DNA of 64,000 bases from NCBI GenBank assembly GCA_029267445.1, contig JAJUIU010000002.1, forward strand, positions 62,001-126,000, read 5' to 3'. The notes beneath the pieces were generated by a model. That model was not told where the DNA came from, did not search any database, and saw only the letters and a program-made list of their open reading frames with translations. Below, one piece after another: positions 1-64,000 of this stretch. Both the position numbers and the translations under genes were made by a program. How positions within the stretch are numbered: position 1 is the first letter of the stretch; every line of letters starts with the position of its first letter. Origin of the DNA: Rhodospirillaceae bacterium. Lineage in GTDB: Bacteria; Pseudomonadota; Alphaproteobacteria; Azospirillales; Azospirillaceae.

Positions 1-985
1 GCTGGCAGCCGTAGCGCTTGGCCAAGAGCGAGGCGAGGATGTTGCCCTCGTCACTGTTGGTGACCGCCACCACCGTCTCGCTCGCGCGGACGTTGGCCTC
101 CTCCAGGATGTCCGGGTCGAGGCCGTCGCCATGCAGCACCATCGTCCGGGACAGGCGCTGCGCGACAAGCTGGGCCCGGCGCCGGTCCACCTCGACGATG
201 CGGGCGGACACGCCTGGATGCTTCTCCTCGATCTCCTCGGCAAGGCAGAGCCCGATGTTGCCGCCGCCCAGGATGATGACGCGCCGCGCCTCCGGCTCCT
301 CATGGCCGAACGCGGCCATGGCGCGGGTCACATGGTTGGTGTCGCAGACGAAATAGACCTCGTCGCCGGCCAGCATCTGGTCGTCGCCCGACGGGATGAT
401 CGGCTTGTCGTTGCGGACGATGGCGACGATCTCGATGTTCAGATCCGGGAACAGCCCGGTGAGCTGGCGCAGCGGCGTGTTGATGATCGGGCAGTTCTGT
501 CCGCAGACCACGCCGATCACGCGGACCCGCCCGTCCGCCAGCGGGATCATGTCGAAGGCGCCCGGCACCTGGAGGCGCCGCGCGACCGCCCGAGCCACCT
601 CGATCTCGGGCGAGATGATCACGTCGATGGGCAGGTGCTCGCGGCTGAACAGGTCGGCCCAGATCGGCTGCAGGTAGCTCTGGTGGCGGACGCGGGCGAT
701 CTTGGTCGGCACGTTGAAAAGGGAATGGGCCACCTGGCAGGCGACCATGTTGACCTCGTCCGCCAGCGTGACGGCGATGATCATGTCGGCGTCGGCGGCC
801 CCTGCGGCCTCCAGCACGTTGGGATGGCTGGCGAACCCGACCATCGCCTGGACCTCCAGCGTGTCGCTGATCTTCTGGATCAGCTCCGCCGACTGGTCGA
901 TGACGGTGACGTTGTTCCCTTCCGACGCCAGATAGCGGGCGATGTTGGACCCGACCTGACCGGCGCCGCAGACGATGACCTTCAT
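1..985 (-). CDS. trkA: Trk system potassium uptake protein TrkA (C-terminus cut by window edge)
   Basis: This is the peripheral, NAD(H)-binding regulatory subunit of the Trk K+ uptake channel, acting on the cytoplasmic face of TrkH/TrkG. The frame starts at an ATG at 985 and stays open to the left edge, giving 328 of the roughly 458 residues usual for the family. The N-terminus reads MKVIVCGAGQVGSNIARYL, a Rossmann GxGxxG nucleotide-binding motif. Near residue 232 a second RCK-type Rossmann unit begins (VIILGGGNIG), so the two-module TrkA architecture is visible. It follows ntrX by about 50 bases, as in many alphaproteobacterial ntr clusters. The missing part would be the end of the second RCK module. 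Confidence 0.93.
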   Translation of the reverse strand, partial: MKVIVCGAGQVGSNIARYLASEGNNVTVIDQSAELIQKISDTLEVQAMVGFASHPNVLEAAGAADADMIIAVTLADEVNMVACQVAHSLFNVPTKIARVRHQSYLQPIWADLFSREHLPIDVIISPEIEVARAVARRLQVPGAFDMIPLADGRVRVIGVVCGQNCPIINTPLRQLTGLFPDLNIEIVAIVRNDKPIIPSGDDQMLAGDEVYFVCDTNHVTRAMAAFGHEEPEARRVIILGGGNIGLCLAEEIEEKHPGVSARIVEVDRRRAQLVAQRLSRTMVLHGDGLDPDILEEANVRASETVVAVTNSDEGNILASLLAKRYGCQ

Positions 986-1037
986 GGCGTTTCACCCGTC
1001 GCGGCGCCAGTCGGCGCCACGCTCCATCCTGCCCCGC

Positions 1038-2444
1038 TCATTCGCCCGCCAACCGGGCGCCGTTCCGCTCCGTGCCGTGCACGCCCAGCGACTTCAGCTT
1101 GCGATGCAGGGCGGACCGCTCCATGCCGACGAAGGCCGCCGTGCGCGAGATGTTGCCGCCGAAGCGGGTCACCTGCGCCAGCAGGTACTCCCGCTCGAAC
1201 ACCTCCCGCGCTTCGCGCAGCGGCAGCCCCATGATCTCCCCGCCCTTCTCCCATTTCAGCACGGTCGGCGTGATGGCGCCGATCTCCGGCGGCAGCATGT
1301 CCGCGCGCACCGGCTCGTGCGGGTCGCCGGAAACCATGATCAGCAGCCATTCCACCACATTGCGGAGCTGGCGGACATTGCCCGGCCACTCATAGGCCTG
1401 CAACGCCGCCATGGCGTCCTCGCCGAACTGTCGTGCCGGCAGCCCGGCAGCGCCAGCGGTCCGCTCCATGAAGTGGCGGGCCAGCGCGGGAATATCCTCC
1501 CGCCGTTCGCGCAGCGGCGGCACCTTCAGCGGGACCACGGCCAAGCGGTAGAACAGGTCCTGGCGGAACCGCCCGGCCTCGATCTCGGCGGACAGGTCGC
1601 GGTTCGTGCTGGCGATCACCCGGACATCGACCTCCACACGGGTGGTCCCGCCCACGCGCTCGAACGTCTGTTCCTGGAGCACGCGGACGATCTTGCCCTG
1701 GGTCTCCAGCGGCATGTCCGCGACCTCGTCCAGGAACAGGGTTCCGCCATGCGCCTGTTCGAAGGTCCCGATCTTGCGGGCGCCGCCATCGACCGGATGC
1801 TCGGTCCCGAACAGTTCGACCTCAAGCCGCTCCGGTCGCATGGTCGCGCAGTTCAACGCCACGAACGGTCCGTCGGCCCGGCGGGAGCGGGCGTGCAGCA
1901 TGCGCGCCACCACCTCCTTGCCGGAGCCCGGGGGACCGCTGACCAGCACACGTGATCCGGTGGGCGCCACCTTGTCGATCGAATTACGGAGCTGGTTGAC
2001 CACGACGCTGCGGCCGATCAGCTCTGTCTCAGGCCCCGCGCGCATGCGCAGTTCCCGGTTTTCCCGGCGCAGCCGCGCCGCCTCGATCGCCCGTTCCACC
2101 AGCAGCAACAGGCGGTCCGCCTTGAACGGCTTCTCGATGAAGTCGTAGGCGCCCTTCTTGATGGCCGCCACGGCGGTTTCGATGTTGCCATGGCCGCTGA
2201 TCATGACGACCGGGACCTCGGCATGGTCGCGCTTCAGCTCGTCCAGGATCTGCAGCCCGTCCAGCCGGCTGCCCTGGAGCCAGATGTCGAGGATGACGAG
2301 GCTGGGCCGGCGGGCGGCCACCGCCGCCAGCGCCTGGTCGGCGTCCGCCGCCTCCCGGGTCTTCATGCCCTCGTCGTTCAGGATGCCGGAAATCAGCATC
2401 CGGATATCGGCCTCGTCGTCGACGATCAGGATATCGTGCGCCAT
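1038..2444 (-). CDS. ntrX: Nitrogen assimilation response regulator NtrX
   Basis: NtrX is the response regulator partner of NtrY, linked in alphaproteobacteria to nitrogen and redox control. The 468 residues show a receiver domain (phospho-acceptor D53, K105), an AAA+ domain with Walker A at 170-177 (GPPGSGKE) and Walker B ending in DE at 239-240, and a Fis-type helix-turn-helix at the C-terminus (around NISRTAAFVGMERSALHRKL). The GAFTGA loop that contacts sigma-54 is absent: the region after ELFG (about 211-230) reads TEHPVDGGARKIGTFEQA. This matches known NtrX proteins, so it probably does not activate sigma-54 in the NtrC manner. It lies 6 bases behind ntrY. Confidence 0.95.
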   Translation of the reverse strand: MAHDILIVDDEADIRMLISGILNDEGMKTREAADADQALAAVAARRPSLVILDIWLQGSRLDGLQILDELKRDHAEVPVVMISGHGNIETAVAAIKKGAYDFIEKPFKADRLLLLVERAIEAARLRRENRELRMRAGPETELIGRSVVVNQLRNSIDKVAPTGSRVLVSGPPGSGKEVVARMLHARSRRADGPFVALNCATMRPERLEVELFGTEHPVDGGARKIGTFEQAHGGTLFLDEVADMPLETQGKIVRVLQEQTFERVGGTTRVEVDVRVIASTNRDLSAEIEAGRFRQDLFYRLAVVPLKVPPLRERREDIPALARHFMERTAGAAGLPARQFGEDAMAALQAYEWPGNVRQLRNVVEWLLIMVSGDPHEPVRADMLPPEIGAITPTVLKWEKGGEIMGLPLREAREVFEREYLLAQVTRFGGNISRTAAFVGMERSALHRKLKSLGVHGTERNGARLAGE

Positions 2445-2450
2445 GCTTCC

Positions 2451-4736
2451 TCAGCCTTTCCCGGCGACCGCGGCGACGGGTTGCCCCGTCGGCTCACGGG
2501 CCCCCTCACCTACCGCCACGGCTTGTGTCCGCGGCAGAACCAGGGACACGCGGGCCCCGCCGCCCGGCCTGTCCTCCAGGGTCAGCGCGCCGCCATGGTC
2601 TTCCATGATTTTCTTCACGATGGCGAGCCCCAGGCCGGTGCCCTTGGCCCGGGTCGTCACATAGGGTTCGGTCAGGCGGTCCCGCTCGTCCGCCGGCAGG
2701 CCTTTCCCGTTGTCCTCCACCGTGATCGCCGCCCGTTCATCGTCCCCCGTGAGGCGGACGACGACGTGGCCGGTGGCGATCGTCTGCCCCTCCTCCTCGG
2801 CGCGGCCCTCGATGGCCTCCACCGCGTTCTTCAGAAGGTTGGTCAGGGCCTGGGCGATCTGCCGGCCGTCGCAGCTCACGACAAGGGGATCGGGCGGCAG
2901 GACCGTCTCGAACTTGATGCCGGTCTGGGCCGTGGCCTGCAGGAAAACCGCCTGACGGCAGAGCTCCTGCATCTGGGTCGGCTTCATCACCGGTGAGGGC
3001 ATCCGGGCGAAGGCGGAGAACTCGTCCACCATCCGGCCGATATCGTCGACATGGCGGACGATGGTGTCCGTCATGGCGCGGAACGTGTCCGGATCGCTCT
3101 GGACCTCGCCCAGATACTTCCGGCGCAGCCGCTCGGCGGAAAGCTGGATCGGCGTCAGCGGATTCTTGATCTCGTGCGCGATCCGGCGCGCCACGTCGGC
3201 CCAGGCGGCCTTGCGCTGGGCGGACAGAAGCTCGGACACGTCGTCGAAGGTGACCACGTAGCCGCGCACCTCCCCGCCCACGATCTCAGCCGCGACGCGG
3301 ACCAGCAGGGTGCGCACCTGCCCGCCGCGCCGGACCTGGACCTGGTTCTCCACCAGCTTCGCCGGCTTGCGCCGGATGGCGGCCATCAGGTCCGCCATCT
3401 CCGGTGCCACCTCGTCCAGGCGCTTGCCGATCATCGTTTCGGGATGGCCCAGGCCCAGCAGCAGGGCGGACGACTGGTTCGGCAGGTTGATCCGCTCCTC
3501 GTGGTCGAGGCCGATCACGCCCGCCGACACGCCGGCCAACACGGCCTCGGTGAAGCGTCGGCGCAGGTCGAGCTGCCGGTTCGCCTCCACAAGCTCCGCC
3601 CGCTGTCCCTCGATCTGGCTGGTCATACGGTTGAAGGCGCGGGCGAGCGAGGACAGTTCATCCGTCGGTTCGGTGAGGGTTTCGGGCACGCGCGCCGAAA
3701 GGTCGCCCGCCCTCACCCGTTCCGCGGCCCCGATCAGCGCGCCGATCGGCTGCACCAGATATGTCGCGAAGTTCAGACCCGCCCAGATGGCGGCCAGCAG
3801 CAGCAAAAGGGCCACAAGAACGAAGATCGCGGTCAGGCGGGTCTGCAGGGAGAAGCGTTGGCCTTCCAGCCGGGTGTATTCCTGCACCGCGCTCTGGGTC
3901 GCCTCCATGTGCGACAGGACGCGCGGCTCCACCGGCCGGCCGATGAACAGGAAGGTGTCGAAATCCGGGTCGAGCTGGACCAGCGCGTTCACGCGGTCGC
4001 CGGACTCGTTCACGATCAGGACGACCTCGCCCTTGCGCGCCCGCTCCAGATCGTCCCGGATCGTCTCGAAGTCGAAGAGGAAACCAAGGCCGAAGCTCCG
4101 GATCGGCCGTCCGTTGCCGTCGAAGATCACCGCCTCGGTGACCGACCGCACCACCGCGAAGCCGAAGAAGACCTCGCGGAAGCGGTTGCTGTCCCAGCGG
4201 ATCAGCGGCGGCAGGCGGTTGATGTCCGCCCGCATGGCCTCGGCGTCGCGGGCGATAGACTGCTGGTGTTCCTGGAGATACGCCTCGGCGACCGCGAGGG
4301 ACTCGTTGACCGCGGTCCGCACACGGTCGCTGAACCAGCTTTGCACGGCGGCATAGAAGAACACGGCCGAGAAGACGGCCATGATCACCGCCGGCAGAAC
4401 GGCGAGCAGCGAGAAGACCGCCACGAAGCGGACATGCAGCCGCGACCCGGCGAGGCCCCGGCGCCGCTCGATCCACAACCCGATGATCAGCCGCGCGATG
4501 ACCGCGACCAGCAGCAGAAGCAGCACCAGGTCGACGGTCAGCAGTAGGATCACCGTGTTCGGGTCGTTTCCGAACGGCGGCGTCTCCGTCAGGGCGGCGT
4601 ATGTGGCGAACCCAGCCCCGACGGCGAGCAGCGCCAGCCCGACGGCGAGCTTGTTGCCCAGCCTGTACCGGCTCGACAGGGTGGACAGCCTGTACCACCA
4701 GCCTGTCTGTTCCATCTGGAGCGATGTGCCGGTCAT
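2451..4736 (-). CDS. ntrY: Nitrogen regulation sensor histidine kinase NtrY
   Basis: This is the membrane sensor kinase that phosphorylates NtrX. In 761 residues there are hydrophobic segments at about 28-48, 61-86, 104-130 and 301-327, a periplasmic or sensor stretch between the third and fourth, a HAMP linker at about 328-380, a PAS-like segment at about 395-500, and a histidine kinase core. The phospho-acceptor is H521 ([11 protein letters not shown]). An N box ([12 protein letters not shown]) and G boxes ([16 protein letters not shown]) follow. An internal ATG eight codons downstream ([10 protein letters not shown]) is an alternative start. The 187 bases to ntrC may hold its own promoter, but I see no convincing -35/-10 there. 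Confidence 0.95.
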
Positions 4737-4923
4737 GCCCAGCGCCCCGGCGGATGGTGGCTGTGACGTGTCAGCAATGGCACCCTGTCGCCTGCGATCG
4801 TGATGCGGAGTGGATGCGGGCCGCCAGCGGCCGTCCGAGACCGAGTCTGTTACCAGATCGTCACACCCTGCGCCAGCGCGGCAACGGATATCACCGCGGG
4901 CCGGGCGGCATTGACGGTCCCGC

Positions 4924-6378
4924 TCACTTCACGCCGCGCAGCACCTGGATTTCCAGCTCGCGGATCTTCTTGCGAAGGGTGTTCCGGTTCAGCCCGAGCA
5001 TGTGGGCGGCCTTGATCTGGTTGCCGCGCGTCGCGATCAACGACAGCGACAGCAGCGGCCGCTCAACCTCACGCAGCACCCGGTCGTAGAGTCCGGCCGC
5101 CGGAACGCCGTCCTTATGGGCGGCGAAATACTCCTTCAGGTGCCGTTCGACCGCCGCGCTCAGCCCCTCGTTGGCCGGGAGCTCGATGGCCTGCTGGGGT
5201 GCGGCCGCCTCGGCCAGCTCCTGCTCGATGGCGTCGACCCCGATGACCTCCTGGCTGTAGAGCGCCGCCAGACGCCGCACCAGGTTCTCAAGCTCGCGGA
5301 CGTTGCCCGGCCAGCGATAGCGCTTCAGCCGCTCCATCGCCGCGTTGTCCAGGCTCTTCAGCGGCAGCCCCTGGAGCTGGGCCTGATGGAAGAAATGGCG
5401 GACCAAAGCCGGCACGTCCTCCGTCCGCTCCCGCAACGGCGGCAGGCGGATCGGCACCACGTTCAGGCGGTAGAACAGGTCCTCCCGGAACATGCCCTGG
5501 CGGATCAGCGTGCGCAGATCGCGGTGTGTGGCGGCGATGATCCGGACATCCGTCTTGATCGGGGTGCGGCCGCCGACCGTCGTGTACTCCCCCTCCTGGA
5601 GCACGCGGAGCAGCCGGGTCTGCGCCTCGAGCGGCATGTCGCCGATCTCGTCCAGGAACAGCGTGCCGCCCTGCGCCTGCTCGAACCGGCCAGTGGAACG
5701 CATGGTGGCGCCGGTGAAGGCCCCCTTCTCGTGCCCGAACAGCTCGGATTCGATCAACTCGCGAGGGATCGCCGCCATGTTGATGGCGACGAAGGGGCCG
5801 GTGCGCCGCTTGCCGTAATCGTGCAGGGCCCGCGCCACCAGCTCCTTGCCCGTGCCGGACTCGCCCGTGATCATCACCGTGAGGTCGGTGCCCATCAGCC
5901 GGGCCAGGACGCGGTAGATCTCCTGCATCGCCGGGCTGCGGCCGATCAATGGAAGCCGCTCGTCGGTCTCCTCCACGGGCGTCGCCGCCCCCTCGGGTGC
6001 CGCCTGGGGGGCCGTCAGGGCCTTCTGTACGGTGGCGACGAGGTCCTTCAGGTCGAACGGCTTGGGCAGATACTCGAAGGCGCCCCGCTCGGCCGCCTTA
6101 ACGGCCGTGAGCAGCGTGTTCTGCGCGCTCATGACGATGACCCGCAGCTCCGGCCGCAGGCGCTTGATGCGCGGGATGAGATCCAGGCCATTCTCGTCGG
6201 GCATCACCACATCGGTGATGACCAGATCGCCCCGCCCCTCCTCGACCCAGCGCCAGAGCGTCGCCGCGTTGCCGGTGGAGCTGACATCGTGGCCCAGCCG
6301 GGCCAGCGCCTGGGTCAGGACCGTCCGGATCGCCCGATCGTCATCAGCGACGAGGATGCTCGCACCCATTGCTCCCAC
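4924..6378 (-). CDS. ntrC: Nitrogen regulation response regulator NtrC (sigma-54 activator)
   Basis: NtrC is the master activator of nitrogen-limitation genes, phosphorylated by NtrB. The 484-residue protein has a receiver domain (D56, K106), an AAA+ sigma-54 activation domain with Walker A GESGTGKE at about 172-179 and an intact GAFTGA loop at 219-224, and a Fis-type DNA-binding helix-turn-helix at the end ([17 protein letters not shown]). The chosen start reads [14 protein letters not shown]. The second ATG (MGASILV) is equally plausible and would shorten it by three residues. It follows ntrB by 16 bases, so the two are probably cotranscribed. Confidence 0.96.
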
Positions 6379-6394
6379 GCCCCTTCTCTGAAGC

Positions 6395-7525
6395 CTAGCC
6401 GGCCTTCCGCCCGTCCGGGTCCGCCGTCATCGGCAGCGAAACCTTGAACACCGTCCTGCGCGGCCCGCTCTCGAATTCGATCACGCCGCCATGGTCGCCC
6501 ACGATCTTCGCCACGAGGGCGAGCCCAAGGCCGGTGCCGTTCAGCTTCGTGGTCACGAACGGGTCGAACAGGTGCGCCCGGATGTCCTCGGGAATGCCGT
6601 TGCCGTTGTCCTGCACGCTGACCAGCAACGGCAGATGGACGCGGCTGTCGGTGCCCGACAGGGCGAGCCGGACGCCATGCTGGTACGACGTGCTGAGCAC
6701 GATCTCCCCGCCCGTCTCGGGACAGGCCTCGGCCGCGTTCTTCACCAGGTTCAGGAACACCTGGACGAGCTGGTCCCGGTTGCCTAGCACGGGCGGCAGC
6801 GAGGGGTCGTACTTCTCCGTGAAGCGGATGCTCCGGGCGAATCCGCTCTGGGCGATCCGGCGCACATGCTCGAGCACGGCATGGATGTTGACCGCCTCCT
6901 TCTCCACCGGGCGGCTGTCGGAGAAGACCTCCATCCGGTCGACCAGGGCGACGATCCGGTCCGCCTCGTCGCATATCAGGCGGGTGAGCATCCGGTCGTC
7001 TTCGCCGACGCTCTCCTCCAGAAGCTGCGCCGCCCCCCGGATGCCCGAAAGCGGGTTCTTCACCTCATGCGCCAGCATGGCCGCCATGGCCACGACGGAG
7101 CGGGCGGCCCCGCGATGGCTGAGCTGCCGATCCAGCTTCCGCGCGATCGAGCGCTCGTGAAGGGTCAGGACAACCAGATCCGGCGGATCGCCGAGTGGGG
7201 CCGCCAACGCCGTCACGAAATGGCGGCCGATCCGGGGCGTGTCGACGGTCACGCCGTACTCAGACACGCTGGAATGGGTCAGCCGCGCCTGCTCCAGCAG
7301 GACGAAGACCGGGCTGTCGGCCGGGATCAGCTCGGCGAGGGGCTGGTCCTGCACCCTGGCGGCGCTGACGTCGAAGAATTCCTGCGCCTCGAGGTTCACG
7401 AACCGGATCAGCCCCGCGCGATCGACGACGAGCACGGGATCGGGAAGCGCCATCAGGATCGCCGCCGGATCGATCTCCTCCCGCGCGCGGGCCCGCGACA
7501 GGACGGCGGCCGAGCCCCGGCGCAT
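6395..7525 (-). CDS. ntrB: Nitrogen regulation sensor histidine kinase NtrB
   Basis: NtrB is the soluble two-way kinase/phosphatase of NtrC, controlled by PII proteins. The 376 residues contain a PAS domain at about 20-130 with no transmembrane segment, a phospho-acceptor H153 ([14 protein letters not shown]), an N box ([11 protein letters not shown]) and ATP-binding G boxes ([17 protein letters not shown]). The frame stays open far upstream, but only the part from the ATG at 7525 is NtrB. That ATG shares one base with the dusB stop (TGATG), which implies translational coupling and fixes the start. The sequence upstream in this frame is antisense-like and out of frame with dusB. Confidence 0.95.
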
Positions 7526-8586
7526 CAGGCGGCCACCTTCTCGGGCACCGCCGGCGTGTCGATGTCGCGGGCCGTCACGCCCCGGTCGAGCAGGCCGTTG
7601 TAGTAGTCGACGATGAGCCGCTTGACCGCGTCCGGCTGCTCCACGGTCATCACCGTGTTGCGGTAATCGGCCGAACCCTGCAGACCCTTGGAGTACCAGG
7701 CCACATGCTTGCGGGCGATCTTCAGGCCGGCCTCGACACCGTAATGCTCCAGGATCGCCTCGTAATGCTCCAGCACGATGCGGAGCTGCTCGGCCAGGGA
7801 CGGGTCGGGCAGGACCTCGCCGGTGCGGAGATAGTGCATGACCTGGCAGATGAACCAGGGGCGGCCATAGGTGCCGCGCCCGATCATCACGCCGTCCGCC
7901 CCGCTCTCCTCCAGGCAACGGACCGCGTCCGACAGCGTGGTGATGTCGCCGTTGGCGATCACGGGGATGGAGACCGCGTCCTTCACCTTGCGGATGAATT
8001 TCCAGTCGGCAGTGCCATTGTACATCTGGCAGCGGGTGCGGCCGTGCACGGTCAGCATCCGGATGCCGGACTCCTCCGCGATCCTGGCCAGCCGCGGGGC
8101 GTTCAGGTTGTTCTCGTCCCAGCCCTTGCGCATCTTCATGGTGACCGGGATGTCCACGGCCTTCGCCGTCGCCTCGAGGATGCGCCCGGCCAGCGGCTCG
8201 TCCCGCATCAGGGCGGACCCGGCATAGCCGTTCACCACCTTTTTCACGGGGCAGCCGAAATTGATGTCGATGATGTGGGCGCCGCGATCCGCGTTGAGCT
8301 TCGCCGCCTCCCCCATCACCTCCGGCTCGCAGCCGGCCAGCTGCATGGAGATTGGCGCCTCGTCCGGCGACCACTCGGTCTTCAGCATGCTTTCCCGTGT
8401 CGCGCGGATCATCGCCTGACTGGCGATCATCTCGGACACGACGAGGCCGGCACCCGTCCGCTTCACGAGGCGGCGGAACGGCATGTCGGACACGCCGGAC
8501 ATCGGGGCCAGGATAACCGGCTCCTCGATCGTGACGGGGCCGATCTGGATCGGCTTCAGATGGGATCGGGGCTTCTCGCTGCCCAT
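7525..8586 (-). CDS. dusB: tRNA-dihydrouridine synthase DusB (NifR3 family)
   Basis: This FMN-dependent enzyme reduces uridine to dihydrouridine in the tRNA D loop. The 353 residues form a TIM barrel with the N-terminal substrate/FMN motif [10 protein letters not shown], the catalytic cysteine in FGCPVKKV (general acid for the D-arm uridine in the family), and the phosphate-binding end of the barrel around [13 protein letters not shown]. It heads the ntr operon, the position where this family was first named nifR3 in Rhodobacter. Whether dihydrouridylation has any tie to nitrogen control is unknown; the link seen here is operon position only. Confidence 0.95.
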
Positions 8587-8628
8587 GCTCTAGGCACTTT
8601 CCAGGACTGCACAAAAATAGGGCGGCGA

Positions 8629-8656
8629 AAGGTAGCACGCTTCGATCCATTTGCAA
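8629..8656 (-). promoter_or_regulatory. Possible promoter of the dusB-ntr operon
   Basis: Reading the minus strand, TTGCAA (8656-8651) is followed after 16 bases by TACCTT (8634-8629), about 43 bases before the dusB ATG. The -35 is good, the -10 matches sigma-70 consensus at only three positions, so this is a tentative call. No -24/-12 sigma-54 element (TGGC...TTGC) was seen in the interval. Confidence 0.3.
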
Positions 8657-8774
8657 GCGCGCGCCCGGCATGGGTGTTCCGCACCCCGGTCGCCGCCCCG
8701 ATGTCGCCCCCATGCGCTGGCGAAACCCGGGGCCGCCCGCCCTGTTGGACCATCCGTCACCCACGGGAGAAAGG

Positions 8775-9293
8775 ATGGCAGGCATGGGCGCGCGCGCCGA
8801 AAGGACGGACCCGAAGCTCTGGGAGAAGGTGAAAGCCGAGATCACGAACGGGGACAAGGGCGGCAACCGCGGACAATGGTCGGCGCGCAAGGCGCAGATG
8901 GCCGTCCAGGAATACAAGAAGCGCGGCGGCGGCTATGTCGGTCCGAAGCGGAAGGACAACAGCCTCCACCAATGGACGGAGGAGGACTGGGGCACGAAAT
9001 CGGGCCGGGAGAGCACGGAGAGCGGGGAGCGCTACCTGCCGAAATCGGCCCGCGAGTCCCTCACCGACGAGGAGTACCGGCGCACCACGGCCAAGAAGCG
9101 GGCGGACAGCCGCAAGGGCCAGCAGTTCTCCAACCAGCCGAAGGATGTTGCGGCGAAGACGGCGAAGCATCGCAGGACGGGTCGCGACGGCCACGGCCCC
9201 ACCAAGGACCAGCTGTACGAGGCGGCGAGACGACGCGGCATCCCGGGTCGGTCGCGGATGAGCAAGCAGGACCTCCAGAGGGCCGTGTCATGA
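8775..9293 (+). CDS. DUF5872-like basic protein with SAP/Rho-N-like C-terminus
   Basis: Function unknown. The 172-residue protein is very rich in Lys, Arg and Gly. Its core (about 8-130) has [35 protein letters not shown] and [17 protein letters not shown], which I recall from DUF5872 proteins (also found in giant viruses, sometimes labelled plasmid stabilization). I could not check this by search. The last 30 residues ([20 protein letters not shown], then SKQDLQRAV) match the SAP/Rho-N helix-extension-helix pattern of nucleic-acid binders. A GGGAGAAAGG purine run abuts the ATG at 8775; the ATG at 8784 has better spacing and could be the real start. Its stop overlaps the next gene (ATGA). Confidence 0.75.
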
Positions 9294-9658
9294 GCCAGGA
9301 CCTGGACGACGAGGAGCGGCGGCAGATCCGTGACGCGTTCGGGACGGCGGTGAACATGGCGCCAGCGGAGCTCGAGCGCTGGCTCGACACCGGCGAAAGC
9401 CGGTCCGTCGGCTGGACGCATGAGGGCGAGAGCGAATCCGTCGGGCACCAGTCGGGCCGGCGCATCGTCGAGATCAGGCGCAAGACGGTCGCCGAGTTGA
9501 CCGACGATGACTACCGGCACATGCGGAAGGTCGTCGGCTATGTCCACCGGCACATGGCCCAGGAGCCTGGTGGCGATGTTGAGAACAGCCGGTGGCGGTA
9601 CTCCCTGATGAACTGGGGGCATGACCCTCTGAAGGACGGGGCCGGCTCCAGGCACTAG
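9290..9658 (+). CDS. DUF3140-like protein, coupled to the preceding gene
   Basis: Function unknown. The 122-residue, soluble, acidic-then-basic protein shows AFGTAVNMAPAELERWLDTG, SVGHQSGRRIVEI, DYRHMRKVVGYVHRHMAQ and a conserved end SRWRYSLMNWGHDPLK. I recognise these as the DUF3140 pattern from memory. The ATG at 9290 overlaps the preceding TGA by four bases (ATGA), so translation of the two is probably coupled and the products may act together. There is no signal peptide or membrane segment. The next gene (ispDF) starts 54 bases on and is functionally unrelated. Confidence 0.75.
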   Translation: MSQDLDDEERRQIRDAFGTAVNMAPAELERWLDTGESRSVGWTHEGESESVGHQSGRRIVEIRRKTVAELTDDDYRHMRKVVGYVHRHMAQEPGGDVENSRWRYSLMNWGHDPLKDGAGSRH

Positions 9659-9712
9659 CGCTCGCACGGCGGTTGGCGATAGGCTCCCGGCTCCATCCGT
9701 CACGGGGTCGCC

Positions 9713-10897
9713 ATGCCTTCCTGCGTTGCCCTGATCGTCGCCGCCGGGCGCGGCGCGCGGTTCGGGACCGACATGCCCAAGCAGTACCAGACGCTGGCGG
9801 GTCGCAGCGTGCTGGCCCGGTCCGTGGAGGCGTTCCGGCATCATCCAAGGGTCGGGTCGGTCCGCGTCGTGATCAATCCGGAGCATCGGGACCTCTACGA
9901 CCGCGCCGTGGCCGGCCTCAATCTGGGGCCCCCGGTGTCCGGCGGCGACACTCGGCAGCAGAGCGTGCGCAACGGGCTGGAGGCCTTGGCCAGCGAAGGC
10001 GCGCCGGACCTGGTGCTGATCCATGACGGGGCCCGGCCGCTGGTGGATGCCGACACGATCGGCCGCGTGATCGAAGCCCTGACCGACGCGCCTGGCGCCA
10101 TCGCGGCCACACCGCTGGCCGACACGCTGAAGCGGGAGGCGGCAGGCTCCGTCGCCGCCAACACCGTCGTCGCCGGCACCGTCGACCGCACGGGCCTCTG
10201 GCGGGCGCGGACGCCGCAGGGCTTCCGTTTCCCGGACATCCTTGCGGCCCACCGCGATGCGGCTGGGCTCGACCTGACGGACGACGCGGCGGTGGCGGAG
10301 CGGGCCGGTCTGGCCGTCCGGCTGGTTCAGAGCAATCCCGACAATCTCAAGGTGACCCACGCCTACGATCTGGCGCGGGCGGAGCGGCTGATCATGGCGG
10401 AGCTTGGGGACATCCGCACCGGGACCGGGTTCGACGTGCACGCATTCACCGAGGGCGACCATGTCATGCTCTGTGGCGTGCGCATCCCGCACGACCGGGG
10501 CTTCCTCGGCCATTCGGACGCCGATGTCGGACTGCACGCCCTGACGGATGCCATTCTGGGTGCCATCGGCGACGGCGACATCGGCCACCACTTTCCGCCC
10601 TCCGATCCCAAATGGCGCGGTGCGGACAGTGCGGTGTTCCTGCGCCATGCGCGCGACCTCGTGCGCGCCAGGGGCGGCGTCATCGCCCATGCAGACGTGA
10701 CGATCATCTGCGAGCGGCCCAAGGTGGGTCCCCACCGCCCGGCCATGGTTGCGCGGATCGCCGACATCATGGAGATCGCCCCCGACCGGGTCAGCGTGAA
10801 GGCGACCACGACGGAGCAGCTCGGCTTCACCGGCCGGCGCGAAGGGGTGGCGGCCCAGGCGGCGGCCACGGTCCGCCTTCCCTTCCCGAAAGGCTGA
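9713..10897 (+). CDS. ispDF: Bifunctional IspD/IspF, MEP isoprenoid pathway
   Basis: A fused enzyme for two non-consecutive MEP pathway steps. The IspD part (about 1-228) transfers CMP from CTP to methylerythritol 4-phosphate, with the nucleotide loop [17 protein letters not shown] at about 10-26 and conserved HDGARPLV. The IspF part (about 237-394) forms the 2,4-cyclodiphosphate, with metal ligands D241 and H243 (FDVHAF) and the [15 protein letters not shown] motif. The fusion at 394 residues is typical of alphaproteobacteria. dxr of the same pathway lies at 50338-51540, far away. pncC follows after 6 bases. Confidence 0.96.
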
Positions 10898-10903
10898 ACC
10901 CGG

Positions 10904-11395
10904 ATGTTCACCCGTGAACTGCACGACCTCGCGCGCGAAACCCTGGACATGTTCCGGGCGCGCCGGGCCATGCTGGTCACGGCGGAGAGCTGCACCGGCG
11001 GTCTGATCGCAGGCCTGCTGTCCGAGATCCCCGGCTCCTCCGACGTGCTGGATCGCGGGTTCGTCACCTACAGCTATGATAGCAAGACCGACCTGCTCGG
11101 CGTCCCGGCGGACCTCATCAAGGCCAGGGGTGCCGTCGACGCGGCGGTCGCGGCGGCCATGGCGACGGGTGCGCTGTGCAGGGCGCCCAAGGCGACGGTG
11201 GCGGTGGCCGTGACCGGTGTCGCCGGGCCGGGACAGAGCGAGCGCAAGCCGGCCGGGCTCGTCCACATCGCCGTCGTCGGGCGGGACGGCCACACCTCCG
11301 TGGAGGAATGCCGCTTCACCGGCGACCGCACGGAGGTGCGGCTCGCGACGGTGCGCCGGGCGCTGGAGATGGCGCGGGAGGCCCTCGGCCCATGA
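10904..11395 (+). CDS. pncC: Nicotinamide-nucleotide amidase (PncC, CinA C-terminal domain family)
   Basis: This enzyme deamidates nicotinamide mononucleotide to nicotinate mononucleotide, recycling the NMN released for example by NAD-dependent DNA ligase. The 163-residue protein is the stand-alone CinA C-terminal domain without the N-terminal molybdopterin-like domain. Visible family motifs are AESCTGG at 27-33 (S29 expected as nucleophile), SYDSKTDLLGV and VTGVAGPGQSERKPAGLVHI. It sits 6 bases behind ispDF, and its TGA overlaps the next ATG (ATGA), so the three genes look like one transcript. In related genomes ispDF-cinA adjacency is common, without an obvious metabolic reason. Confidence 0.92.
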   Translation: MFTRELHDLARETLDMFRARRAMLVTAESCTGGLIAGLLSEIPGSSDVLDRGFVTYSYDSKTDLLGVPADLIKARGAVDAAVAAAMATGALCRAPKATVAVAVTGVAGPGQSERKPAGLVHIAVVGRDGHTSVEECRFTGDRTEVRLATVRRALEMAREALGP

Positions 11396-12186
11396 CGAAC
11401 CCGGCACCCGTCCCCACCGCCGACATCGCCGAGGCGATCCTGCGGGAATGGACGCAGGGTCCCGATGTCGTCGCCGCGTTCCTCGGCGGGTCGGTGGCGA
11501 AGGGCAAGGCGGGGCCGGGCTCCGACATCGACGCCGTGATCATTCATGGCGCGATCCCCCAGGCGCGGCGGGAGACGCAGGACCGCATGGGAATCCTGGT
11601 GGAACTGTTCTTCCATGACCGGGAAACCCTCGCCTGGTTCTGGGAGGATGACCGGCGGCGTGGCGTCCCAAGCCTCGCCCGGATGGTGGCGAACGGGCTT
11701 CCCATCGCTGGCGAGCCGGAGGCGATCGAGGCGATCCAGGCCGACGCCAGGGCGATCCTGGAGGCGGGCCCACCCTCCCTGACCGCTGCCGAGCTGCTGT
11801 CCCGGCGCTACATGCTGACCGATCTGGCGGCCGACCTGGACGGTAAGCGCACCCCGGCCCAGCGGCTCGCCCTGGGGGCGCGGCTCTACACCGAACTTGC
11901 GGACTTCACCGTGCGCGCGGCCGGCGCCTGGAGCGGGTCCGGCAAGGGCCTCGCCAAGGCCCTGTCGCGTCACGATCTGGCCCTGGCCGCCTGCTTCGAG
12001 CAGGCCTTCACCATGCTGTACGTGGATGGCGACTGCGCGCCGGTGCAGGAGCTGGTGGACGTCTGTCTGGCGCCCTATGGCGGCCGCTATGCCGCCGGCG
12101 ACCGGCGCCCGGCCCCGCCGGATTGGCGCCTCGATCCTCAGACGGCGCGGCGGACGGCCGACCCCGCCGGCGAACCGGCCGCATAG
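11392..12186 (+). CDS. Nucleotidyltransferase domain protein (Pol-beta/MNT fold)
   Basis: A 264-residue protein whose N-terminal third carries the minimal nucleotidyltransferase signature: FLGGSVAKGKAGPGSDIDAV, with GGS at 32-34 and the metal-binding D45-x-D47. The remaining part (about 130-250) is helical and has no motif I recognise; a helical substrate domain like those of aminoglycoside adenylyltransferases is possible. There is no HEPN partner next to it, so a standard HEPN-MNT toxin-antitoxin pair is not supported. It begins inside the pncC stop (ATGA) and its last 49 bases overlap ratA on the other strand. Substrate unknown. Confidence 0.8.
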   Translation: MTNPAPVPTADIAEAILREWTQGPDVVAAFLGGSVAKGKAGPGSDIDAVIIHGAIPQARRETQDRMGILVELFFHDRETLAWFWEDDRRRGVPSLARMVANGLPIAGEPEAIEAIQADARAILEAGPPSLTAAELLSRRYMLTDLAADLDGKRTPAQRLALGARLYTELADFTVRAAGAWSGSGKGLAKALSRHDLALAACFEQAFTMLYVDGDCAPVQELVDVCLAPYGGRYAAGDRRPAPPDWRLDPQTARRTADPAGEPAA

Positions 12187-12608
12187 AGCTGCCGGGCGCG
12201 CCCCTCGAAGGCCGCCACCATCCGGCGGACCGCCTCGTGGAACAGGGCGCCGATGATCCGGTCCAGCACCTTGTTCCGAAACTCGAAATCGACATGGAAG
12301 TCGATCAGGCAGCCCTCGGGATGCGGCTCGAACACCCAGCGGTTGGTCAGGTGGTGGAACGGCCCCTCGGCGAACTCCACGTCGATGCGGCGCCCCGGTT
12401 CGGTCAGCCGGACGCGCGAGGTGAAGCGCTCCCGGATCATCTTGAAGCCGATCACCAGGTCGGCCCAGAAGGTGTCCCCCTCCCGGCGTCGGATCCGGGC
12501 GGCCACGGCCCAGGGCAGGAACTCCGGATACCGCTCCACATCGGCGACCAGATCGAAGAGCTGATCCGGGGTGTAGGGAAGCACCCGCTTTTCCGCGTGG
12601 CTGGGCAT
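12138..12608 (-). CDS. RatA/COQ10 family START-domain protein
   Basis: A 156-residue SRPBCC (START) domain protein. The N-terminus PSHAEKRVLPYTPDQLFDLV and VADVERYPEFLPW are characteristic of the COQ10/RatA family, whose mitochondrial members bind coenzyme Q and support respiration. E. coli RatA was described as a ribosome-association toxin, but the alphaproteobacterial members are more likely COQ10-like lipid binders. The start at 12608 is chosen because it gives the family-typical N-terminus; the frame continues another 22 codons upstream. It follows lipA by 22 bases, a frequent neighbour in this group. It is convergent with, and overlaps by 49 bases, the nucleotidyltransferase gene. Confidence 0.88.
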   Translation of the reverse strand: MPSHAEKRVLPYTPDQLFDLVADVERYPEFLPWAVAARIRRREGDTFWADLVIGFKMIRERFTSRVRLTEPGRRIDVEFAEGPFHHLTNRWVFEPHPEGCLIDFHVDFEFRNKVLDRIIGALFHEAVRRMVAAFEGRARQLYAAGSPAGSAVRRAV

Positions 12609-12630
12609 GGAGTTGTTCTTTGTTCTTCCG

Positions 12631-13605
12631 TCACTCGGCCGCGGGCAGCGCCTCGGGCACGGCCCGACCGGCAAGCCGGGCCTCCCGCGCGGCGCGCAGG
12701 CGCCGGAAATCGTCCCCGGCGTGGTAGGAGCTGCGGGTCAGCGGAGAGCTGGCGACGAGGAGGAAACCCTTGCCCCGCGCCATGCCGGCATAGCTCGCGA
12801 ACTCATCGGGCGTCACGAACCGGTCGACCGGCGCGTGCTTCGGCGTCGGGGCCAGATACTGCCCGATCGTCAGGAAATCCACGTCGGCGGCCCGCAGGTC
12901 GTCCATAACCTGGAAGACCTCCTCCTTCGTCTCGCCCAGCCCGACCATGATCCCGGACTTGGTGAACATGGCGGGGTCGAGCTCCTTCACCCTGGCCCAC
13001 AGCTGCAGCGAGGTGAAGTAGCGCGCCCCCGGACGAATGCCGGGATAGAGGCGTGGAACGGTCTCGAGATTATGATTGAACACGTCCGGACGAGCCTCGA
13101 CCACCGTCTCGATCGCTCCCTTCTTCCGCATGAAGTCGGGCGTCAGGATTTCGATCGTCGTGGTCGGCGAGGCGGCGCGGATGGCGCGGATCGTGCGGGC
13201 GAAATGCGCGGCCCCGCCGTCGTCCAGATCGTCGCGGTCCACGGACGTGACCACCACATGCTCCAGGCCGAGCTGGCCCACGGCGTCCGCCACCTTCTCC
13301 GGCTCATGCGGGTCCAGCAGGTCCGGCCGTCCGGTGGCCACGTTGCAGAAGGCGCAGGCCCGGGTGCAGACCGCACCCAGGATCATGAAGGTGGCGTGCT
13401 TCTTCTTCCAGCACTCCCCGATGTTCGGACAGGCCGCCTCCTCGCACACGGTGTTCAGCGACAGGCCCCGCATCAGCCGTCGAGTCTCTGCATATTCCGG
13501 ACTGGTCGGCGCCTTCACCCGCAGCCATTCCGGCTTGCGCTGGATCGGGTTGTCGGGCCGGCTGGCCTTCTCGGGATGGCGGACGCGGTCGGGCGCGATG
13601 GGCAT
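12631..13605 (-). CDS. lipA: Lipoyl synthase
   Basis: A radical SAM enzyme that inserts two sulfurs into octanoyl groups on lipoyl domains, maturing the E2 and E1-beta subunits encoded upstream. In 324 residues both [4Fe-4S] sites are visible: the auxiliary cluster Cys at 54, 59 and 65 ([12 protein letters not shown]) and the radical SAM Cys at 80, 84 and 87 (CTRACAFC). The C-terminal RSSYHA motif, which ligates the auxiliary cluster in the family, is intact. AAGG lies 9 bases ahead of the ATG. It is downstream of lpdA by about 100 bases, so cofactor synthesis and the enzyme complex are clustered. Confidence 0.97.
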
Positions 13606-13648
13606 CGTTCATGACCTTCAGGTGACAGCCCCAAGATAGGGCCGACCG

Positions 13649-13691
13649 GTAGCGGGGAAAAGCGCGGCGAACCGCCACCCTCCCCCGCTAC
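13649..13691 (-). other. Stem-loop between lpdA and lipA
   Basis: A perfect 9-bp inverted repeat (GTAGCGGGG at 13649-13657 and CCCCGCTAC at 13683-13691) encloses a smaller GGCG/CGCC hairpin. It lies in the 104-base gap after lpdA. No T-run follows, so it is a structured spacer, mRNA end or partial terminator rather than a clear Rho-independent terminator. Confidence 0.4.
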
Positions 13692-13709
13692 AGGCGCAAG
13701 GCGGCGGGG

Positions 13710-15116
13710 CTAGTAGTGGATCGCCCGGCCGTAAGCGGCCAGCACCGACTCGTGCATCATCTCCGACAGGGTCGGATGCGGGAAGATGGTGTGCATCAGC
13801 TCCGCCTCCGTGGTCTCCATCGTCTTGGCGATGGTGTAGCCCTGGATCAGCTCCGTCACCTCGGCGCCGACCATATGGGCGCCCAGCAACTCGCCGGTCT
13901 TGGCGTCGAACACGGTCTTCACCATGCCCTCGGGCTCACCCAGGGCGATCGCCTTGCCGTTGCCGATGAAGGGGAAGCGGCCGACCTTCACCTCGTGGCC
14001 CGCCTCCTTGGCCTTCTTCTCCGTCATGCCCACGCTGGCGATCTGCGGCAGGGAGTAGGTGCAGCCGGGGATGTTGCGCACGTCGATGGGGTGAAGCCCC
14101 TTCACACCGGCGATCTTCTCCACGCAGAGCACGCCCTCGTGGCTTGCCTTGTGGGCCAGCCAGGGGGCGCCGCAGACATCGCCGATGGCGTAGACGCCAG
14201 GCTCGTCGGTGCGCATCCACGCGTCGGTGACGATGTGGTTGCGCTCGACCTTCACCTTCGTGTTCTCCAGGCCGATGTTCTCCACATTGCCGACGATGCC
14301 GACGGCGGAGATCACGCGGTCGACCGTCACCTGCTCCGTCTTGCCGCCGCCGACATCCAAAGTGGCCGTCACGCTGATCGGGCCCTTGTCCAGTTTCACC
14401 ACCTTGGTGGAGGTGCGGATGCGGATGCCCTGCTTGGCGAACTGCTTGGCGGCGAAGGCGCTGATCTCCTCGTCCTCCACCGGCAGAATTCGGTCCAGCA
14501 CCTCGACCAGCGTCACCTCGACACCCATGTTGCGGTAGAAGCTGGCGAACTCCACGCCGATGGCGCCCGTACCGATCACCAGGATGCTCTTCGGCATGGT
14601 CTCCGGCACCATCGCCTCGCGGTAGGTCCAGACCAGCTTGCCGTCCGGCTCAAGCCCCGGAAGGACGCGGGCGCGGGCCCCGGTGGCGATGATGATGTGC
14701 TTGGCCTGCAGCTCGGTCGCGGCCCCGTCCTTCGCGGTCACGCCCACCTTGCCCTTGCCCAGCAGCTTCGCGGTCCCGTCGAACACGGTGACCTTGTTCT
14801 TTTTCAGCAGGCCCTTCACGCCGGCCGAAAGCTGCCCCGCCACCTGCCGCGACCGCTTCACGATCGGCCCCACATCGAAGCTGACCGTGCCGTTCACCGT
14901 GATCCCGTAATCCTTGGAATGCTGGATCAGGTGCGCCACCTCGGCGGAGCGCAGCAGCGCCTTGGTCGGGATGCAGCCCCAGTTCAGGCAGATGCCGCCC
15001 AAGTGCTCCCGCTCCACGACGGCCGCCTTCATGCCGAGCTGGGCCGCGCGGATCGCCGCGACATAGCCGCCCGGCCCGGCGCCGATGACGAGGAGGTCGA
15101 AGTTCGTGTCGGCCAT
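13710..15116 (-). CDS. lpdA: Dihydrolipoamide dehydrogenase (E3)
   Basis: The flavoprotein E3 reoxidises dihydrolipoamide on E2 and reduces NAD+. In 468 residues the FAD Rossmann motif is at 11-17 (IGAGPGGYVAAIRAAQLG), the redox-active disulfide is C43/C48 (GGICLNWGCIP), a second GxGxxG NAD-binding motif is at about 180 (VIGTGAIGVEFA), and the C-terminal catalytic His-Glu pair is in the HPTLSE motif. GGGAG lies 8 bases before the ATG. It is separated from pdhC by one GNAT gene. A 2-oxoglutarate dehydrogenase E3 is possible in principle, but the pdh context makes pyruvate dehydrogenase the main assignment. Confidence 0.97.
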   Translation of the reverse strand: MADTNFDLLVIGAGPGGYVAAIRAAQLGMKAAVVEREHLGGICLNWGCIPTKALLRSAEVAHLIQHSKDYGITVNGTVSFDVGPIVKRSRQVAGQLSAGVKGLLKKNKVTVFDGTAKLLGKGKVGVTAKDGAATELQAKHIIIATGARARVLPGLEPDGKLVWTYREAMVPETMPKSILVIGTGAIGVEFASFYRNMGVEVTLVEVLDRILPVEDEEISAFAAKQFAKQGIRIRTSTKVVKLDKGPISVTATLDVGGGKTEQVTVDRVISAVGIVGNVENIGLENTKVKVERNHIVTDAWMRTDEPGVYAIGDVCGAPWLAHKASHEGVLCVEKIAGVKGLHPIDVRNIPGCTYSLPQIASVGMTEKKAKEAGHEVKVGRFPFIGNGKAIALGEPEGMVKTVFDAKTGELLGAHMVGAEVTELIQGYTIAKTMETTEAELMHTIFPHPTLSEMMHESVLAAYGRAIHY

Positions 15117-15134
15117 GCGTTTCGCTCCCGTCTG

Positions 15135-15626
15135 TCAGCCAAGCCCGGCGAGACGCCTCAGCGCGTCGCCCGTCACCCGCTGCACCGTCCATTCCTCCAT
15201 CGGTTCCGCACCGATGGCGCGATAGAACCGGATCGCCGGTTCGTTCCAGTCCAGGACCCACCATTCCAGCCGGCCGCAGCCCTCGGCCACCGCCTTGCGG
15301 GCCAGATACTCGAACACGCCCCTGCCCAAGCCCTTCCCGCGATGCTCCTTACGGACATAGATGTCCTCGACATAGATGCCGTGGCGCCCCAGGAAGGTTG
15401 AGAAGTTGTAGAACCAGACGGCGAAGCCGGCCGGCTGCCCGTCCACCTCCAGGATCAGCGCGAACACCTTGGGCGACGGCCCGAACAGCGCCTCCGCGAA
15501 CTGCCCGGAGGTGGCGACCACTTCGCTCTCCAGCCGCTCGTAGGCGGCGAGTTCCCGGACGAACCGGACGATGGTGTCCAGGTCGCCGGGGGCCGCGTCG
15601 CGGATGGACAGCGTCGGGGAAGCCAT
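15135..15626 (-). CDS. GNAT family N-acetyltransferase (SSAT-like)
   Basis: A 163-residue acetyltransferase. The acetyl-CoA loop is VRKEHRGKGLGRGVFEYLA, preceded by YVEDIYV and followed by RLEWWVLDWNEPAIRFYRAIGA, which resembles spermidine/spermine (or thialysine) N-acetyltransferases. The true acceptor cannot be read from the sequence. It sits between pdhC (16 bases away) and lpdA (18 bases away) on the same strand, so it is almost certainly cotranscribed with the pyruvate dehydrogenase genes. No lipoyl or subunit-binding domain is present, so it is not a complex component by domain content. Confidence 0.88.
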   Translation of the reverse strand: MASPTLSIRDAAPGDLDTIVRFVRELAAYERLESEVVATSGQFAEALFGPSPKVFALILEVDGQPAGFAVWFYNFSTFLGRHGIYVEDIYVRKEHRGKGLGRGVFEYLARKAVAEGCGRLEWWVLDWNEPAIRFYRAIGAEPMEEWTVQRVTGDALRRLAGLG

Positions 15627-15642
15627 GGCCGCCCTCGCCCCG

Positions 15643-17031
15643 TCAGATCAGCATCGCGATCGGATTCTCGATCAGCTTCTTGAACTCCTGCAGCCAGCGC
15701 GCACCCACGGCCCCGTCGACCGACCGGTGATCCACGGACAGGGTGCAGCTCATCACTGTCGCCACGGCCAGCGCGTCGCCGCGCACCACCGGCCGCCTCT
15801 CGCCGGCCCCCACCGACAGGATGCAGCTCTGCGGCGGGTTGATGATGCTGGTGAAGTTCTTGATGCCGAACATGCCGAGGTTCGACACGCTGAAGGTGCC
15901 ACCCTGGAACTCCTCCGGCCGCAGCTTGCCGTCTTTGGCCTTCTGGGCCAGCGCCTTCACCTCCGCCGAGATGGCTGAGAGGCCTTTCCTGTCTGCGTTC
16001 TTCACGATGGGCGTGATCAGCCCGGCATCGGTTGCCACGGCGACGGAGACGTCCACATCCCCGTACTGGAGGATGCCGTCCGGATGCCAGGAGACGTTCG
16101 CCTCCGGCACCTTGCGCAGCGCGATGGCCACCGCCTTCACGACGAAATCGTTCACGGACACCTTCTCGCCCGTCCGCTCCACGATCTCGGCCCTGAGCGC
16201 CATCAGCCGGTCGATCTCCAGGTCGATGGACAGGCCGAAATGCGGGATGGTCTGCCAGGCTTCGGTCAGGCGCTTGGCGATGGTCTTGCGCATGCCGGTG
16301 TTTGGAATGACCGTGTACTTCATGCCGATGGCGTCGGCGAAGGCCCTGGCGTCCATGCCCTGCGGCGCGGGACCTGCGGCTTGCGGTGTCTGGGCCGGCG
16401 CGGCGGCGGGCGCCTGGGTCGGGGCGGCCTTGGCGGCGGGCTGCGGCCCGCGCTGAAGGGCCGCCTCCACGTCCGCCTTGACCACACGGCCGTTCGGCCC
16501 GCTGCCCTGGATGCGGGACAGGTCGAGGCCCGACTGCTCCGCCATGCGGCGGGCGAGCGGGCTCGCGAAGACGCGTCCACCGTCGCCCTGGGCGGTGGGC
16601 GTCGGGGCGGCGGCGGGCTTCGGCATCACAGCCTCGTCCACCGGACCACCCTTGCCGTAGGACGGCACGCCGGCCGGGATGGCTTCCGCCTTGCCGGTTT
16701 CGGCCTTCGCGTCCTCGGTCTTGGGGGCCGGTGCCGGAGCGGGAGTCGGGGCGGGCTTGCCGCCGCCGGCGAGGGCGGATTTGTCCTCCCCCTCCTCCAG
16801 CAGCAGCGCGATGGGCGTGTTGACCGCCACGCCTTCGCTGCCTTCGTCGACCAGGAGCTTGCCAATGGTGCCTTCGTCGACCGCCTCGACCTCCATGGTC
16901 GCCTTGTCGGTCTCGATCTCCGCGATCACGTCGCCGGACTTCACCGGGTCGCCTTCGCGCTTCAGCCACTTGGCGAGCTTCCCTTCCGTCATGGTCGGGG
17001 ACAGGGCCGGCATCAGGATTTCGATGGGCAT
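15643..17031 (-). CDS. pdhC: Pyruvate dehydrogenase E2, dihydrolipoamide acetyltransferase
   Basis: The structural core of the pyruvate dehydrogenase complex; it moves the acetyl group from lipoate to CoA. The 462 residues show one lipoyl domain (1-78; lipoylated K43 in [11 protein letters not shown]), an Ala/Pro-rich linker (about 85-130), a peripheral subunit-binding domain at about 145-185 (FASPLARRMAEQSGLDL), a second linker, and the catalytic domain at about 235-462 ending with DHRSVDGA, the active-site HxxxDG motif. It lies 27 bases after pdhB. One lipoyl domain on E2 plus another on E1-beta is the alphaproteobacterial arrangement. Confidence 0.97.
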   Translation of the reverse strand: MPIEILMPALSPTMTEGKLAKWLKREGDPVKSGDVIAEIETDKATMEVEAVDEGTIGKLLVDEGSEGVAVNTPIALLLEEGEDKSALAGGGKPAPTPAPAPAPKTEDAKAETGKAEAIPAGVPSYGKGGPVDEAVMPKPAAAPTPTAQGDGGRVFASPLARRMAEQSGLDLSRIQGSGPNGRVVKADVEAALQRGPQPAAKAAPTQAPAAAPAQTPQAAGPAPQGMDARAFADAIGMKYTVIPNTGMRKTIAKRLTEAWQTIPHFGLSIDLEIDRLMALRAEIVERTGEKVSVNDFVVKAVAIALRKVPEANVSWHPDGILQYGDVDVSVAVATDAGLITPIVKNADRKGLSAISAEVKALAQKAKDGKLRPEEFQGGTFSVSNLGMFGIKNFTSIINPPQSCILSVGAGERRPVVRGDALAVATVMSCTLSVDHRSVDGAVGARWLQEFKKLIENPIAMLI

Positions 17032-17058
17032 TTCCGCTCTCTCCTCGCTCCGGCCGGA

Positions 17059-18456
17059 TCAGCGCCGATAGGTCACGGATTTGATCGCCTGGACCACGTC
17101 GTCCGGCTGCGGCAGCGCCAGCTTCTCCAAGTTCGCGGCATAGGGCAGCGGCACGTCCTTGGCGTGGACACGGAGGACGGGGGCGTCCAGATGGTCGAAG
17201 GCATGCTCCATCATCAGCGCCGCCAGCTCCGACCCGATGCCGGCGTAGGGCCAGCCCTCCTCCACCGAAACGAGGCGGTTGGTCTTCTTCACGCTGGCGA
17301 CGATGGTCTCCAGGTCCAGCGGCCGGATCGTGCGCAGGTCGATGACCTCCACGCTGATCCCCTCCTCCGCCAGACGCTCGGCGGCGGCCAGCGCATGGGC
17401 GACCATCAGGGAGTAGGCCGTCACCGTAACGTCGGTGCCCTTGCGGATCACCTTCGCGCGCCCGATTGGCACGATGAAGTCCGGGTCCGTCGGGCACGGG
17501 AAGCTGTGCCCGTACAAAATTTCGTTCTCCAGCACGATCACCGGGTTCGGATCGCGGATGGCGGCCTTCATCAGGCCCTTGGCGTCGGCCGCCGTATAGG
17601 GTGCGACCACCTTCAGGCCGGGGATGTGGCCGTACCAGCTCGCATAATCCTGGCTGTGCTGGGCGGCCACGCGGGCGGCGGCACCGTTCGGGCCCCGGAA
17701 CACGATGGGACAGCCCATCTGCCCGCCCGACATGTACAGCGTCTTCGCCGCCGAGTTCACGATGTGGTCGATCGCCTGCATGGCGAAGTTCATGGTCATG
17801 AACTCGACGATCGGCCGCAGCCCGCCGAACGCCGCGCCCACGCCCAGCCCGGCGAAGCCATGCTCAGTGATCGGCGTGTCGATCACGCGCTCGGCCCCGA
17901 ACTCCTGCAGCAGGTTCTGGCTGACCTTGTAGGCGCCCTGGTACTCGGCGACCTCCTCGCCCATCAGGAAGACGGTGGGGTCGCGGCGCATCTCCTCGGC
18001 CATGGCGTCGCGCAGCGCCTCGCGCACGGTGATCACCGGCGCGTCCTTGAAGAAGCGATCCTCGTCCTCGATCGCCGGCGGGGCCGCCGGGCTGGACTTG
18101 GGCGGGGCCGCGGGCAGGCTGGGCGCTAGCCCCTCCTCGCCCTTCACATGCTGGGCGGCGACGGACTTGGGCGTGATCTCCTCCGTCCGGCCCAGATTCT
18201 GGTCGGCACTCTCGCCCTCGCTGGTGATGATGGCGATGGCGGTGTTGACGGCGACGCCTTCGGTGCCTTCCGGCACCAGGATCTTCGCCAGCGTGCCCTC
18301 GTCGACCGCCTCCACCTCCATGGTGGCCTTGTCGGTCTCGATCTCGGCCAGCACGTCGCCGGACTTGACCTCCTCGCCCTCCTTCTTGACCCACTTGGCC
18401 AGCTTGCCTTCGGTCATGGTCGGCGACAGCGCCGGCATCAGGACTTCAACGGGCAT
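17059..18456 (-). CDS. pdhB: Pyruvate dehydrogenase E1 beta subunit with N-terminal lipoyl domain
   Basis: E1-beta forms, with PdhA, the thiamine-diphosphate-dependent decarboxylase. At 465 residues it is about 130 longer than plain E1-beta because a complete lipoyl domain (1-78; K43 in [11 protein letters not shown]) and an Ala/Pro-rich linker precede the transketolase-like domain, which begins near residue 138 ([15 protein letters not shown]). The lipoyl domain is nearly identical in its first 20 residues to that of pdhC, which suggests an old duplication. This fusion is known from Zymomonas, Rickettsiales and rhizobia. It lies 28 bases after pdhA. Confidence 0.97.
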
Positions 18457-18484
18457 TTATCGTTCCTCCCAATCCCGATGCCGC

Positions 18485-19498
18485 TCAGGCGTCCACCAGC
18501 ACGTCCGTCCACAGCTCGGACGGATCGGGCTCGGGGCTCTGCGTGGCGAATTCGGCCGCCTCGGTGACGATCTGCTTCACGTCGCGGTCGATCGCCTTCA
18601 GCGAATCCTCGTCGGCGATGCCCTTCTCAAGCAGCAGCCGCTTCAGGTTGTCGATGGGGTCGCTTTCCGACCGCATCTTGTTGACCTCCTCCTTGGTCCG
18701 GTACTTGGCCGGATCGGACATGGAGTGGCCGCGATAGCGGTAGGTCTTCATCTCCAGGATGATCGGACCGCCGCCGCCGCGCACAAAGGCGACGGCCTCG
18801 TCCGACGCGGCCTTCACGTCCAGCACGTCCATGCCGTTCACCTGCCGGCCCGGGATGCCGTAGGCCGATCCGCGCATATAGAGCTCGCCAGCGGACGCGC
18901 GGTTCTGCGCCGTGCCCATGGCGTACTTGTTGTTCTCGATCACGTAGATGACCGGCAGCTTCCAAAGGGCGGCCATGTTGAAGCTCTCGTACACCTGCCC
19001 CTGGTTCACCGCGCCGTCGCCCATGTAGCAGACGTTCAGCTTGCCATCCTTCTTGTACTTGTGGGCGAAGCCGAGGCCGGTGCCGATCGGCACCTGGGCG
19101 CCGACGATGCCGTGACCGCCGAAAAAGGCCTTCTCGCGGCTGAACATGTGCATGGAGCCGCCCTTGCCCTTCGAATAGCCGCCGCGCCGGCCGGTCAGCT
19201 CCGCCATGACGCCCTTCGGGTCCATGTCGCAGGCCAGCATGTGGCCATGGTCACGGTAGCTGGTGATGACGCTGTCGCCGGGCTGCAGCGCGTTCTGGAT
19301 GCCCACCACCACGGCCTCCTGGCCGATGTAGAGGTGGCAGAAGCCCCCGATCAGCCCCATGCCGTACATCTGCCCCGCCTTCTCCTCAAATCGGCGGATC
19401 AGCAGCATTTCCCGGTAGTAGCGGAGCAGGTCGTCGCGGCTGGGAGCCGCTGCTTCGGAGGCCGCAGGCTTGGATGTGCGGCGCTTTGCGGTGGCCAC
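18485..19498 (-). CDS. pdhA: Pyruvate dehydrogenase E1 alpha subunit
   Basis: The catalytic E1-alpha subunit decarboxylates pyruvate using thiamine diphosphate. The ThDP motif is intact (GDGAVNQG, ending in NN about 25 residues later at IENN), and the regulatory-loop region RYRGHSMSDPAKYR is conserved. I place the start at a GTG at 19498 (VATAKRRTSK), because a strong AGGAGGGAGGA Shine-Dalgarno run lies 5 to 10 bases ahead. The ATG starts further upstream would put that run inside the coding region. This gives 337 residues. It is the first gene of pdhABC-GNAT-lpdA. Confidence 0.92.
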   Translation of the reverse strand: MATAKRRTSKPAASEAAAPSRDDLLRYYREMLLIRRFEEKAGQMYGMGLIGGFCHLYIGQEAVVVGIQNALQPGDSVITSYRDHGHMLACDMDPKGVMAELTGRRGGYSKGKGGSMHMFSREKAFFGGHGIVGAQVPIGTGLGFAHKYKKDGKLNVCYMGDGAVNQGQVYESFNMAALWKLPVIYVIENNKYAMGTAQNRASAGELYMRGSAYGIPGRQVNGMDVLDVKAASDEAVAFVRGGGGPIILEMKTYRYRGHSMSDPAKYRTKEEVNKMRSESDPIDNLKRLLLEKGIADEDSLKAIDRDVKQIVTEAAEFATQSPEPDPSELWTDVLVDA

Positions 19499-19570
19499 GG
19501 GCTTCCTCCCTCCTGTTGGGGCGTCCGGCATGCCGGTTCGCGCCCGCAACAGCTAATGCCGCGCGCCGAT

Positions 19571-19611
19571 CAATGCAAGCTGTGTGCAATGCAACATGCT
19601 GATTTATCAGC
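19571..19611. promoter_or_regulatory. Operator-like repeats upstream of pdhA
   Basis: In the AT-richer gap between ftsB and pdhA there are two direct copies of CAATGCAA (19571-19578 and 19587-19594, 16 bases apart) and a perfect 14-base palindrome GCTGATTTATCAGC (19598-19611). This looks like binding sites for one or two regulators of pdhA. On the minus strand the repeats read TTGCATTG and could also serve as -35 elements. No specific regulator is assigned. Confidence 0.4.
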
Positions 19612-19637
19612 AAAATCCGGAATTAACCAATTTCCGG
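19612..19637 (-). terminator. Possible Rho-independent terminator of ftsB
   Basis: On the minus strand, 24 bases after the ftsB stop, CCGGAA (19637-19632) can pair with TTCCGG (19622-19617) over a 9-base loop and is followed by ATTTT. The stem is short and the T-run is only four, so the call is tentative. Confidence 0.4.
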
Positions 19638-19660
19638 CTAATCGCTTCCGTATCAGCGGC

Positions 19661-20032
19661 TTAGGGGCGGTTCCCGGGCGTGACCTGCGGCGGAAGCGGG
19701 GCGGGTCTGCCCGGAAGAAGGATCACGAGATCGTCCGGATGCGTCTGGTTGAGCAGGATGCGCGCCCGCTCCTCCAGCATGTCGGGATCGAGGTTGTCCG
19801 GGCGGAGCAGCTGCACGCGGCGCTGAACCTCCTCCCGCTCCGCCTTCACCTCGGCAAGCACGGCCTCCGCCTTCACCACCTCGCCCTGCAAGTGGTTCAG
19901 CGCCATCAGCCCGCGATCGCCCTGCACCGTGTAGTAGGCGAAATAAGCCACCACGGACGCGCCCAGCAGCGGCCCTACCACCTGGCGGAGGACCCTGTTC
20001 AGCGCGTGCGGGAAGGTGCGGACTGCAATCAT
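19661..20032 (-). CDS. ftsB: FtsB/DivIC-type septum formation initiator
   Basis: A small bitopic divisome protein, expected to pair with FtsL and FtsQ to activate septal peptidoglycan synthesis. The 123-residue protein has a short cytoplasmic N-terminus, one transmembrane helix at about 17-36 (VVGPLLGASVVAYFAYYTVQ), then a coiled coil at about 42-76 and a conserved C-terminal part with DPDMLEERARILLNQTHPDD. The order eno-ftsB-pdhA is typical of alphaproteobacteria. The gene is separated from eno by a terminator, so it probably has its own promoter. Confidence 0.88.
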   Translation of the reverse strand: MIAVRTFPHALNRVLRQVVGPLLGASVVAYFAYYTVQGDRGLMALNHLQGEVVKAEAVLAEVKAEREEVQRRVQLLRPDNLDPDMLEERARILLNQTHPDDLVILLPGRPAPLPPQVTPGNRP

Positions 20033-20121
20033 GCCAGCATGGAATCAAAGGCCGGCGAGTCCGTCAAATGAAAAACCGGAGACCGCCTGAAAATCCCATG
20101 CGGATGCTTCGGTTCGGCAAG

Positions 20122-20152
20122 AAAAAGGGGGCGGAAAACCCTTCCCGCCCCC
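20122..20152 (-). terminator. Rho-independent terminator of eno
   Basis: On the minus strand, about 20 bases after the eno stop, an 8-bp GC stem (GGGGGCGG with CCGCCCCC, 20152-20145 and 20134-20127) extended by A-T/G-T pairs closes a short loop and is followed by TTTTT (20126-20122). This is the clearest intrinsic terminator in the window. Confidence 0.85.
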
Positions 20153-20173
20153 ATGCGCGGCGATGAAACCTGC

Positions 20174-21535
<1,362 letters not shown>

Positions 21536-22171
21536 CTACTCCGCCGCCTTCGGCTGGCTGCGCACCCCGATCCGCTCGGGAATGGTCCGCCGGGCGCCCC
21601 TGGTGCCGCCGAAGAACTTGGACAGGTAGACCATGTCCGTGTCGATGTCGGGCGACGGACGCAGCGGCGTGCCGAAGCGCACCGTCCGGGCCGCGTAGTC
21701 GATGGCGATGGGCAGGATCGGGAGGTCGGCCTGCCGCGCGATCTGCCAGAAGCCGGACTTCCACTGCGCGCCGTGGCTGCTCCGCGTCCCCTCGGGCGCG
21801 ATTCCGATCCACATCCGCTCCGCGTTCTTGAGCGCGACGACGGACTCGCCGACCACGCCGTGCGCCGCCGACCGGTTGATGGGGATCAGGCCGCACCAGC
21901 GCATGAACCCGCCCATGGGCCAGTTGAACAGCGTGTGCTTGCCCATGATGTTCAGGTTCAGGCCCAGCGAGAACATCGTGGCCATGGCGACGATGAAATC
22001 GTAGTTGGAGCTGTGCGGCGCCCCGATCACGACCATCTTCGGCAGATCGGGCACCGGGCCCTCGATACGCCAGCCGATCAGGCGCAGCAACGCGCGACCG
22101 ACGAAGCGCGAAACGGGTCCGCCACGCTTGGGCACGGACGGTCCCAGCTCAGGGACTTGCACGGGCGTCAT
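21536..22171 (-). CDS. Lysophospholipid acyltransferase family protein (PlsC-like)
   Basis: A 211-residue glycerolipid acyltransferase. The catalytic H53-x4-D58 box (APHSSNYDF) and the glycerol-phosphate-binding PEGTRS motif around residue 127 are intact. No strong transmembrane helix is seen beyond a hydrophobic stretch near 63-75. Members of this short subfamily are annotated as 1-acyl-sn-glycerol-3-phosphate acyltransferases, but the main PlsC of the cell may be elsewhere, and ornithine-lipid or other acyl acceptors cannot be excluded. It lies between kdsA and eno on the same strand, with 111 and 81 bases on either side. Confidence 0.85.
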   Translation of the reverse strand: MTPVQVPELGPSVPKRGGPVSRFVGRALLRLIGWRIEGPVPDLPKMVVIGAPHSSNYDFIVAMATMFSLGLNLNIMGKHTLFNWPMGGFMRWCGLIPINRSAAHGVVGESVVALKNAERMWIGIAPEGTRSSHGAQWKSGFWQIARQADLPILPIAIDYAARTVRFGTPLRPSPDIDTDMVYLSKFFGGTRGARRTIPERIGVRSQPKAAE

Positions 22172-22282
22172 CCTCCGGACGGGCCGCCTTCGCCGGCGAC
22201 CCTAGGTCTTTTGGGGTCATCCTCACGCGGCGGAGGCGGCTTGTAAAGCCCGCCCCTTTCAACCGGGCGGAGGGCCGATCGT

Positions 22283-23125
22283 TCAGATGGCGACCGGATT
22301 CGCCTTGGCGATGCGGTCGAACGCCAGCATGAGCTCCAGCACCGCCGGCATCTCCCGCAGCGGCATCATGTTGGGCCCGTCGCTGGGGGCGTGGTCCGGG
22401 TCCTGGTGCGTCTCCATGAACACCGCCGCGACGCCGATGGCGAGTGCCGCCCGGGCCAGTACGGGCACGAACTCCCGCTGCCCACCGCTGGAGGTGCCCT
22501 GCCCGCCCGGCTGCTGCACGCTGTGCGTGGCGTCGAACACGACCGGGTATCCGGTCTGCGCCATGATGGGCAGCGCCCGCATGTCGCTGACCAGCGTGTT
22601 GTAGCCGAAGCTCGCCCCCCGCTCGCACAGCAGCACATTGTGGTTGCCGGTGCTGGCAATCTTCGCCGCCACGTTCTTCATGTCCCAGGGGGCCAGGAAC
22701 TGGCCCTTCTTCACGTTCACCGCCCTGCCCGTCTCCCCCGCAGCCAGCAGCAGGTCCGTCTGGCGCGACAGGAAGGCCGGGATCTGCAGCACGTCCACCA
22801 CCTCCGCCACCGGTGCGCACTGCTCCGGCGCATGCACGTCGGTCAGCACGGGAATGCCGAACGTGTCCCGAATCTCGGCCAGGATCGGCAGGCTCTTCTC
22901 GATGCCAAGTCCTCGCGCGGCGGTCACCGACGTGCGGTTCGCCTTGTCGAAGCTGGTCTTGTAGATCAGCGGGATGCCCAGCTTGCGCGTGATCTCGACC
23001 AAGGCGCTGGACATCTCCAGCGCGTGCTGCCGCGATTCGAGCTGGCAGGGGCCGGCGATCAGGACGAAGGGCCGGTCGTTGGCGATCTGGATGTCGCGGA
23101 CGGCGACGGTGCGGTTCTGGGTCAT
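22283..23125 (-). CDS. kdsA: 3-deoxy-8-phosphooctulonate synthase (KDO8P synthase)
   Basis: Condenses phosphoenolpyruvate with arabinose 5-phosphate to KDO 8-phosphate for the LPS inner core. The 280 residues form a class I aldolase-like TIM barrel. Visible family segments are [10 protein letters not shown] at 23-32, [19 protein letters not shown], and [15 protein letters not shown]27 sits where the metal-dependent class has Cys and the E. coli metal-independent enzyme has Asn, so this is probably a metallo-enzyme. It follows pyrG by 37 bases. It supplies KDO to the lipid A acceptor made by the lpx genes of this window. Confidence 0.96.
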
Positions 23126-23162
23126 GGCAATCCCGTCGGGCCGGCGGTCTGGCGAAGGAACG

Positions 23163-24797
<1,635 letters not shown>

Positions 24798-24847
24798 CTA
24801 GCTTAGCGTAATCCCACAGATTGGGCCAGGGCTCCGCCCCGACCCCC

Positions 24848-24878
24848 AACAGAAAGAGGCGGCCCTGAAGCCGCCTCC
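24848..24878 (-). terminator. Rho-independent terminator of secG
   Basis: Minus strand, about 26 bases after the secG stop: a perfect 8-bp stem GAGGCGGC/GCCGCCTC (24877-24870 with 24863-24856) around a 6-base loop, followed by TTTCTGTT. Stem, loop and the T-rich tail together support an intrinsic terminator. Confidence 0.65.
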
Positions 24879-24903
24879 CGAAAACCGCCACGGCGCGCGA
24901 CCG

Positions 24904-25239
24904 TCACTGGCCGCTGGGCACCGTCGGCTGGGCCGGAGCCGGCGTCGGCTGGCCTGCCGGTACGGCGGGCTGCTCGGTCGCGGGCACGGTGTCGAAGATC
25001 GATTCGCTGGACCGGTGGTTGCCCGCCAGAATCGCCAGCGTGATGCTGGTGACGAAGAAGCAGCCGGCCAGGATGGCCGTCGTGCGGGTCAGCAGGTTGG
25101 CGCTGCCCCGGGTGGTCATCATGCCGCCCATGGTGCCGCCGCCGATGCCGAGGCCGCCGCCTTCCGACTTCTGGATCAGCACCACGCCGACCAGCGCCAC
25201 CGCGATCAGCAGGTGGACCACGAGAACGATCGTCTCCAT
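24904..25239 (-). CDS. secG: Preprotein translocase subunit SecG
   Basis: Small subunit of the SecYEG inner-membrane channel. The 111 residues give two transmembrane helices (about 2-22 and 50-72) around the conserved LIQKSEGGGLGIGGG loop, with a long Pro/Ala/Gln-rich cytoplasmic or periplasmic tail (about 80-111), as in many alphaproteobacterial SecG proteins. The start at 25239 (METIVLVVHLL) is chosen over an upstream ATG because GGAGG precedes it by 11 bases and the family begins here. It lies downstream of tpiA with a 151-base gap; tpiA-secG-pyrG order is widespread. Confidence 0.93.
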   Translation of the reverse strand: METIVLVVHLLIAVALVGVVLIQKSEGGGLGIGGGTMGGMMTTRGSANLLTRTTAILAGCFFVTSITLAILAGNHRSSESIFDTVPATEQPAVPAGQPTPAPAQPTVPSGQ

Positions 25240-25390
25240 GAAACCGCGAACCTCCGAACTCCACCGGGCGGAACGGTGCCCGGCGCAATGCATCAAGGGC
25301 CGGCGCCATCCAGCGGCGGCCCGGTCACGGGTGCCGTGTTTACCCGCTCCCAGGCGTCCGCGCCAGCGCCAAAACCATCTGTCACAGCCG

Positions 25391-26146
25391 TCAGGGAACG
25401 GCCGCCGCGATGGCCCAGAAATCGTCGGCCTTCAGGCTGGCGCCGCCGACCAGGGCGCCGTCCACGTCCGCGATCGCGAGGATTTCGGCGGCGTTCGACG
25501 GCTTCACCGAGCCGCCATATAAGATGCGCACGCCGGACGGGTCTGCAACCTTGCCCGACAGTTCACCCCGGATCATGGCGTGCATGGCCGCTATGTCCTG
25601 GGATGTCGGGGTGCGACCGGTGCCGATGGCCCAAACGGGCTCGTAGGCGATCACGGTGTTCATGGCCCCCGCTCCTTCCGGGATCGACCCGGCGAGTTGG
25701 CGCGCCACGACGGATCCGGCCTGACCCGCGTCGCGCTCCGCCTCCGTCTCGCCCACACAGATGATGGCCGTCAGCCCCGCCTTCTGCGCGGCGGCCGCCT
25801 TGGCCCGAACCTGGGTGTCCGTCTCCTTGTGGTCCTGCCGCCGTTCGGAATGGCCGACGATCACGGCTTGGCAGCCCGCGTCGGCCAGCATGGCGGCGCT
25901 GATGTCGCCGGTATGGGCGCCCTTCTCCGCCGCATGACAGTCCTGTCCGCCCAGGCCCAGCGGACCGCCGGCGATGGCGGCACCGACCGGAACGATCAGG
26001 GTGGCCGGTGGGCAGACCAGCATGTCGAACCGGACGGGCCCGGCTGTGGCCAGCCGCCGCGCCAGTTCACCCGCCAGCGCCGTCCCGTCGGCGCGCAGCC
26101 CGTTCATCTTCCAGTTCCCGGCGATCAGCGGACGGCGTCCGGCCAT
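25391..26146 (-). CDS. tpiA: Triosephosphate isomerase
   Basis: Interconverts dihydroxyacetone phosphate and glyceraldehyde 3-phosphate. The 251 residues carry the catalytic Lys in GNWKMN (K13), the electrophile His in VIVGHSERR, the catalytic Glu in [11 protein letters not shown] and the phosphate loop [11 protein letters not shown]. The start at 26146 follows GGGGAGGA by 4 bases; the frame continues 41 codons further but without a ribosome site or family similarity. It is divergent from ppiD. Confidence 0.98.
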
Positions 26147-26249
26147 GTAATCCTCCCCTTCCTGGGCCTGTCTGTCGGCTCGCGCTTTACCAAGCCGCAA
26201 CGCGGATTTCCATGCCCTGGTGCCGGAAACGCGTCGCAGCCGGGTTTGC

Positions 26250-26278
26250 TTGCCGCGCCCGGAGGCCACAACTATGAT
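26250..26278 (+). promoter_or_regulatory. Probable promoter of ppiD-trpE
   Basis: TTGCCG (26250-26255), 17-base spacer, TATGAT (26273-26278), about 63 bases ahead of the ppiD ATG. The -10 matches the consensus at five of six positions. The leader that follows contains a 9-bp hairpin at 26290-26311. Confidence 0.55.
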
Positions 26279-26289
26279 GCGCCGCTTCG

Positions 26290-26311
26290 CGCCCGGCCCC
26301 TCGGCCGGGCG
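26290..26311 (+). other. Leader hairpin upstream of ppiD
   Basis: CGCCCGGCC (26290-26298) and GGCCGGGCG (26303-26311) form a perfect 9-bp stem with a CCTC loop, 29 bases before the ppiD start. There is no T-run, so it is not a standard terminator. It could stabilise the mRNA or be a protein site on DNA. Confidence 0.45.
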
Positions 26312-26340
26312 TCGCCGTCACAGTTTCAGAAACCGGTTCC

Positions 26341-28224
26341 ATGCTCCAAGCCATCCGCAGCAAAGTCGGCTCCTGGGTCGTCAAGATCCTGTTCGTCCTC
26401 CTCATCATCAGCTTCGCGGTCTGGGGCATCGGCGACTTCACGTCCGGCGTGACCAACGACGTCGCCGAAGTGGACGACACCACCATCACGCAGCAGGAGC
26501 TCGACCGCGCCTTCCGCGACGAGGTGAACCGGCTGCGCCAGATGCTGGGCCCGGACCTGACGTCAGAGCAGGCCCAGCAGCTCGGCGTGCTGGATCAGAC
26601 GCTGGAGCGGCTGATCCAGCAGCGGCTGCTGCTGTTGAACGCGCGGGACAAGGGGATACGGGTGGGCGATGCCGCCGTGGCGCGGACCGTGGCGGAGTTC
26701 CCGGCCTTCCGGAACGCCTTCGGCCAGTTCGACCCCAACCTGATGCGGGCACTGCTGCAGCAGGCGGGCATGACGGAGGAGATGCTGGTCGAGCAGATCC
26801 GGGGCGATCTGGCGCGCCAGCAGCTCGTCGACACGGTCGCGGCCGGTGCCGGCGCGCCCTCGACACTGGCCGACGCGCTTTACCGCCACCGGGGGGAGCG
26901 GCGGATCGCCGACGTGGTGCTGATCCCCGCCTCCGTCATGCCGGCCCCGCCGGCGCCGGACGAGGCGACCCTGGCACAGTTCCACCAGGAGGAGTCGGTC
27001 CGCTACACGGCACCCGAGTACCGCACCTTCACCGTCGCCACGCTCACCGCCGCCGATCTCGCCGATGAGATCGCCGTGAGCGAGGAGGATCTGCGCGAGG
27101 CCTATGCCGCCCGCAGCGCCGAGTTCATCCAGCCGGAGGTGCGCGACCTCGTGCAGGTCGTGCTGGCCGACGAGGCCGCCGCCCGCAAGGTCGCGGAGGC
27201 CGCCGCCGGCGGCCAGTCGCTGGAGGAGGCCGCCAAGGTCGCTGGGGCCGAGGCCGTGCCGCTGGACGACGTCACCGTGGAGGACCTGCTGCCCGAGCTT
27301 GCCGGTCCCGCCTTCGAACTTGCCGAGGGCGGCGTCAGCCAGCCGATCCAGAGTCCGCTCGGCTGGCACGTTGTGGCGGTCCGCGACGTGACCCCCGGCG
27401 GGGAGACCCCGTTCGAGCAGGTGCGCGACCAGCTTCTCGCCGAGGTGCGGGAGGAACGCGCCATCGACCGCCTGTTCGAGGTCTCCAACGCCATCGACGA
27501 CGCCCTGGCCGGCGGTGCCGGCGTGGAGGAGGCGGCGGAGAAGGCCGGCGCCTCCGTCGTCAAGATCGAGCAGGTGGACAATCGCGGCGTGCCGGCCGCC
27601 GGTGGGGACGCGGTGTCCGTCCCCGGCCTCGCCACCATCCTGGAGACCGGCTTCGCGCTGGGCGAGGGTGAGACGAGCAACGTCACCGAGACGGACGAGA
27701 GCGGCTACGTCGCCGTGCGGGTCGACAAGGTGACCCCGGCGGCGCTGCGCCCGCTGGAGACGATCCGCGAGCAGGTGGTCGCCGACTGGACGGCCAGCCA
27801 GCAGGCGGAGGCCGCCCGCGCCAAGGCGGAGGAGGTCGCCGCCAAGCTGCGCGAGGGCGCCGCACCGGACGCGGTCGCGGCCGAAATCCCCGGCGCCACA
27901 CAGACCCGCACGGCCGCCCTGCCCCGCACCCCGGCCCAGGGTGAGCCCCTGCCGCTGCCGCGCGGCCTGCTGAACGAACTGTTCGGCCTGCCCGTCGGCG
28001 GTGTCGGCATCGGCGAGGCGCGGGACGGCATGGTCGTGGGCAAGCTGGTGGAGGTGGTGCCCGCCGACCCGTCCGCCCAGCCGGAGATCGTGACCCAGGT
28101 CGCGGACTCCCTGCGCGGCGCCGTCGCCAACGACCTTGTCACTCAGTATCTGGCCGGGCTGCGCCAGCGGCACGAGGTCAGCGTCAACCGGAACGCCCTG
28201 AACAGCCTCTATCAGGAACAGTGA
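26341..28224 (+). CDS. ppiD: Periplasmic peptidyl-prolyl isomerase PpiD (SurA/PpiC family)
   Basis: A membrane-anchored periplasmic chaperone that helps proteins leaving the Sec channel. In 627 residues there is a short cytoplasmic tail, one transmembrane helix at about 12-32 (VVKILFVLLIISFAVWGIGDF), a SurA-N-like helical chaperone region (about 35-200), and a parvulin-type domain at about 260-360 (DLVQVVL...FELAEGGVSQPIQSPLGWHVV), then a second PpiC-like or helical C-terminal part. The parvulin active site is degenerate, as is usual for PpiD. trpE follows after only 7 bases, a conserved alphaproteobacterial arrangement. Confidence 0.92.
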   Translation: MLQAIRSKVGSWVVKILFVLLIISFAVWGIGDFTSGVTNDVAEVDDTTITQQELDRAFRDEVNRLRQMLGPDLTSEQAQQLGVLDQTLERLIQQRLLLLNARDKGIRVGDAAVARTVAEFPAFRNAFGQFDPNLMRALLQQAGMTEEMLVEQIRGDLARQQLVDTVAAGAGAPSTLADALYRHRGERRIADVVLIPASVMPAPPAPDEATLAQFHQEESVRYTAPEYRTFTVATLTAADLADEIAVSEEDLREAYAARSAEFIQPEVRDLVQVVLADEAAARKVAEAAAGGQSLEEAAKVAGAEAVPLDDVTVEDLLPELAGPAFELAEGGVSQPIQSPLGWHVVAVRDVTPGGETPFEQVRDQLLAEVREERAIDRLFEVSNAIDDALAGGAGVEEAAEKAGASVVKIEQVDNRGVPAAGGDAVSVPGLATILETGFALGEGETSNVTETDESGYVAVRVDKVTPAALRPLETIREQVVADWTASQQAEAARAKAEEVAAKLREGAAPDAVAAEIPGATQTRTAALPRTPAQGEPLPLPRGLLNELFGLPVGGVGIGEARDGMVVGKLVEVVPADPSAQPEIVTQVADSLRGAVANDLVTQYLAGLRQRHEVSVNRNALNSLYQEQ

Positions 28225-28231
28225 GGCCCCG

Positions 28232-29755
28232 GTGAAAAGCTTTCCCGAGGAGCGGGCCTTCGCCGAAACCTACCGGTTGGGCCGCCCCCAGGTGGTCTGG
28301 ACGCGGCTGGTCAGCGACCTGGACACGCCCGTCTCCGCCATGCTCAAGCTGGCGGGCGGGCAGCCGAACGCCTTCCTGCTGGAGTCGGTGACGGGCGGCT
28401 CGATCCGCGGCCGCTACTCCCTGATCGGACTGAAGCCCGACCTGATCTGGCGCTGCCGGGGCAGCAAGGCCGAGATCAACCGGGACGCCGCGAACGATCC
28501 GGGCGCGTTCGCGCCCCAGGCCGAGCCGCCGCTGCGGGCCCTGGCGTCCCTGCTGGAGGAAAGCCGGATCGACCTGCCGGCCGGCCTGCCGCCCATGTCG
28601 GCCGGGCTGTTCGGCTATCTGGGATACGACATGGTCCGGCTGATGGAGCGTCTGCCGGACGAAAACCCGGACGAGCTCCACCTCGACGACGCCATCCTGA
28701 TCCGCCCGACGGTGATGGCCATCTTCGACGGCATCGAGAATGTGGTCACCGTGGTGACGCCCGCGCGGCCGATGCCGGGGGTGTCCGCTGAGGCCGCCTA
28801 TCAGGCCGCGATCGAGCGGTTGGCGGAGGCCATCGCGGCGCTGGAGGGGCCGGTTCCCGCGACGCTGGAAACGGACTGGGACGTGAGCGCCCTGCCCCCG
28901 CCCACCTCAAACACCACACAGGCCGAGTACCACGCCGTGGTGGAGCGGGCGAAGGAGTACATCCGCGCCGGCGACATCTTCCAGGTGGTGCCCAGCCAGC
29001 GCTTCTCCGTCCCCTTCACGCTTCCGCCCTTCGCGCTCTACCGCGCGCTCCGGCGCCTGAACCCGTCGCCATTCCTGTTCTTCCTGGATTTCGGCCATGT
29101 GGCCATCGTCGGCTCGAGCCCGGAAATCCTTGTCCGCCTGCGCGACGAGACGGTCACCATCCGCCCCATCGCCGGCACCCGCCGGCGCGGCAAAGACGCG
29201 GCGGAGGACAAGGAGCTGGCGGCCGACCTGCTGTCCGACCCCAAGGAACTGGCCGAGCATCTGATGCTGCTGGACCTGGGGCGCAACGATGTCGGCCGGG
29301 TGGCGCAGATCGGGACGGTGAAGGTCACCGAGCGCTTCACGATCGAGTACTACAGCCACGTCATGCACATCGTCTCCAACGTGGAGGGCCGGGTCGATCC
29401 GGGCTTCACGGCGATCGACGCGCTGGTGGCGGGATTCCCGGCGGGCACCGTCACGGGTGCGCCCAAGATCCGCGCCATGGAGATCATCGACGAATTGGAG
29501 AAGACCCGGCGCGGCGTCTATGGCGGCTGCATCGGCTACTTCGCCGCCAACGGCACCATGGACACCTGCATCGCGCTCAGGACGGCCGTCATCAAGGACG
29601 GCACTATGTATGTCCAGGCGGGCGGTGGGGTGGTCGCGGACAGCGACCCGGAGGCCGAGTACCAGGAGACCGTGAACAAGTCGAAGGCCCTGTTCAAGGC
29701 GGCGGAGGAAGCGGTCCGCTACGCCCGGGAGCGCGGCGGACGCGGCAACCTATAG
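28232..29755 (+). CDS. trpE: Anthranilate synthase component I
   Basis: Converts chorismate to anthranilate with TrpG, the first step of tryptophan synthesis. The 507 residues include the LLES motif near residue 50 (AFLLESVTGG), which in the family forms the tryptophan feedback site, and the catalytic chorismate-binding domain with PSPFLFFLDF, PIAGTRRRG, LLDLGRNDVGRVA and TVTGAPKIRAME. It starts at a GTG preceded by GAGG 5 bases away. No leader peptide or attenuator is visible because it is reached by transcription through ppiD. trpG lies 1.7 kb downstream past two opposite-strand genes. Confidence 0.97.
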   Translation: MKSFPEERAFAETYRLGRPQVVWTRLVSDLDTPVSAMLKLAGGQPNAFLLESVTGGSIRGRYSLIGLKPDLIWRCRGSKAEINRDAANDPGAFAPQAEPPLRALASLLEESRIDLPAGLPPMSAGLFGYLGYDMVRLMERLPDENPDELHLDDAILIRPTVMAIFDGIENVVTVVTPARPMPGVSAEAAYQAAIERLAEAIAALEGPVPATLETDWDVSALPPPTSNTTQAEYHAVVERAKEYIRAGDIFQVVPSQRFSVPFTLPPFALYRALRRLNPSPFLFFLDFGHVAIVGSSPEILVRLRDETVTIRPIAGTRRRGKDAAEDKELAADLLSDPKELAEHLMLLDLGRNDVGRVAQIGTVKVTERFTIEYYSHVMHIVSNVEGRVDPGFTAIDALVAGFPAGTVTGAPKIRAMEIIDELEKTRRGVYGGCIGYFAANGTMDTCIALRTAVIKDGTMYVQAGGGVVADSDPEAEYQETVNKSKALFKAAEEAVRYARERGGRGNL

Positions 29756-29759
29756 GCCG

Positions 29760-29963
29760 TCAGGCGGCCCCCCTGAAGTCGAACCCGGCCTCCTCCACGG
29801 CGCTGCGCACGGTCTCCGCCGGGGCACTGCCCTCGACGGCCACGGTGCCGGCCTTCAGGTCCACCAGCGCGCGGGTCACGCCCGCCTTCTTCTCAACGGC
29901 GCGGGACACCGCGTTGGCGCATCCCTGGCAGGTCATGCCGGAAACCTTGTAGACGCTCGACAT
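29760..29963 (-). CDS. Heavy-metal-associated (HMA) copper-chaperone-like protein
   Basis: A 67-residue single HMA domain, with the metal-binding motif GMTCQGC at 9-15 (Cys 12 and 15) and the ferredoxin-like beta-alpha-beta pattern ending in EEAGFDF. Proteins of this type (CopZ) carry Cu(I) to P-type ATPases and regulators. No copper ATPase or CueR-type regulator is nearby, so its partner is elsewhere. It is convergent with trpE, with stop codons 4 bases apart. GAGGA lies 9 bases ahead of the ATG. Confidence 0.88.
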   Translation of the reverse strand: MSSVYKVSGMTCQGCANAVSRAVEKKAGVTRALVDLKAGTVAVEGSAPAETVRSAVEEAGFDFRGAA

Positions 29964-30007
29964 CGCTCATCATCCTCACAGGCGGTGGCAGGTCCTTCCG
30001 CAACAGG

Positions 30008-31204
30008 TCACGAACCCTCGCCGTTCTGCCTGACCGCCGCACTGAGCGGGATCAATTGCAGTCCTCGCGACTCAAGCGTCGGCAGCCACGCCTCCAGCGC
30101 CGCCGCCGTCACGTCATGCGGATGCCCGATGGCGATGGCGAGGCCGTCGCGCCGCGCCGCCTCCTCCAGCTTCGCCAGCGCCGCCGCGACCCCGTCGCGG
30201 GTCTGCGTGTGGTCGAGGAACACGTCGCGGGACAGCACCGGCAGCCGGTAGACCCTCCCAAGCTCGGGCGCGCGCGTCTCGGCCGTGGTGCGGCTGTCCA
30301 GGAACAGCAGTCCCCGCGCCGACAGTTCGGCCAGCACCACCGCCATGCCCTCCCGGTCGGCGGTGAAGCGGCTGCCCATATGGTTGTTGATCCCGACATA
30401 GCCCTCGAAGCTGGCGAGGTTGGCGACGAGGCGCCGGCGCAGCTCCTCCGGCGGCAGCCGGGTCAGCAAGGCGTTCGGCCCCGGATTCTCCCCGCCGCCC
30501 GGCTCCATCGGCACATGCACGATCAGCTCGTGCCCTCGCCGGCGCGCCGCGACCGCCTGCGCCGGCAGATCGCGGGAATAGGGCAGCCACGCCAGCGTCA
30601 GCGGTCCCGGCAGGGCTGCGATCCGGGCGCTCCGCTTCCGGTCCAGCCCCATGTCGTCGATCACGATCACCACGCGCGGGCGGCCGTCCGGCACCGGTGC
30701 CGGGACGGCGTTGCGACGCCATAGCGGAACCCCGTCCGGAGGGGCCGGTGGGGGCGGCAGGACGGCCACCTGCGCCTCCTCTGGTGCCGCCGCCGGAGCC
30801 GCTGTCGGCGGCTTTGGCGCCACCGGCGCCGGCGCCTGCACTGTCTGACTTGGTGCCGGCTGAACCACCTGCGGCATCGGCTCCGGCGCTTCCGGTGCCT
30901 CCTTCGGCACGGACGGTGCGGCGCGCGGACGGTGCGGCTGCCCCGGCTCGGGCGCCAGGGGCTTGGCGGAGTCCGCCGATTCGACGACCCGGAAGGGTTC
31001 CACCGGCCGCTGTTCCGCACCCATCCGACCGGCGAGGACTGCGACCACCACCAGGAACCCAAGCGCCACCAATCCCAGCCACGGACGTTCCGCCACCGCC
31101 CGGCCTGCCCGGCTCCGCCGCGCGGCGGCGAGCGCCCGGCCGGTGCGGGACCGGCCGGACCCTGCGGGCGTCTTGCGGGCCGACGATCTGCGGGGTCGTG
31201 TCAT
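30008..31204 (-). CDS. Divergent polysaccharide deacetylase (YibQ family)
   Basis: A 398-residue membrane-anchored protein: a very basic N-terminus (1-40), one transmembrane helix at about 42-60, a long Pro/Ala-rich linker (about 65-165), and a C-terminal domain (about 175-390) of the divergent polysaccharide deacetylase family, with VVIVIDDMGLD, HELIVHVPMEP, INNHMGSRFT and DSRTTAE. The Asp and His residues of the NodB-like fold are recognisable, but the substrate is unknown; periplasmic peptidoglycan or polysaccharide is likely. The start MTRPRRSS is chosen over an upstream ATG, which would add 14 residues. In other genomes it neighbours carboxy-terminal proteases and envC; here it sits between trp genes. 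Confidence 0.85.
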   Translation of the reverse strand: MTRPRRSSARKTPAGSGRSRTGRALAAARRSRAGRAVAERPWLGLVALGFLVVVAVLAGRMGAEQRPVEPFRVVESADSAKPLAPEPGQPHRPRAAPSVPKEAPEAPEPMPQVVQPAPSQTVQAPAPVAPKPPTAAPAAAPEEAQVAVLPPPPAPPDGVPLWRRNAVPAPVPDGRPRVVIVIDDMGLDRKRSARIAALPGPLTLAWLPYSRDLPAQAVAARRRGHELIVHVPMEPGGGENPGPNALLTRLPPEELRRRLVANLASFEGYVGINNHMGSRFTADREGMAVVLAELSARGLLFLDSRTTAETRAPELGRVYRLPVLSRDVFLDHTQTRDGVAAALAKLEEAARRDGLAIAIGHPHDVTAAALEAWLPTLESRGLQLIPLSAAVRQNGEGS

Positions 31205-31416
31205 CGGGTGTGGGCACCTTGGAACCGGGGGTGACGCGGCGACCATGGCACGGCCCGCCGCGAACGCCCTGTGACACCGCTGTATGGGTCCATGTCATGC
31301 GCTGCGCAACCCGGCATGCCCGACCCCGCGCGGCGCAACGGTCGCAGCCCGGCGACGCGCTGGCAATCGGGCCATCGTGCCTGTAGGGTAACGGCCCGAT
31401 TCGCTGGAACCGGCAC

Positions 31417-32031
31417 ATGCTGCTGCTGATCGACAATTACGACAGTTTCACCTGGAACCTGGTCCATTACCTGGGCGAACTGGGGGCCGAGGTTGTGGTC
31501 CGCCGCAACGACGCGCTGACCGTGGACGAGGCCATGGGCATGCGGCCGGAGGGGATCGTCCTGTCCCCCGGCCCCTGCGATCCCGACAAGGCCGGCATCT
31601 GCCTGCCGCTGATCGGGGCGGCGGCCAAGGCCCGCATGCCCCTGCTGGGCGTCTGCCTCGGCCATCAGGCGATCGGGCAGGCGTTCGGCGGCAGGGTCGT
31701 CCGGGCACCGGAGCCGATGCACGGCAAGGTGAGCAGCGTGCGCCACGGGGGCGAGGCGCTCATGCGCGGCCTGCCGAGCCCGTTCCGCGCCACCCGCTAC
31801 CACTCCCTGCTCGTCGACCGGGCCGCCCTGCCCGCCGATCTCGCCGTCACGGCGGAGCTGGAGGACGGCATGATCATGGCCCTGGCGCACCGGTCGCTGC
31901 CGATCCACGGCGTCCAGTTCCACCCCGAAAGCATCGCGTCGGAGCATGGGCACAAGATCCTGGACAACTTCCTGGACATCGCGCGCGGCGGCCGGAACGT
32001 CGTCAGCCGGGCGCCCGGCGCCGCCGCCTGA
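31417..32031 (+). CDS. trpG: Anthranilate synthase component II (glutamine amidotransferase)
   Basis: Supplies ammonia from glutamine to TrpE. The 204 residues form a class I amidotransferase with nucleophile C80 ([12 protein letters not shown]) and the catalytic His-Glu in [23 protein letters not shown] is the typical start. The gene heads trpG-trpD-trpC-moaC-moeA; trpD begins 12 bases after its stop. The 212-base gap upstream, shared with the divergent deacetylase gene, must contain the promoter; I see neither an obvious trp leader peptide nor an attenuator hairpin with T-run there. A role in aminodeoxychorismate synthesis (pabA) in addition is possible. Confidence 0.95.
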
Positions 32032-32043
32032 GGACCGCGCCCG

Positions 32044-33090
32044 ATGACCGCCGACATCGGTGAATTCAAGCGCCTGCTGGCCAAGGTCGCGACCGGGGCG
32101 GCGCTGACCGAGTCCGAATCGGAGACCGCTTTCGACATCATCATGGCCGGCAACGCCACCCCGTCGCAGATGGGCGGGTTCCTGATGGCGCTGCGGGTGC
32201 GCGGGGAGACGGTGGGGGAGATCACGGGGGCCGCCCGCATCCTGCGCGCCAAGGCGGTGCGCATCGAGGCCCCGCCGGGCACGGTGGACACTTGCGGCAC
32301 CGGCGGCGACGCGGCGGGAACCTTCAACATCTCCACGGCCGTGGCCTTCGTCGTCGCCGGATGCGGCGTGCCGGTGGCCAAGCACGGCAACCGGGCCATC
32401 TCCTCCAAATCCGGGGCGGCCGACGTCCTGGCGGCCCTGGGCGTGAACCTCGATGCCGATTTCGCCCGCGTGCGGGAGGCGCTTTGGGAGGCGCGGATCG
32501 GCTTCCTGATGGCGCCCCGCCACCACACGGCCATGCGCAATGTCGGGCCCACCCGGGTGGAGCTGGGTACCCGTACCATCTTCAACCTGATGGGCCCGCT
32601 GGCGAACCCGGCCGGCGCGCGGCGCCAGCTCCTGGGCGTCTTCGCGAAGGAGTGGGTGGAGCCGCTGGCGCAGGTTCTGGCCCGCCTGGGCTCCGAAGCC
32701 GCCTGGGTGGTGCACGGCTCCGACGGGCTGGATGAGATCACCACCACCGGCCCCACCACTGTCGCCGCCCTGTCCGGCGGCAGGATCACTGTGTTCGAGG
32801 TGACACCGGAGGATGCGGGACTGCCCCGCGCGACGGCCGATGACCTCAAGGGCGGGGATGCCGAGACCAACGCGGCGGCCCTGCGCGCCGTTCTGGGCGG
32901 CGCCCACGGCCCTTACCGCGATATCGTCCTGCTGAACGCCGCCGCCGCCCTGATCGTCGCCGGCAAGGCGGCCGATCTGAAGGCCGGTGTCGCGATGGCC
33001 GCCAGCTCCATCGACGAGGGTGCGGCCACCCGCGCGTTGGACCGGCTGGTGGCGATCACGAACACCCCGATGCCGCCGCCCGAAGAATGA
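32044..33090 (+). CDS. trpD: Anthranilate phosphoribosyltransferase
   Basis: Second step of tryptophan synthesis: joins anthranilate to PRPP. The 348 residues show the PRPP-binding [17 protein letters not shown] motif near residue 82, [21 protein letters not shown], and the [20 protein letters not shown] segment for anthranilate binding. GFLMAL at about 40 belongs to the N-terminal helical domain. It is flanked by trpG (12 bases) and trpC (10 bases) in one operon. Confidence 0.97.
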
Positions 33091-33100
33091 TCCGTTCAAA

Positions 33101-33910
33101 ATGACAGACGTCCTCGCCCGCATCTGCGCCGACACCCTGGCCGAGGTGGCCCGCCGCAAGGCCGGCCGCCCCCTGGCGGCGGTGGAGGCCGACGCCAAGG
33201 CAGCCGATGCGCCGCGCGGCTTCGCCCGGGCGCTGGATACGGCCGTCGCCGCCGGCCGCTGGGGCCTGATCGCCGAGATCAAGAAGGCGAGCCCCAGCAA
33301 GGGCCTGATCCGGGCGGATTTCGACCCGCCGGCCCTCGCCCGCGCCTATGTGGCCGGTGGCGCCGCCTGCCTGTCCGTGCTGACGGATGGACCGTACTTC
33401 CAGGGCAGCGACGCCTATCTCCTGGCGGCGCGGGCGGCCGTGCCGCTTCCGGTCCTGCGCAAGGACTTCATGCTCGACCCCTGGCAGGTCGCCGAAAGCC
33501 GGGCGCTCGGGGCCGACTGCGTGCTGCTGATCATGGCGGCCCTGTCCGACGCCCAGGCGTCCGAGCTGCACGCCGCGGCCGTCGGCTACGGGATGGACGT
33601 GCTGATCGAGGTTCATGACGCGCCGGAGATGGAGCGGGCGCTGCGCCTCCCCTCCGGCCTTCTCGGCGTGAACAACCGCAATCTCAAGACCTTGGCGGTC
33701 GATCTCGCCACGACGGAGCGGCTGGCCGCCATGGTCCCGGCCGGACGCGCGCTGGTGGCCGAAAGCGGGGTCTACGGACCCGACGACATCGCCCGCCTGT
33801 CCCACGCCGGCGCCCGCCGCTTCCTGGTGGGGGAGTCGCTGATGAAGCAGGCGGATGTGGCGGCGGCCACGCGCGCGCTGCTCTCGGCCCCGTTCAAGAT
33901 CGCCGTGTAA
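33101..33910 (+). CDS. trpC: Indole-3-glycerol phosphate synthase
   Basis: Fourth step of tryptophan synthesis, ring closure to indole-3-glycerol phosphate. The 269-residue TIM barrel shows the catalytic lysine in [22 protein letters not shown], the second catalytic Lys in [28 protein letters not shown] and VAESGVYG. The start at 33101 gives the standard length; the frame extends upstream into trpD without meaning. It is monofunctional: no TrpF domain is attached. trpF, trpB and trpA are not in this window, as usual for this group. Confidence 0.97.
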
Positions 33911-33914
33911 CCCC

Positions 33915-34430
33915 ATGACCGAGAACGCGGATCGGCTGACCCATTTCGACGAGCGCGGCAACGCCGCCATGGTCGACGTCTCCGCCAAGGCCGACACGGT
34001 GCGGGAGGCGACGGCCCGTGGCCGCATCACCATGCGGCCGGAGACGCTGGCCCTGATCCAGGCGGGCGGCATGGCCAAGGGCGACGTGCTGGGCGTGGCC
34101 CGCCTCGCCGGCATCATGGCGGCCAAGCGCACGGCGGACCTGATCCCCCTCTGCCACCCGCTGATGCTGTCCAAGGTGGCGGTGGAGCTCACCCCGGTCC
34201 TCGAGGCGAACGCCGTCGACATCGAGGCCACCGTCCGTCTGACCGGCAAGACGGGTGTGGAGATGGAGGCGCTGACCGCCGTCTCCGTCGCGGCGCTGAC
34301 CATCTACGACATGTGCAAGGCCGTGGACCGGGGCATGGTCATCGGCGACGTGCGGCTGGTCTACAAGGCCGGCGGCAAGTCCGGAACCTATGATGCGCGT
34401 GGGGGCGACACGCGGGAGGCCGTACCGTGA
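33915..34430 (+). CDS. moaC: Cyclic pyranopterin monophosphate synthase
   Basis: With MoaA, forms cyclic pyranopterin monophosphate, the first intermediate of the molybdenum cofactor. The 171 residues contain the family motifs [24 protein letters not shown] and [27 protein letters not shown], which hold the active-site Lys, His and Glu residues. It lies 4 bases after trpC and overlaps moeA by four bases (GTGA), so the cofactor genes are cotranscribed with trpGDC. This trp-moa linkage is common in alphaproteobacteria. Confidence 0.96.
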
Positions 34431-35629
34431 TCCCGGTGGCGGAGGCGCTGGGCCGCATCCTGGCGGCCTTCGCACCCCTGCCGGCGGAGGTCGTGCCCGT
34501 CACAGCCGCCGTCGGCCGCGTCCTGGCCGCCGATGTCGCGGCCCGGCTGACCCAGCCGCCGGCCGACGTTTCCGCCATGGACGGCTGGGCCGTCCGCACG
34601 GCCGACATCGCCAGCCTGCCCGCCACCCTGCGCCGGATCGGCGCCGCCCCGGCGGGGCAGCCCTTCGCCGGGACCGTCGGCGCCGGGGAAGCCGTGCGGA
34701 TCTTCACCGGCGGCGTCCTCCCCGCCGGTGCAGACACGGTGGTGATCCAGGAGGATTGCGACGACCACGGGGAAACCGTGACGGTGCGGGAGGGGACCGG
34801 CCCCGGCCGCTGGGTCCGTCCCGCGGGTCTGGATTTCCGGGCGGGCGGCGTGATGCTCCGGGCCGGTCGCCGCCTGACGGTGCGCGACGTGGCGCTGTGC
34901 GCGGCCATGAACGTGCCCTGGGTCACGGTCCACCGCCGTCCGCGCGTCGCCATCCTGGCCACCGGCGACGAGATCGTCCGGCCGGGGGAGCCGATCGGTC
35001 CCGGCCAGATCGTCAGCTCCAACAGCATCGCGCTGACGGCCATGGTCGCCCGGTCCGGCGGGGAGGCGATCGATCTCGGCATCGCCGCCGACACGGATGA
35101 CAGCCTGAAGCGCCTCGCCGCCGGGGCCGCCGGGTGCGACCTGCTGGTGACGACCGGTGGGGCCTCGGTGGGCGAGCACGACCTCGTCCGCAGCGCTCTG
35201 GGGACGGAGGGGCTGGCGCTCGACTTCTGGAAGATCGCCATGCGTCCGGGCAAACCGCTGATGTTCGGCCGCTTCGGCGCCACACCCATGATCGGCCTGC
35301 CGGGCAACCCGGTCTCCTCCCTCGTCTGCGCCCTGCTGTTCATCCGGCCGGCACTCAGGCTCATGCAGGGGGAGGACGCCACGGCCACCCTCACCCGCCG
35401 CGCCCGGCTCGGCGCCCCTATGCCGGCCAACGACAGGCGCCAGGATTACGTCCGCGCCACGCTGCGGCCGGGGGACGACGGGGTGCCCGTCGCCACCGCG
35501 TTCCCCAAGCAGGACAGCTCCATGCTGAGCTTCCTGGCGGAATCGGACTGCCTGATCGTCCGCCCACCGCTCGCCCCGCCTGCCGCCGCAGGCGACACGG
35601 TGGAGATCGTGCCGCTGGACGACATCTAG
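34427..35629 (+). CDS. moeA: Molybdopterin molybdenumtransferase
   Basis: Inserts molybdate into adenylated molybdopterin. The 400-residue protein shows the four-domain MoeA layout: [10 protein letters not shown] near residue 47, [17 protein letters not shown] in the N-terminal part, the MoCF-biosynthesis (MogA-like) core with ATGDEIV and [13 protein letters not shown], and [12 protein letters not shown] followed by GLPGNPVSS, then the C-terminal beta domain. It starts with GTG overlapping the moaC TGA, indicating coupling. It is the last gene of the trpG operon; lexA follows with its own SOS-controlled promoter. Confidence 0.96.
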
Positions 35630-35689
35630 CGTCCGCTCCCGCCCGGGGGTGATGCGCGCGAAAGCGGCGGAATGCTTGACGCCCCCCGT

Positions 35690-35704
35690 GAACTAAACTA
35701 GAAC
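35690..35704. promoter_or_regulatory. LexA (SOS) box 1 upstream of lexA
   Basis: GAACTAAACTAGAAC matches the alphaproteobacterial direct-repeat SOS box GAAC-N7-GAAC exactly. It lies just upstream of the -35 element of lexA. Confidence 0.8.
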
Positions 35705-35710
35705 ATGCTC

Positions 35711-35738
35711 TTGACGTTCCGGTAATGTTCCATATCTT
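35711..35738 (+). promoter_or_regulatory. Probable lexA promoter
   Basis: TTGACG (35711-35716), 16-base spacer, TATCTT (35733-35738), about 55 bases before the lexA ATG. SOS box 2 fills the spacer, so LexA bound there would block RNA polymerase directly. Confidence 0.6.
35716..35730. promoter_or_regulatory. LexA (SOS) box 2 upstream of lexA
   Basis: GTTCCGGTAATGTTC matches GTTC-N7-GTTC, the reverse complement form of the alphaproteobacterial SOS box. It lies between the -35 and -10 of lexA, 11 bases from box 1 and in opposite orientation, so the two boxes form a dyad. Confidence 0.9.
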
Positions 35739-35792
35739 GTGTCGGAACGATGGCCGGTGGCGAGATGCGGGGGCCGAGATGCGGGGGACGCC

Positions 35793-36497
35793 ATGCTGAC
35801 GCGCAAGCAACAGGAGCTGCTGCTCTTCATCCATAACCGCTTGAACGAGGGCGGCGTGTCCCCCTCCTTCGATGAGATGAAGGACGCGCTCAACCTCAAG
35901 TCCAAGTCCGGCATCCATCGGCTGATCACCGGGCTTGAGGAGCGCGGCTTCATCCGCCGCCTGCCCCACCGGGCCCGCGCGCTGGAGGTTCTGCGCCTGC
36001 CGGAGCCGGTGAAGCAGCGGGCCCCGGTGGAGGAGCCGGTGAAGTTCAAGCCGAACGTCATCCGCGCGGACTTCCGGCCGAGCCTGTCGGGCCGGGAAAG
36101 CCGGAGCGACGCGGAGGCCGTCAGCCTGCCACTGTACGGCCGCATCGCCGCCGGCTTGCCGATCGAGGCGCTGCGGGACACCACGGCCAGCATCGACGTG
36201 CCGGGCAGCCTGCTCGCCAATGGGGAGCATTACGCGCTCGAGGTGGCCGGCGACAGCATGGTCGACGCCGGCATCCTGGACGGCGACACGGTCATCATCC
36301 AGCGCACCGAGACGGCGGACAACGGGACCATCGTGGTCGCCCTGGTGGACGATGGCGAGGTCACGTTGAAGCGCCTGCGCCGCAAGGGCAATTCCATCGC
36401 ATTGGAGCCGGCGAACCCGAACTACGAGACGCGGGTGTTCGGCGCCGACCGTGTGCGCATCCAGGGCCGCCTGATCGGCCTCCTGCGGCGCTACTGA
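35793..36497 (+). CDS. lexA: LexA SOS repressor
   Basis: The self-cleaving repressor of the DNA-damage response. The 234 residues have a winged helix-turn-helix (about 1-65; [33 protein letters not shown]), a linker longer than in E. coli (about 70-110), and the S24-peptidase domain: cleavage bond A120-G121, nucleophile S155 (GDSM) and K193 (VTLKRL). The ATG at 35793 gives the usual N-terminus. Two LexA boxes in the upstream gap show autoregulation. It is convergent with comEC. Confidence 0.97.
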
Positions 36498-36524
36498 GGG
36501 CCGGCGCTTCGCAGGCTTTATTTT

Positions 36525-36544
36525 CTGACTGACCGGTCAGTCAG
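36525..36544. other. Perfect 20-base palindrome between lexA and comEC
   Basis: CTGACTGACCGGTCAGTCAG is a perfect palindrome lying in the 51-base gap between the convergent lexA and comEC stops. It resembles TetR-family operators, but no promoter is expected here. It may act as a bidirectional hairpin (8-bp stem, CCGG loop), although no T-run follows on either strand. Confidence 0.6.
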
Positions 36545-36548
36545 TAAT

Positions 36549-38684
36549 TCAGTTCCAGGGGCGGGCCATCCGGTCCGCCCTTGCCGTTTCCAGGATGATC
36601 CCGCCTTCGCCGATCCGCAAGGCGTGGGCACCCCGACGGTCCAGCGCCCGACTGTCCACCACCAGCGGGGCGGCGCAGTTACGCACCACCAGTTCCGGCG
36701 CGATCACCGCATCGGCCACGGCGCAGTCCTCAGCCAAAGCCTCCACGACGGCGACGACGGCCACGGTGATCCCGTCCCGCCGCCACAGGCAGCCCGTCCG
36801 GTCGCAGCGCAGGGCGTCGCTCCCATCGCCATGCCGACCCCAGGCGGCCGGTTCGCCCGGCAGCCCGTCGCGGCGCTGCCATGTCTCCGCCTCGAACCGG
36901 GCCGCGCGCCCGCTGGAGACCAGCAGCGTCCCATCGGCCATCCGCAGGCCCACCAGCGCGCCGGAGGGGGCGACCACGACGTCCGGTCGTCCGCTTGACA
37001 GGGCCAGCAATACCGCCGCGATGGCGACCGCGCCGCCGGCGAGCCGCCAACGCCTGAGCCACAGCATCAGCCACACCCCGCCCAGCGTCAGCAGGGCCAT
37101 GGCCTCCCATGGCACCGCCCGCACGATGAAGGCGCTGCCCGGCAGCCCCGCCACCCAGTGCGCTGTCCACAGCACGCCGGCCACCCCCGCCCCCATCGCC
37201 TCCAGCGCCCAGCCCTCCAGCCCGAACGGCATCAGCAGCAGCGCCAGCATTCCTGCGGGCATCACCAGGAACGAGGTGATTGGAACGGCGATCAGGTTGG
37301 CCAGCACGCCGTAGTTCGCCACGTTCTGGAAATGGTAGAGCGCGAAGGGCGTCGTCGCCCCGCCCGCCACGGCGCTGGTGAGTGCCAGGCCGAGCACATA
37401 GAGCCACGCGCGGCCGAGCGGTCCCGCCTCCGCATGCCGCCGGCCGAACCACCCGCCCACCGCCTCGTACGTGGCGATCAGGGCCAACACGGCGGCGAAG
37501 GACATCTGGAAACTGGGGCCCATCAGGGCCTCTGGCTGCGTCAGCAGCACGACCGTCGCCGCGAAGGCGATGACGCGCATGGACAAGGGCGACCGGTCCA
37601 CCAGGATGGCCAGCATCATCAGCCCGGTCATCAGCATGGCCCGCTGGGTTGGCACGGGCGCTCCGACCAGCAGGGTGTAGGCCCCCGCCGCCAGCACGGC
37701 GGCCACCGCTGCCCATTTCTTGATCGACCGGCGCAGCGCCAGCGGTTCAATCCCGGCCAGCAGCGCGCGCACCGCGAAGAACATCAGGCCAGCCACCAAT
37801 CCGATATGCAGGCCGGAGATGGACAGCAGGTGCTGCAGCCCCGACAGGCGCAGGGCCTCCAGATCCTCCTCCGGAATGGCCGACGGCTCGCCGTTCAGCA
37901 GCGCCGTCGTCACCGCGGCTTCCGCCCCCTCAAGCCGGGCGGCCACACGGGCGCGGATGTCTTCCCGCAGCCGTTCCAGGCCGGCCTCGACGGCGGCCCA
38001 GCCCTCCGTCGGCGGCGGCGCCACCACCGTTCCCGGCGCCAGCGCGAACCCGACCGCGCCGATCCTCAGGAAATAGGCGTGGCGGCGGAAATCATAGGCG
38101 CCCGGTTCCGCAGGATCGGGCGGTGGCCGCAGGATAGCCTTCAGCGCGAACCGGGCGCCCGGCGGCGGGGCCCGGTCACCCGGATGCAGCCGGACCCTGA
38201 CGCGCGCCGGAACGGGGTCGTCGGCGCGTGCCCGGGGAAACGCCACATCCGCCAGCACCACCCGCAGCCCCTCGCCCTCCAGCCGGTCGATGCCGACCAC
38301 CCGTCCCTCCACGGCGATGGGCCGCGTCTCCTCGTCCAGGATGGGTGTGGCGACGGACCAGGTCCTGACCTGCGCGGCACCGAACCCGATGGCGCAGATC
38401 AGAAGAGCGACGGCGAGGCCGCGCAGGGCTCCTCGCCCGGCGACAAGGGCGCAGACGGCCAGAAGGATGGCGAAGGGTGCGGCCCACGGGGACGGCTCGC
38501 GGTCCAGCAGGAAGTAGGCTGCGATGCCGACGCCCAGCCCCACCGGCGCCCACAGTGCCCAGCGCGCCCGGTCTTCCCGCAGCTGCTCGGCCAGCCAGGC
38601 CCGGAGGGCGGCCGGTCCGGACACCCGCGACCATCCCGGCGAAGGCCGGGAACCCGCTTCCGGGATGAGGATGTCGGTGCTCAC
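36549..38684 (-). CDS. comEC: ComEC/Rec2-type DNA uptake channel protein
   Basis: An inner-membrane competence protein that in transformable bacteria carries single-stranded DNA into the cytoplasm. Starting from the GTG at 38684 it has 711 residues: N-terminal hydrophobic segments, an OB-fold-like DUF4131 region (about 115-225), and the multi-helix Competence domain with [18 protein letters not shown] and [15 protein letters not shown]. The C-terminal part (about 570-711) is soluble and lacks the HxHxDH metallo-hydrolase motif found in many ComEC proteins. An upstream ATG at 38780 would add 32 residues but would overlap the presumed gltX promoter. The start is uncertain. Confidence 0.88.
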
Positions 38685-38800
38685 GACGGTCGGCCCTGTC
38701 CCTGGGCGGACGCATGGCCGGGCCGGGGTGCATCCCGTGTCCCGCTGTGCTACACCACCCACCTTCCACTCTAGCACCAATCCTGGAAATTGCGCCGCCC

Positions 38801-40207
38801 ATGACTGTCGTCACGCGTTTCGCGCCCTCGCCCACCGGCTACCTTCATATTGGTGGCGCCCGCACGGCCTTGTTCAACTGGCTGTTCGCGCGGCGTCATG
38901 GCGGCAAGTTCCTGCTCCGGATCGAGGACACGGACCGCGCGCGGTCCACGCAGGAGGCCGTGGACGCCCTGCTCGACGGCCTCTCCTGGTTGGGTCTCGA
39001 CTGGGACGGCGAGGCGATCAGCCAGTTCGCGCGCAAGGACCGGCATGCCGAGGTCGTGCACCAGATGCTGGAGCGCGGTGCCGCCTACCGCTGCTACTGC
39101 ACACCGCAGGAGCTTGAGGCGATGCGGGAGGAGCAGCGGGCCAAGGGCCTGCAGCCGCGTTACGACGGCCGCTGGCGCGACCGCGATCCGGCAGAGGCGC
39201 CGGCCGGTGTCGCCCCGGCCATCCGGCTGAAGGCGCCGCAGCAGGGCGAGACGGTCGTGCACGACCGGGTCCAGGGCGAGGTGCGGGTGCAGAACACCCA
39301 GCTCGACGACATGATCCTGCTCCGTTCCGACGGCACGCCCACCTACCTGCTGGCCGTCGTGGTGGACGACCACGACATGGGCATCACCCACGTGATCCGG
39401 GGCGACGACCATCTGACCAACACCTTCCGGCAGCTGCAGATCTACCACGCCATGGGCTGGACCCCGCCGGAGTTCGCCCATGTGCCGATGATCCTGGGTG
39501 CCGACGGGGCCAAGCTGTCCAAGCGGCACGGCGCCACCGGGGCGGAACAGTACCGGGAGATGGGCTATCTTCCGGAGGCGATGCGCAACTACCTGCTCCG
39601 CCTCGGTTGGGGCCATGGCGATGCGGAGATCATCCCGACGGAGCAGGCGATCGAATGGTTCGACCTGGAAGGGATCGGGCGGTCGCCCTCGCGGTTCGAC
39701 TTCGCGAAGCTCGACAATCTGAACGGCCACTACATTCGGCAGGCGGACGACGACCGGCTTGTGGCCCTCACCCTGCCATTGCTGGAGAAGCGGCTGGGCC
39801 GCCCGCTGTCCGAGGACGAGCGCGCCCTGTTGGCGCGCGCCCTGCCGGGCTTCAAGCCGCGCGTGAAGACCCTGGTGGAACTGGCTGACGGGGCGATGTT
39901 CCTGTTCGCCAAGCGGCCGATCACGCCCGACGAGAAGGCTACGGCGCTGCTGACCGGCGACGGCAAGATCGTTCTGCGCACCCTTTCCGATCTTTTCGCA
40001 TCCGCGAAAGACTGGACCGCCGCCAGCCTGGAACAGGTGGTACGCGACCATGCGGAGGCGTCCGGACAGAAGCTGGGGAAATTGGCCCAGCCCCTGCGCG
40101 CCGCCCTAACCGGTTCAACGGTTTCGCCGCCCATTTTCGACGTGGTGGAAATCCTCGGGCGGTCGGAGACCCTGGCGCGGATGGAGGATGCGGAAAAAGC
40201 CCCTTGA
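38801..40207 (+). CDS. gltX: Glutamyl-tRNA synthetase
   Basis: Class I synthetase charging tRNA-Glu. The 468 residues carry the HIGH motif as HIGG at 16-19 ([19 protein letters not shown]), the Zn-like CYC region in the connective peptide, and the KMSKS motif as KLSKR from K238. The C-terminal anticodon-binding helical bundle is complete. Alphaproteobacteria often carry a second GltX and use one as non-discriminating enzyme with GatCAB; that cannot be decided here. It is divergent from comEC; the start at 38801 gives the standard [14 protein letters not shown]-terminus. Confidence 0.96.
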
Positions 40208-40221
40208 GTTTTGCGGGTGCG

Positions 40222-40250
40222 TTGCCAGCGGCATGGACGGGGTCTAAACT
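40222..40250 (+). promoter_or_regulatory. Possible gltA promoter
   Basis: TTGCCA (40222-40227), 17-base spacer, TAAACT (40245-40250), about 80 bases before the gltA ATG in the 122-base gltX-gltA gap. The -35 is a one-mismatch match; the -10 has two mismatches. Confidence 0.4.
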
Positions 40251-40329
40251 CCGGGGCCTTGGAGGATCAACGGTGCCGGGGCGCCGCCCTGCCGGAGCCC
40301 CCAAACCCGAACCATAAGGACGCGTCGTA

Positions 40330-41652
<1,323 letters not shown>

Positions 41653-41676
41653 GCGGGCGACACCGCGGACTGGGAA

Positions 41677-41705
41677 GGGCGGCCCGGGCCGGGCCGCCCC
41701 GATTT
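41677..41705 (+). terminator. Terminator-like hairpin after gltA
   Basis: A perfect 10-bp stem GGGCGGCCCG/CGGGCCGCCC (41677-41686 with 41690-41699) with a GGC loop lies 25 bases after the gltA stop and is followed by CGATTTCC. The T-run is only three, so termination strength is uncertain. Confidence 0.5.
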
Positions 41706-41716
41706 CCGGCGCGCGC

Positions 41717-41860
41717 GTGGTTCCGTTGCGCTACGCCCGCCTGATCGGCGGCCGGCCGGCGAACGACAACCCGCTGCCGCTGGCCCGCCGCGTCCGCCGT
41801 GCGGCGCTGATCGCGGGCTTGGTCCTCGCGGCCACGCTGACGGTGCTCTATCTCGGCTGA
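41717..41860 (+). CDS. Possible small single-helix membrane protein
   Basis: From a GTG at 41717 a 47-residue frame ends in a clear transmembrane helix (AALIAGLVLAATLTVLYLG), preceded by a basic stretch RRVRRA and RPANDNPLPL. The frame can be extended to an ATG at 41645 inside gltA, but that would run through the gltA terminator hairpin. No ribosome-binding site is obvious. It overlaps the lpxB stop by 13 bases on the other strand. Alphaproteobacteria have many such small one-helix proteins, so the gene may be real, but coding by chance in GC-rich DNA cannot be excluded. Confidence 0.3.
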   Translation: MVPLRYARLIGGRPANDNPLPLARRVRRAALIAGLVLAATLTVLYLG

Positions 41861-43032
41861 CCCGCACTCCGGTCGGCGATCACGCCAAGCACGACCTCGG
41901 CCGCGCGTCGGCTCGGCGGCGTGTCACCCTGGCCGAGCCAGTGGGCCACCTCCGCCACACCGTCGATCTGGGCCTGCCGCGCCGCCGCGTCCGTCAGTAG
42001 CCGGTCGACGGCCGCCTCCAGCTTGTCCGGCACGCAATCGTGCTGAAGCAGCTCCGGCACCAGCATACGGTCCAGCATGATGTTGACGAGGTTGGCGTAT
42101 TTGACCTTGATGAGCCTGCGGTAAAGCCGGTAGGTCAGCGGGTGGATGCGATAGGCGATGACGGCCGGCAGCCGCGCCAGGGCCAGCTCGAGGGCCACCG
42201 TTCCCGACGCGGCCAGCGCCGCCGTGCTGGCGGCGAAGGCGTCGTACTTGTCGACGTCCCCCTCCACCACGGTGACCGGGATCGGCCAGGACTCCACCGC
42301 CCGGGTCACCAGCGCCTTCACCTGGGGCACGGTGGGCACCACCACCCGCAGACCCGGATGCCGGGGGGCGAGACGCGCCAGCGTTGCGCCGAAGTCCGGC
42401 AGCAGCGCCGTCACCTCGCTGCGGCGGCTTCCCGGCAGCACGGTCAGCAACGGCGCCTCCGGCGCAATGCCATGCGAGGCCCGGAAGCGGGCGCCGTCCC
42501 CCTTGTCCGCCCCGCCCTCCACCACCGGATGACCAACGAAGCTGCAGGCCAGCCCCTCCCGCTCGAAATAGGGCGGCTCGAAGGGCAGCAGGGCCAGAAG
42601 GTGGTCCAGGAACCGCGCCACCTTGCGCGCGCGGCCGGGGCGCCAAGCCCAGACCGTGGGCGCCACATAGTGGATCAGGGGCACGGTCGAGCCCGCCTTG
42701 CGCAGGCGCCTGCCGATCCGGAAGCAGAAGTCCGGCGCATCGATGGTGACGACCGCATCGGGGTTCGCATTCAGCACGGCGCGGGTCGTCTGGTCCAGCC
42801 GCCGCAGCAGGTTGGGCAGCTTGGGCAGCAGTTCGGCGAGGCCGAACAGGGCCAGCTCCTCCATCGGGAAGAGCGACTGCAGCCCTTCCGCGATCATGCG
42901 TTCGCCACCGACGCCGGCGAACCGCACGCGCCCGCCGGTCGCATGCTTCAGCGCGGCCATCATGCGGCCACCCAGCACATCGCCGGACGGCTCGCCCGCC
43001 AGCAGGAAAATCAAGGGGCCGTCTGCGCTCAT
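41848..43032 (-). CDS. lpxB: Lipid-A-disaccharide synthase
   Basis: A glycosyltransferase that joins UDP-2,3-diacylglucosamine and lipid X to the lipid A disaccharide. The 394 residues show the N-terminal FLLAGEPSGDVLGG motif (SGD), GVGGERM, the segment HYVAPTVWAWRPGRARKV, and the C-terminal nucleotide-binding part with ASGTVALELAL and YRIHPLTYRLYRRLIKVKY. The start at 43032 overlaps the lpxI stop by four bases (ATGA). It is the last gene of the large envelope operon. Confidence 0.95.
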   Translation of the reverse strand: MSADGPLIFLLAGEPSGDVLGGRMMAALKHATGGRVRFAGVGGERMIAEGLQSLFPMEELALFGLAELLPKLPNLLRRLDQTTRAVLNANPDAVVTIDAPDFCFRIGRRLRKAGSTVPLIHYVAPTVWAWRPGRARKVARFLDHLLALLPFEPPYFEREGLACSFVGHPVVEGGADKGDGARFRASHGIAPEAPLLTVLPGSRRSEVTALLPDFGATLARLAPRHPGLRVVVPTVPQVKALVTRAVESWPIPVTVVEGDVDKYDAFAASTAALAASGTVALELALARLPAVIAYRIHPLTYRLYRRLIKVKYANLVNIMLDRMLVPELLQHDCVPDKLEAAVDRLLTDAAARQAQIDGVAEVAHWLGQGDTPPSRRAAEVVLGVIADRSAGQPR

Positions 43033-43865
43033 GACGGCTCGCCATCCGCGGGTGCCACGCCGACGACGAACAGACCGGCCGCGTCGGCGGATGCCGCGAT
43101 CTCCGCACGGTTCAGGGCCAGGGTGCCGCCCGCCTCCGCCGCGATGCCGGCGAACCCGGCCTCTGCGCATCGGGCGACGGTCTCGGGCCCGATCGTCGGC
43201 AGGTCCAGCCGCAGGTCCTGCTGCGGCTTGCGCATCTTGACGAGGACGGGTCCCGGTCCTTCGCGCCGCAGATCCCCGCAGCGGCGGATCAGGGCGTCGG
43301 TGCCCTCGATCGCCTCCACCCCCAACACCAAGCCCTGCTGGATCACGACCGACTGGCCCACATCAGCGCGGCCCAGCAGCCGGGCGACGACCATCCCGTG
43401 CTCGATATCGGCTTGGGCCTGAGCGTCCGGTGACAGGCGGCCAAGCGGGCCGGGCAGCGTCAGCAGACCCGTGACGAGGTCCTGCACCCCGACCACGGTC
43501 AGGCCCTCCCGCGCCAGTTCCTCCGCCACCGCGCGCAGCAGGCCGTCGTCGCCCAGGGCCTTCAGCCCGATCCGCCCGAAGAACTGGAGGGTGCGGCCGT
43601 CGGGCCTGAGTTCGGCCAGGGACGGGCGGCGCACCCGGCCGGCCATGACGACCTCGCTGGCGCCCCGTTCCCGCATCCAGGCCAGCATGGCGCCGGCGGC
43701 GCCCAGCCGGAACCAGCGCGTGTCGGCATCGGCGGGATAGGCGCCCGGCTCGGCCTGACCCTCCAGGGCCAGCACGATCACGGGGCGCCCGGATCGGCGA
43801 CAGGTCTCGACCAGCCGCAGCGGCAGGTCCCCACCGCCGGCGATGACTGCGAGGGCGCCCGTCAT
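43029..43865 (-). CDS. lpxI: UDP-2,3-diacylglucosamine pyrophosphatase LpxI
   Basis: Hydrolyses UDP-2,3-diacylglucosamine to lipid X and UMP. LpxI (DUF1009) replaces LpxH in alphaproteobacteria and attacks the alpha phosphate. The 278 residues start with LAVIAGGGDLPLRLVETCRRSG and show GRADVGQSVVIQQGLVLGVE, AIEGTDALIRRCG, GPVLVKMRKPQQDLRLDLPTIG and a C-terminal AGGTLALNRAEIAASADAAG, all characteristic. It lies 5 bases after lpxA and overlaps lpxB, so lpxA-lpxI-lpxB form a coupled unit for successive lipid A steps. Confidence 0.94.
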   Translation of the reverse strand: MTGALAVIAGGGDLPLRLVETCRRSGRPVIVLALEGQAEPGAYPADADTRWFRLGAAGAMLAWMRERGASEVVMAGRVRRPSLAELRPDGRTLQFFGRIGLKALGDDGLLRAVAEELAREGLTVVGVQDLVTGLLTLPGPLGRLSPDAQAQADIEHGMVVARLLGRADVGQSVVIQQGLVLGVEAIEGTDALIRRCGDLRREGPGPVLVKMRKPQQDLRLDLPTIGPETVARCAEAGFAGIAAEAGGTLALNRAEIAASADAAGLFVVGVAPADGEPS

Positions 43866-43870
43866 CGCGG

Positions 43871-44659
43871 TCAGCGCGGCAGGGTCAGGGCGCGGTGCGT
43901 CCGGTCGCCGAGGAAGGACAGGATCTCGGCCACCAGCGGGTTGTCCGGGAACGCCGACGAAGCCGCCGCCAGCCGTTCCGCCATGGTGTTGTCACCGTGG
44001 AAGATCTGTTTGAACGCGGCGCGCAGGGCGGCGATCTGCTCCTTGGGGAAGCCGCGCCGTTCCAGGCCTACGAGGTTCAGGCCGGCGAGATGCCCCCGCT
44101 CCCCCTTTACAAGGCCGAAGGGGATGACGTCGGCCTCGACGCCGGTCATGCCGCCGATCATGGCGTGTACGCCGATCCGCACGAACTGGTGGACGGCGCA
44201 CAGCCCGCCCAGCACGGCGTGGTCGCCCACGACCACATGCCCGCCCAGCGTGGCGTTGTTGGCCAGGATCACCCCGTTCCCGACCTGGCAGTCATGGCCG
44301 ACATGGACGCCGACCATGAACAGCCCGCCGTCGCCGACCTTGGTCACCATCCCGCCGCCCTCGGTCCCGGGGTTCATGGTGACATGCTCCCGGATCCGGT
44401 TGTTGCGGCCGATGACCAGGGTGGACGGCTCGCCCTTGAACTTCAGGTCCTGCGGCGCGTGGCCGATGGACGCGAAGGGATAGATGACCGTCCCCTCGCC
44501 CACGCTCGTGCGGCCATCCACCACCACGTGGGAGAGAAGCTGGACGCGGTCCCCGAGTTCCACATGGCCGCCGACGACGCAGAAGGGTCCGATCGACACG
44601 TCCGTGCCGAGCCGGGCCGCGGGGTCGACCACCGCGGTGGGGTGAATGCTGACGCTCAT
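43871..44659 (-). CDS. lpxA: UDP-N-acetylglucosamine acyltransferase
   Basis: First lipid A step: transfers a 3-hydroxyacyl chain from ACP to UDP-GlcNAc O3. The 262 residues form a left-handed beta helix made of hexapeptide repeats (IHPTAVVDPAARLG onward), with the catalytic His near residue 122 in GVHVGHDCQVG and a C-terminal helical domain (RGFPKEQIAALRAAFKQIF). It follows fabZ by 14 bases. FabZ competes for the same hydroxyacyl-ACP pool, so this pairing is functional as well as positional. Confidence 0.97.
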   Translation of the reverse strand: MSVSIHPTAVVDPAARLGTDVSIGPFCVVGGHVELGDRVQLLSHVVVDGRTSVGEGTVIYPFASIGHAPQDLKFKGEPSTLVIGRNNRIREHVTMNPGTEGGGMVTKVGDGGLFMVGVHVGHDCQVGNGVILANNATLGGHVVVGDHAVLGGLCAVHQFVRIGVHAMIGGMTGVEADVIPFGLVKGERGHLAGLNLVGLERRGFPKEQIAALRAAFKQIFHGDNTMAERLAAASSAFPDNPLVAEILSFLGDRTHRALTLPR

Positions 44660-44673
44660 CCGCCGGGTCGCCT

Positions 44674-45144
44674 TCAGCTGTCCATCACGATCATGGCGGC
44701 ATAGACCGCCTCGGCGCAGAGCGTGCCGTCAACCCAGGCCTCGCCCCGGAATTTCCAGACGTTGCGCCGGTTCTGCTGCTTCGTGACCTTGATCTGGATA
44801 CGGTCGCCCGGGACGATGGGACGGCGGAAGCGCGCCTCGTCGATGGTCATGAAGTAGACGAGCTTGCCCTCGGCCGACTGCCCCAGCGTGTGCATCACCA
44901 GCACGGCGGAGGTCTGGGCCATGGCCTCGATGATCATGACACCCGGCATCACCGGCCGCTGGGGGAAGTGCCCCATGAAGAACGGCTCGTTGATGGTGAC
45001 GTTCTTGATCCCGGTGGCGCTCTCCCCCGACACGATGTCGACCACCTTGTCGATGAGCAGCATCGGATACCGATGCGGGATCATCTGCATGATCCGCAGG
45101 ATATCCAGCTCGTTCAGCGCCTTTCCCTCAACCGTCGCGTCCAT
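44674..45144 (-). CDS. fabZ: 3-hydroxyacyl-ACP dehydratase FabZ
   Basis: Dehydrates 3-hydroxyacyl-ACP in fatty acid elongation. The 156-residue hot-dog fold protein has the catalytic H59 ([14 protein letters not shown]) and E73 ([10 protein letters not shown]), and [12 protein letters not shown] near the start. I place the start at 45144 (MDATVEGK), which overlaps the end of lpxD by 17 bases; a GTG three codons earlier is an alternative. It belongs to the bamA-skp-lpxD-fabZ-lpxA block. Confidence 0.96.
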
Positions 45145-46171
45145 CGCCCCCACTGCCTTTCCCCCGCGAGAGCCGGCCCAGCAGCGCCACCTGCCGCATG
45201 AACTGGCGGATCGGCATCGCGGGCGAGCCACACACCTCCGCACCGGGCTCAACATCCCGCATCACGCCGCTCTGGGCCGCGATCCTGGCGCCGGCGCCGA
45301 TCTTCAGGTGACCGGTGATGCCCGCCTGGGCCGCCAGGACGACATGGTGATCGAGCTTCGTGCTCCCGGAGATTCCCGACTGGGCGACGATGACGCAGCC
45401 CGGACCGAGGTGCACGTTGTGCCCGATCTGTACCAAATTATCAATCATGCACCCCCGGCCGATCACCGTGTCGGGCCCGGCACCGCGATCGATCGTGACA
45501 TTGGCGCCGACCTCGACGTCGTCCTCGATGATCACACGGCCGAGCTGGGGCACACGCACATGTCCGGCCGCGTCCATCGCGAAGCCGAAGCCGTCTTGGC
45601 CGATCCGGGCGCCTGTGTAGACATGCACGCGCGCCCCGACGACGCAGTGGCTGAGGGAGGCGCAGGCGCCGATCCGCGTGTCGTCGCCTATCTGGACATT
45701 GCGGCCGATCACCGCGTTGGCATCGATCCGGCAGCGCGCGCCGATCCGGGCGCCCGCCTCGATCACGGCGCCCGGGGCGACGCTGGTGCCGACGCCGATC
45801 TCCGCCGTCGGGTCCACATGAGCGGCCGGGGAGACGCCCGCGGCCGGCGACGGCTCCGGATAGAAGGCCTGGGCGCACAGCGCGTAGCCCTTGTACGGCT
45901 TGCGGGTGACCAGCAGCGCCATGCCCGGCGGCGCCCGCCCGGCCAGGTCCGGATGCACGAGGCAGGCGGCCGCCTTCGACGCCGCGAAGGCGTCCACATA
46001 ACGCCGGTTGTCGAGGAAGCTGAGCTGGCCGGGGCCGGCCGCTTCCAGCGGCGCCACATCCTCCAGCGTCAGTTCCGGATCGGCGCCGTTGCCGATCTCC
46101 GCCCCCGCGATCTCGGCCAGACGGCGAAGGGTGAAGGGTCCCGCCCGCGTGAAGAAGCGCGGATCTGCCAT
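45128..46171 (-). CDS. lpxD: UDP-3-O-acylglucosamine N-acyltransferase
   Basis: Third lipid A step: adds the N-linked 3-hydroxyacyl chain. The 347 residues show an N-terminal uridine-binding domain ([40 protein letters not shown]), then a hexapeptide-repeat left-handed beta helix ([20 protein letters not shown] onward) with QDGFGFA and the catalytic His region [11 protein letters not shown], and a short C-terminal helix ending RQVALLGRL. lpxC, the second step, is not in the window. It overlaps fabZ and lies 17 bases after skp. Confidence 0.97.
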
Positions 46172-46188
46172 GGCTTTCCCTCCTGCGG

Positions 46189-46839
46189 CTATGGCGCTGC
46201 CGGCAGGGCGACCGACACCTGCGGCAGCCTCTGGTTCAAACGCCTGAGCACGGAATCGGTGATGTCCAGCGACGGGTCGCGCAGGACGAGCACGCCCTGC
46301 CGGGGCAGCACCATGGTGACGCCCCGCTCGGCGGCGACTTCCTGCACGAGCTGGGCGATGGTGTTGAACAGGGTTTCCCGCGCCGAACCGAACGCGGTGT
46401 CGAGCGTCCTGGTGCGTTCCTGGATCAGGCGCCGGGTCTCAGCCACCTGCCGTTCGAAATCCCGCCGCTTCTCGTCGAACTGCTCCGGCGTCAGGGTCTG
46501 GCGCAGGCGCGCCAGCTCCTGTTCGGAGGTGCGCACCTTCTCCTCCTGCGCTGCGAGCTCACGCTGAAGCTGCGCCCGCTGCTCGTCCAACTGGCGCTGG
46601 ATGCTCTGGGCGGCGGTGGAGACCTGGAGCAGCAGCTGGATGTCCACGATGGCGAGCGTTGTGGCCGCCTCCGCGCCGTCGTCGCCAGGGGGAGCGGATT
46701 CGGGCGCGGGCTGGGCCGGCCGCACCGACCCCTGCCCCGCGATCTCGCCCGCCGTGCTCTGCGCGAAGGCCGGCGCGCCGACAGCCGGGAGCAGGAGCAT
46801 CCCGGCCGCGCAGGCGGAAGCCAACAAGCTGCGGGGCAT
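46189..46839 (-). CDS. skp: Periplasmic chaperone OmpH/Skp family
   Basis: A periplasmic holdase for unfolded outer membrane proteins on their way to BamA. The 216 residues start with a signal peptide (predicted cleavage after A26, APAFA-QS), followed by a low-complexity segment (about 28-58), a conserved beta strand ([14 protein letters not shown]), and long coiled-coil arms at about 75-150. The C-terminal strand part ([26 protein letters not shown]) is typical. The N-terminal extension of about 30 residues is longer than in E. coli Skp. It lies 11 bases after bamA. Confidence 0.92.
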
Positions 46840-46850
46840 GGCGCCCTCCG

Positions 46851-49166
46851 TCAGAACCGGCCGCCGAAGCTGAAGCGGAACTGCTGGGTCTGGTCGTACT
46901 CTTCCTTCGCGATCGGGTACGCCAGATCGATGCGGATCGGCCCGAACGGCGAGCGCCAGGACACGCCGACGCCGACCGAAAGCCGCAACGCGTCACCGTC
47001 CCGGAAATCCTCGCCCGGGCGGGCCTCTTCGCCCGATTCCGCCAGCGTGCCGGCGTCGGTGTAGATGTGCCCCTTCACGCCCAGCTCGTCCGGCAGGCCG
47101 ATGGGCAGCGTGATCTCCAGGCTGGACCGGGCGAACCGCTGGCCGCCCAGCGCGTCGTCGCCGCCCAGGGTCAGGTCGCGCGGGCCGACGCCGCCCGGCT
47201 CGAAGCCGCGCAGGGTGTCGCCGCCCAGGAAGAAGCGGTCGTTGATGCGCACCTTCTCGCCCAGGCCGAAGATGTAGCCCACCTCGCCGGTGAGCGAGAG
47301 CACCCAGGTGTCGAACAGCCCCCAGTATGACGCCGCCGTCACCCGGTTGCGCAGGAACCGGACGGAGCCGCCGAGGCCGGCGAACTCGTTCGCGACGGAG
47401 ACGTACCAGCCGTCGCGCGGGTTCAGGCGGCTGTCGCGCGCGTCGTAGAACAGCAGCGATTCGATGGAGGAGGTCGTCGACGTGCCCTCCTGCTCCCGGA
47501 TGAACCGGGAGGCGAAGATGCTGACGTTCTCGATGCTGTTCTGGGCCAGGGTATAGCTCAGCCGCTGGCGCAGGCGCGCCGACAGCGGATATCCCGCGCG
47601 CAGCACGATGCCCGTGCTCTCAAGGTCGTAGGTGATGGTGTCACGGTCGTCACGGACGACACGGAACAGGTCCACGCCTGCCGCCAGGTCGCGATCGAGG
47701 AAGTACGGCTCCGTGAAGCTGAGGTCGATCTCGAACGAGCGGTTGGACAGCAGCGTCGACAGGCGCAGGTCCTGGCCCCGGCCCAGCAGGTTCCGCTGCC
47801 GGATCGAGAAGTCGAGCAGGCCGCCCTCGGTCGTCGAGTAGCCAAAGCCGAACTGGATCTCGCCGGTCGGCTGTTCCGTCACGTTGACCGTCACGACCGA
47901 CTGGTCGGGCTGGCTGCCCTCGACGGTGCGGACCTCCACATCCTCGAAGAAGCCCAGATCCTTCACACGCTGCTCCGAACGGCGCAGCCGGGTGATGCTG
48001 AAGGGATCGCCCTCGACCAGCAGGAACTCGCGGCGGATCACCTTGTCCAGCGTGGCGATGTTGCCCTGGATGTCGATGCGCTCGACGAAGGCGCGCGGGC
48101 TCTGGTTGATCTCGAAGACGAGGCCGACGGTCTGCGTCTCCGGATCGCGCTGGAGCAGCGGGTCGATCTCGACGAAGGCGTACTGCAGGTCGCCCAGGAT
48201 GTCCGAGAGCGAGTTGATGCTCGTCTCGATCAGGTCGGCGTTGTACCAGTCCCCCTCGCGGGCGGCGACGAACAGCTTCAGGAACTCGGTGTCGAGTTCC
48301 GGGATCTCGCTGCGGATTTCGATCTTGCCGAACTTGTACCGCTGCCCCTCATCCACCGTGATGGTGATGAAGAAGTCCTCGCGGTCGGGCGTCAGCTCCG
48401 CCACCGAGGAGAGGACGCGGAAGTCGGCATAGCCGTTGCGCAGGTAGAAGCGGCGGATCTGCTCGCGGTCGTAGTTCAGGCGATCGGGATCGTAGGTGTC
48501 GTTGCTGGTCAGGAACCGCCACCAGCGCGACTCCTTCGTCAGCATGATGTCGCGCAACTCGCCGTCATCGAAGACGTTGTTGTTGATGAAGTTGATGCGC
48601 TGCACGCCGGTCAGCGGGCCCTCGTCGATCTCGAAGATCAGGTCGACGCGGTTCTGCTCCAGCTGGACGATCTTCGGTTCGACCCGCGCGGCGAAGCGGC
48701 CGCTGCGGCGGTAGATTTCCAGGATGCGCTGCACGTCGTTCTGCACGCGGGTACGGGTGTAGACGACGCGCGGGCGCAGCTGCACCTCTGCCTGCAGATC
48801 CTCCAGCTTGACCCGCCGGTTCCCCTCGAAGGCGATGCGGTTGATGATCGGGTTCTCGACCACGCTGACGATCAGGGTGCCGCGGTCGAAGCGCATGGTG
48901 ACGTCGGCGAAGAGGCCGGTCGCGAACAGCGACTTGACCGAATCGTCCAGCCGCTCCGGGCTGAACGTGTCGCCGGGCTGCACGGTCAGGTAGGAGCGGA
49001 CGGTCGCGCCCTCGATGCGCTGGGTCCCCTCGACCCGGATTTCCCGGATGATCCCGCCGGTGAAGGCTTCCTGGGCAAGAGCCCCCGAAGAAAGCGCGAT
49101 AGCGGATGTTGCGGTGGTGCTGCCGATCAGCAGGCAAGCCGCCGCGACCCTCGAAACCAGACCCAA
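46851..49166 (-). CDS. bamA: Outer membrane protein assembly factor BamA
   Basis: Central subunit of the BAM complex that inserts beta-barrel proteins into the outer membrane. The 771 residues comprise a signal peptide (cleavage expected after A31), five POTRA domains (about 38-420; IREIRVEGTQRIEGATV, INRIAFEGNRRVKLEDL) and a 16-strand Omp85 barrel with the conserved loop-6 motif region (FFLGGDTLRGFEPGGVGPRD holds the VRGF-like RGF). It ends in a C-terminal Phe (FSFGGRF), the usual outer membrane signal. It follows rseP by 16 bases. Confidence 0.97.
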   Translation of the reverse strand: MGLVSRVAAACLLIGSTTATSAIALSSGALAQEAFTGGIIREIRVEGTQRIEGATVRSYLTVQPGDTFSPERLDDSVKSLFATGLFADVTMRFDRGTLIVSVVENPIINRIAFEGNRRVKLEDLQAEVQLRPRVVYTRTRVQNDVQRILEIYRRSGRFAARVEPKIVQLEQNRVDLIFEIDEGPLTGVQRINFINNNVFDDGELRDIMLTKESRWWRFLTSNDTYDPDRLNYDREQIRRFYLRNGYADFRVLSSVAELTPDREDFFITITVDEGQRYKFGKIEIRSEIPELDTEFLKLFVAAREGDWYNADLIETSINSLSDILGDLQYAFVEIDPLLQRDPETQTVGLVFEINQSPRAFVERIDIQGNIATLDKVIRREFLLVEGDPFSITRLRRSEQRVKDLGFFEDVEVRTVEGSQPDQSVVTVNVTEQPTGEIQFGFGYSTTEGGLLDFSIRQRNLLGRGQDLRLSTLLSNRSFEIDLSFTEPYFLDRDLAAGVDLFRVVRDDRDTITYDLESTGIVLRAGYPLSARLRQRLSYTLAQNSIENVSIFASRFIREQEGTSTTSSIESLLFYDARDSRLNPRDGWYVSVANEFAGLGGSVRFLRNRVTAASYWGLFDTWVLSLTGEVGYIFGLGEKVRINDRFFLGGDTLRGFEPGGVGPRDLTLGGDDALGGQRFARSSLEITLPIGLPDELGVKGHIYTDAGTLAESGEEARPGEDFRDGDALRLSVGVGVSWRSPFGPIRIDLAYPIAKEEYDQTQQFRFSFGGRF

Positions 49167-49182
49167 GTGTTCCCCCGAAAGG

Positions 49183-50316
49183 CTAGGACAGAAGGTCCAC
49201 GAAGAACTCCACCACGCGCAGGTGGACGAGGTCGTTCCACGTGGCGAAGACCATCAAGGTCAATACCAAAGCGAGCCCGATCCGGAAACCATATTCCTGC
49301 GCCTGGTCCCCCAACGGGCGACCCCGGACGGCCTCGATTCCATAGAAGAGCAGATGTCCGCCGTCCAGCATGGGGATGGGGAACAGGTTGATCAGGCCGA
49401 GATTGATGGACAGGATCGCCATGAACCAGACCATGGCGACGAAGCTGGTCTGGGCGACCTGACCGGACATCTGGGCGATGCGCAGCGGCCCACCCAGCTC
49501 CTCGGTGCCGCGGGTGCCGGCCAGCATCTGGCCGACGGCCTGGAGCGTGCCGACCGACAGGTTCAGCGTCTCCCGCCCGGCATGCCAGACGGCGGTGATC
49601 GGATCCCGTTTCACGAAGGCGTCGGCGCCGCGGGTGACACCCAGCCGGCCGATCGTCTGCATGTTGCCGAACCGGTCCTCGACCTGCACCGCGCGCGGCG
49701 TGACCAGCTTCTCAAGCTCCACGCCGTCGCGCGCGATCACCATCTCGAGCTGGCGGCCGGGATTGAGCAGCACGGTCTGCAGCACGTCCTCGAACCGGTC
49801 CATCCGCCGGCCGTCAATGGCGACGATCCGGTCCCCCGGCTCGATCCCCGCCTCCGCGGCGGCACCGTCGGGCTGCACCTGCTGGATGACGGGCGGCGTA
49901 TAGGGCTGCCCATAGACCATGAACAGCAGCGCCAGCGCGATGATGGCGAACAGGAAGTTGGCGATCGGACCGGCCGCGACGATCACCGCCCGCCGGCCGA
50001 CGGACTGGTGGTAGAAGGAGACGCGCCGCTCCTCGTCCGACATCTGGCCGACGTCCTGCCCGGGCCGGCTCGCCACGTCGGCGTCACCGAACATCTTCAC
50101 ATAGCCGCCCAGCGGAATGGCGCTGAACTTCCAGCGGGTTCCGGCCCGGTCGGTGAAACCGAAGATCTCCGGCCCGAAGCCGATGGAGAAGATCTCGACG
50201 CGCACGCCGTTCCGCCGCGCCGCCCAGTAGTGCCCCAGCTCGTGCACGAACACGAGCACGGTGAGCACCACAAGGAACATGACGCCGTAGTTCCAGACGA
50301 AGCCGAGGATTTCCAT
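49183..50316 (-). CDS. rseP: RIP zinc metalloprotease RseP
   Basis: A site-2 intramembrane protease that cleaves anti-sigma factors and remnant signal peptides. The 377 residues have the zinc motif H25-E-x-x-H29 (FVHELGHYWAARR) in the first transmembrane helix, a PDZ domain at about 130-200 (QVQPDGAAAEAGIEPGDRIV), and the third ligand region NLFPIPMLDGGHLLF near 316, followed by two more helices. It contains only one obvious PDZ domain, where E. coli has two; this is common in alphaproteobacteria. Flanked by dxr and bamA. Confidence 0.95.
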   Translation of the reverse strand: MEILGFVWNYGVMFLVVLTVLVFVHELGHYWAARRNGVRVEIFSIGFGPEIFGFTDRAGTRWKFSAIPLGGYVKMFGDADVASRPGQDVGQMSDEERRVSFYHQSVGRRAVIVAAGPIANFLFAIIALALLFMVYGQPYTPPVIQQVQPDGAAAEAGIEPGDRIVAIDGRRMDRFEDVLQTVLLNPGRQLEMVIARDGVELEKLVTPRAVQVEDRFGNMQTIGRLGVTRGADAFVKRDPITAVWHAGRETLNLSVGTLQAVGQMLAGTRGTEELGGPLRIAQMSGQVAQTSFVAMVWFMAILSINLGLINLFPIPMLDGGHLLFYGIEAVRGRPLGDQAQEYGFRIGLALVLTLMVFATWNDLVHLRVVEFFVDLLS

Positions 50317-50337
50317 TGGGCGCGTTCCGCTTCCTGC

Positions 50338-51540
50338 TCAACCGGCCATCCGTGCGGCGGCCATTTCGGCCACGGCCTGGCGGCGGGCGTCACCATCGAC
50401 CTGCCGCACATCGTCGAGGGTACGCGGCTCCACATGCGGGAGAGCCGCCAGCGTGCGTTCGACGACGCGCTCGATATCGAGGAAGCCGATGCGGCCGTCC
50501 AGGAAACCCTGCACGGCGACCTCGTTCGCGGCATTGAGAATTGTAGGGGCCGCCCCCCCGCTTTGCAAGGCTTGGCGGGCCAGCCGCAGCGCGGGGAACC
50601 GGGCCGGGTCGGGCGGCTCGAAATCGAGGCGGCCGGCCTTCACGAGGTCCAGCCGGTCGCCCGGTGTCGCGATCCGGTCGGGCCAGCCGAGGGCGACCGC
50701 GATGGGCGTGCGCATGTCCGGGGTTCCAAGCTGGGCGAGCACCGATCCGTCCCGATATTCGACAAGGCTGTGGACCACCGACTGCGGATGGACCAGCACG
50801 TCGATCTTCTCCGACGGCATGGCGAAAAGATGGTGGGCCTCGATGATCTCGAGGCCTTTGTTCATCATGGTGGCGCTGTCGACGGAGATCTTGGCACCCA
50901 TGGACCAGTTCGGGTGCGTCACCGCCTCGGTCGGGGTGGCCGCCGCCATCCGCTCACGCGTCCAGGTGCGGAACGGTCCGCCCGACGCCGTCAGGATCAG
51001 GCGGCTGACGGCCTCGCGCCGCTCCGTCTCGAACACCTGGAAGATGGCGCTGTGCTCGCTGTCGACCGGCAGCAGGGTCGCCCCGGCGCGCCGCACCTCC
51101 GCCATCAGCAGGGTGCCGGCGCAGACCATGCACTCCTTGTTGGCGAAGGCGACGATCGCCCCGCGGCCCGCCGCGGCCATGGTGGATTCGAGGCCCGCCG
51201 CGCCGACGATGGCGGCCATCACCCAATCGGCCGGCCGCTGGGCCGCCTCGACCACCGCCTTCGCCCCGGCGGCGACCGTGATGCCGGTGCCCGCCAGCGC
51301 GTCCTTCAGCTCCGCATAGCAGGACTCATCTGCCACGACGGCGTGACGGGCGCGCAGGCTCCGGGCCTGCTCGGCCAGCAGGGCGACGTTGCGGTTGGCG
51401 GCCAGGGCCTCGACGGCGAAACGGCCGGGCTCGCGGGCGATCAGTTCGACGGTGTTCCGACCGACCGACCCTGTGGAGCCGAGGACGGTGACGCTGCGCG
51501 GTCCGTCGGAGCGGGCCGCTTTCTCCACGGTCACCACCAT
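50338..51540 (-). CDS. dxr: 1-deoxy-D-xylulose 5-phosphate reductoisomerase
   Basis: Second step of the MEP isoprenoid pathway, feeding IspD/IspF and finally the isoprenyl substrate of UppS in the same operon. The 400 residues begin with the NADPH-binding VTVLGSTGSVGRNTVEL, then show the metal-binding VDSEHSAIFQ, the flexible loop region, and MGAKISVDSATMMNKGLE; the C-terminal helical domain is present. Its first 10 bases overlap the cdsA stop. It lies 21 bases before rseP. Confidence 0.97.
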   Translation of the reverse strand: MVVTVEKAARSDGPRSVTVLGSTGSVGRNTVELIAREPGRFAVEALAANRNVALLAEQARSLRARHAVVADESCYAELKDALAGTGITVAAGAKAVVEAAQRPADWVMAAIVGAAGLESTMAAAGRGAIVAFANKECMVCAGTLLMAEVRRAGATLLPVDSEHSAIFQVFETERREAVSRLILTASGGPFRTWTRERMAAATPTEAVTHPNWSMGAKISVDSATMMNKGLEIIEAHHLFAMPSEKIDVLVHPQSVVHSLVEYRDGSVLAQLGTPDMRTPIAVALGWPDRIATPGDRLDLVKAGRLDFEPPDPARFPALRLARQALQSGGAAPTILNAANEVAVQGFLDGRIGFLDIERVVERTLAALPHVEPRTLDDVRQVDGDARRQAVAEMAAARMAG

Positions 51541-52349
51541 GCGATCGTCTTCCCCAGGGTCGCGTGCAGGAGGGCGAAAAGTGGCGCGGCCACGATCAGC
51601 CCGTCGATCCGGTCAAGAAGGCCCCCATGACCGGGAATGAGGCCGCCGCTGTCCTTCACGTCGCTGCGGCGCTTCATGTACGACTCGAACAGGTCGCCCG
51701 CCTGCCCCGCAACCGCCAGCAAGGCAGCGACCAGGGCGGCGATGCCCGGGCTGGCGGCGCCGGCGTACAGCGCGATGCCATAGCCGACGAGGGCGGCGAA
51801 CACCATCCCGCCGACCAAGCCGGCCCAGGTTTTCTTCGGGCTGATGCGCGGCGCCAGCTTCGGGCCACCGATCGTCCGGCCGGCGGCATAGGCGCCGATG
51901 TCCGTCGCCCAGATGGCCAGCAGCAGGAACAGCAGCAGCCAAAGCCCGTCCTGGCCGGGCTGCAGACGGATCCAGATCAGCGAGACACAGGCGACGCCGA
52001 TGTACGGAACGGAGGCGGCGATCAGCCAGCAGTGCGGCAGGCCGTTTCCGCGCGCGGCCAGGAACAGCAGCCCGAAAAGGGCGATGGCGGCCCAGAGGGA
52101 AGCGGAGGCGCCGAACAGCACGGCGAGGCCGACCACCCCGCAGACGCCGACCAGCGCCAGCGCCAGCGGCATGCGGCCCCGATTCGGTTCCACCAGACGG
52201 ACCCATTCCCGCGCGGCCAGCACGGCGGCGAGGATCACGAGCACCTTGAACACCCAGCCGCCGATCCAGACGGCGGCCAAAACGGGCGGGCCAAGGATGA
52301 GGGCTGAAATGACCCGGGTCTTGAGATCCCCGGCGCGCGACGGTTTCAC
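51531..52349 (-). CDS. cdsA: Phosphatidate cytidylyltransferase
   Basis: Makes CDP-diacylglycerol from phosphatidate and CTP, the branch point of phospholipid synthesis. The 272 residues form a protein of about eight transmembrane helices with the C-terminal CDP-DAG synthase signature: SYMKRRSDVKDSGGLIPGHG, then GLLDRIDG. The start is a GTG at 52349 with GAGG 6 bases ahead; it lies 7 bases after uppS. The longer frame upstream overlaps uppS and lacks support. It overlaps dxr by 10 bases. Confidence 0.94.
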   Translation of the reverse strand: MKPSRAGDLKTRVISALILGPPVLAAVWIGGWVFKVLVILAAVLAAREWVRLVEPNRGRMPLALALVGVCGVVGLAVLFGASASLWAAIALFGLLFLAARGNGLPHCWLIAASVPYIGVACVSLIWIRLQPGQDGLWLLLFLLLAIWATDIGAYAAGRTIGGPKLAPRISPKKTWAGLVGGMVFAALVGYGIALYAGAASPGIAALVAALLAVAGQAGDLFESYMKRRSDVKDSGGLIPGHGGLLDRIDGLIVAAPLFALLHATLGKTIAWW

Positions 52350-52356
52350 GCCGGCC

Positions 52357-53088
52357 TCAGCGGGTGCCGACGGATGCCCCGTACCGACGCTCCCGCCGGT
52401 GGTACTCTTGGATGGCATCTTCGAGGTCGCGCTTGGTGAAATCCGGCCAGAGGGTATCCAAGAACACCAGCTCCGCATAGGCCAACTGCCACAGCAGGAA
52501 ATTGCTGATGCGCTTCTCCCCGCTTGTGCGGATGCAGAGGTCGGGGTCAGGGATGCCGGCCGTGAACAGGCCGGCGCCGAAGCGCCGCTCGTCGATCTCT
52601 GCCGGATCGAGCCGCCCGGCCCGGACGTCCTCGGCCAGCCGGCGGGCGGTGTCGACGATCTCCTGGCGACCGCCGTAGCTGAGCGCGATGGTGAGGGTCT
52701 GACCGGCGTTGCCCGCGGTCAGCTGCTCGGCGTTCTCGATCAGCGCCACGATGTCCGGCGCGATCCGCGACCGGTCGCCGATCACCCGCAGCCGGACGCC
52801 GTGCTTGTGCAGGTTCGCGATCTCGCCGCGCAGATAGAAGCGCAGCAGCTGCATGAGATCGGCGATCTCGTCCTCGGGCCGGTTCCAGTTCTCGGAGGAG
52901 AAGCTGTAGAGGGTCAGGTATTGCACGCCGAGATCGCGCGCGGCCTCGACCGTCCGGCGGACAGCCTCAACGCCCTTGCGATGGCCCGCCGCCCGGGGCA
53001 GCCCGCGCGCGGAGGCCCAGCGCCTGTTGCCATCCATGATGATGGCGACGTGGGCCGGCGCGTTCGGCAGAAGGTTGGGGCCGTGCAT
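52357..53088 (-). CDS. uppS: Undecaprenyl diphosphate synthase
   Basis: A cis-prenyltransferase producing the C55 lipid carrier of peptidoglycan and O-antigen. The 243 residues have the catalytic Asp at 19 (AIIMDGNRRWA), GHRKGVEAVR, SFSSENWNRP, and the C-terminal signature DLCIRTSGEKRISNFLLWQ and ELVFLDTLWPDF. The gene lies 42 bases after frr, in the order frr-uppS-cdsA-dxr conserved across proteobacteria. Confidence 0.97.
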   Translation of the reverse strand: MHGPNLLPNAPAHVAIIMDGNRRWASARGLPRAAGHRKGVEAVRRTVEAARDLGVQYLTLYSFSSENWNRPEDEIADLMQLLRFYLRGEIANLHKHGVRLRVIGDRSRIAPDIVALIENAEQLTAGNAGQTLTIALSYGGRQEIVDTARRLAEDVRAGRLDPAEIDERRFGAGLFTAGIPDPDLCIRTSGEKRISNFLLWQLAYAELVFLDTLWPDFTKRDLEDAIQEYHRRERRYGASVGTR

Positions 53089-53130
53089 GGTGTCGTCGGA
53101 TCTCGCTCGGGGCGGCTCGGTTCGGCGTCG

Positions 53131-53688
53131 TCAGACCTGGACGATCTCTTTTTCCTTGGCCGCCAGCGCGTCATCGATCCTCTTGATGTGCGCGTCGGTC
53201 ATCGCCTGGACCTTGTCCGCCCAGACCTTGTGCTCGTCCTCGGACAGATCGCCGTCCTTCTGCATCTTCTTCAGCCTATCCATGCCGTCGCGACGCACGT
53301 TCCGGACGGCAACCCTCGCCTCCTCGGCATAGCGTCCGGCGACCTTCGCCAGCTCCTTGCGCCGCTCCTGGTTCAACTCGGGGATCGGCACGCGGATGGT
53401 GTTGCCGTCGCTCTGCGGGTTGAGGCCGAGGCCCGACTCGCGGATGGCCTTCTCGACCGCCTTCACGGTACCCCGGTCCCAGACGGAGACGGTGATCAGG
53501 CGCGGCTCCGGCACGCTCACATTGGCGACCTGGTTCAGCGGTACGGTGCTGCCGTAGGCCTCGACCGTGATCGGCTCCAGCAGGCTGGCCGAAGCGCGCC
53601 CGGTCCTGAGGCCGCCGAACTCCTTGCGAAGGGTCTCGACCGCGCCGTCCATGCGGCGCTCGATGTCCTTGATATCGGGATCGGCCAC
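53131..53688 (-). CDS. frr: Ribosome recycling factor
   Basis: Splits post-termination ribosomes together with EF-G. The 185 residues match the normal length and show the three-helix bundle and beta domain pattern: [58 protein letters not shown] and [13 protein letters not shown]. It begins one base after the pyrH stop codon, so the two are tightly linked. Confidence 0.98.
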
Positions 53689-53689
53689 C

Positions 53690-54409
53690 TTAGTCCTCTT
53701 CCTTGATGATCGTGAACTTTCCCCGACCCGCCATCACCTCGGCGAAGGCGCCATCCGTGTGGATCGAGAACACGAGGATGGGGATGCGGTTCTCCCGCGC
53801 GAGCGAGATGGCGGAGGCGTCCATGACCTGCAGGTCCTGCGACAGGACCTGCAGGTAGTTTAGCTGATCGTAACGCGTGGCGTCCTTCACCTTCTTGGGA
53901 TCGGCCGAATAGACGCCGTCGACCTTCGTGCCCTTCAACAGGGCGTCGCAGCCCATCTCCGACGCGCGCAGCGCCGCCGCCGTATCGGTGGTGAAGAAGG
54001 GATTGCCGGTACCGGCGGCGAAGATCACCACCCGCTGCTTCTCCATGTGGCGGACGGCCCGCCGCCGGATGTAGGGCTCGCAGACGCTGGCCATCGGGAT
54101 GGCCGACTGGACGCGGGTCTGCACGCCCATCTTCTCCAGCGCGTTCTGTACGGCCAGCGAGTTCATCACCGTGGCCAGCATGCCCATGTAGTCGGCCGTC
54201 GCCCGCTCCATGCCGGTGGCGGCACCGGAGATCCCCCGGAAGATGTTGCCGCCGCCGATCACCAGGCAGACCTGGACGCCCATGGCGATGACCGCCTTGA
54301 CCTCGCGGGCCACGCGGTCGACGACGCCGGGGTCCAGTCCGTACTCCCGGTCGCCCATCAGGGCCTCACCGGAGATCTTCAGGAGGACGCGCTTGTAGCG
54401 GGCGGTCAC
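53690..54409 (-). CDS. pyrH: Uridylate kinase
   Basis: Phosphorylates UMP to UDP, giving UTP for PyrG and UDP-sugars. The hexameric bacterial UMP kinase of the amino-acid-kinase fold shows [43 protein letters not shown] and [11 protein letters not shown] start it at the GTG at 54409 ([11 protein letters not shown]), with GAGG 9 bases ahead, giving 239 residues, the family norm; the frame extends 21 codons further. It contains a striking perfect 14-base inverted repeat at 53826-53856 within the coding sequence. Confidence 0.95.
53826..53856. repeat. Perfect 14-base inverted repeat inside pyrH
   Basis: ACCTGCAGGTCCTG (53826-53839) and CAGGACCTGCAGGT (53843-53856) are exact reverse complements around a 3-base loop. 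In pyrH it encodes a repeated LQV-type peptide. It would form a strong hairpin in DNA or mRNA. Confidence 0.9.
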
Positions 54410-54534
54410 GGGCGGGGTCCTCACGGGTGTCGGGCCGGGATGACGGATTTGTGCCGGAACGGGGCGCCGCAATCAATGCCCGCCGATTCAGGCGAAGTTC
54501 GGGCCGCCGCGAGGCGGACGCGCGGCCGACCGGG

Positions 54535-54561
54535 ACCCGCCGGCCAGTGCGGCCGGCGGGT
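54535..54561 (-). other. Stem-loop after tsf
   Basis: A perfect 11-bp stem (ACCCGCCGGCC at 54535-54545 with GGCCGGCGGGT at 54551-54561, loop of five) lies 12 bases after the tsf stop. No T-run follows, so it may slow, partly terminate, or protect the mRNA between tsf and pyrH. Confidence 0.5.
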
Positions 54562-54573
54562 TCGCGCGGGTGC

Positions 54574-55497
54574 TCAGCGGGCCATCGAGGCCACTTCGGC
54601 CGCGAAGTCCGTGGTCTCCTTCTCGATGCCCTCGCCCAGGGCATAGCGCACGAAGGCGGTCAGCTTGACGGGCGCGCCGACGGTCTTGGCGGCGTTCTCG
54701 ACGACCTTGCGGATCTTGGTCTCGCCATCGACGACGAACACCTGCTCCAGCAGCACCACCTCCTCGTAGTACTTGCGGATGCGACCCTCGACCATCTTCT
54801 GGATGATGTCCTCGGGCTTGCCGCTGGCGCGGGCCTGCTCGGCCAGCACGTTGCGCTCGCGCTCCAGGGCGGAGGCGTCGACGTCGGCGATGTCCAGGGC
54901 CTCCGGACGGGCTGCCGCGACGTGCATGGCGATCTGGCGGCCGAGCTCGGCCAGCTTGGCCTTGTCGCCGGTCGACTCCAGCGCCACGAGCACGCCGATC
55001 TTGCCCAGACCCGGTGCCAGTGCCGAGTGCATGTAGCTGGCGACCACGCCGTCGGACACGGTCAGCCGGGCGGAGCGGCGCAGGTTCATGTTCTCGCCGA
55101 TGGTGGCGACCATGTGCGTCAGCTCCTCGGCGACCGTGCGGCCGGTGCCGGGGAAGGCTTGCGTCTTCAGCGCCTCGACGTCGCCGCCGGTCTTCAGCGC
55201 GATGTCGGTCACCTTGGTCACGAAGCCCTGGAAGGTCTCGTTCCGGGCGACGAAGTCGGTCTCGGCGTTCACCTCGACGCAGGCGCCGATGGTGCCGTCG
55301 GCGGCGACGCCGACCAAGCCCTCGGCCGCCACGCGGCCGGACTTCTTGGCGGCGGCGGCGAGGCCCTTCTTGCGCAGCCAGTCGACCGCGGCCTCCATGT
55401 CGCCGCCGGCCTCGGCCAGCGCCTTCTTGCAGTCCATCATCCCGGCGCCGGTCTTGTCACGCAGCTCCTTCACGAGCGCCGCACTGATCTCCGCCAT
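54574..55497 (-). CDS. tsf: Translation elongation factor Ts
   Basis: Nucleotide exchange factor for EF-Tu. The 307 residues begin with the UBA-type domain and signature [20 protein letters not shown], followed by [28 protein letters not shown] and the core dimerisation-like subdomains; the conserved [10 protein letters not shown] segment that contacts EF-Tu is intact. It lies 159 bases after rpsB across a hairpin-rich spacer. Confidence 0.98.
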
Positions 55498-55523
55498 GGT
55501 CCCCTCTCTTCAAACTGGGTTGT

Positions 55524-55644
55524 CGCGGACCGTATCGTCCGCGCGAACGATGACATTCGAAATCCGCCCCGGCCGGTGGCAGCCGGGGCGGAACGCTGGA
55601 TATGACAGCGGCCGCCCCGCCCCGGACGGGGACGGGGCGGCCGC
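55524..55644 (-). terminator. Three stacked hairpins between rpsB and tsf
   Basis: In minus-strand order after the rpsB stop: hairpin A (12-bp arms 55633-55644 with 55608-55619, the loop itself folding further), hairpin B (10-bp CCGCCCCGGC/GCCGGGGCGG at 55582-55591 and 55564-55573, followed by ATTTC), and hairpin C (7-bp arms 55537-55543 and 55524-55530). They probably form an attenuator or mRNA-processing region that sets tsf expression relative to rpsB. Confidence 0.55.
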
Positions 55645-55656
55645 CGGAAACGCTGA

Positions 55657-56448
55657 TCAGGCCTGGGCCTCGACCGTCTCTTCGGTGGCGGCCGCTTCCG
55701 GCATCACCTCGGCCGGGGCCTCCTCGGCGGCACCGACATCGATGCCGGCGGCGCTCATCTCGGCCTGCAGACCGTCCAGCACCGAGCCGGAGACGAGATC
55801 GCAGTAGGTCTCGATGGCGCGCAGGGCGTCGTCGTTGCCAGGAATCGGGAAGGTGATGCCGTCCGGATCGCTGTTGCTGTCGAGGATGGCGACGACCGGG
55901 ATGCCCAGCTTGTTCGCCTCCTGAACCGCCAGCGACTCCTTGTTGGTGTCGATGATGAACAGGATGTCGGGCAGGCCGCCCATGTCACGGATGCCGCCCA
56001 GCGCGCGCTCCAGCTTGTCGCGCTCGCGCTGCATGTTCAGCAGCTCCTTCTTGGTGCGGCCCGACTGGTCGCCGGCCGCCAGCATCTCGTCCATCTCCTT
56101 CAGGCGCTTGATGGACAGCGAGATGGTCTTCCAGTTGGTGAGCATGCCGCCCAGCCAGCGGTGGTTCACGTAGTACTGGCCGCAGCGCTTCGCACCCTCG
56201 GCGACCTTCGCCTGGGCGGCGCGCTTGGTGCCCACGAACAGGACGCGGCCGCCGCCGGCGACGACGTCGCGCACGGCCTGCATGCCGCGGTACAGCATCG
56301 GGACCGTCTGCTCGAGGTCGATGATGTGCACGCCGTTGCGCGTGCCGAAGATGTACGGGGCCATCTTCGGGTTCCAGCGGCGGGTGTGGTGACCGAAATG
56401 CACGCCGGCTTCGAGGAGCTGGCGCATGGTGAAGGTGGGCATTGCCAT
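55657..56448 (-). CDS. rpsB: 30S ribosomal protein S2
   Basis: Small-subunit ribosomal protein. The 263 residues carry the S2 signatures [40 protein letters not shown] and [20 protein letters not shown], with an acidic Ala/Glu-rich C-terminal tail (about 232-263) longer than in E. coli. The start at 56448 ([10 protein letters not shown]) has AAGGA 10 bases ahead; a second ATG two codons later is possible. It heads the large envelope operon and has a promoter at 56584-56612. Confidence 0.97.
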
Positions 56449-56583
56449 GGAAAACTGGTCCTTTTCCGGTTGATCCTCCGCGGGCGACGCCCCCCCGCCT
56501 TGCGGCCAGGAGACACCGGATCGGGGCGTTTCAGGATGAGGAAACGCACCGCAAGCCCGCGTGCGGGTTTGACGATGGCGCGT

Positions 56584-56612
56584 TACATACTCCCCCGCCT
56601 GCGGCAATGCAA
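56584..56612 (-). promoter_or_regulatory. Probable rpsB promoter
   Basis: Minus strand: TTGCAT (56612-56607), 17-base spacer, TATGTA (56589-56584). Spacing is ideal and the -10 is close to consensus. The leader to the rpsB ATG would be about 130 bases. Confidence 0.5.
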
Positions 56613-56710
56613 CCCCGCCCGGCGCGCGCGGACCGGTGCTTCCCGCAAGGGCCCGATGCGCGGGGCGAAGGGCCGGCCGCCCCGGTCCGTGGGTGCGGCA
56701 CCGTCCGGCC

Positions 56711-56739
56711 TTGGCACGGCCCCTGTCGCCGCGTATGGT
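56711..56739 (+). promoter_or_regulatory. Probable promoter of the UbiC-like gene
   Basis: TTGGCA (56711-56716), 17-base spacer, TATGGT (56734-56739), 28 bases before the ATG at 56768. It supports that ATG over longer starts in the same frame. Confidence 0.55.
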
Positions 56740-56767
56740 CCCTCGCCCTCACCCTATCGGCCGGACG

Positions 56768-57334
56768 ATGCCGCACGACGCCGCCCACAGCCTCAGCCAC
56801 GACACCCTGCCCGACCCCGCGGCGGCCCTGGTCGAGGCGTTCGGGGCCCTAATCCCCGCGCTGACGGCCGTCCCGGCGGCCAGCCTTCCATCGGAGGCGC
56901 GCGCCCTGCTCGATCATCAAGGCGGCATGACGGCGACGCTGGAGGGACGCTGGGGCCGCCCCATGGGCCTGACCGTGCTGGGCAGCCGGGAGACGGCCGG
57001 CGGGATCAGCCGCGCCGTCCTGCTGACCGCCGACGGCGCCGCCGTCCCGGCGGAACTCGGGCTCATCACCATCCGCCTGGAGGCGCTGCCCTCCACCCTG
57101 CGGGCCGTGGTGCGGGCCGGGGACGTGCCGTTCGGCCGCGTCCTGGCGGAGGGTGGCATCGCCTTCTCCAGCCGGCCGAGCGCCTTCTTACGGCTGCGGG
57201 CCGACACGGCCCTGGCGGACATCCTGGCCGTGACGCCGGGCACCGTCCTCCACGGGCGCGCCACGGTGCTGCGCGACGCGGCCGGCCAAGTGCTGGCCGA
57301 GGCGATCGAGATCCTGAGCGGCCACGCGCCCTGA
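56768..57334 (+). CDS. Uncharacterised protein, possibly chorismate lyase (UbiC)/UTRA-like fold
   Basis: The 188-residue soluble protein has no family I can name with confidence. The order of weak matches resembles chorismate lyase: a REV-like SRAVLLTADGAAVPAELGLI, then a LPSTLRAVVRAGDVPFGRVL segment (compare LPxxLxxLGxxPLGxxLF), and near the end VLHGRATVLRDAAGQVLAEAIEIL, like the GRRSxFxxxxxPLLVxE part of UbiC. If real, it would supply 4-hydroxybenzoate for ubiquinone. A good promoter precedes it. It is convergent with dnaE, stops 6 bases apart. The catalytic assignment is inference. Confidence 0.6.
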   Translation: MPHDAAHSLSHDTLPDPAAALVEAFGALIPALTAVPAASLPSEARALLDHQGGMTATLEGRWGRPMGLTVLGSRETAGGISRAVLLTADGAAVPAELGLITIRLEALPSTLRAVVRAGDVPFGRVLAEGGIAFSSRPSAFLRLRADTALADILAVTPGTVLHGRATVLRDAAGQVLAEAIEILSGHAP

Positions 57335-57340
57335 GGCGGC

Positions 57341-60898
<3,558 letters not shown>

Positions 60899-61020
60899 TC
60901 GACACCAGCCCCGGACCCGATTGCAACGCCGGTCGGTGTGGGATTTCGGGACCGCCGCAGCCCAGCCATGCGGGCAACATGGTTTTCCGGGCGAAACGCC
61001 TTGGGCAGGCTGGCGCCACC

Positions 61021-61908
61021 ATGCGTCCCTTGCACATCCTGTTCGCGCTGACCTGCGCCGTCACCTGGGGGTTCGTCTTCGTGGCGATCCGCTGGGGGCT
61101 GGACGAGCTGCCGCCGCTGCTGTTCGTGGCGCTGCGATTCGTCGTGTGCCTGCCCCTGCTGTTCCTGGTCGGGCTGAAGCCGCCGGCTCCCTGGCGCTTC
61201 ATCATCGGCATCGGCCTGTTCATGGGGGTGCTGCAGTTCGGCTTCCTGTTCACGGGCATCCGGCTGGGCATGCCGGCGGGCCTCGCCAGCCTCGTGATCC
61301 AGTCCCAGGCCTTCTTCACCGTGATCCTGGCGGTGGTGATGATGGGCGACCGGCCGGGACCGCGCCGGATCGCCGGAATGCTGCTGGCCTTCGCGGGTCT
61401 GGCCGTCATCGCGACGGAGCTGCAGGGCGGCGGCACCCGGGCCGGCCTGCTGCTGGTGCTAGCGGCCGGGCTCTCCTGGGCCGTGTCCAACATCGTCACC
61501 AAGCGGGCGCAGGCGACCGACGCCTTCGCCCTGATGGTCTGGGTCAGCGTGGTTCCGCCGATTCCCCTTCTGCTCGGGTCGATGCTGCTGGAGGGAACTG
61601 AAGGATTCCAGGCCCTTGGAAGCCTCAGCTGGACCGGGATCTTCGCCGTTCTCTACAACGGGTTCGGGGCCCACATCCTGGGCTTCGGCCTGTGGAGCTG
61701 GCTGCTCCGCCACAATCCGGCCAGCCGTGTGGCCCCCTTCTCCCTGCTGGTGCCCGTCTTCGGGATGAGCTTCGCCGCCCTGTTCCTGGGGGAGACGCTG
61801 ACGCCGCTGAAACTGGCGGCCTGCGGGATCGTGCTGGCGGGGCTGGCGCTGACGGTCATTCCCGCCCGCGCCAGCACCGCAGCTCCTGTCAGCCCTCAGC
61901 GGACCTGA
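61021..61908 (+). CDS. EamA-family (DMT superfamily) permease
   Basis: A 295-residue inner-membrane protein with ten hydrophobic helices in two EamA repeats (about 5-130 and 145-285). FALTCAVTWGFVFVAIRWGL and the end-of-repeat pattern FFTVILAVVMMGDRP are typical; YdfE/RhaT-like exporters of amino acids or metabolites share this form, and the closest by feel is the O-acetylserine/cysteine exporter type, unverified. An ATG at 60979 would add 14 residues, but the chosen ATG begins with the first helix. Its last 20 bases overlap the next gene on the opposite strand. Confidence 0.88.
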   Translation: MRPLHILFALTCAVTWGFVFVAIRWGLDELPPLLFVALRFVVCLPLLFLVGLKPPAPWRFIIGIGLFMGVLQFGFLFTGIRLGMPAGLASLVIQSQAFFTVILAVVMMGDRPGPRRIAGMLLAFAGLAVIATELQGGGTRAGLLLVLAAGLSWAVSNIVTKRAQATDAFALMVWVSVVPPIPLLLGSMLLEGTEGFQALGSLSWTGIFAVLYNGFGAHILGFGLWSWLLRHNPASRVAPFSLLVPVFGMSFAALFLGETLTPLKLAACGIVLAGLALTVIPARASTAAPVSPQRT

Positions 61909-62317
61909 CCATCAGCCGCGCGAACAGCATATCCGTGGCGGCCAGCACGGCCAGGATGGCCACACCCGTCGGCGTCAGCACCGACCATCCGGCCGCAAGC
62001 GCGATCAGGCAGCACACACCGGCCGTGCCCGCCATCAGCGGCGCCACCGGCAGCCACCAGCCCTGCCGGCGGGCCGACAGCACGATGGCCAGCGCGAACA
62101 GCAGGCAGCCGACGCCCAGGCCGGCGAACCAGGCGCCGAAATCCATGGTCCCGGCGAGGACAGGCGCGTCAATCGCCAGCCCGGCGACCATGTCTCCGAA
62201 CAGGATCAGGTCCAGTCCAAGCAGGGCCGTCAGGCCGGCGTAGACATGGAACGGCCAGTGGTGACGGCGGGCGGCCGTGGCGGCGCCGATCGCGGTGCCG
62301 GAAGCGGCATAGGTCAT
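61889..62317 (-). CDS. Small four-helix membrane protein of unknown function
   Basis: A 142-residue protein with about four transmembrane helices (roughly 25-45, 55-82, 88-108 and 114-134) and no charged motif that suggests transport or enzymatic function. It resembles uncharacterised DoxX/DUF-type small membrane proteins only in general form. GGAGA lies 7 bases ahead of the ATG. It is divergent from the XRE regulator (122-base gap), which could control it, and overlaps the EamA permease gene by 20 bases at the 3' end. Confidence 0.7.
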   Translation of the reverse strand: MTYAASGTAIGAATAARRHHWPFHVYAGLTALLGLDLILFGDMVAGLAIDAPVLAGTMDFGAWFAGLGVGCLLFALAIVLSARRQGWWLPVAPLMAGTAGVCCLIALAAGWSVLTPTGVAILAVLAATDMLFARLMVRSAEG

Positions 62318-62439
62318 GATGGGTCTCCATCCGTTTCGTGGTCACTCCGAACGGTCCGACCATCCGCCTTCCGTCCCGCCCTCTCAATTCCTTGGCAGGT
62401 AATGGACGCGCGGGCGGCGGCGGGCGCATCCTGAAGCCC

Positions 62440-63270
62440 ATGACCCTGACAGACTCCGCCCAGCGGCCCCGCCAGCACCCCGCCAATCCGTTCGGCACCC
62501 TGCTCCGCCGCTGGCGGCAGGCGCGCGGGACCAGCCAGCTCGACCTCGCGCTCGCCTGCGACACCAGCCAGCGGCATCTCAGCTTCCTGGAATCCGGGCG
62601 CGCACGGCCCAGCCGGGGCATGGTGCTCAACCTCGCCGGGGCGCTTGCCGTGCCCTTGCGGCACCAGGACGCCCTGCTGCTGGCCGCCGGGTTCGCCCCG
62701 GCCTTCGGCGCCCGGACCCCGGACGCCCCGGAACTCCTGCCCGTGCGCTCGGCCATCGATCGCATGCTGGACCAGCAGATGCCGTACCCGGCCGTCGTGG
62801 TCGACCGGCACTACACCATGATGCAGGCGAACCCCGCGGCCCTGAAGCTGATCGCCTTCCTCATGGGACCCGGTTGGCCGGGGCCGACCGGGCCGGTGAA
62901 CCTCGTCCGCCTGCTGTTCAGCCCGCCGATGGACGCGACGCTCGAGAACTTCGCGGAGGTGGCGGGCTGGACCCTGCGCCGCCTGCGGGCGGAGGCGATG
63001 CTGGAGGACCCTCTGGCCGACGGGTTCGGCCCCCTGCGCGACCTCGCCGACAATCCGGCCCTGGCTGCCCATGCCAAGTCCGCCATGGTGGACGAGGGTG
63101 CCGCCGCCCCGGCCCTGACACTCCGCTTCGCCAAGGACGGCGTGCGCCTCGCCATGCTGTCGGTCATCGCCACCATGGGCACGCCGCTGGACGCGGGCCT
63201 CCAGGATTTGCGGGTGGAGCTGTTCTTCCCCGCCGATCCGGCGACCGAGGCGTGGTTCCGAGCTTCCTAG
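62440..63270 (+). CDS. MmyB-type XRE transcriptional regulator
   Basis: A 276-residue regulator: an N-terminal Cro/C1 helix-turn-helix at about 20-75 (LLRRWRQARGTSQLDLALAC, SFLESGRARPSRGMVLNLAG) and a PAS-like MmyB ligand-binding domain at about 100-275 (AIDRMLDQQMPYPAVVVDRHYTMMQANPA; FAKDGVRLAMLSVIATMGTPLDAGLQDLRVELFFP). MmyB-like domains bind fatty-acid-like ligands in one characterised actinobacterial case; the ligand here is unknown. The start at 62440 is chosen because it opens the HTH region; the frame is open another 34 codons. It is divergent from the small membrane protein, a likely target. Confidence 0.9.
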   Translation: MTLTDSAQRPRQHPANPFGTLLRRWRQARGTSQLDLALACDTSQRHLSFLESGRARPSRGMVLNLAGALAVPLRHQDALLLAAGFAPAFGARTPDAPELLPVRSAIDRMLDQQMPYPAVVVDRHYTMMQANPAALKLIAFLMGPGWPGPTGPVNLVRLLFSPPMDATLENFAEVAGWTLRRLRAEAMLEDPLADGFGPLRDLADNPALAAHAKSAMVDEGAAAPALTLRFAKDGVRLAMLSVIATMGTPLDAGLQDLRVELFFPADPATEAWFRAS

Positions 63271-64000
63271 CCCCAGGCCGCCCAGAAATGGCCGGTGGCG
63301 TAGCTCCGGTGCGGGGCGAAGGGCGCCATCAGGGTGCGCTGCTCCTCCGGCGTCGGGCGCTGGTCCAGGCCGAAATAGGCCTGCAGCCCTGCCGCCAGCC
63401 CGGCGTCGCCCGCCGGCACCACGTCCGGATGGCCGCAGGCGCGCAGCAACACGTAGTTCGCGGTCCAGGGGCCGATGCCCTTGATCCCGGCGAACCGCGC
63501 GGCCGCCTCATCCGCCGGAAGCGACGGCAGCGCCTCCAGGTCCAGCCTGCCCTCCGCGATCGCCGTCGCCGCCCCCACCAGATATGCCGCCTTGGCGCGG
63601 GAGAATTTGCGCCGGCCCAACTCCTCCGGGTCCAGCGCCGCGACCGCCGCCGGCCCCGGATGCACGATCATCCTGTCCGGTGCCGACGTGCCCGCCAGCT
63701 CGATCACCGTCCGGCGCAGGGTGGCGGCGAACTTCAGGTTCACCTGCTGCCCGACGATGGCCCAGACCAGCCCCTCGAAGATCGTGGCCGACAGTGGAAA
63801 CCGCAGGCCCATGCGGTCGCCGATCAGGCGGGCCACGGCCGGCTCCGCCGCCGCCCGCGCCTCGAACCCCGTCGGATCGCCGGTCAGGCCCAGCATGCGG
63901 GCGACGATTCGCTCCGCCTGGGCGAGGTCGGCACCGCCGAGGGCAGGGCGCATCGTCAGATCAACAGCTTGGCCGCCGATCCTCATGTCCAGGATCACCG
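63267..64000 (-). CDS. alkA: DNA-3-methyladenine glycosylase II (AlkA), 5' end beyond window
   Basis: A base-excision glycosylase for alkylated purines. About 244 codons are present and the frame runs open to the right edge; a GTG at 63998 could be a start, but the family's N-terminal TBP-like subdomain is missing, so it is probably truncated by the window and may be longer, even an Ada-AlkA fusion. Visible are the helix-hairpin-helix with Gly/Pro loop (FAGIKGIGPWTANYVLLRA) and the catalytic Asp about 16 residues on (DVVPAGDAGL), and FEGLVWAIVGQQVNLKFAATL. Its stop codon interlocks with that of the XRE gene in a CTAG. Confidence 0.88.
   Translation of the reverse strand, partial: VILDMRIGGQAVDLTMRPALGGADLAQAERIVARMLGLTGDPTGFEARAAAEPAVARLIGDRMGLRFPLSATIFEGLVWAIVGQQVNLKFAATLRRTVIELAGTSAPDRMIVHPGPAAVAALDPEELGRRKFSRAKAAYLVGAATAIAEGRLDLEALPSLPADEAAARFAGIKGIGPWTANYVLLRACGHPDVVPAGDAGLAAGLQAYFGLDQRPTPEEQRTLMAPFAPHRSYATGHFWAAWG

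Follow-up and report, generated by a model that had tools for sequence, protein, structure and literature searches.

The window, a stretch of 64,000 nucleotides of contig JAJUIU010000002.1 from a Rhodospirillaceae bacterium (assembly GCA_029267445.1), carries two small overlapping genes, designated P1 and P2, which are located between a dusB-like gene and an ispDF-like gene. The features of the locus are as follows:

7525-8586, minus strand: dusB-like gene for a tRNA-dihydrouridine synthase, divergent to the pair (open reading frame and synteny; name read from the sequence)
8775-9293, plus strand: P1, 172 aa, basic (pI 10.3), with a DUF5872 core and a Rho_N-like tail
Residues about 8-134 of P1, plus strand: DUF5872 core (Pfam PF19197)
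8796-8936, plus strand: N-terminal module of P1, residues about 8-54, WSARKAQ...YKK.GGGY (PHROG 17747)
8946-9176, plus strand: central module of P1, residues 58-134, SL..W..E.WGTKSG...TGERYLP (PHROG 14910)
9204-9287, plus strand: Rho_N-like tail of P1, residues about 144-171 (Pfam Rho_N below cut-off; Foldseek match to the Rho/RNA complex 2a8v)
9290-9293, plus strand: ATGA overlap, formed by the P1 stop and the P2 start (sequence)
9290-9658, plus strand: P2, 122 aa, pI 5.8, DUF3140, all-helical
9713-10897, plus strand: ispDF-like fused gene, 54 nt 3' of P2 (open reading frame and synteny; name read from the sequence)

P1 and P2 have been confirmed as genuine genes at these coordinates. An earlier note on this DNA had described them as two small genes coupled by ATGA, and both reading frames and the overlap (...GTGTC-ATGA-GCC...) are found as described. 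The base composition of the window matches that of the two genes. A scan of the region detected neither a sigma-70-like promoter nor a terminator in the interval, and transcription running into ispDF is therefore possible. The label "orphan", which the same note had attached to the genes, was abandoned because the DUF5872 and DUF3140 families are both widespread. The constituents are thus known families without an assigned function, and it is the DUF5872-DUF3140 arrangement that is undescribed.

Both family names, already given in the earlier note, were established by profile search, in which each protein passes its Pfam cut-off: P1 matches DUF5872 (PF19197) with an E-value of 3.5e-7 and 31.3 bits (cut-off 27.5), and P2 matches DUF3140 (PF11338) with an E-value of 2e-38 and 131 bits (cut-off 25), covering positions 2-92 of the 92 in the profile. 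Searches of the pair against NCBIfam, PADLOC and PDB sequences gave no match, and P1 had no match to PF11160 (Hva1_TUDOR). P1 is strongly basic, as had been noticed from its composition (41 K+R versus 23 D+E, pI 10.3). PHROG 17747 corresponds to its residues 11-54 and PHROG 14910 to residues 58-134 (E 7.4e-29). The AlphaFold2 model of P1 is mainly helical and modular, with a mean pLDDT of 82.5 and a pTM of 0.50. Foldseek gave no significant match of the core to the PDB, and structural likeness was found to viral proteins only, including DUF5872 of Chrysochromulina ericina virus CeV-01B (BFVD match).

The C-terminus of P1 had been called SAP/Rho-N-like, and of these two types it is Rho_N that the structural superposition and the score of a relative point to. 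The window copy itself (residues 145-167) scores 19.9 bits against Rho_N (PF07498), below the cut-off of 24.9, and a Phaeobacter relative scores 38.2 bits (E 1.4e-9), well over the cut-off. The tail superposes on the Rho N-terminal domain with RNA (2a8v) with an rmsd of 1.0 Å over 31 columns; the poor Foldseek E-value of 8.6 arises because the match is short. Likeness to the Rho terminator concerns the fold of the last 31 or so residues of P1, which has just a short N-terminal motif of Rho and no ATPase. A GRS(R/K)MSK-EL tail was also found on other small proteins of the same bacterial family having a different N-terminal part (KQAIAIAL-EAG), at L116:1474-1680 (G000:C46:28214-28384, in the window genome) and at the loci L112, L113, L114 and L115. 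Since small proteins with a different N-terminal part share it, the tail appears to be a generic tag for nucleic acid.

The AlphaFold2 model of P2 consists of six helices (mean pLDDT 89, pTM 0.82) and had no significant PDB match by Foldseek (best E 2.6). P2 is mildly acidic (pI 5.8), and the median pI of DUF3140 is near 6. Comparison of 75 sequences of the family revealed that V21, L32, S37, G41, G52, I59, V81, Y84, R87, H88, Q91 and P93 are invariant, as are all of W102-R103 and S105-P113, which gives the invariant end motif WR.SLMNWGHDP; the segments of P2 named earlier as conserved are truly the conserved ones. At least 586 relatives of P2 were obtained in a genome scan, and most of them are without P1. 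DUF3140 is present in 34 of 148 sampled genomes of the class of Streptomyces and in 2 of 289 of the window's class. We found no mention of DUF3140 in the papers searched and no copy in annotated phage records. One 249-kb viral contig (IMGVR_UViG_3300050142_000050, L148:4971-5348), probably of a jumbo phage, carries a DUF3140 gene with a tRNA and a 1325-aa open reading frame nearby.

The DUF5872-DUF3140 pairing is rare: P1 lies directly upstream of DUF3140 in 3 of the nearest 80 DUF3140 loci in the genome collection. Confinement of the adjacency to one genus had been set beforehand as a point that would count against the pair; the two genes also lie side by side in three further genera, one of them gammaproteobacterial. 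The genes overlap by ATGA in Aerophototrophica and in Pseudomonas PA27, and by about 17 nt in Roseomonas AR75. The Aerophototrophica pair is at the same dusB-ispDF site as that of the window, and the Roseomonas and Pseudomonas pairs are in other surroundings, making three settings overall. The gap between the dusB and ispDF starts is 1126 nt in the window, whereas it is 218-277 nt, with no pair, in five close relatives. Subtraction of the 884-bp pair leaves 242 nt; because the window gap is thus that of the relatives plus the pair, the two genes behave as one cassette. In some more distant relatives, an unrelated stretch of roughly 1 kb is found between dusB and ispDF.

Among 82 genomes of the bacterial family, P1 (full or near-full length) is present in 16 and P2 in six, and all six P2 genomes have P1. 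The chance of such nesting is about 2e-5 if genomes are independent and only about 0.014 when genera are counted (of 13 genera, 4 have P1, and 3 of these 4 have P2). In the class-wide sample of 289 genomes, P1 was found in five, and both genomes with DUF3140 have it. Of the six P2-bearing family genomes, just two have the genes next to each other. In one genus of the family, g8, the two genes are both present, unlinked and far apart, and P1 is without the tail. One genome of this genus (L090, G007:C1:2968501-2968977) has a truncated P1, with an in-frame TAG at about residue 95, which is likely a pseudogene, and the other g8 copies of P1 stop short of the tail. In the alphaproteobacterium G302, P1 and P2 are about 18 kb apart. 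Azospirillum has P1 without P2, as does Phaeobacter on those of its plasmids that were read, and some plasmids carry members of one or the other family. The same three genes (argC-like, rpsI-like and rplM-like) are found no more than about 12 kb from P1 in both Roseomonas (L006:10371-12347) and G302 (L127:4244-17304), and this neighborhood is possibly a second ancestral site of P1.

The usual partner of DUF3140 is a different one. Hva1_TUDOR (PF11160, formerly DUF2945) is the commonest family among 100 neighbors drawn from about 50 DUF3140 loci selected to span genera, accounting for 17 of them (next best, 4). It is found within 6 kb of DUF3140 in 39 of 84 loci and immediately 5' of it, in many cases with an ATGA overlap, in at least 27 of 92 loci, a set in which a few entries are two views of one place. 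These neighbors are mostly of 66-78 aa and mostly basic, with exceptions. Because Hva1_TUDOR is usual directly upstream of DUF3140, P1 occupies a slot that is normally Tudor-like. The Hva1_TUDOR-DUF3140 unit resembles the window pair in that DUF3140 comes second, behind a small and usually basic first gene with frequent ATGA, and differs from it in that the first gene is Tudor-like and not DUF5872. The window genome gave no Hva1_TUDOR match in a search of its own sequence run without a positive control. The solved member of this family, absent here, is the fungal Hva1 of Cryptococcus (PDB 4P5N), for which a role in NADPH metabolism, and not nucleic-acid binding, has been proposed (PMC5008624).

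Rarer first genes before DUF3140, each seen once or a few times, encode DUF3008, a PNPOx-like protein and a cupin. In Aurantiacibacter and Croceicoccus (L022:5583-6336 and L038:5588-6327), TUDOR-like, DUF3008 and DUF3140 genes form, in this order, a three-gene unit coding for small proteins. On two conjugative rhizobial plasmids (L138:4513-5327 and L139:4522-5327, Pfam-tested in L138 only), a PNPOx-like gene replaces TUDOR upstream of DUF3140 and overlaps it by ATGA.

The relatives of P1 are abundant in viruses. At least 592 DUF5872 matches were obtained from viral contigs, in a scan whose query alignment was headed by a phage copy. The phage hosts include Pelagibacter, Roseobacter-group bacteria, Puniceispirillum, Synechococcus and Methylophilales, and the neighboring phage genes are those for lysis, terminase and structural proteins. 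The viral proteins (pelagiphages, roseophages, cyanophages and Chrysochromulina viruses) share a homologous core with P1, at 45-60% identity in most aligned phage copies. Unlike P1, the phage copies compared have no Rho_N tail and no DUF3140 partner, and are often two overlapping genes: DUF5872 is a single open reading frame in 53 phage loci versus two in 43. The split form consists of an N-module gene and a C-module gene, overlapping or adjacent (e.g., L120:2977-3569 and L089:7998-8237). A fusion of the N-terminal module of P1 to larger phage enzymes, hinted at by a Foldseek match to a ParB-like protein, was absent in 156 motif-bearing open reading frames. In the papers searched, DUF5872 is named in one, as an unexplained gene of Chrysochromulina parva virus, an algal giant virus (PMC12085832), and nothing further was found under this name.

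In a tree of DUF5872 (71 rows, 135 columns), ten proteobacterial copies of P1, including that of the window, group in a single clade (100/99) that lies among phage sequences. A copy from an alphaproteobacterial genome bin (G273) is placed among phages, and a Truepera copy is far off with one other bacterium. Apart from two outliers and the copies of genus g8, the bacterial copies have the Rho_N tail, and every phage copy in the comparison lacks it. A phage-to-bacteria direction of P1 transfer is only suggested, because the tree is short and unrooted and its viral rows were picked with a phage query.

We propose, with a probability of roughly 0.4, that P1 and P2 form a two-gene unit whose products act together on nucleic acid, P1 being the binder and P2 its partner. 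The proposal draws on the two family assignments, the overlap found in three other genera, the insertion as a cassette, the co-occurrence of the two genes, the Tudor slot, the viral relatives and the fold of the tail; from these we infer nucleic-acid binding by P1, its interaction with P2 and a physiological role. P1 would descend from a basic protein of phage type, having become cellular and acquired a Rho_N tail, and would bind RNA or DNA through its basic core and this tail. The acidic helical P2 would associate physically with P1, and the overlap of the genes may provide matched amounts of the two proteins. In a wider set of units, DUF3140 may be the constant half, and the first subunit would be small and exchangeable, being most often Hva1_TUDOR elsewhere. 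The unit could then be an accessory and transferable factor of nucleoid or RNP type, outside the core pathways, having a presumed protective or housekeeping role. For P1 as a nucleoid-associated protein, the pointers are its charge and the modeled tail fold only. Counting against a joint unit are the facts that P1 and P2 are often apart, that in g8 they are unlinked and P1 is tail-less, and that the Rho_N score of the window copy is below the cut-off. A fuller history, with a single domestication of a phage basic protein in Proteobacteria, its fusion to an RNA/DNA-binding tail and its capture of DUF3140 from the usual Tudor partner, giving a two-component nucleic-acid-binding unit with interchangeable first subunits, is rather doubtful. 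If DUF3140 were shown to be a constant half with small, swappable and mostly basic partners, of which one comes from a family abundant in viruses, two families would obtain a testable role, and the same demonstration would provide a way to approach what DUF5872 does in phages and algal giant viruses.

Other explanations were considered for the same observations. The tail could direct P1 to RNA, or to the targets of Rho, with P2 as a regulator, so that the pair would modulate RNA handling or transcription termination; the superposition on 2a8v and the Phaeobacter Rho_N score speak for this, but the same tail occurs on small proteins with another N-terminal part and is missing in the phage and g8 relatives, and we regard this explanation as improbable. 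An anti-phage or superinfection-exclusion unit derived from a domesticated phage protein would suit both the place of P1, as the cellular branch of a family that abounds in viruses, and the nature of the pair as an accessory cassette. This is very unlikely, given the lack of a PADLOC match, of any recognized defense gene among the inspected neighbors and of a wide occurrence of the pair. A toxin-antitoxin pair is even less probable: the genes are two, small, overlapping and accessory, with plasmid copies in each family, but no toxin or antitoxin family was matched in Pfam, NCBIfam or PADLOC, and each member is frequently found alone. Least probable of all is an accessory factor of Ku/LigD end joining. 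Many DUF3140-bearing proteobacteria have Ku and a few plasmid copies are near repair genes, but no Ku match was obtained in the window genome or in the other P1-bearing family genomes searched (the search was positive in 24 of 46 genomes), and Ku end joining is therefore not the context here. Neither Ku nor LigD is a recurrent neighbor of DUF3140, and the check for recurrent Ku, LigD and catalase genes that the earlier note had proposed revealed none of them to be recurrent on chromosomes.

P1 and P2 may instead be separate accessory stress proteins, which share an operon without forming a complex, with the overlap serving co-regulation only; we consider this somewhat unlikely. Each is widespread without the other, and DUF3140 also follows unrelated genes (PNPOx-like, cupin and DUF3008). 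Genes for catalase, UdgX, ExoIII, topoisomerase IB and trehalose are found close to some plasmid copies of DUF3140, so that a stress role is conceivable. On the other side, DUF3140 is coupled repeatedly to a small, mostly basic protein, P2 is nested in the P1-bearing genomes of the family, and the general-stress EcfG promoter (GGAAC-N15-18-YGTT) is not enriched, being found before 2 of 43 alphaproteobacterial DUF3140 loci (about 0.9 expected) and before 1 of 29 DUF5872 genes.

In two Caballeronia loci (L142:5049-8079 and L346:4049-7070), a putative DNA-repair radical SAM gene and UdgX come after DUF3140.

Follow-up and report, generated by a model that had tools for sequence, protein, structure and literature searches.

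Head-to-head LexA boxes at the lexA promoter of an Azospirillaceae genome: a putative autoregulatory operator with mirrored counterparts across Alphaproteobacteria

The lexA gene of the window, which is the whole 64,000-nucleotide stretch of DNA analysed here, was preceded by two exact LexA boxes in opposite orientation, 11 bases apart (Table 1). This layout had been described in the initial annotation and was confirmed by readout of the sequence. The pair is probably an autoregulatory operator of lexA, in which each of the two head-to-head boxes would hold one LexA dimer and shut an upstream promoter, P1, together with a lineage-specific second promoter, P2. Judged from the comparison of lexA promoters, the mirrored arrangement goes back far in Alphaproteobacteria, with GTTT-N7-GTTC as the usual form of box 2, which resembles an ancient copy of box 1 that is reversed and in most cases weaker.

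Table 1. Features of the lexA promoter region (positions in the window)
Feature	Position	Strand	Remarks
P1 −35	35676–35681	+	TTGACG; conserved in the family; putative promoter function
LexA box 1	35690–35704	−	GAAC-N7-GAAC on the + strand, GAACTAAACTAGAAC; exact
P1 −10	35699–35704	+	TAGAAC, within box 1; conserved in the class logo; putative function
Inter-box spacer, 11 bp	35705–35715	.	ATGCTCTTGAC; dyad centre at 35710
P2 −35	35711–35716	+	TTGACG; from the sigma-70 scan; lineage-specific
LexA box 2	35716–35730	+	GTTC-N7-GTTC, GTTCCGGTAATGTTC; exact
P2 −10	35733–35738	+	TATCTT; from the sigma-70 scan; putative function
lexA coding sequence	35793–36497	+	234 aa; TIGR00498

The gene downstream of the boxes is lexA, and its start codon is the ATG at 35793. 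The whole protein scored 176.4 bits against TIGR00498, above the curated cut-off of 110.95. A longer in-frame reading from the GTG at 35739 was rejected, because relatives use the ATG and the GTG precedes the expected P2 start. The dyad was also rejected as a divergent promoter, since the long open reading frame upstream (34427–35629) and lexA share the same direction. Right before the start codon, GAGATGCGGGGG occurred twice in a short tandem duplication (35761–35791), which may double the ribosome-binding region. When the PDB sequences were searched with the LexA protein (P0001), the best-matching stretch started at residue 105 or beyond in all 20 matches, and none lay in the DNA-binding part (residues 1–104).

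The alphaproteobacterial SOS box is a direct repeat, GTTC-N7-GTTC, which both boxes carried without mismatch, and the lexA pair accounted for the only two exact matches in the 64-kb window. The chance expectation for the window was 1.25 exact boxes, and two or more were obtained in 34 of 100 shuffles. An isolated box is thus unremarkable, and the evidence lies in the pairing, the place and the conservation of the boxes. Chance pairing was ruled out by two controls. The reversed motif gave no match to the paired pattern in the 82 family genomes with 0–30 bases between the boxes, and shuffled downstream sequence, with only the base content preserved, gave a box 2 in a mean of 0.66 and a maximum of 4 of the 68 class promoters. 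The corresponding shuffles in the family gave a mean of 0.96 and a maximum of 5 matches.

The pairing was also rare within the window's own genome of 4.23 Mb, where a pair with an 11-base spacer and at most two mismatches occurred in two places, at lexA (exact) and at one other place with two mismatches. Among the 46 exact boxes examined, which were a subset of the 82 sites listed in this genome, a head-to-head partner with at most one mismatch was present only for the two boxes of lexA and for the one exact box of a microprotein gene. An everted partner was found for two of the 46 and a tandem partner for one (one mismatch). Exact head-to-head pairs with 9–13 bases between the boxes were found in six of 190 class genomes. 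They were located at lexA in G000, G067, G143, G123 (by position) and G249 (by the translation adjoining the pair). The microprotein gene carried such a pair in G012 and also in G067, where it was the second of two. Exact pairs with 5 and 20 bases also occurred elsewhere in several family genomes; those with 5 bases recurred head-to-head, for example at G003:C3:19260-19294, G024:C50:249471-249505 and G058:C3:775618-775652, and may share one conserved gene.

Two sets of promoter-like elements were found around the boxes. The elements of P1, TTGACG and TAGAAC, were separated by 17 nucleotides, and box 1 covered the −10 element. The elements of P2, TTGACG and TATCTT, were separated by 16 nucleotides and formed the sole match of the sigma-70 scan in 35600–35850; P1 was missed because the scan accepts only −10 elements with T as the sixth base. 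Box 2 had been placed in the spacer between the −35 and −10 elements, and it indeed filled the spacer of P2 and also shared the final G of the P2 −35 element. The wider claim that the boxes overlap the lexA promoter held only in part. Both boxes lay over promoter-like elements, as expected at the sequence level of a two-operator autoregulated promoter, but the promoter that had been noted, P2, is lineage-specific, and the conserved P1 had been overlooked. A −35 element with five or six of the six matches to TTGACA was present at the P1 offset (±1) in 72 of the 81 family promoters, and TAGAAC stood as the P1 −10 element in 76. Within the class, TTGAC was found 3–16 nucleotides upstream of box 1 in 58 of the 68 promoters with an exact box 1.

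The lexA gene was found in 81 of the 82 genomes of the family Azospirillaceae, which represented 13 genera; an order-level search yielded the same 82 genomes. Box 1 was exact in all 81 promoters, and a mirrored box 2 with at most one mismatch was located 8–11 bases downstream of it in 79, the exceptions being G015 and G055. The inter-box spacing was 10 bases in 57 promoters, 11 in 19, 9 in two and 8 in one, and thus fell within 9–11 bases in 78 of the 79. A tandem partner at 6–16 bases and two motif controls each gave 0 of 81. Box 2 was exact in 13 of the 81 promoters, namely those of the window, the sister genus g12 and 11 Niveispirillum genomes, and in the other 68 it had a wrong half-site base or was missing. 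In a lexA tree containing 30 of the 81 family genes and three outgroups, the exact box 2, carried by 12 rows, needed two changes; this fits one gain and a decay in g6, but the tree did not establish a single origin. The upstream comparison across relatives showed that both sites are kept, so the outcome that would have spoken against the pair, conservation of one box alone, did not occur. In addition, a third GAAC half-site was seen 6–7 bases after box 1 in 16 of the 81 family promoters (for example, Azospirillum L061–L065) and in one of the 68 class promoters (L251).

In the class sample, a LexA match was obtained in 117 of 142 genomes, some of these matches being weak or partial. The class set consisted of 80 upstream regions of the better matches; partial, split and the weakest full-length matches and the same-genus G219 were omitted, and two members of one genus (G085 and G220) were included. 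Box 1 was exact in 68 of the 80 promoters. One of these, in G185, lay 3 nucleotides from the start codon, is probably spurious and was counted as a box 2 miss. A mirrored box 2 with at most one mismatch was present in 48 of the 68 promoters, exact in two, and absent at this threshold from 20. The spacing was 9–11 bases in 40 of the 48 pairs, and neither a tandem partner at 6–16 bases nor the motif controls gave a match in the 68 promoters. Among 80 named loci, whose genomes partly overlap the class set, box 1 was exact by eye in 75, and mirrored partners were seen by eye in, for example, Azospirillum, Niveispirillum, Nitrospirillum, Kiloniellaceae, Pelagibius and Defluviicoccus. In Rhizobium and Ensifer (L207 and L211), the partner was GTTC-N7-GTTT, with a weakened outer half. 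Two boxes are kept at lexA in relatives, with box 2 usually carrying one mismatch.

The family search for pairs exposed a second locus in many genomes, with 12 bases between the boxes. At the eight loci that were read, the pair preceded a protein of about 29–34 residues, longer in two of the readings, in which a single hydrophobic stretch was recognised by eye. A profile built from these eight sequences matched 75 of the 82 family genomes at E < 1e-5, and a second profile from 21 sequences matched four of 190 class genomes, three of them family members. In the window's own genome, the microprotein was MAFVRDFAALTGLFGVLYGWFWVGSALVA, encoded at C128:39762-39848 if that ATG is the start (locus G000:C128:39586-39848, L322), and its gene followed GAACAAAGAAGCAAC-N12-GTTCCTGTTCCGTTC. 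Loci from 50 of the 75 genomes were examined (L292–L341), and 49 remained after G011 (L319) was dropped. Mirrored boxes with at most two mismatches in total lay upstream of the microprotein at 45 of the 49 loci, 37 of them exact; the loci without a pair were those of G076, G001, G056 and G002. As the microprotein alignment (A1) was seeded by eight sequences beside dyads, the count was repeated without the eight seed genomes and gave a pair at 37 of 41 loci, 29 exact. A −35 element stood in the inter-box spacer of the microprotein promoters with a pair; its TTG took the position that it has in P2 of the window in 44 of these 45 and was one base off in the remaining one. NCBIfam gave no match to the microprotein, and one of eight members matched DUF6903 of Pfam weakly (E 0.015). 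Outside the family, the 190 class genomes contained one borderline match, in G228 (E 9.5e-4), where a similar 32-residue protein was located behind two everted LexA boxes, a GTTC box and then a GAAC box (L349, 1430–1600). The microprotein (~32 residues) is a possible SOS division inhibitor, as suggested by its size and its LexA boxes, and has no clear Pfam or NCBIfam family.

In the favoured reading, the autoregulatory operator, intact LexA would place a dimer on each box and keep both promoters closed. Box 1 would cover the P1 −10 element, and box 2 would sit just downstream of the expected P1 start while filling the P2 spacer. P2 would be a second promoter that arose in the lineage of the window, where an exact box 2 accompanies the P2 −35 element. 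Self-cleavage driven by RecA would lower LexA, open P1 and P2, and allow lexA to be made again. We infer that LexA binds at both boxes, that P1 and P2 are used, and that the two boxes work as one unit, the last because of the orientation, the spacing and the retention of box 1 after promoter loss. This loss was seen in Niveispirillum (g11), in which P1, defined by at least five of six matches at −35 and at least four of six at −10, fell short in nine of 11 promoters, and the −10 element read CGGAAC or AGGAAC in five of 11. The GAAC half-sites of box 1 were exact in all 11 despite the decay of P1; therefore, box 1 is likely kept for a reason besides its overlap with P1. The tight spacing and the retention of box 1 would fit coupled binding.

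How far the two dimers would depend on each other is a separate matter. The initial annotation had proposed that they might bind cooperatively to the mirrored boxes, giving lexA a steeper autoregulation than one box would, and this was considered a reasonable possibility, although short of probable. The spacing was nearly fixed, with a mean of 9.5 bases in the class (sd 1.15 bp) and 10.2 in the family (sd 0.53), whereas the start codon lay at a variable distance from box 2 (sd 32 bp). Furthermore, a 12-base spacer occurred in 41 of the 45 microprotein promoters with a pair, the partners were mirrored only, and box 1 outlasted the decay of P1, all of which favour cooperative binding. The box centres were 26 bp apart in the window, about 2.5 turns, within a range of 25–27 bp. 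This would place the two dimers on roughly opposite sides of the helix, which argues against a simple side-by-side contact of dimers. Steeper regulation also fits poorly with the imperfect box 2 of most relatives and with the double operator of E. coli, which behaved like a matched single operator in the available text of that work (PMC7440846).

It is likewise conceivable, without being the expected outcome, that the operators are independent, with box 1 serving P1, box 2 serving P2, and the mirrored order an accident of origin. Each promoter in the window had its own exact box, and a P2-like −35 element with at least four of six matches accompanied nine of the 13 exact copies of box 2 (g1, g12 and g11) as against two of the 68 other promoters. 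However, box 2 was present in 66 family promoters outside the clade with the exact form, and a recognisable P2 −35 element in just two of these. Box 1 outlives P1, and uncoupled sites need not keep their spacing and orientation.

Beyond the window's lineage, box 2 might instead be a conserved promoter or leader element, a T-rich tract sometimes followed by TATAT, and no LexA site; this was thought improbable. The inner half of box 2 was usually GTTT or GTTG, as such an element would allow (GTTT 34, GTTG 11, GTTC 2 and TTTC 1 in the class; GTTT 63, GTTC 13, GTTG 2 and ATTC 1 in the family), and a TATAT-like sequence followed box 2 in some promoters by eye, with weak conservation in the class logo. 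The outer half, in contrast, was exactly GTTC in all 48 class and all 79 family pairs. The likeness to box 1 also went beyond the half-sites: the class consensus of box 2, approximately ATGTTYnnGTTTKGTTC, matched the reversed consensus of box 1 at 13 of the 17 positions as read from the logo. A matrix built from box 1 only (leave-one-out) detected a downstream site of at least 4 bits in 33 of 66 class promoters (31 of the 33 at 6–12 bases), box 2 being too weak for this test in half of the promoters. In the family it did so in 39 of 81. Every site was in mirror orientation, and one shuffle per promoter gave no site of at least 4 bits in either set. With this matrix, which also carries promoter constraint, box 2 of the window scored 5.8 bits and box 1 29.5 bits. 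An RNA hairpin or attenuator formed in read-through RNA, for which the symmetry of the dyad speaks, can be practically dismissed, since the folded RNA did not exceed shuffled sequences in stability (z +0.94; at least as good a fold in 165 of 200 shuffles) and P1 would start inside it.

A further reading, put forward tentatively and thought less likely than not, takes the four half-sites as one conserved composite operator. Two dimers on opposite faces would lock the promoter from both sides, and the dyad would be kept while promoters shift through it, P1 in one register and P2, like the promoter of the microprotein gene, in another. Within Azospirillaceae, only lexA and a microprotein that halts division would have this device. 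If so, the off-switch of the SOS response and a brake on division would share a device absent from ordinary single-box SOS genes.

The role of the double lexA operator was called unclear in the available text of the E. coli work (PMC7440846). Because a directional box is mirrored at most of the sampled alphaproteobacterial lexA promoters, natural variants make this question testable: box 2 may be exact or weak, P1 present or decayed, and the spacing 10 or 12 bases. Through its recurrence at a microprotein gene across the family, the layout also draws attention to a candidate division inhibitor with no clear entry in NCBIfam or Pfam. Double operators at lexA and the direct-repeat LexA box were known already. 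The mirrored pair seen across the class, and the layout common to lexA and the microprotein gene, are apparently new within the literature searched; no description of a mirrored pair at an alphaproteobacterial lexA was found in this literature, of which coverage was partial, and an earlier report is possible.

The two lexA operators of E. coli are palindromes without direction and are 21 bp apart. The operators described here are, in contrast, directional repeats in mirrored order, with centres 25–27 bp apart and with different promoter positions. The lexA operator of Rhodobacter sphaeroides is GAAC-N7-GAAC-N7-GAAC. It resembles the present promoters in having several half-sites at an alphaproteobacterial lexA, and the third GAAC half-site seen in some relatives recalls this triple run. 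That third GAAC points in the direction of the other two and is distinct from the mirrored GTTC box. For E. coli, the available parts of two sources describe a lexA gene under negative feedback with two LexA operators (PMC9210283, PMC7440846), and no difference in induction, sensitivity, kinetics or fitness was detected between the double operator and a matched single operator (PMC7440846, available text).

The boxes of the window share the half-sites, the direct repeat and the 7-base gap of the alphaproteobacterial LexA box, which is given as GTTCN7GTTC for Caulobacter (PMC12700426), as a direct repeat (PMC3323433) and, for the class, in both orientations (PMC3091678) in the available portions of these sources. 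According to the accessible part of the Caulobacter study, about 97% of the SOS promoters of Caulobacter have one box (PMC12700426), whereas the lexA promoter of the window has two, head to head. That Caulobacter count may have overlooked weak partners of the GTTT-N7-GTTC kind. The microprotein can be likened to SidA of Caulobacter, which the available text describes as a 29-residue inner-membrane SOS division inhibitor acting on FtsW (PMC4211646). The microprotein is about equally short, with one hydrophobic stretch as judged by eye and LexA boxes upstream, and the likeness is one of size and control.
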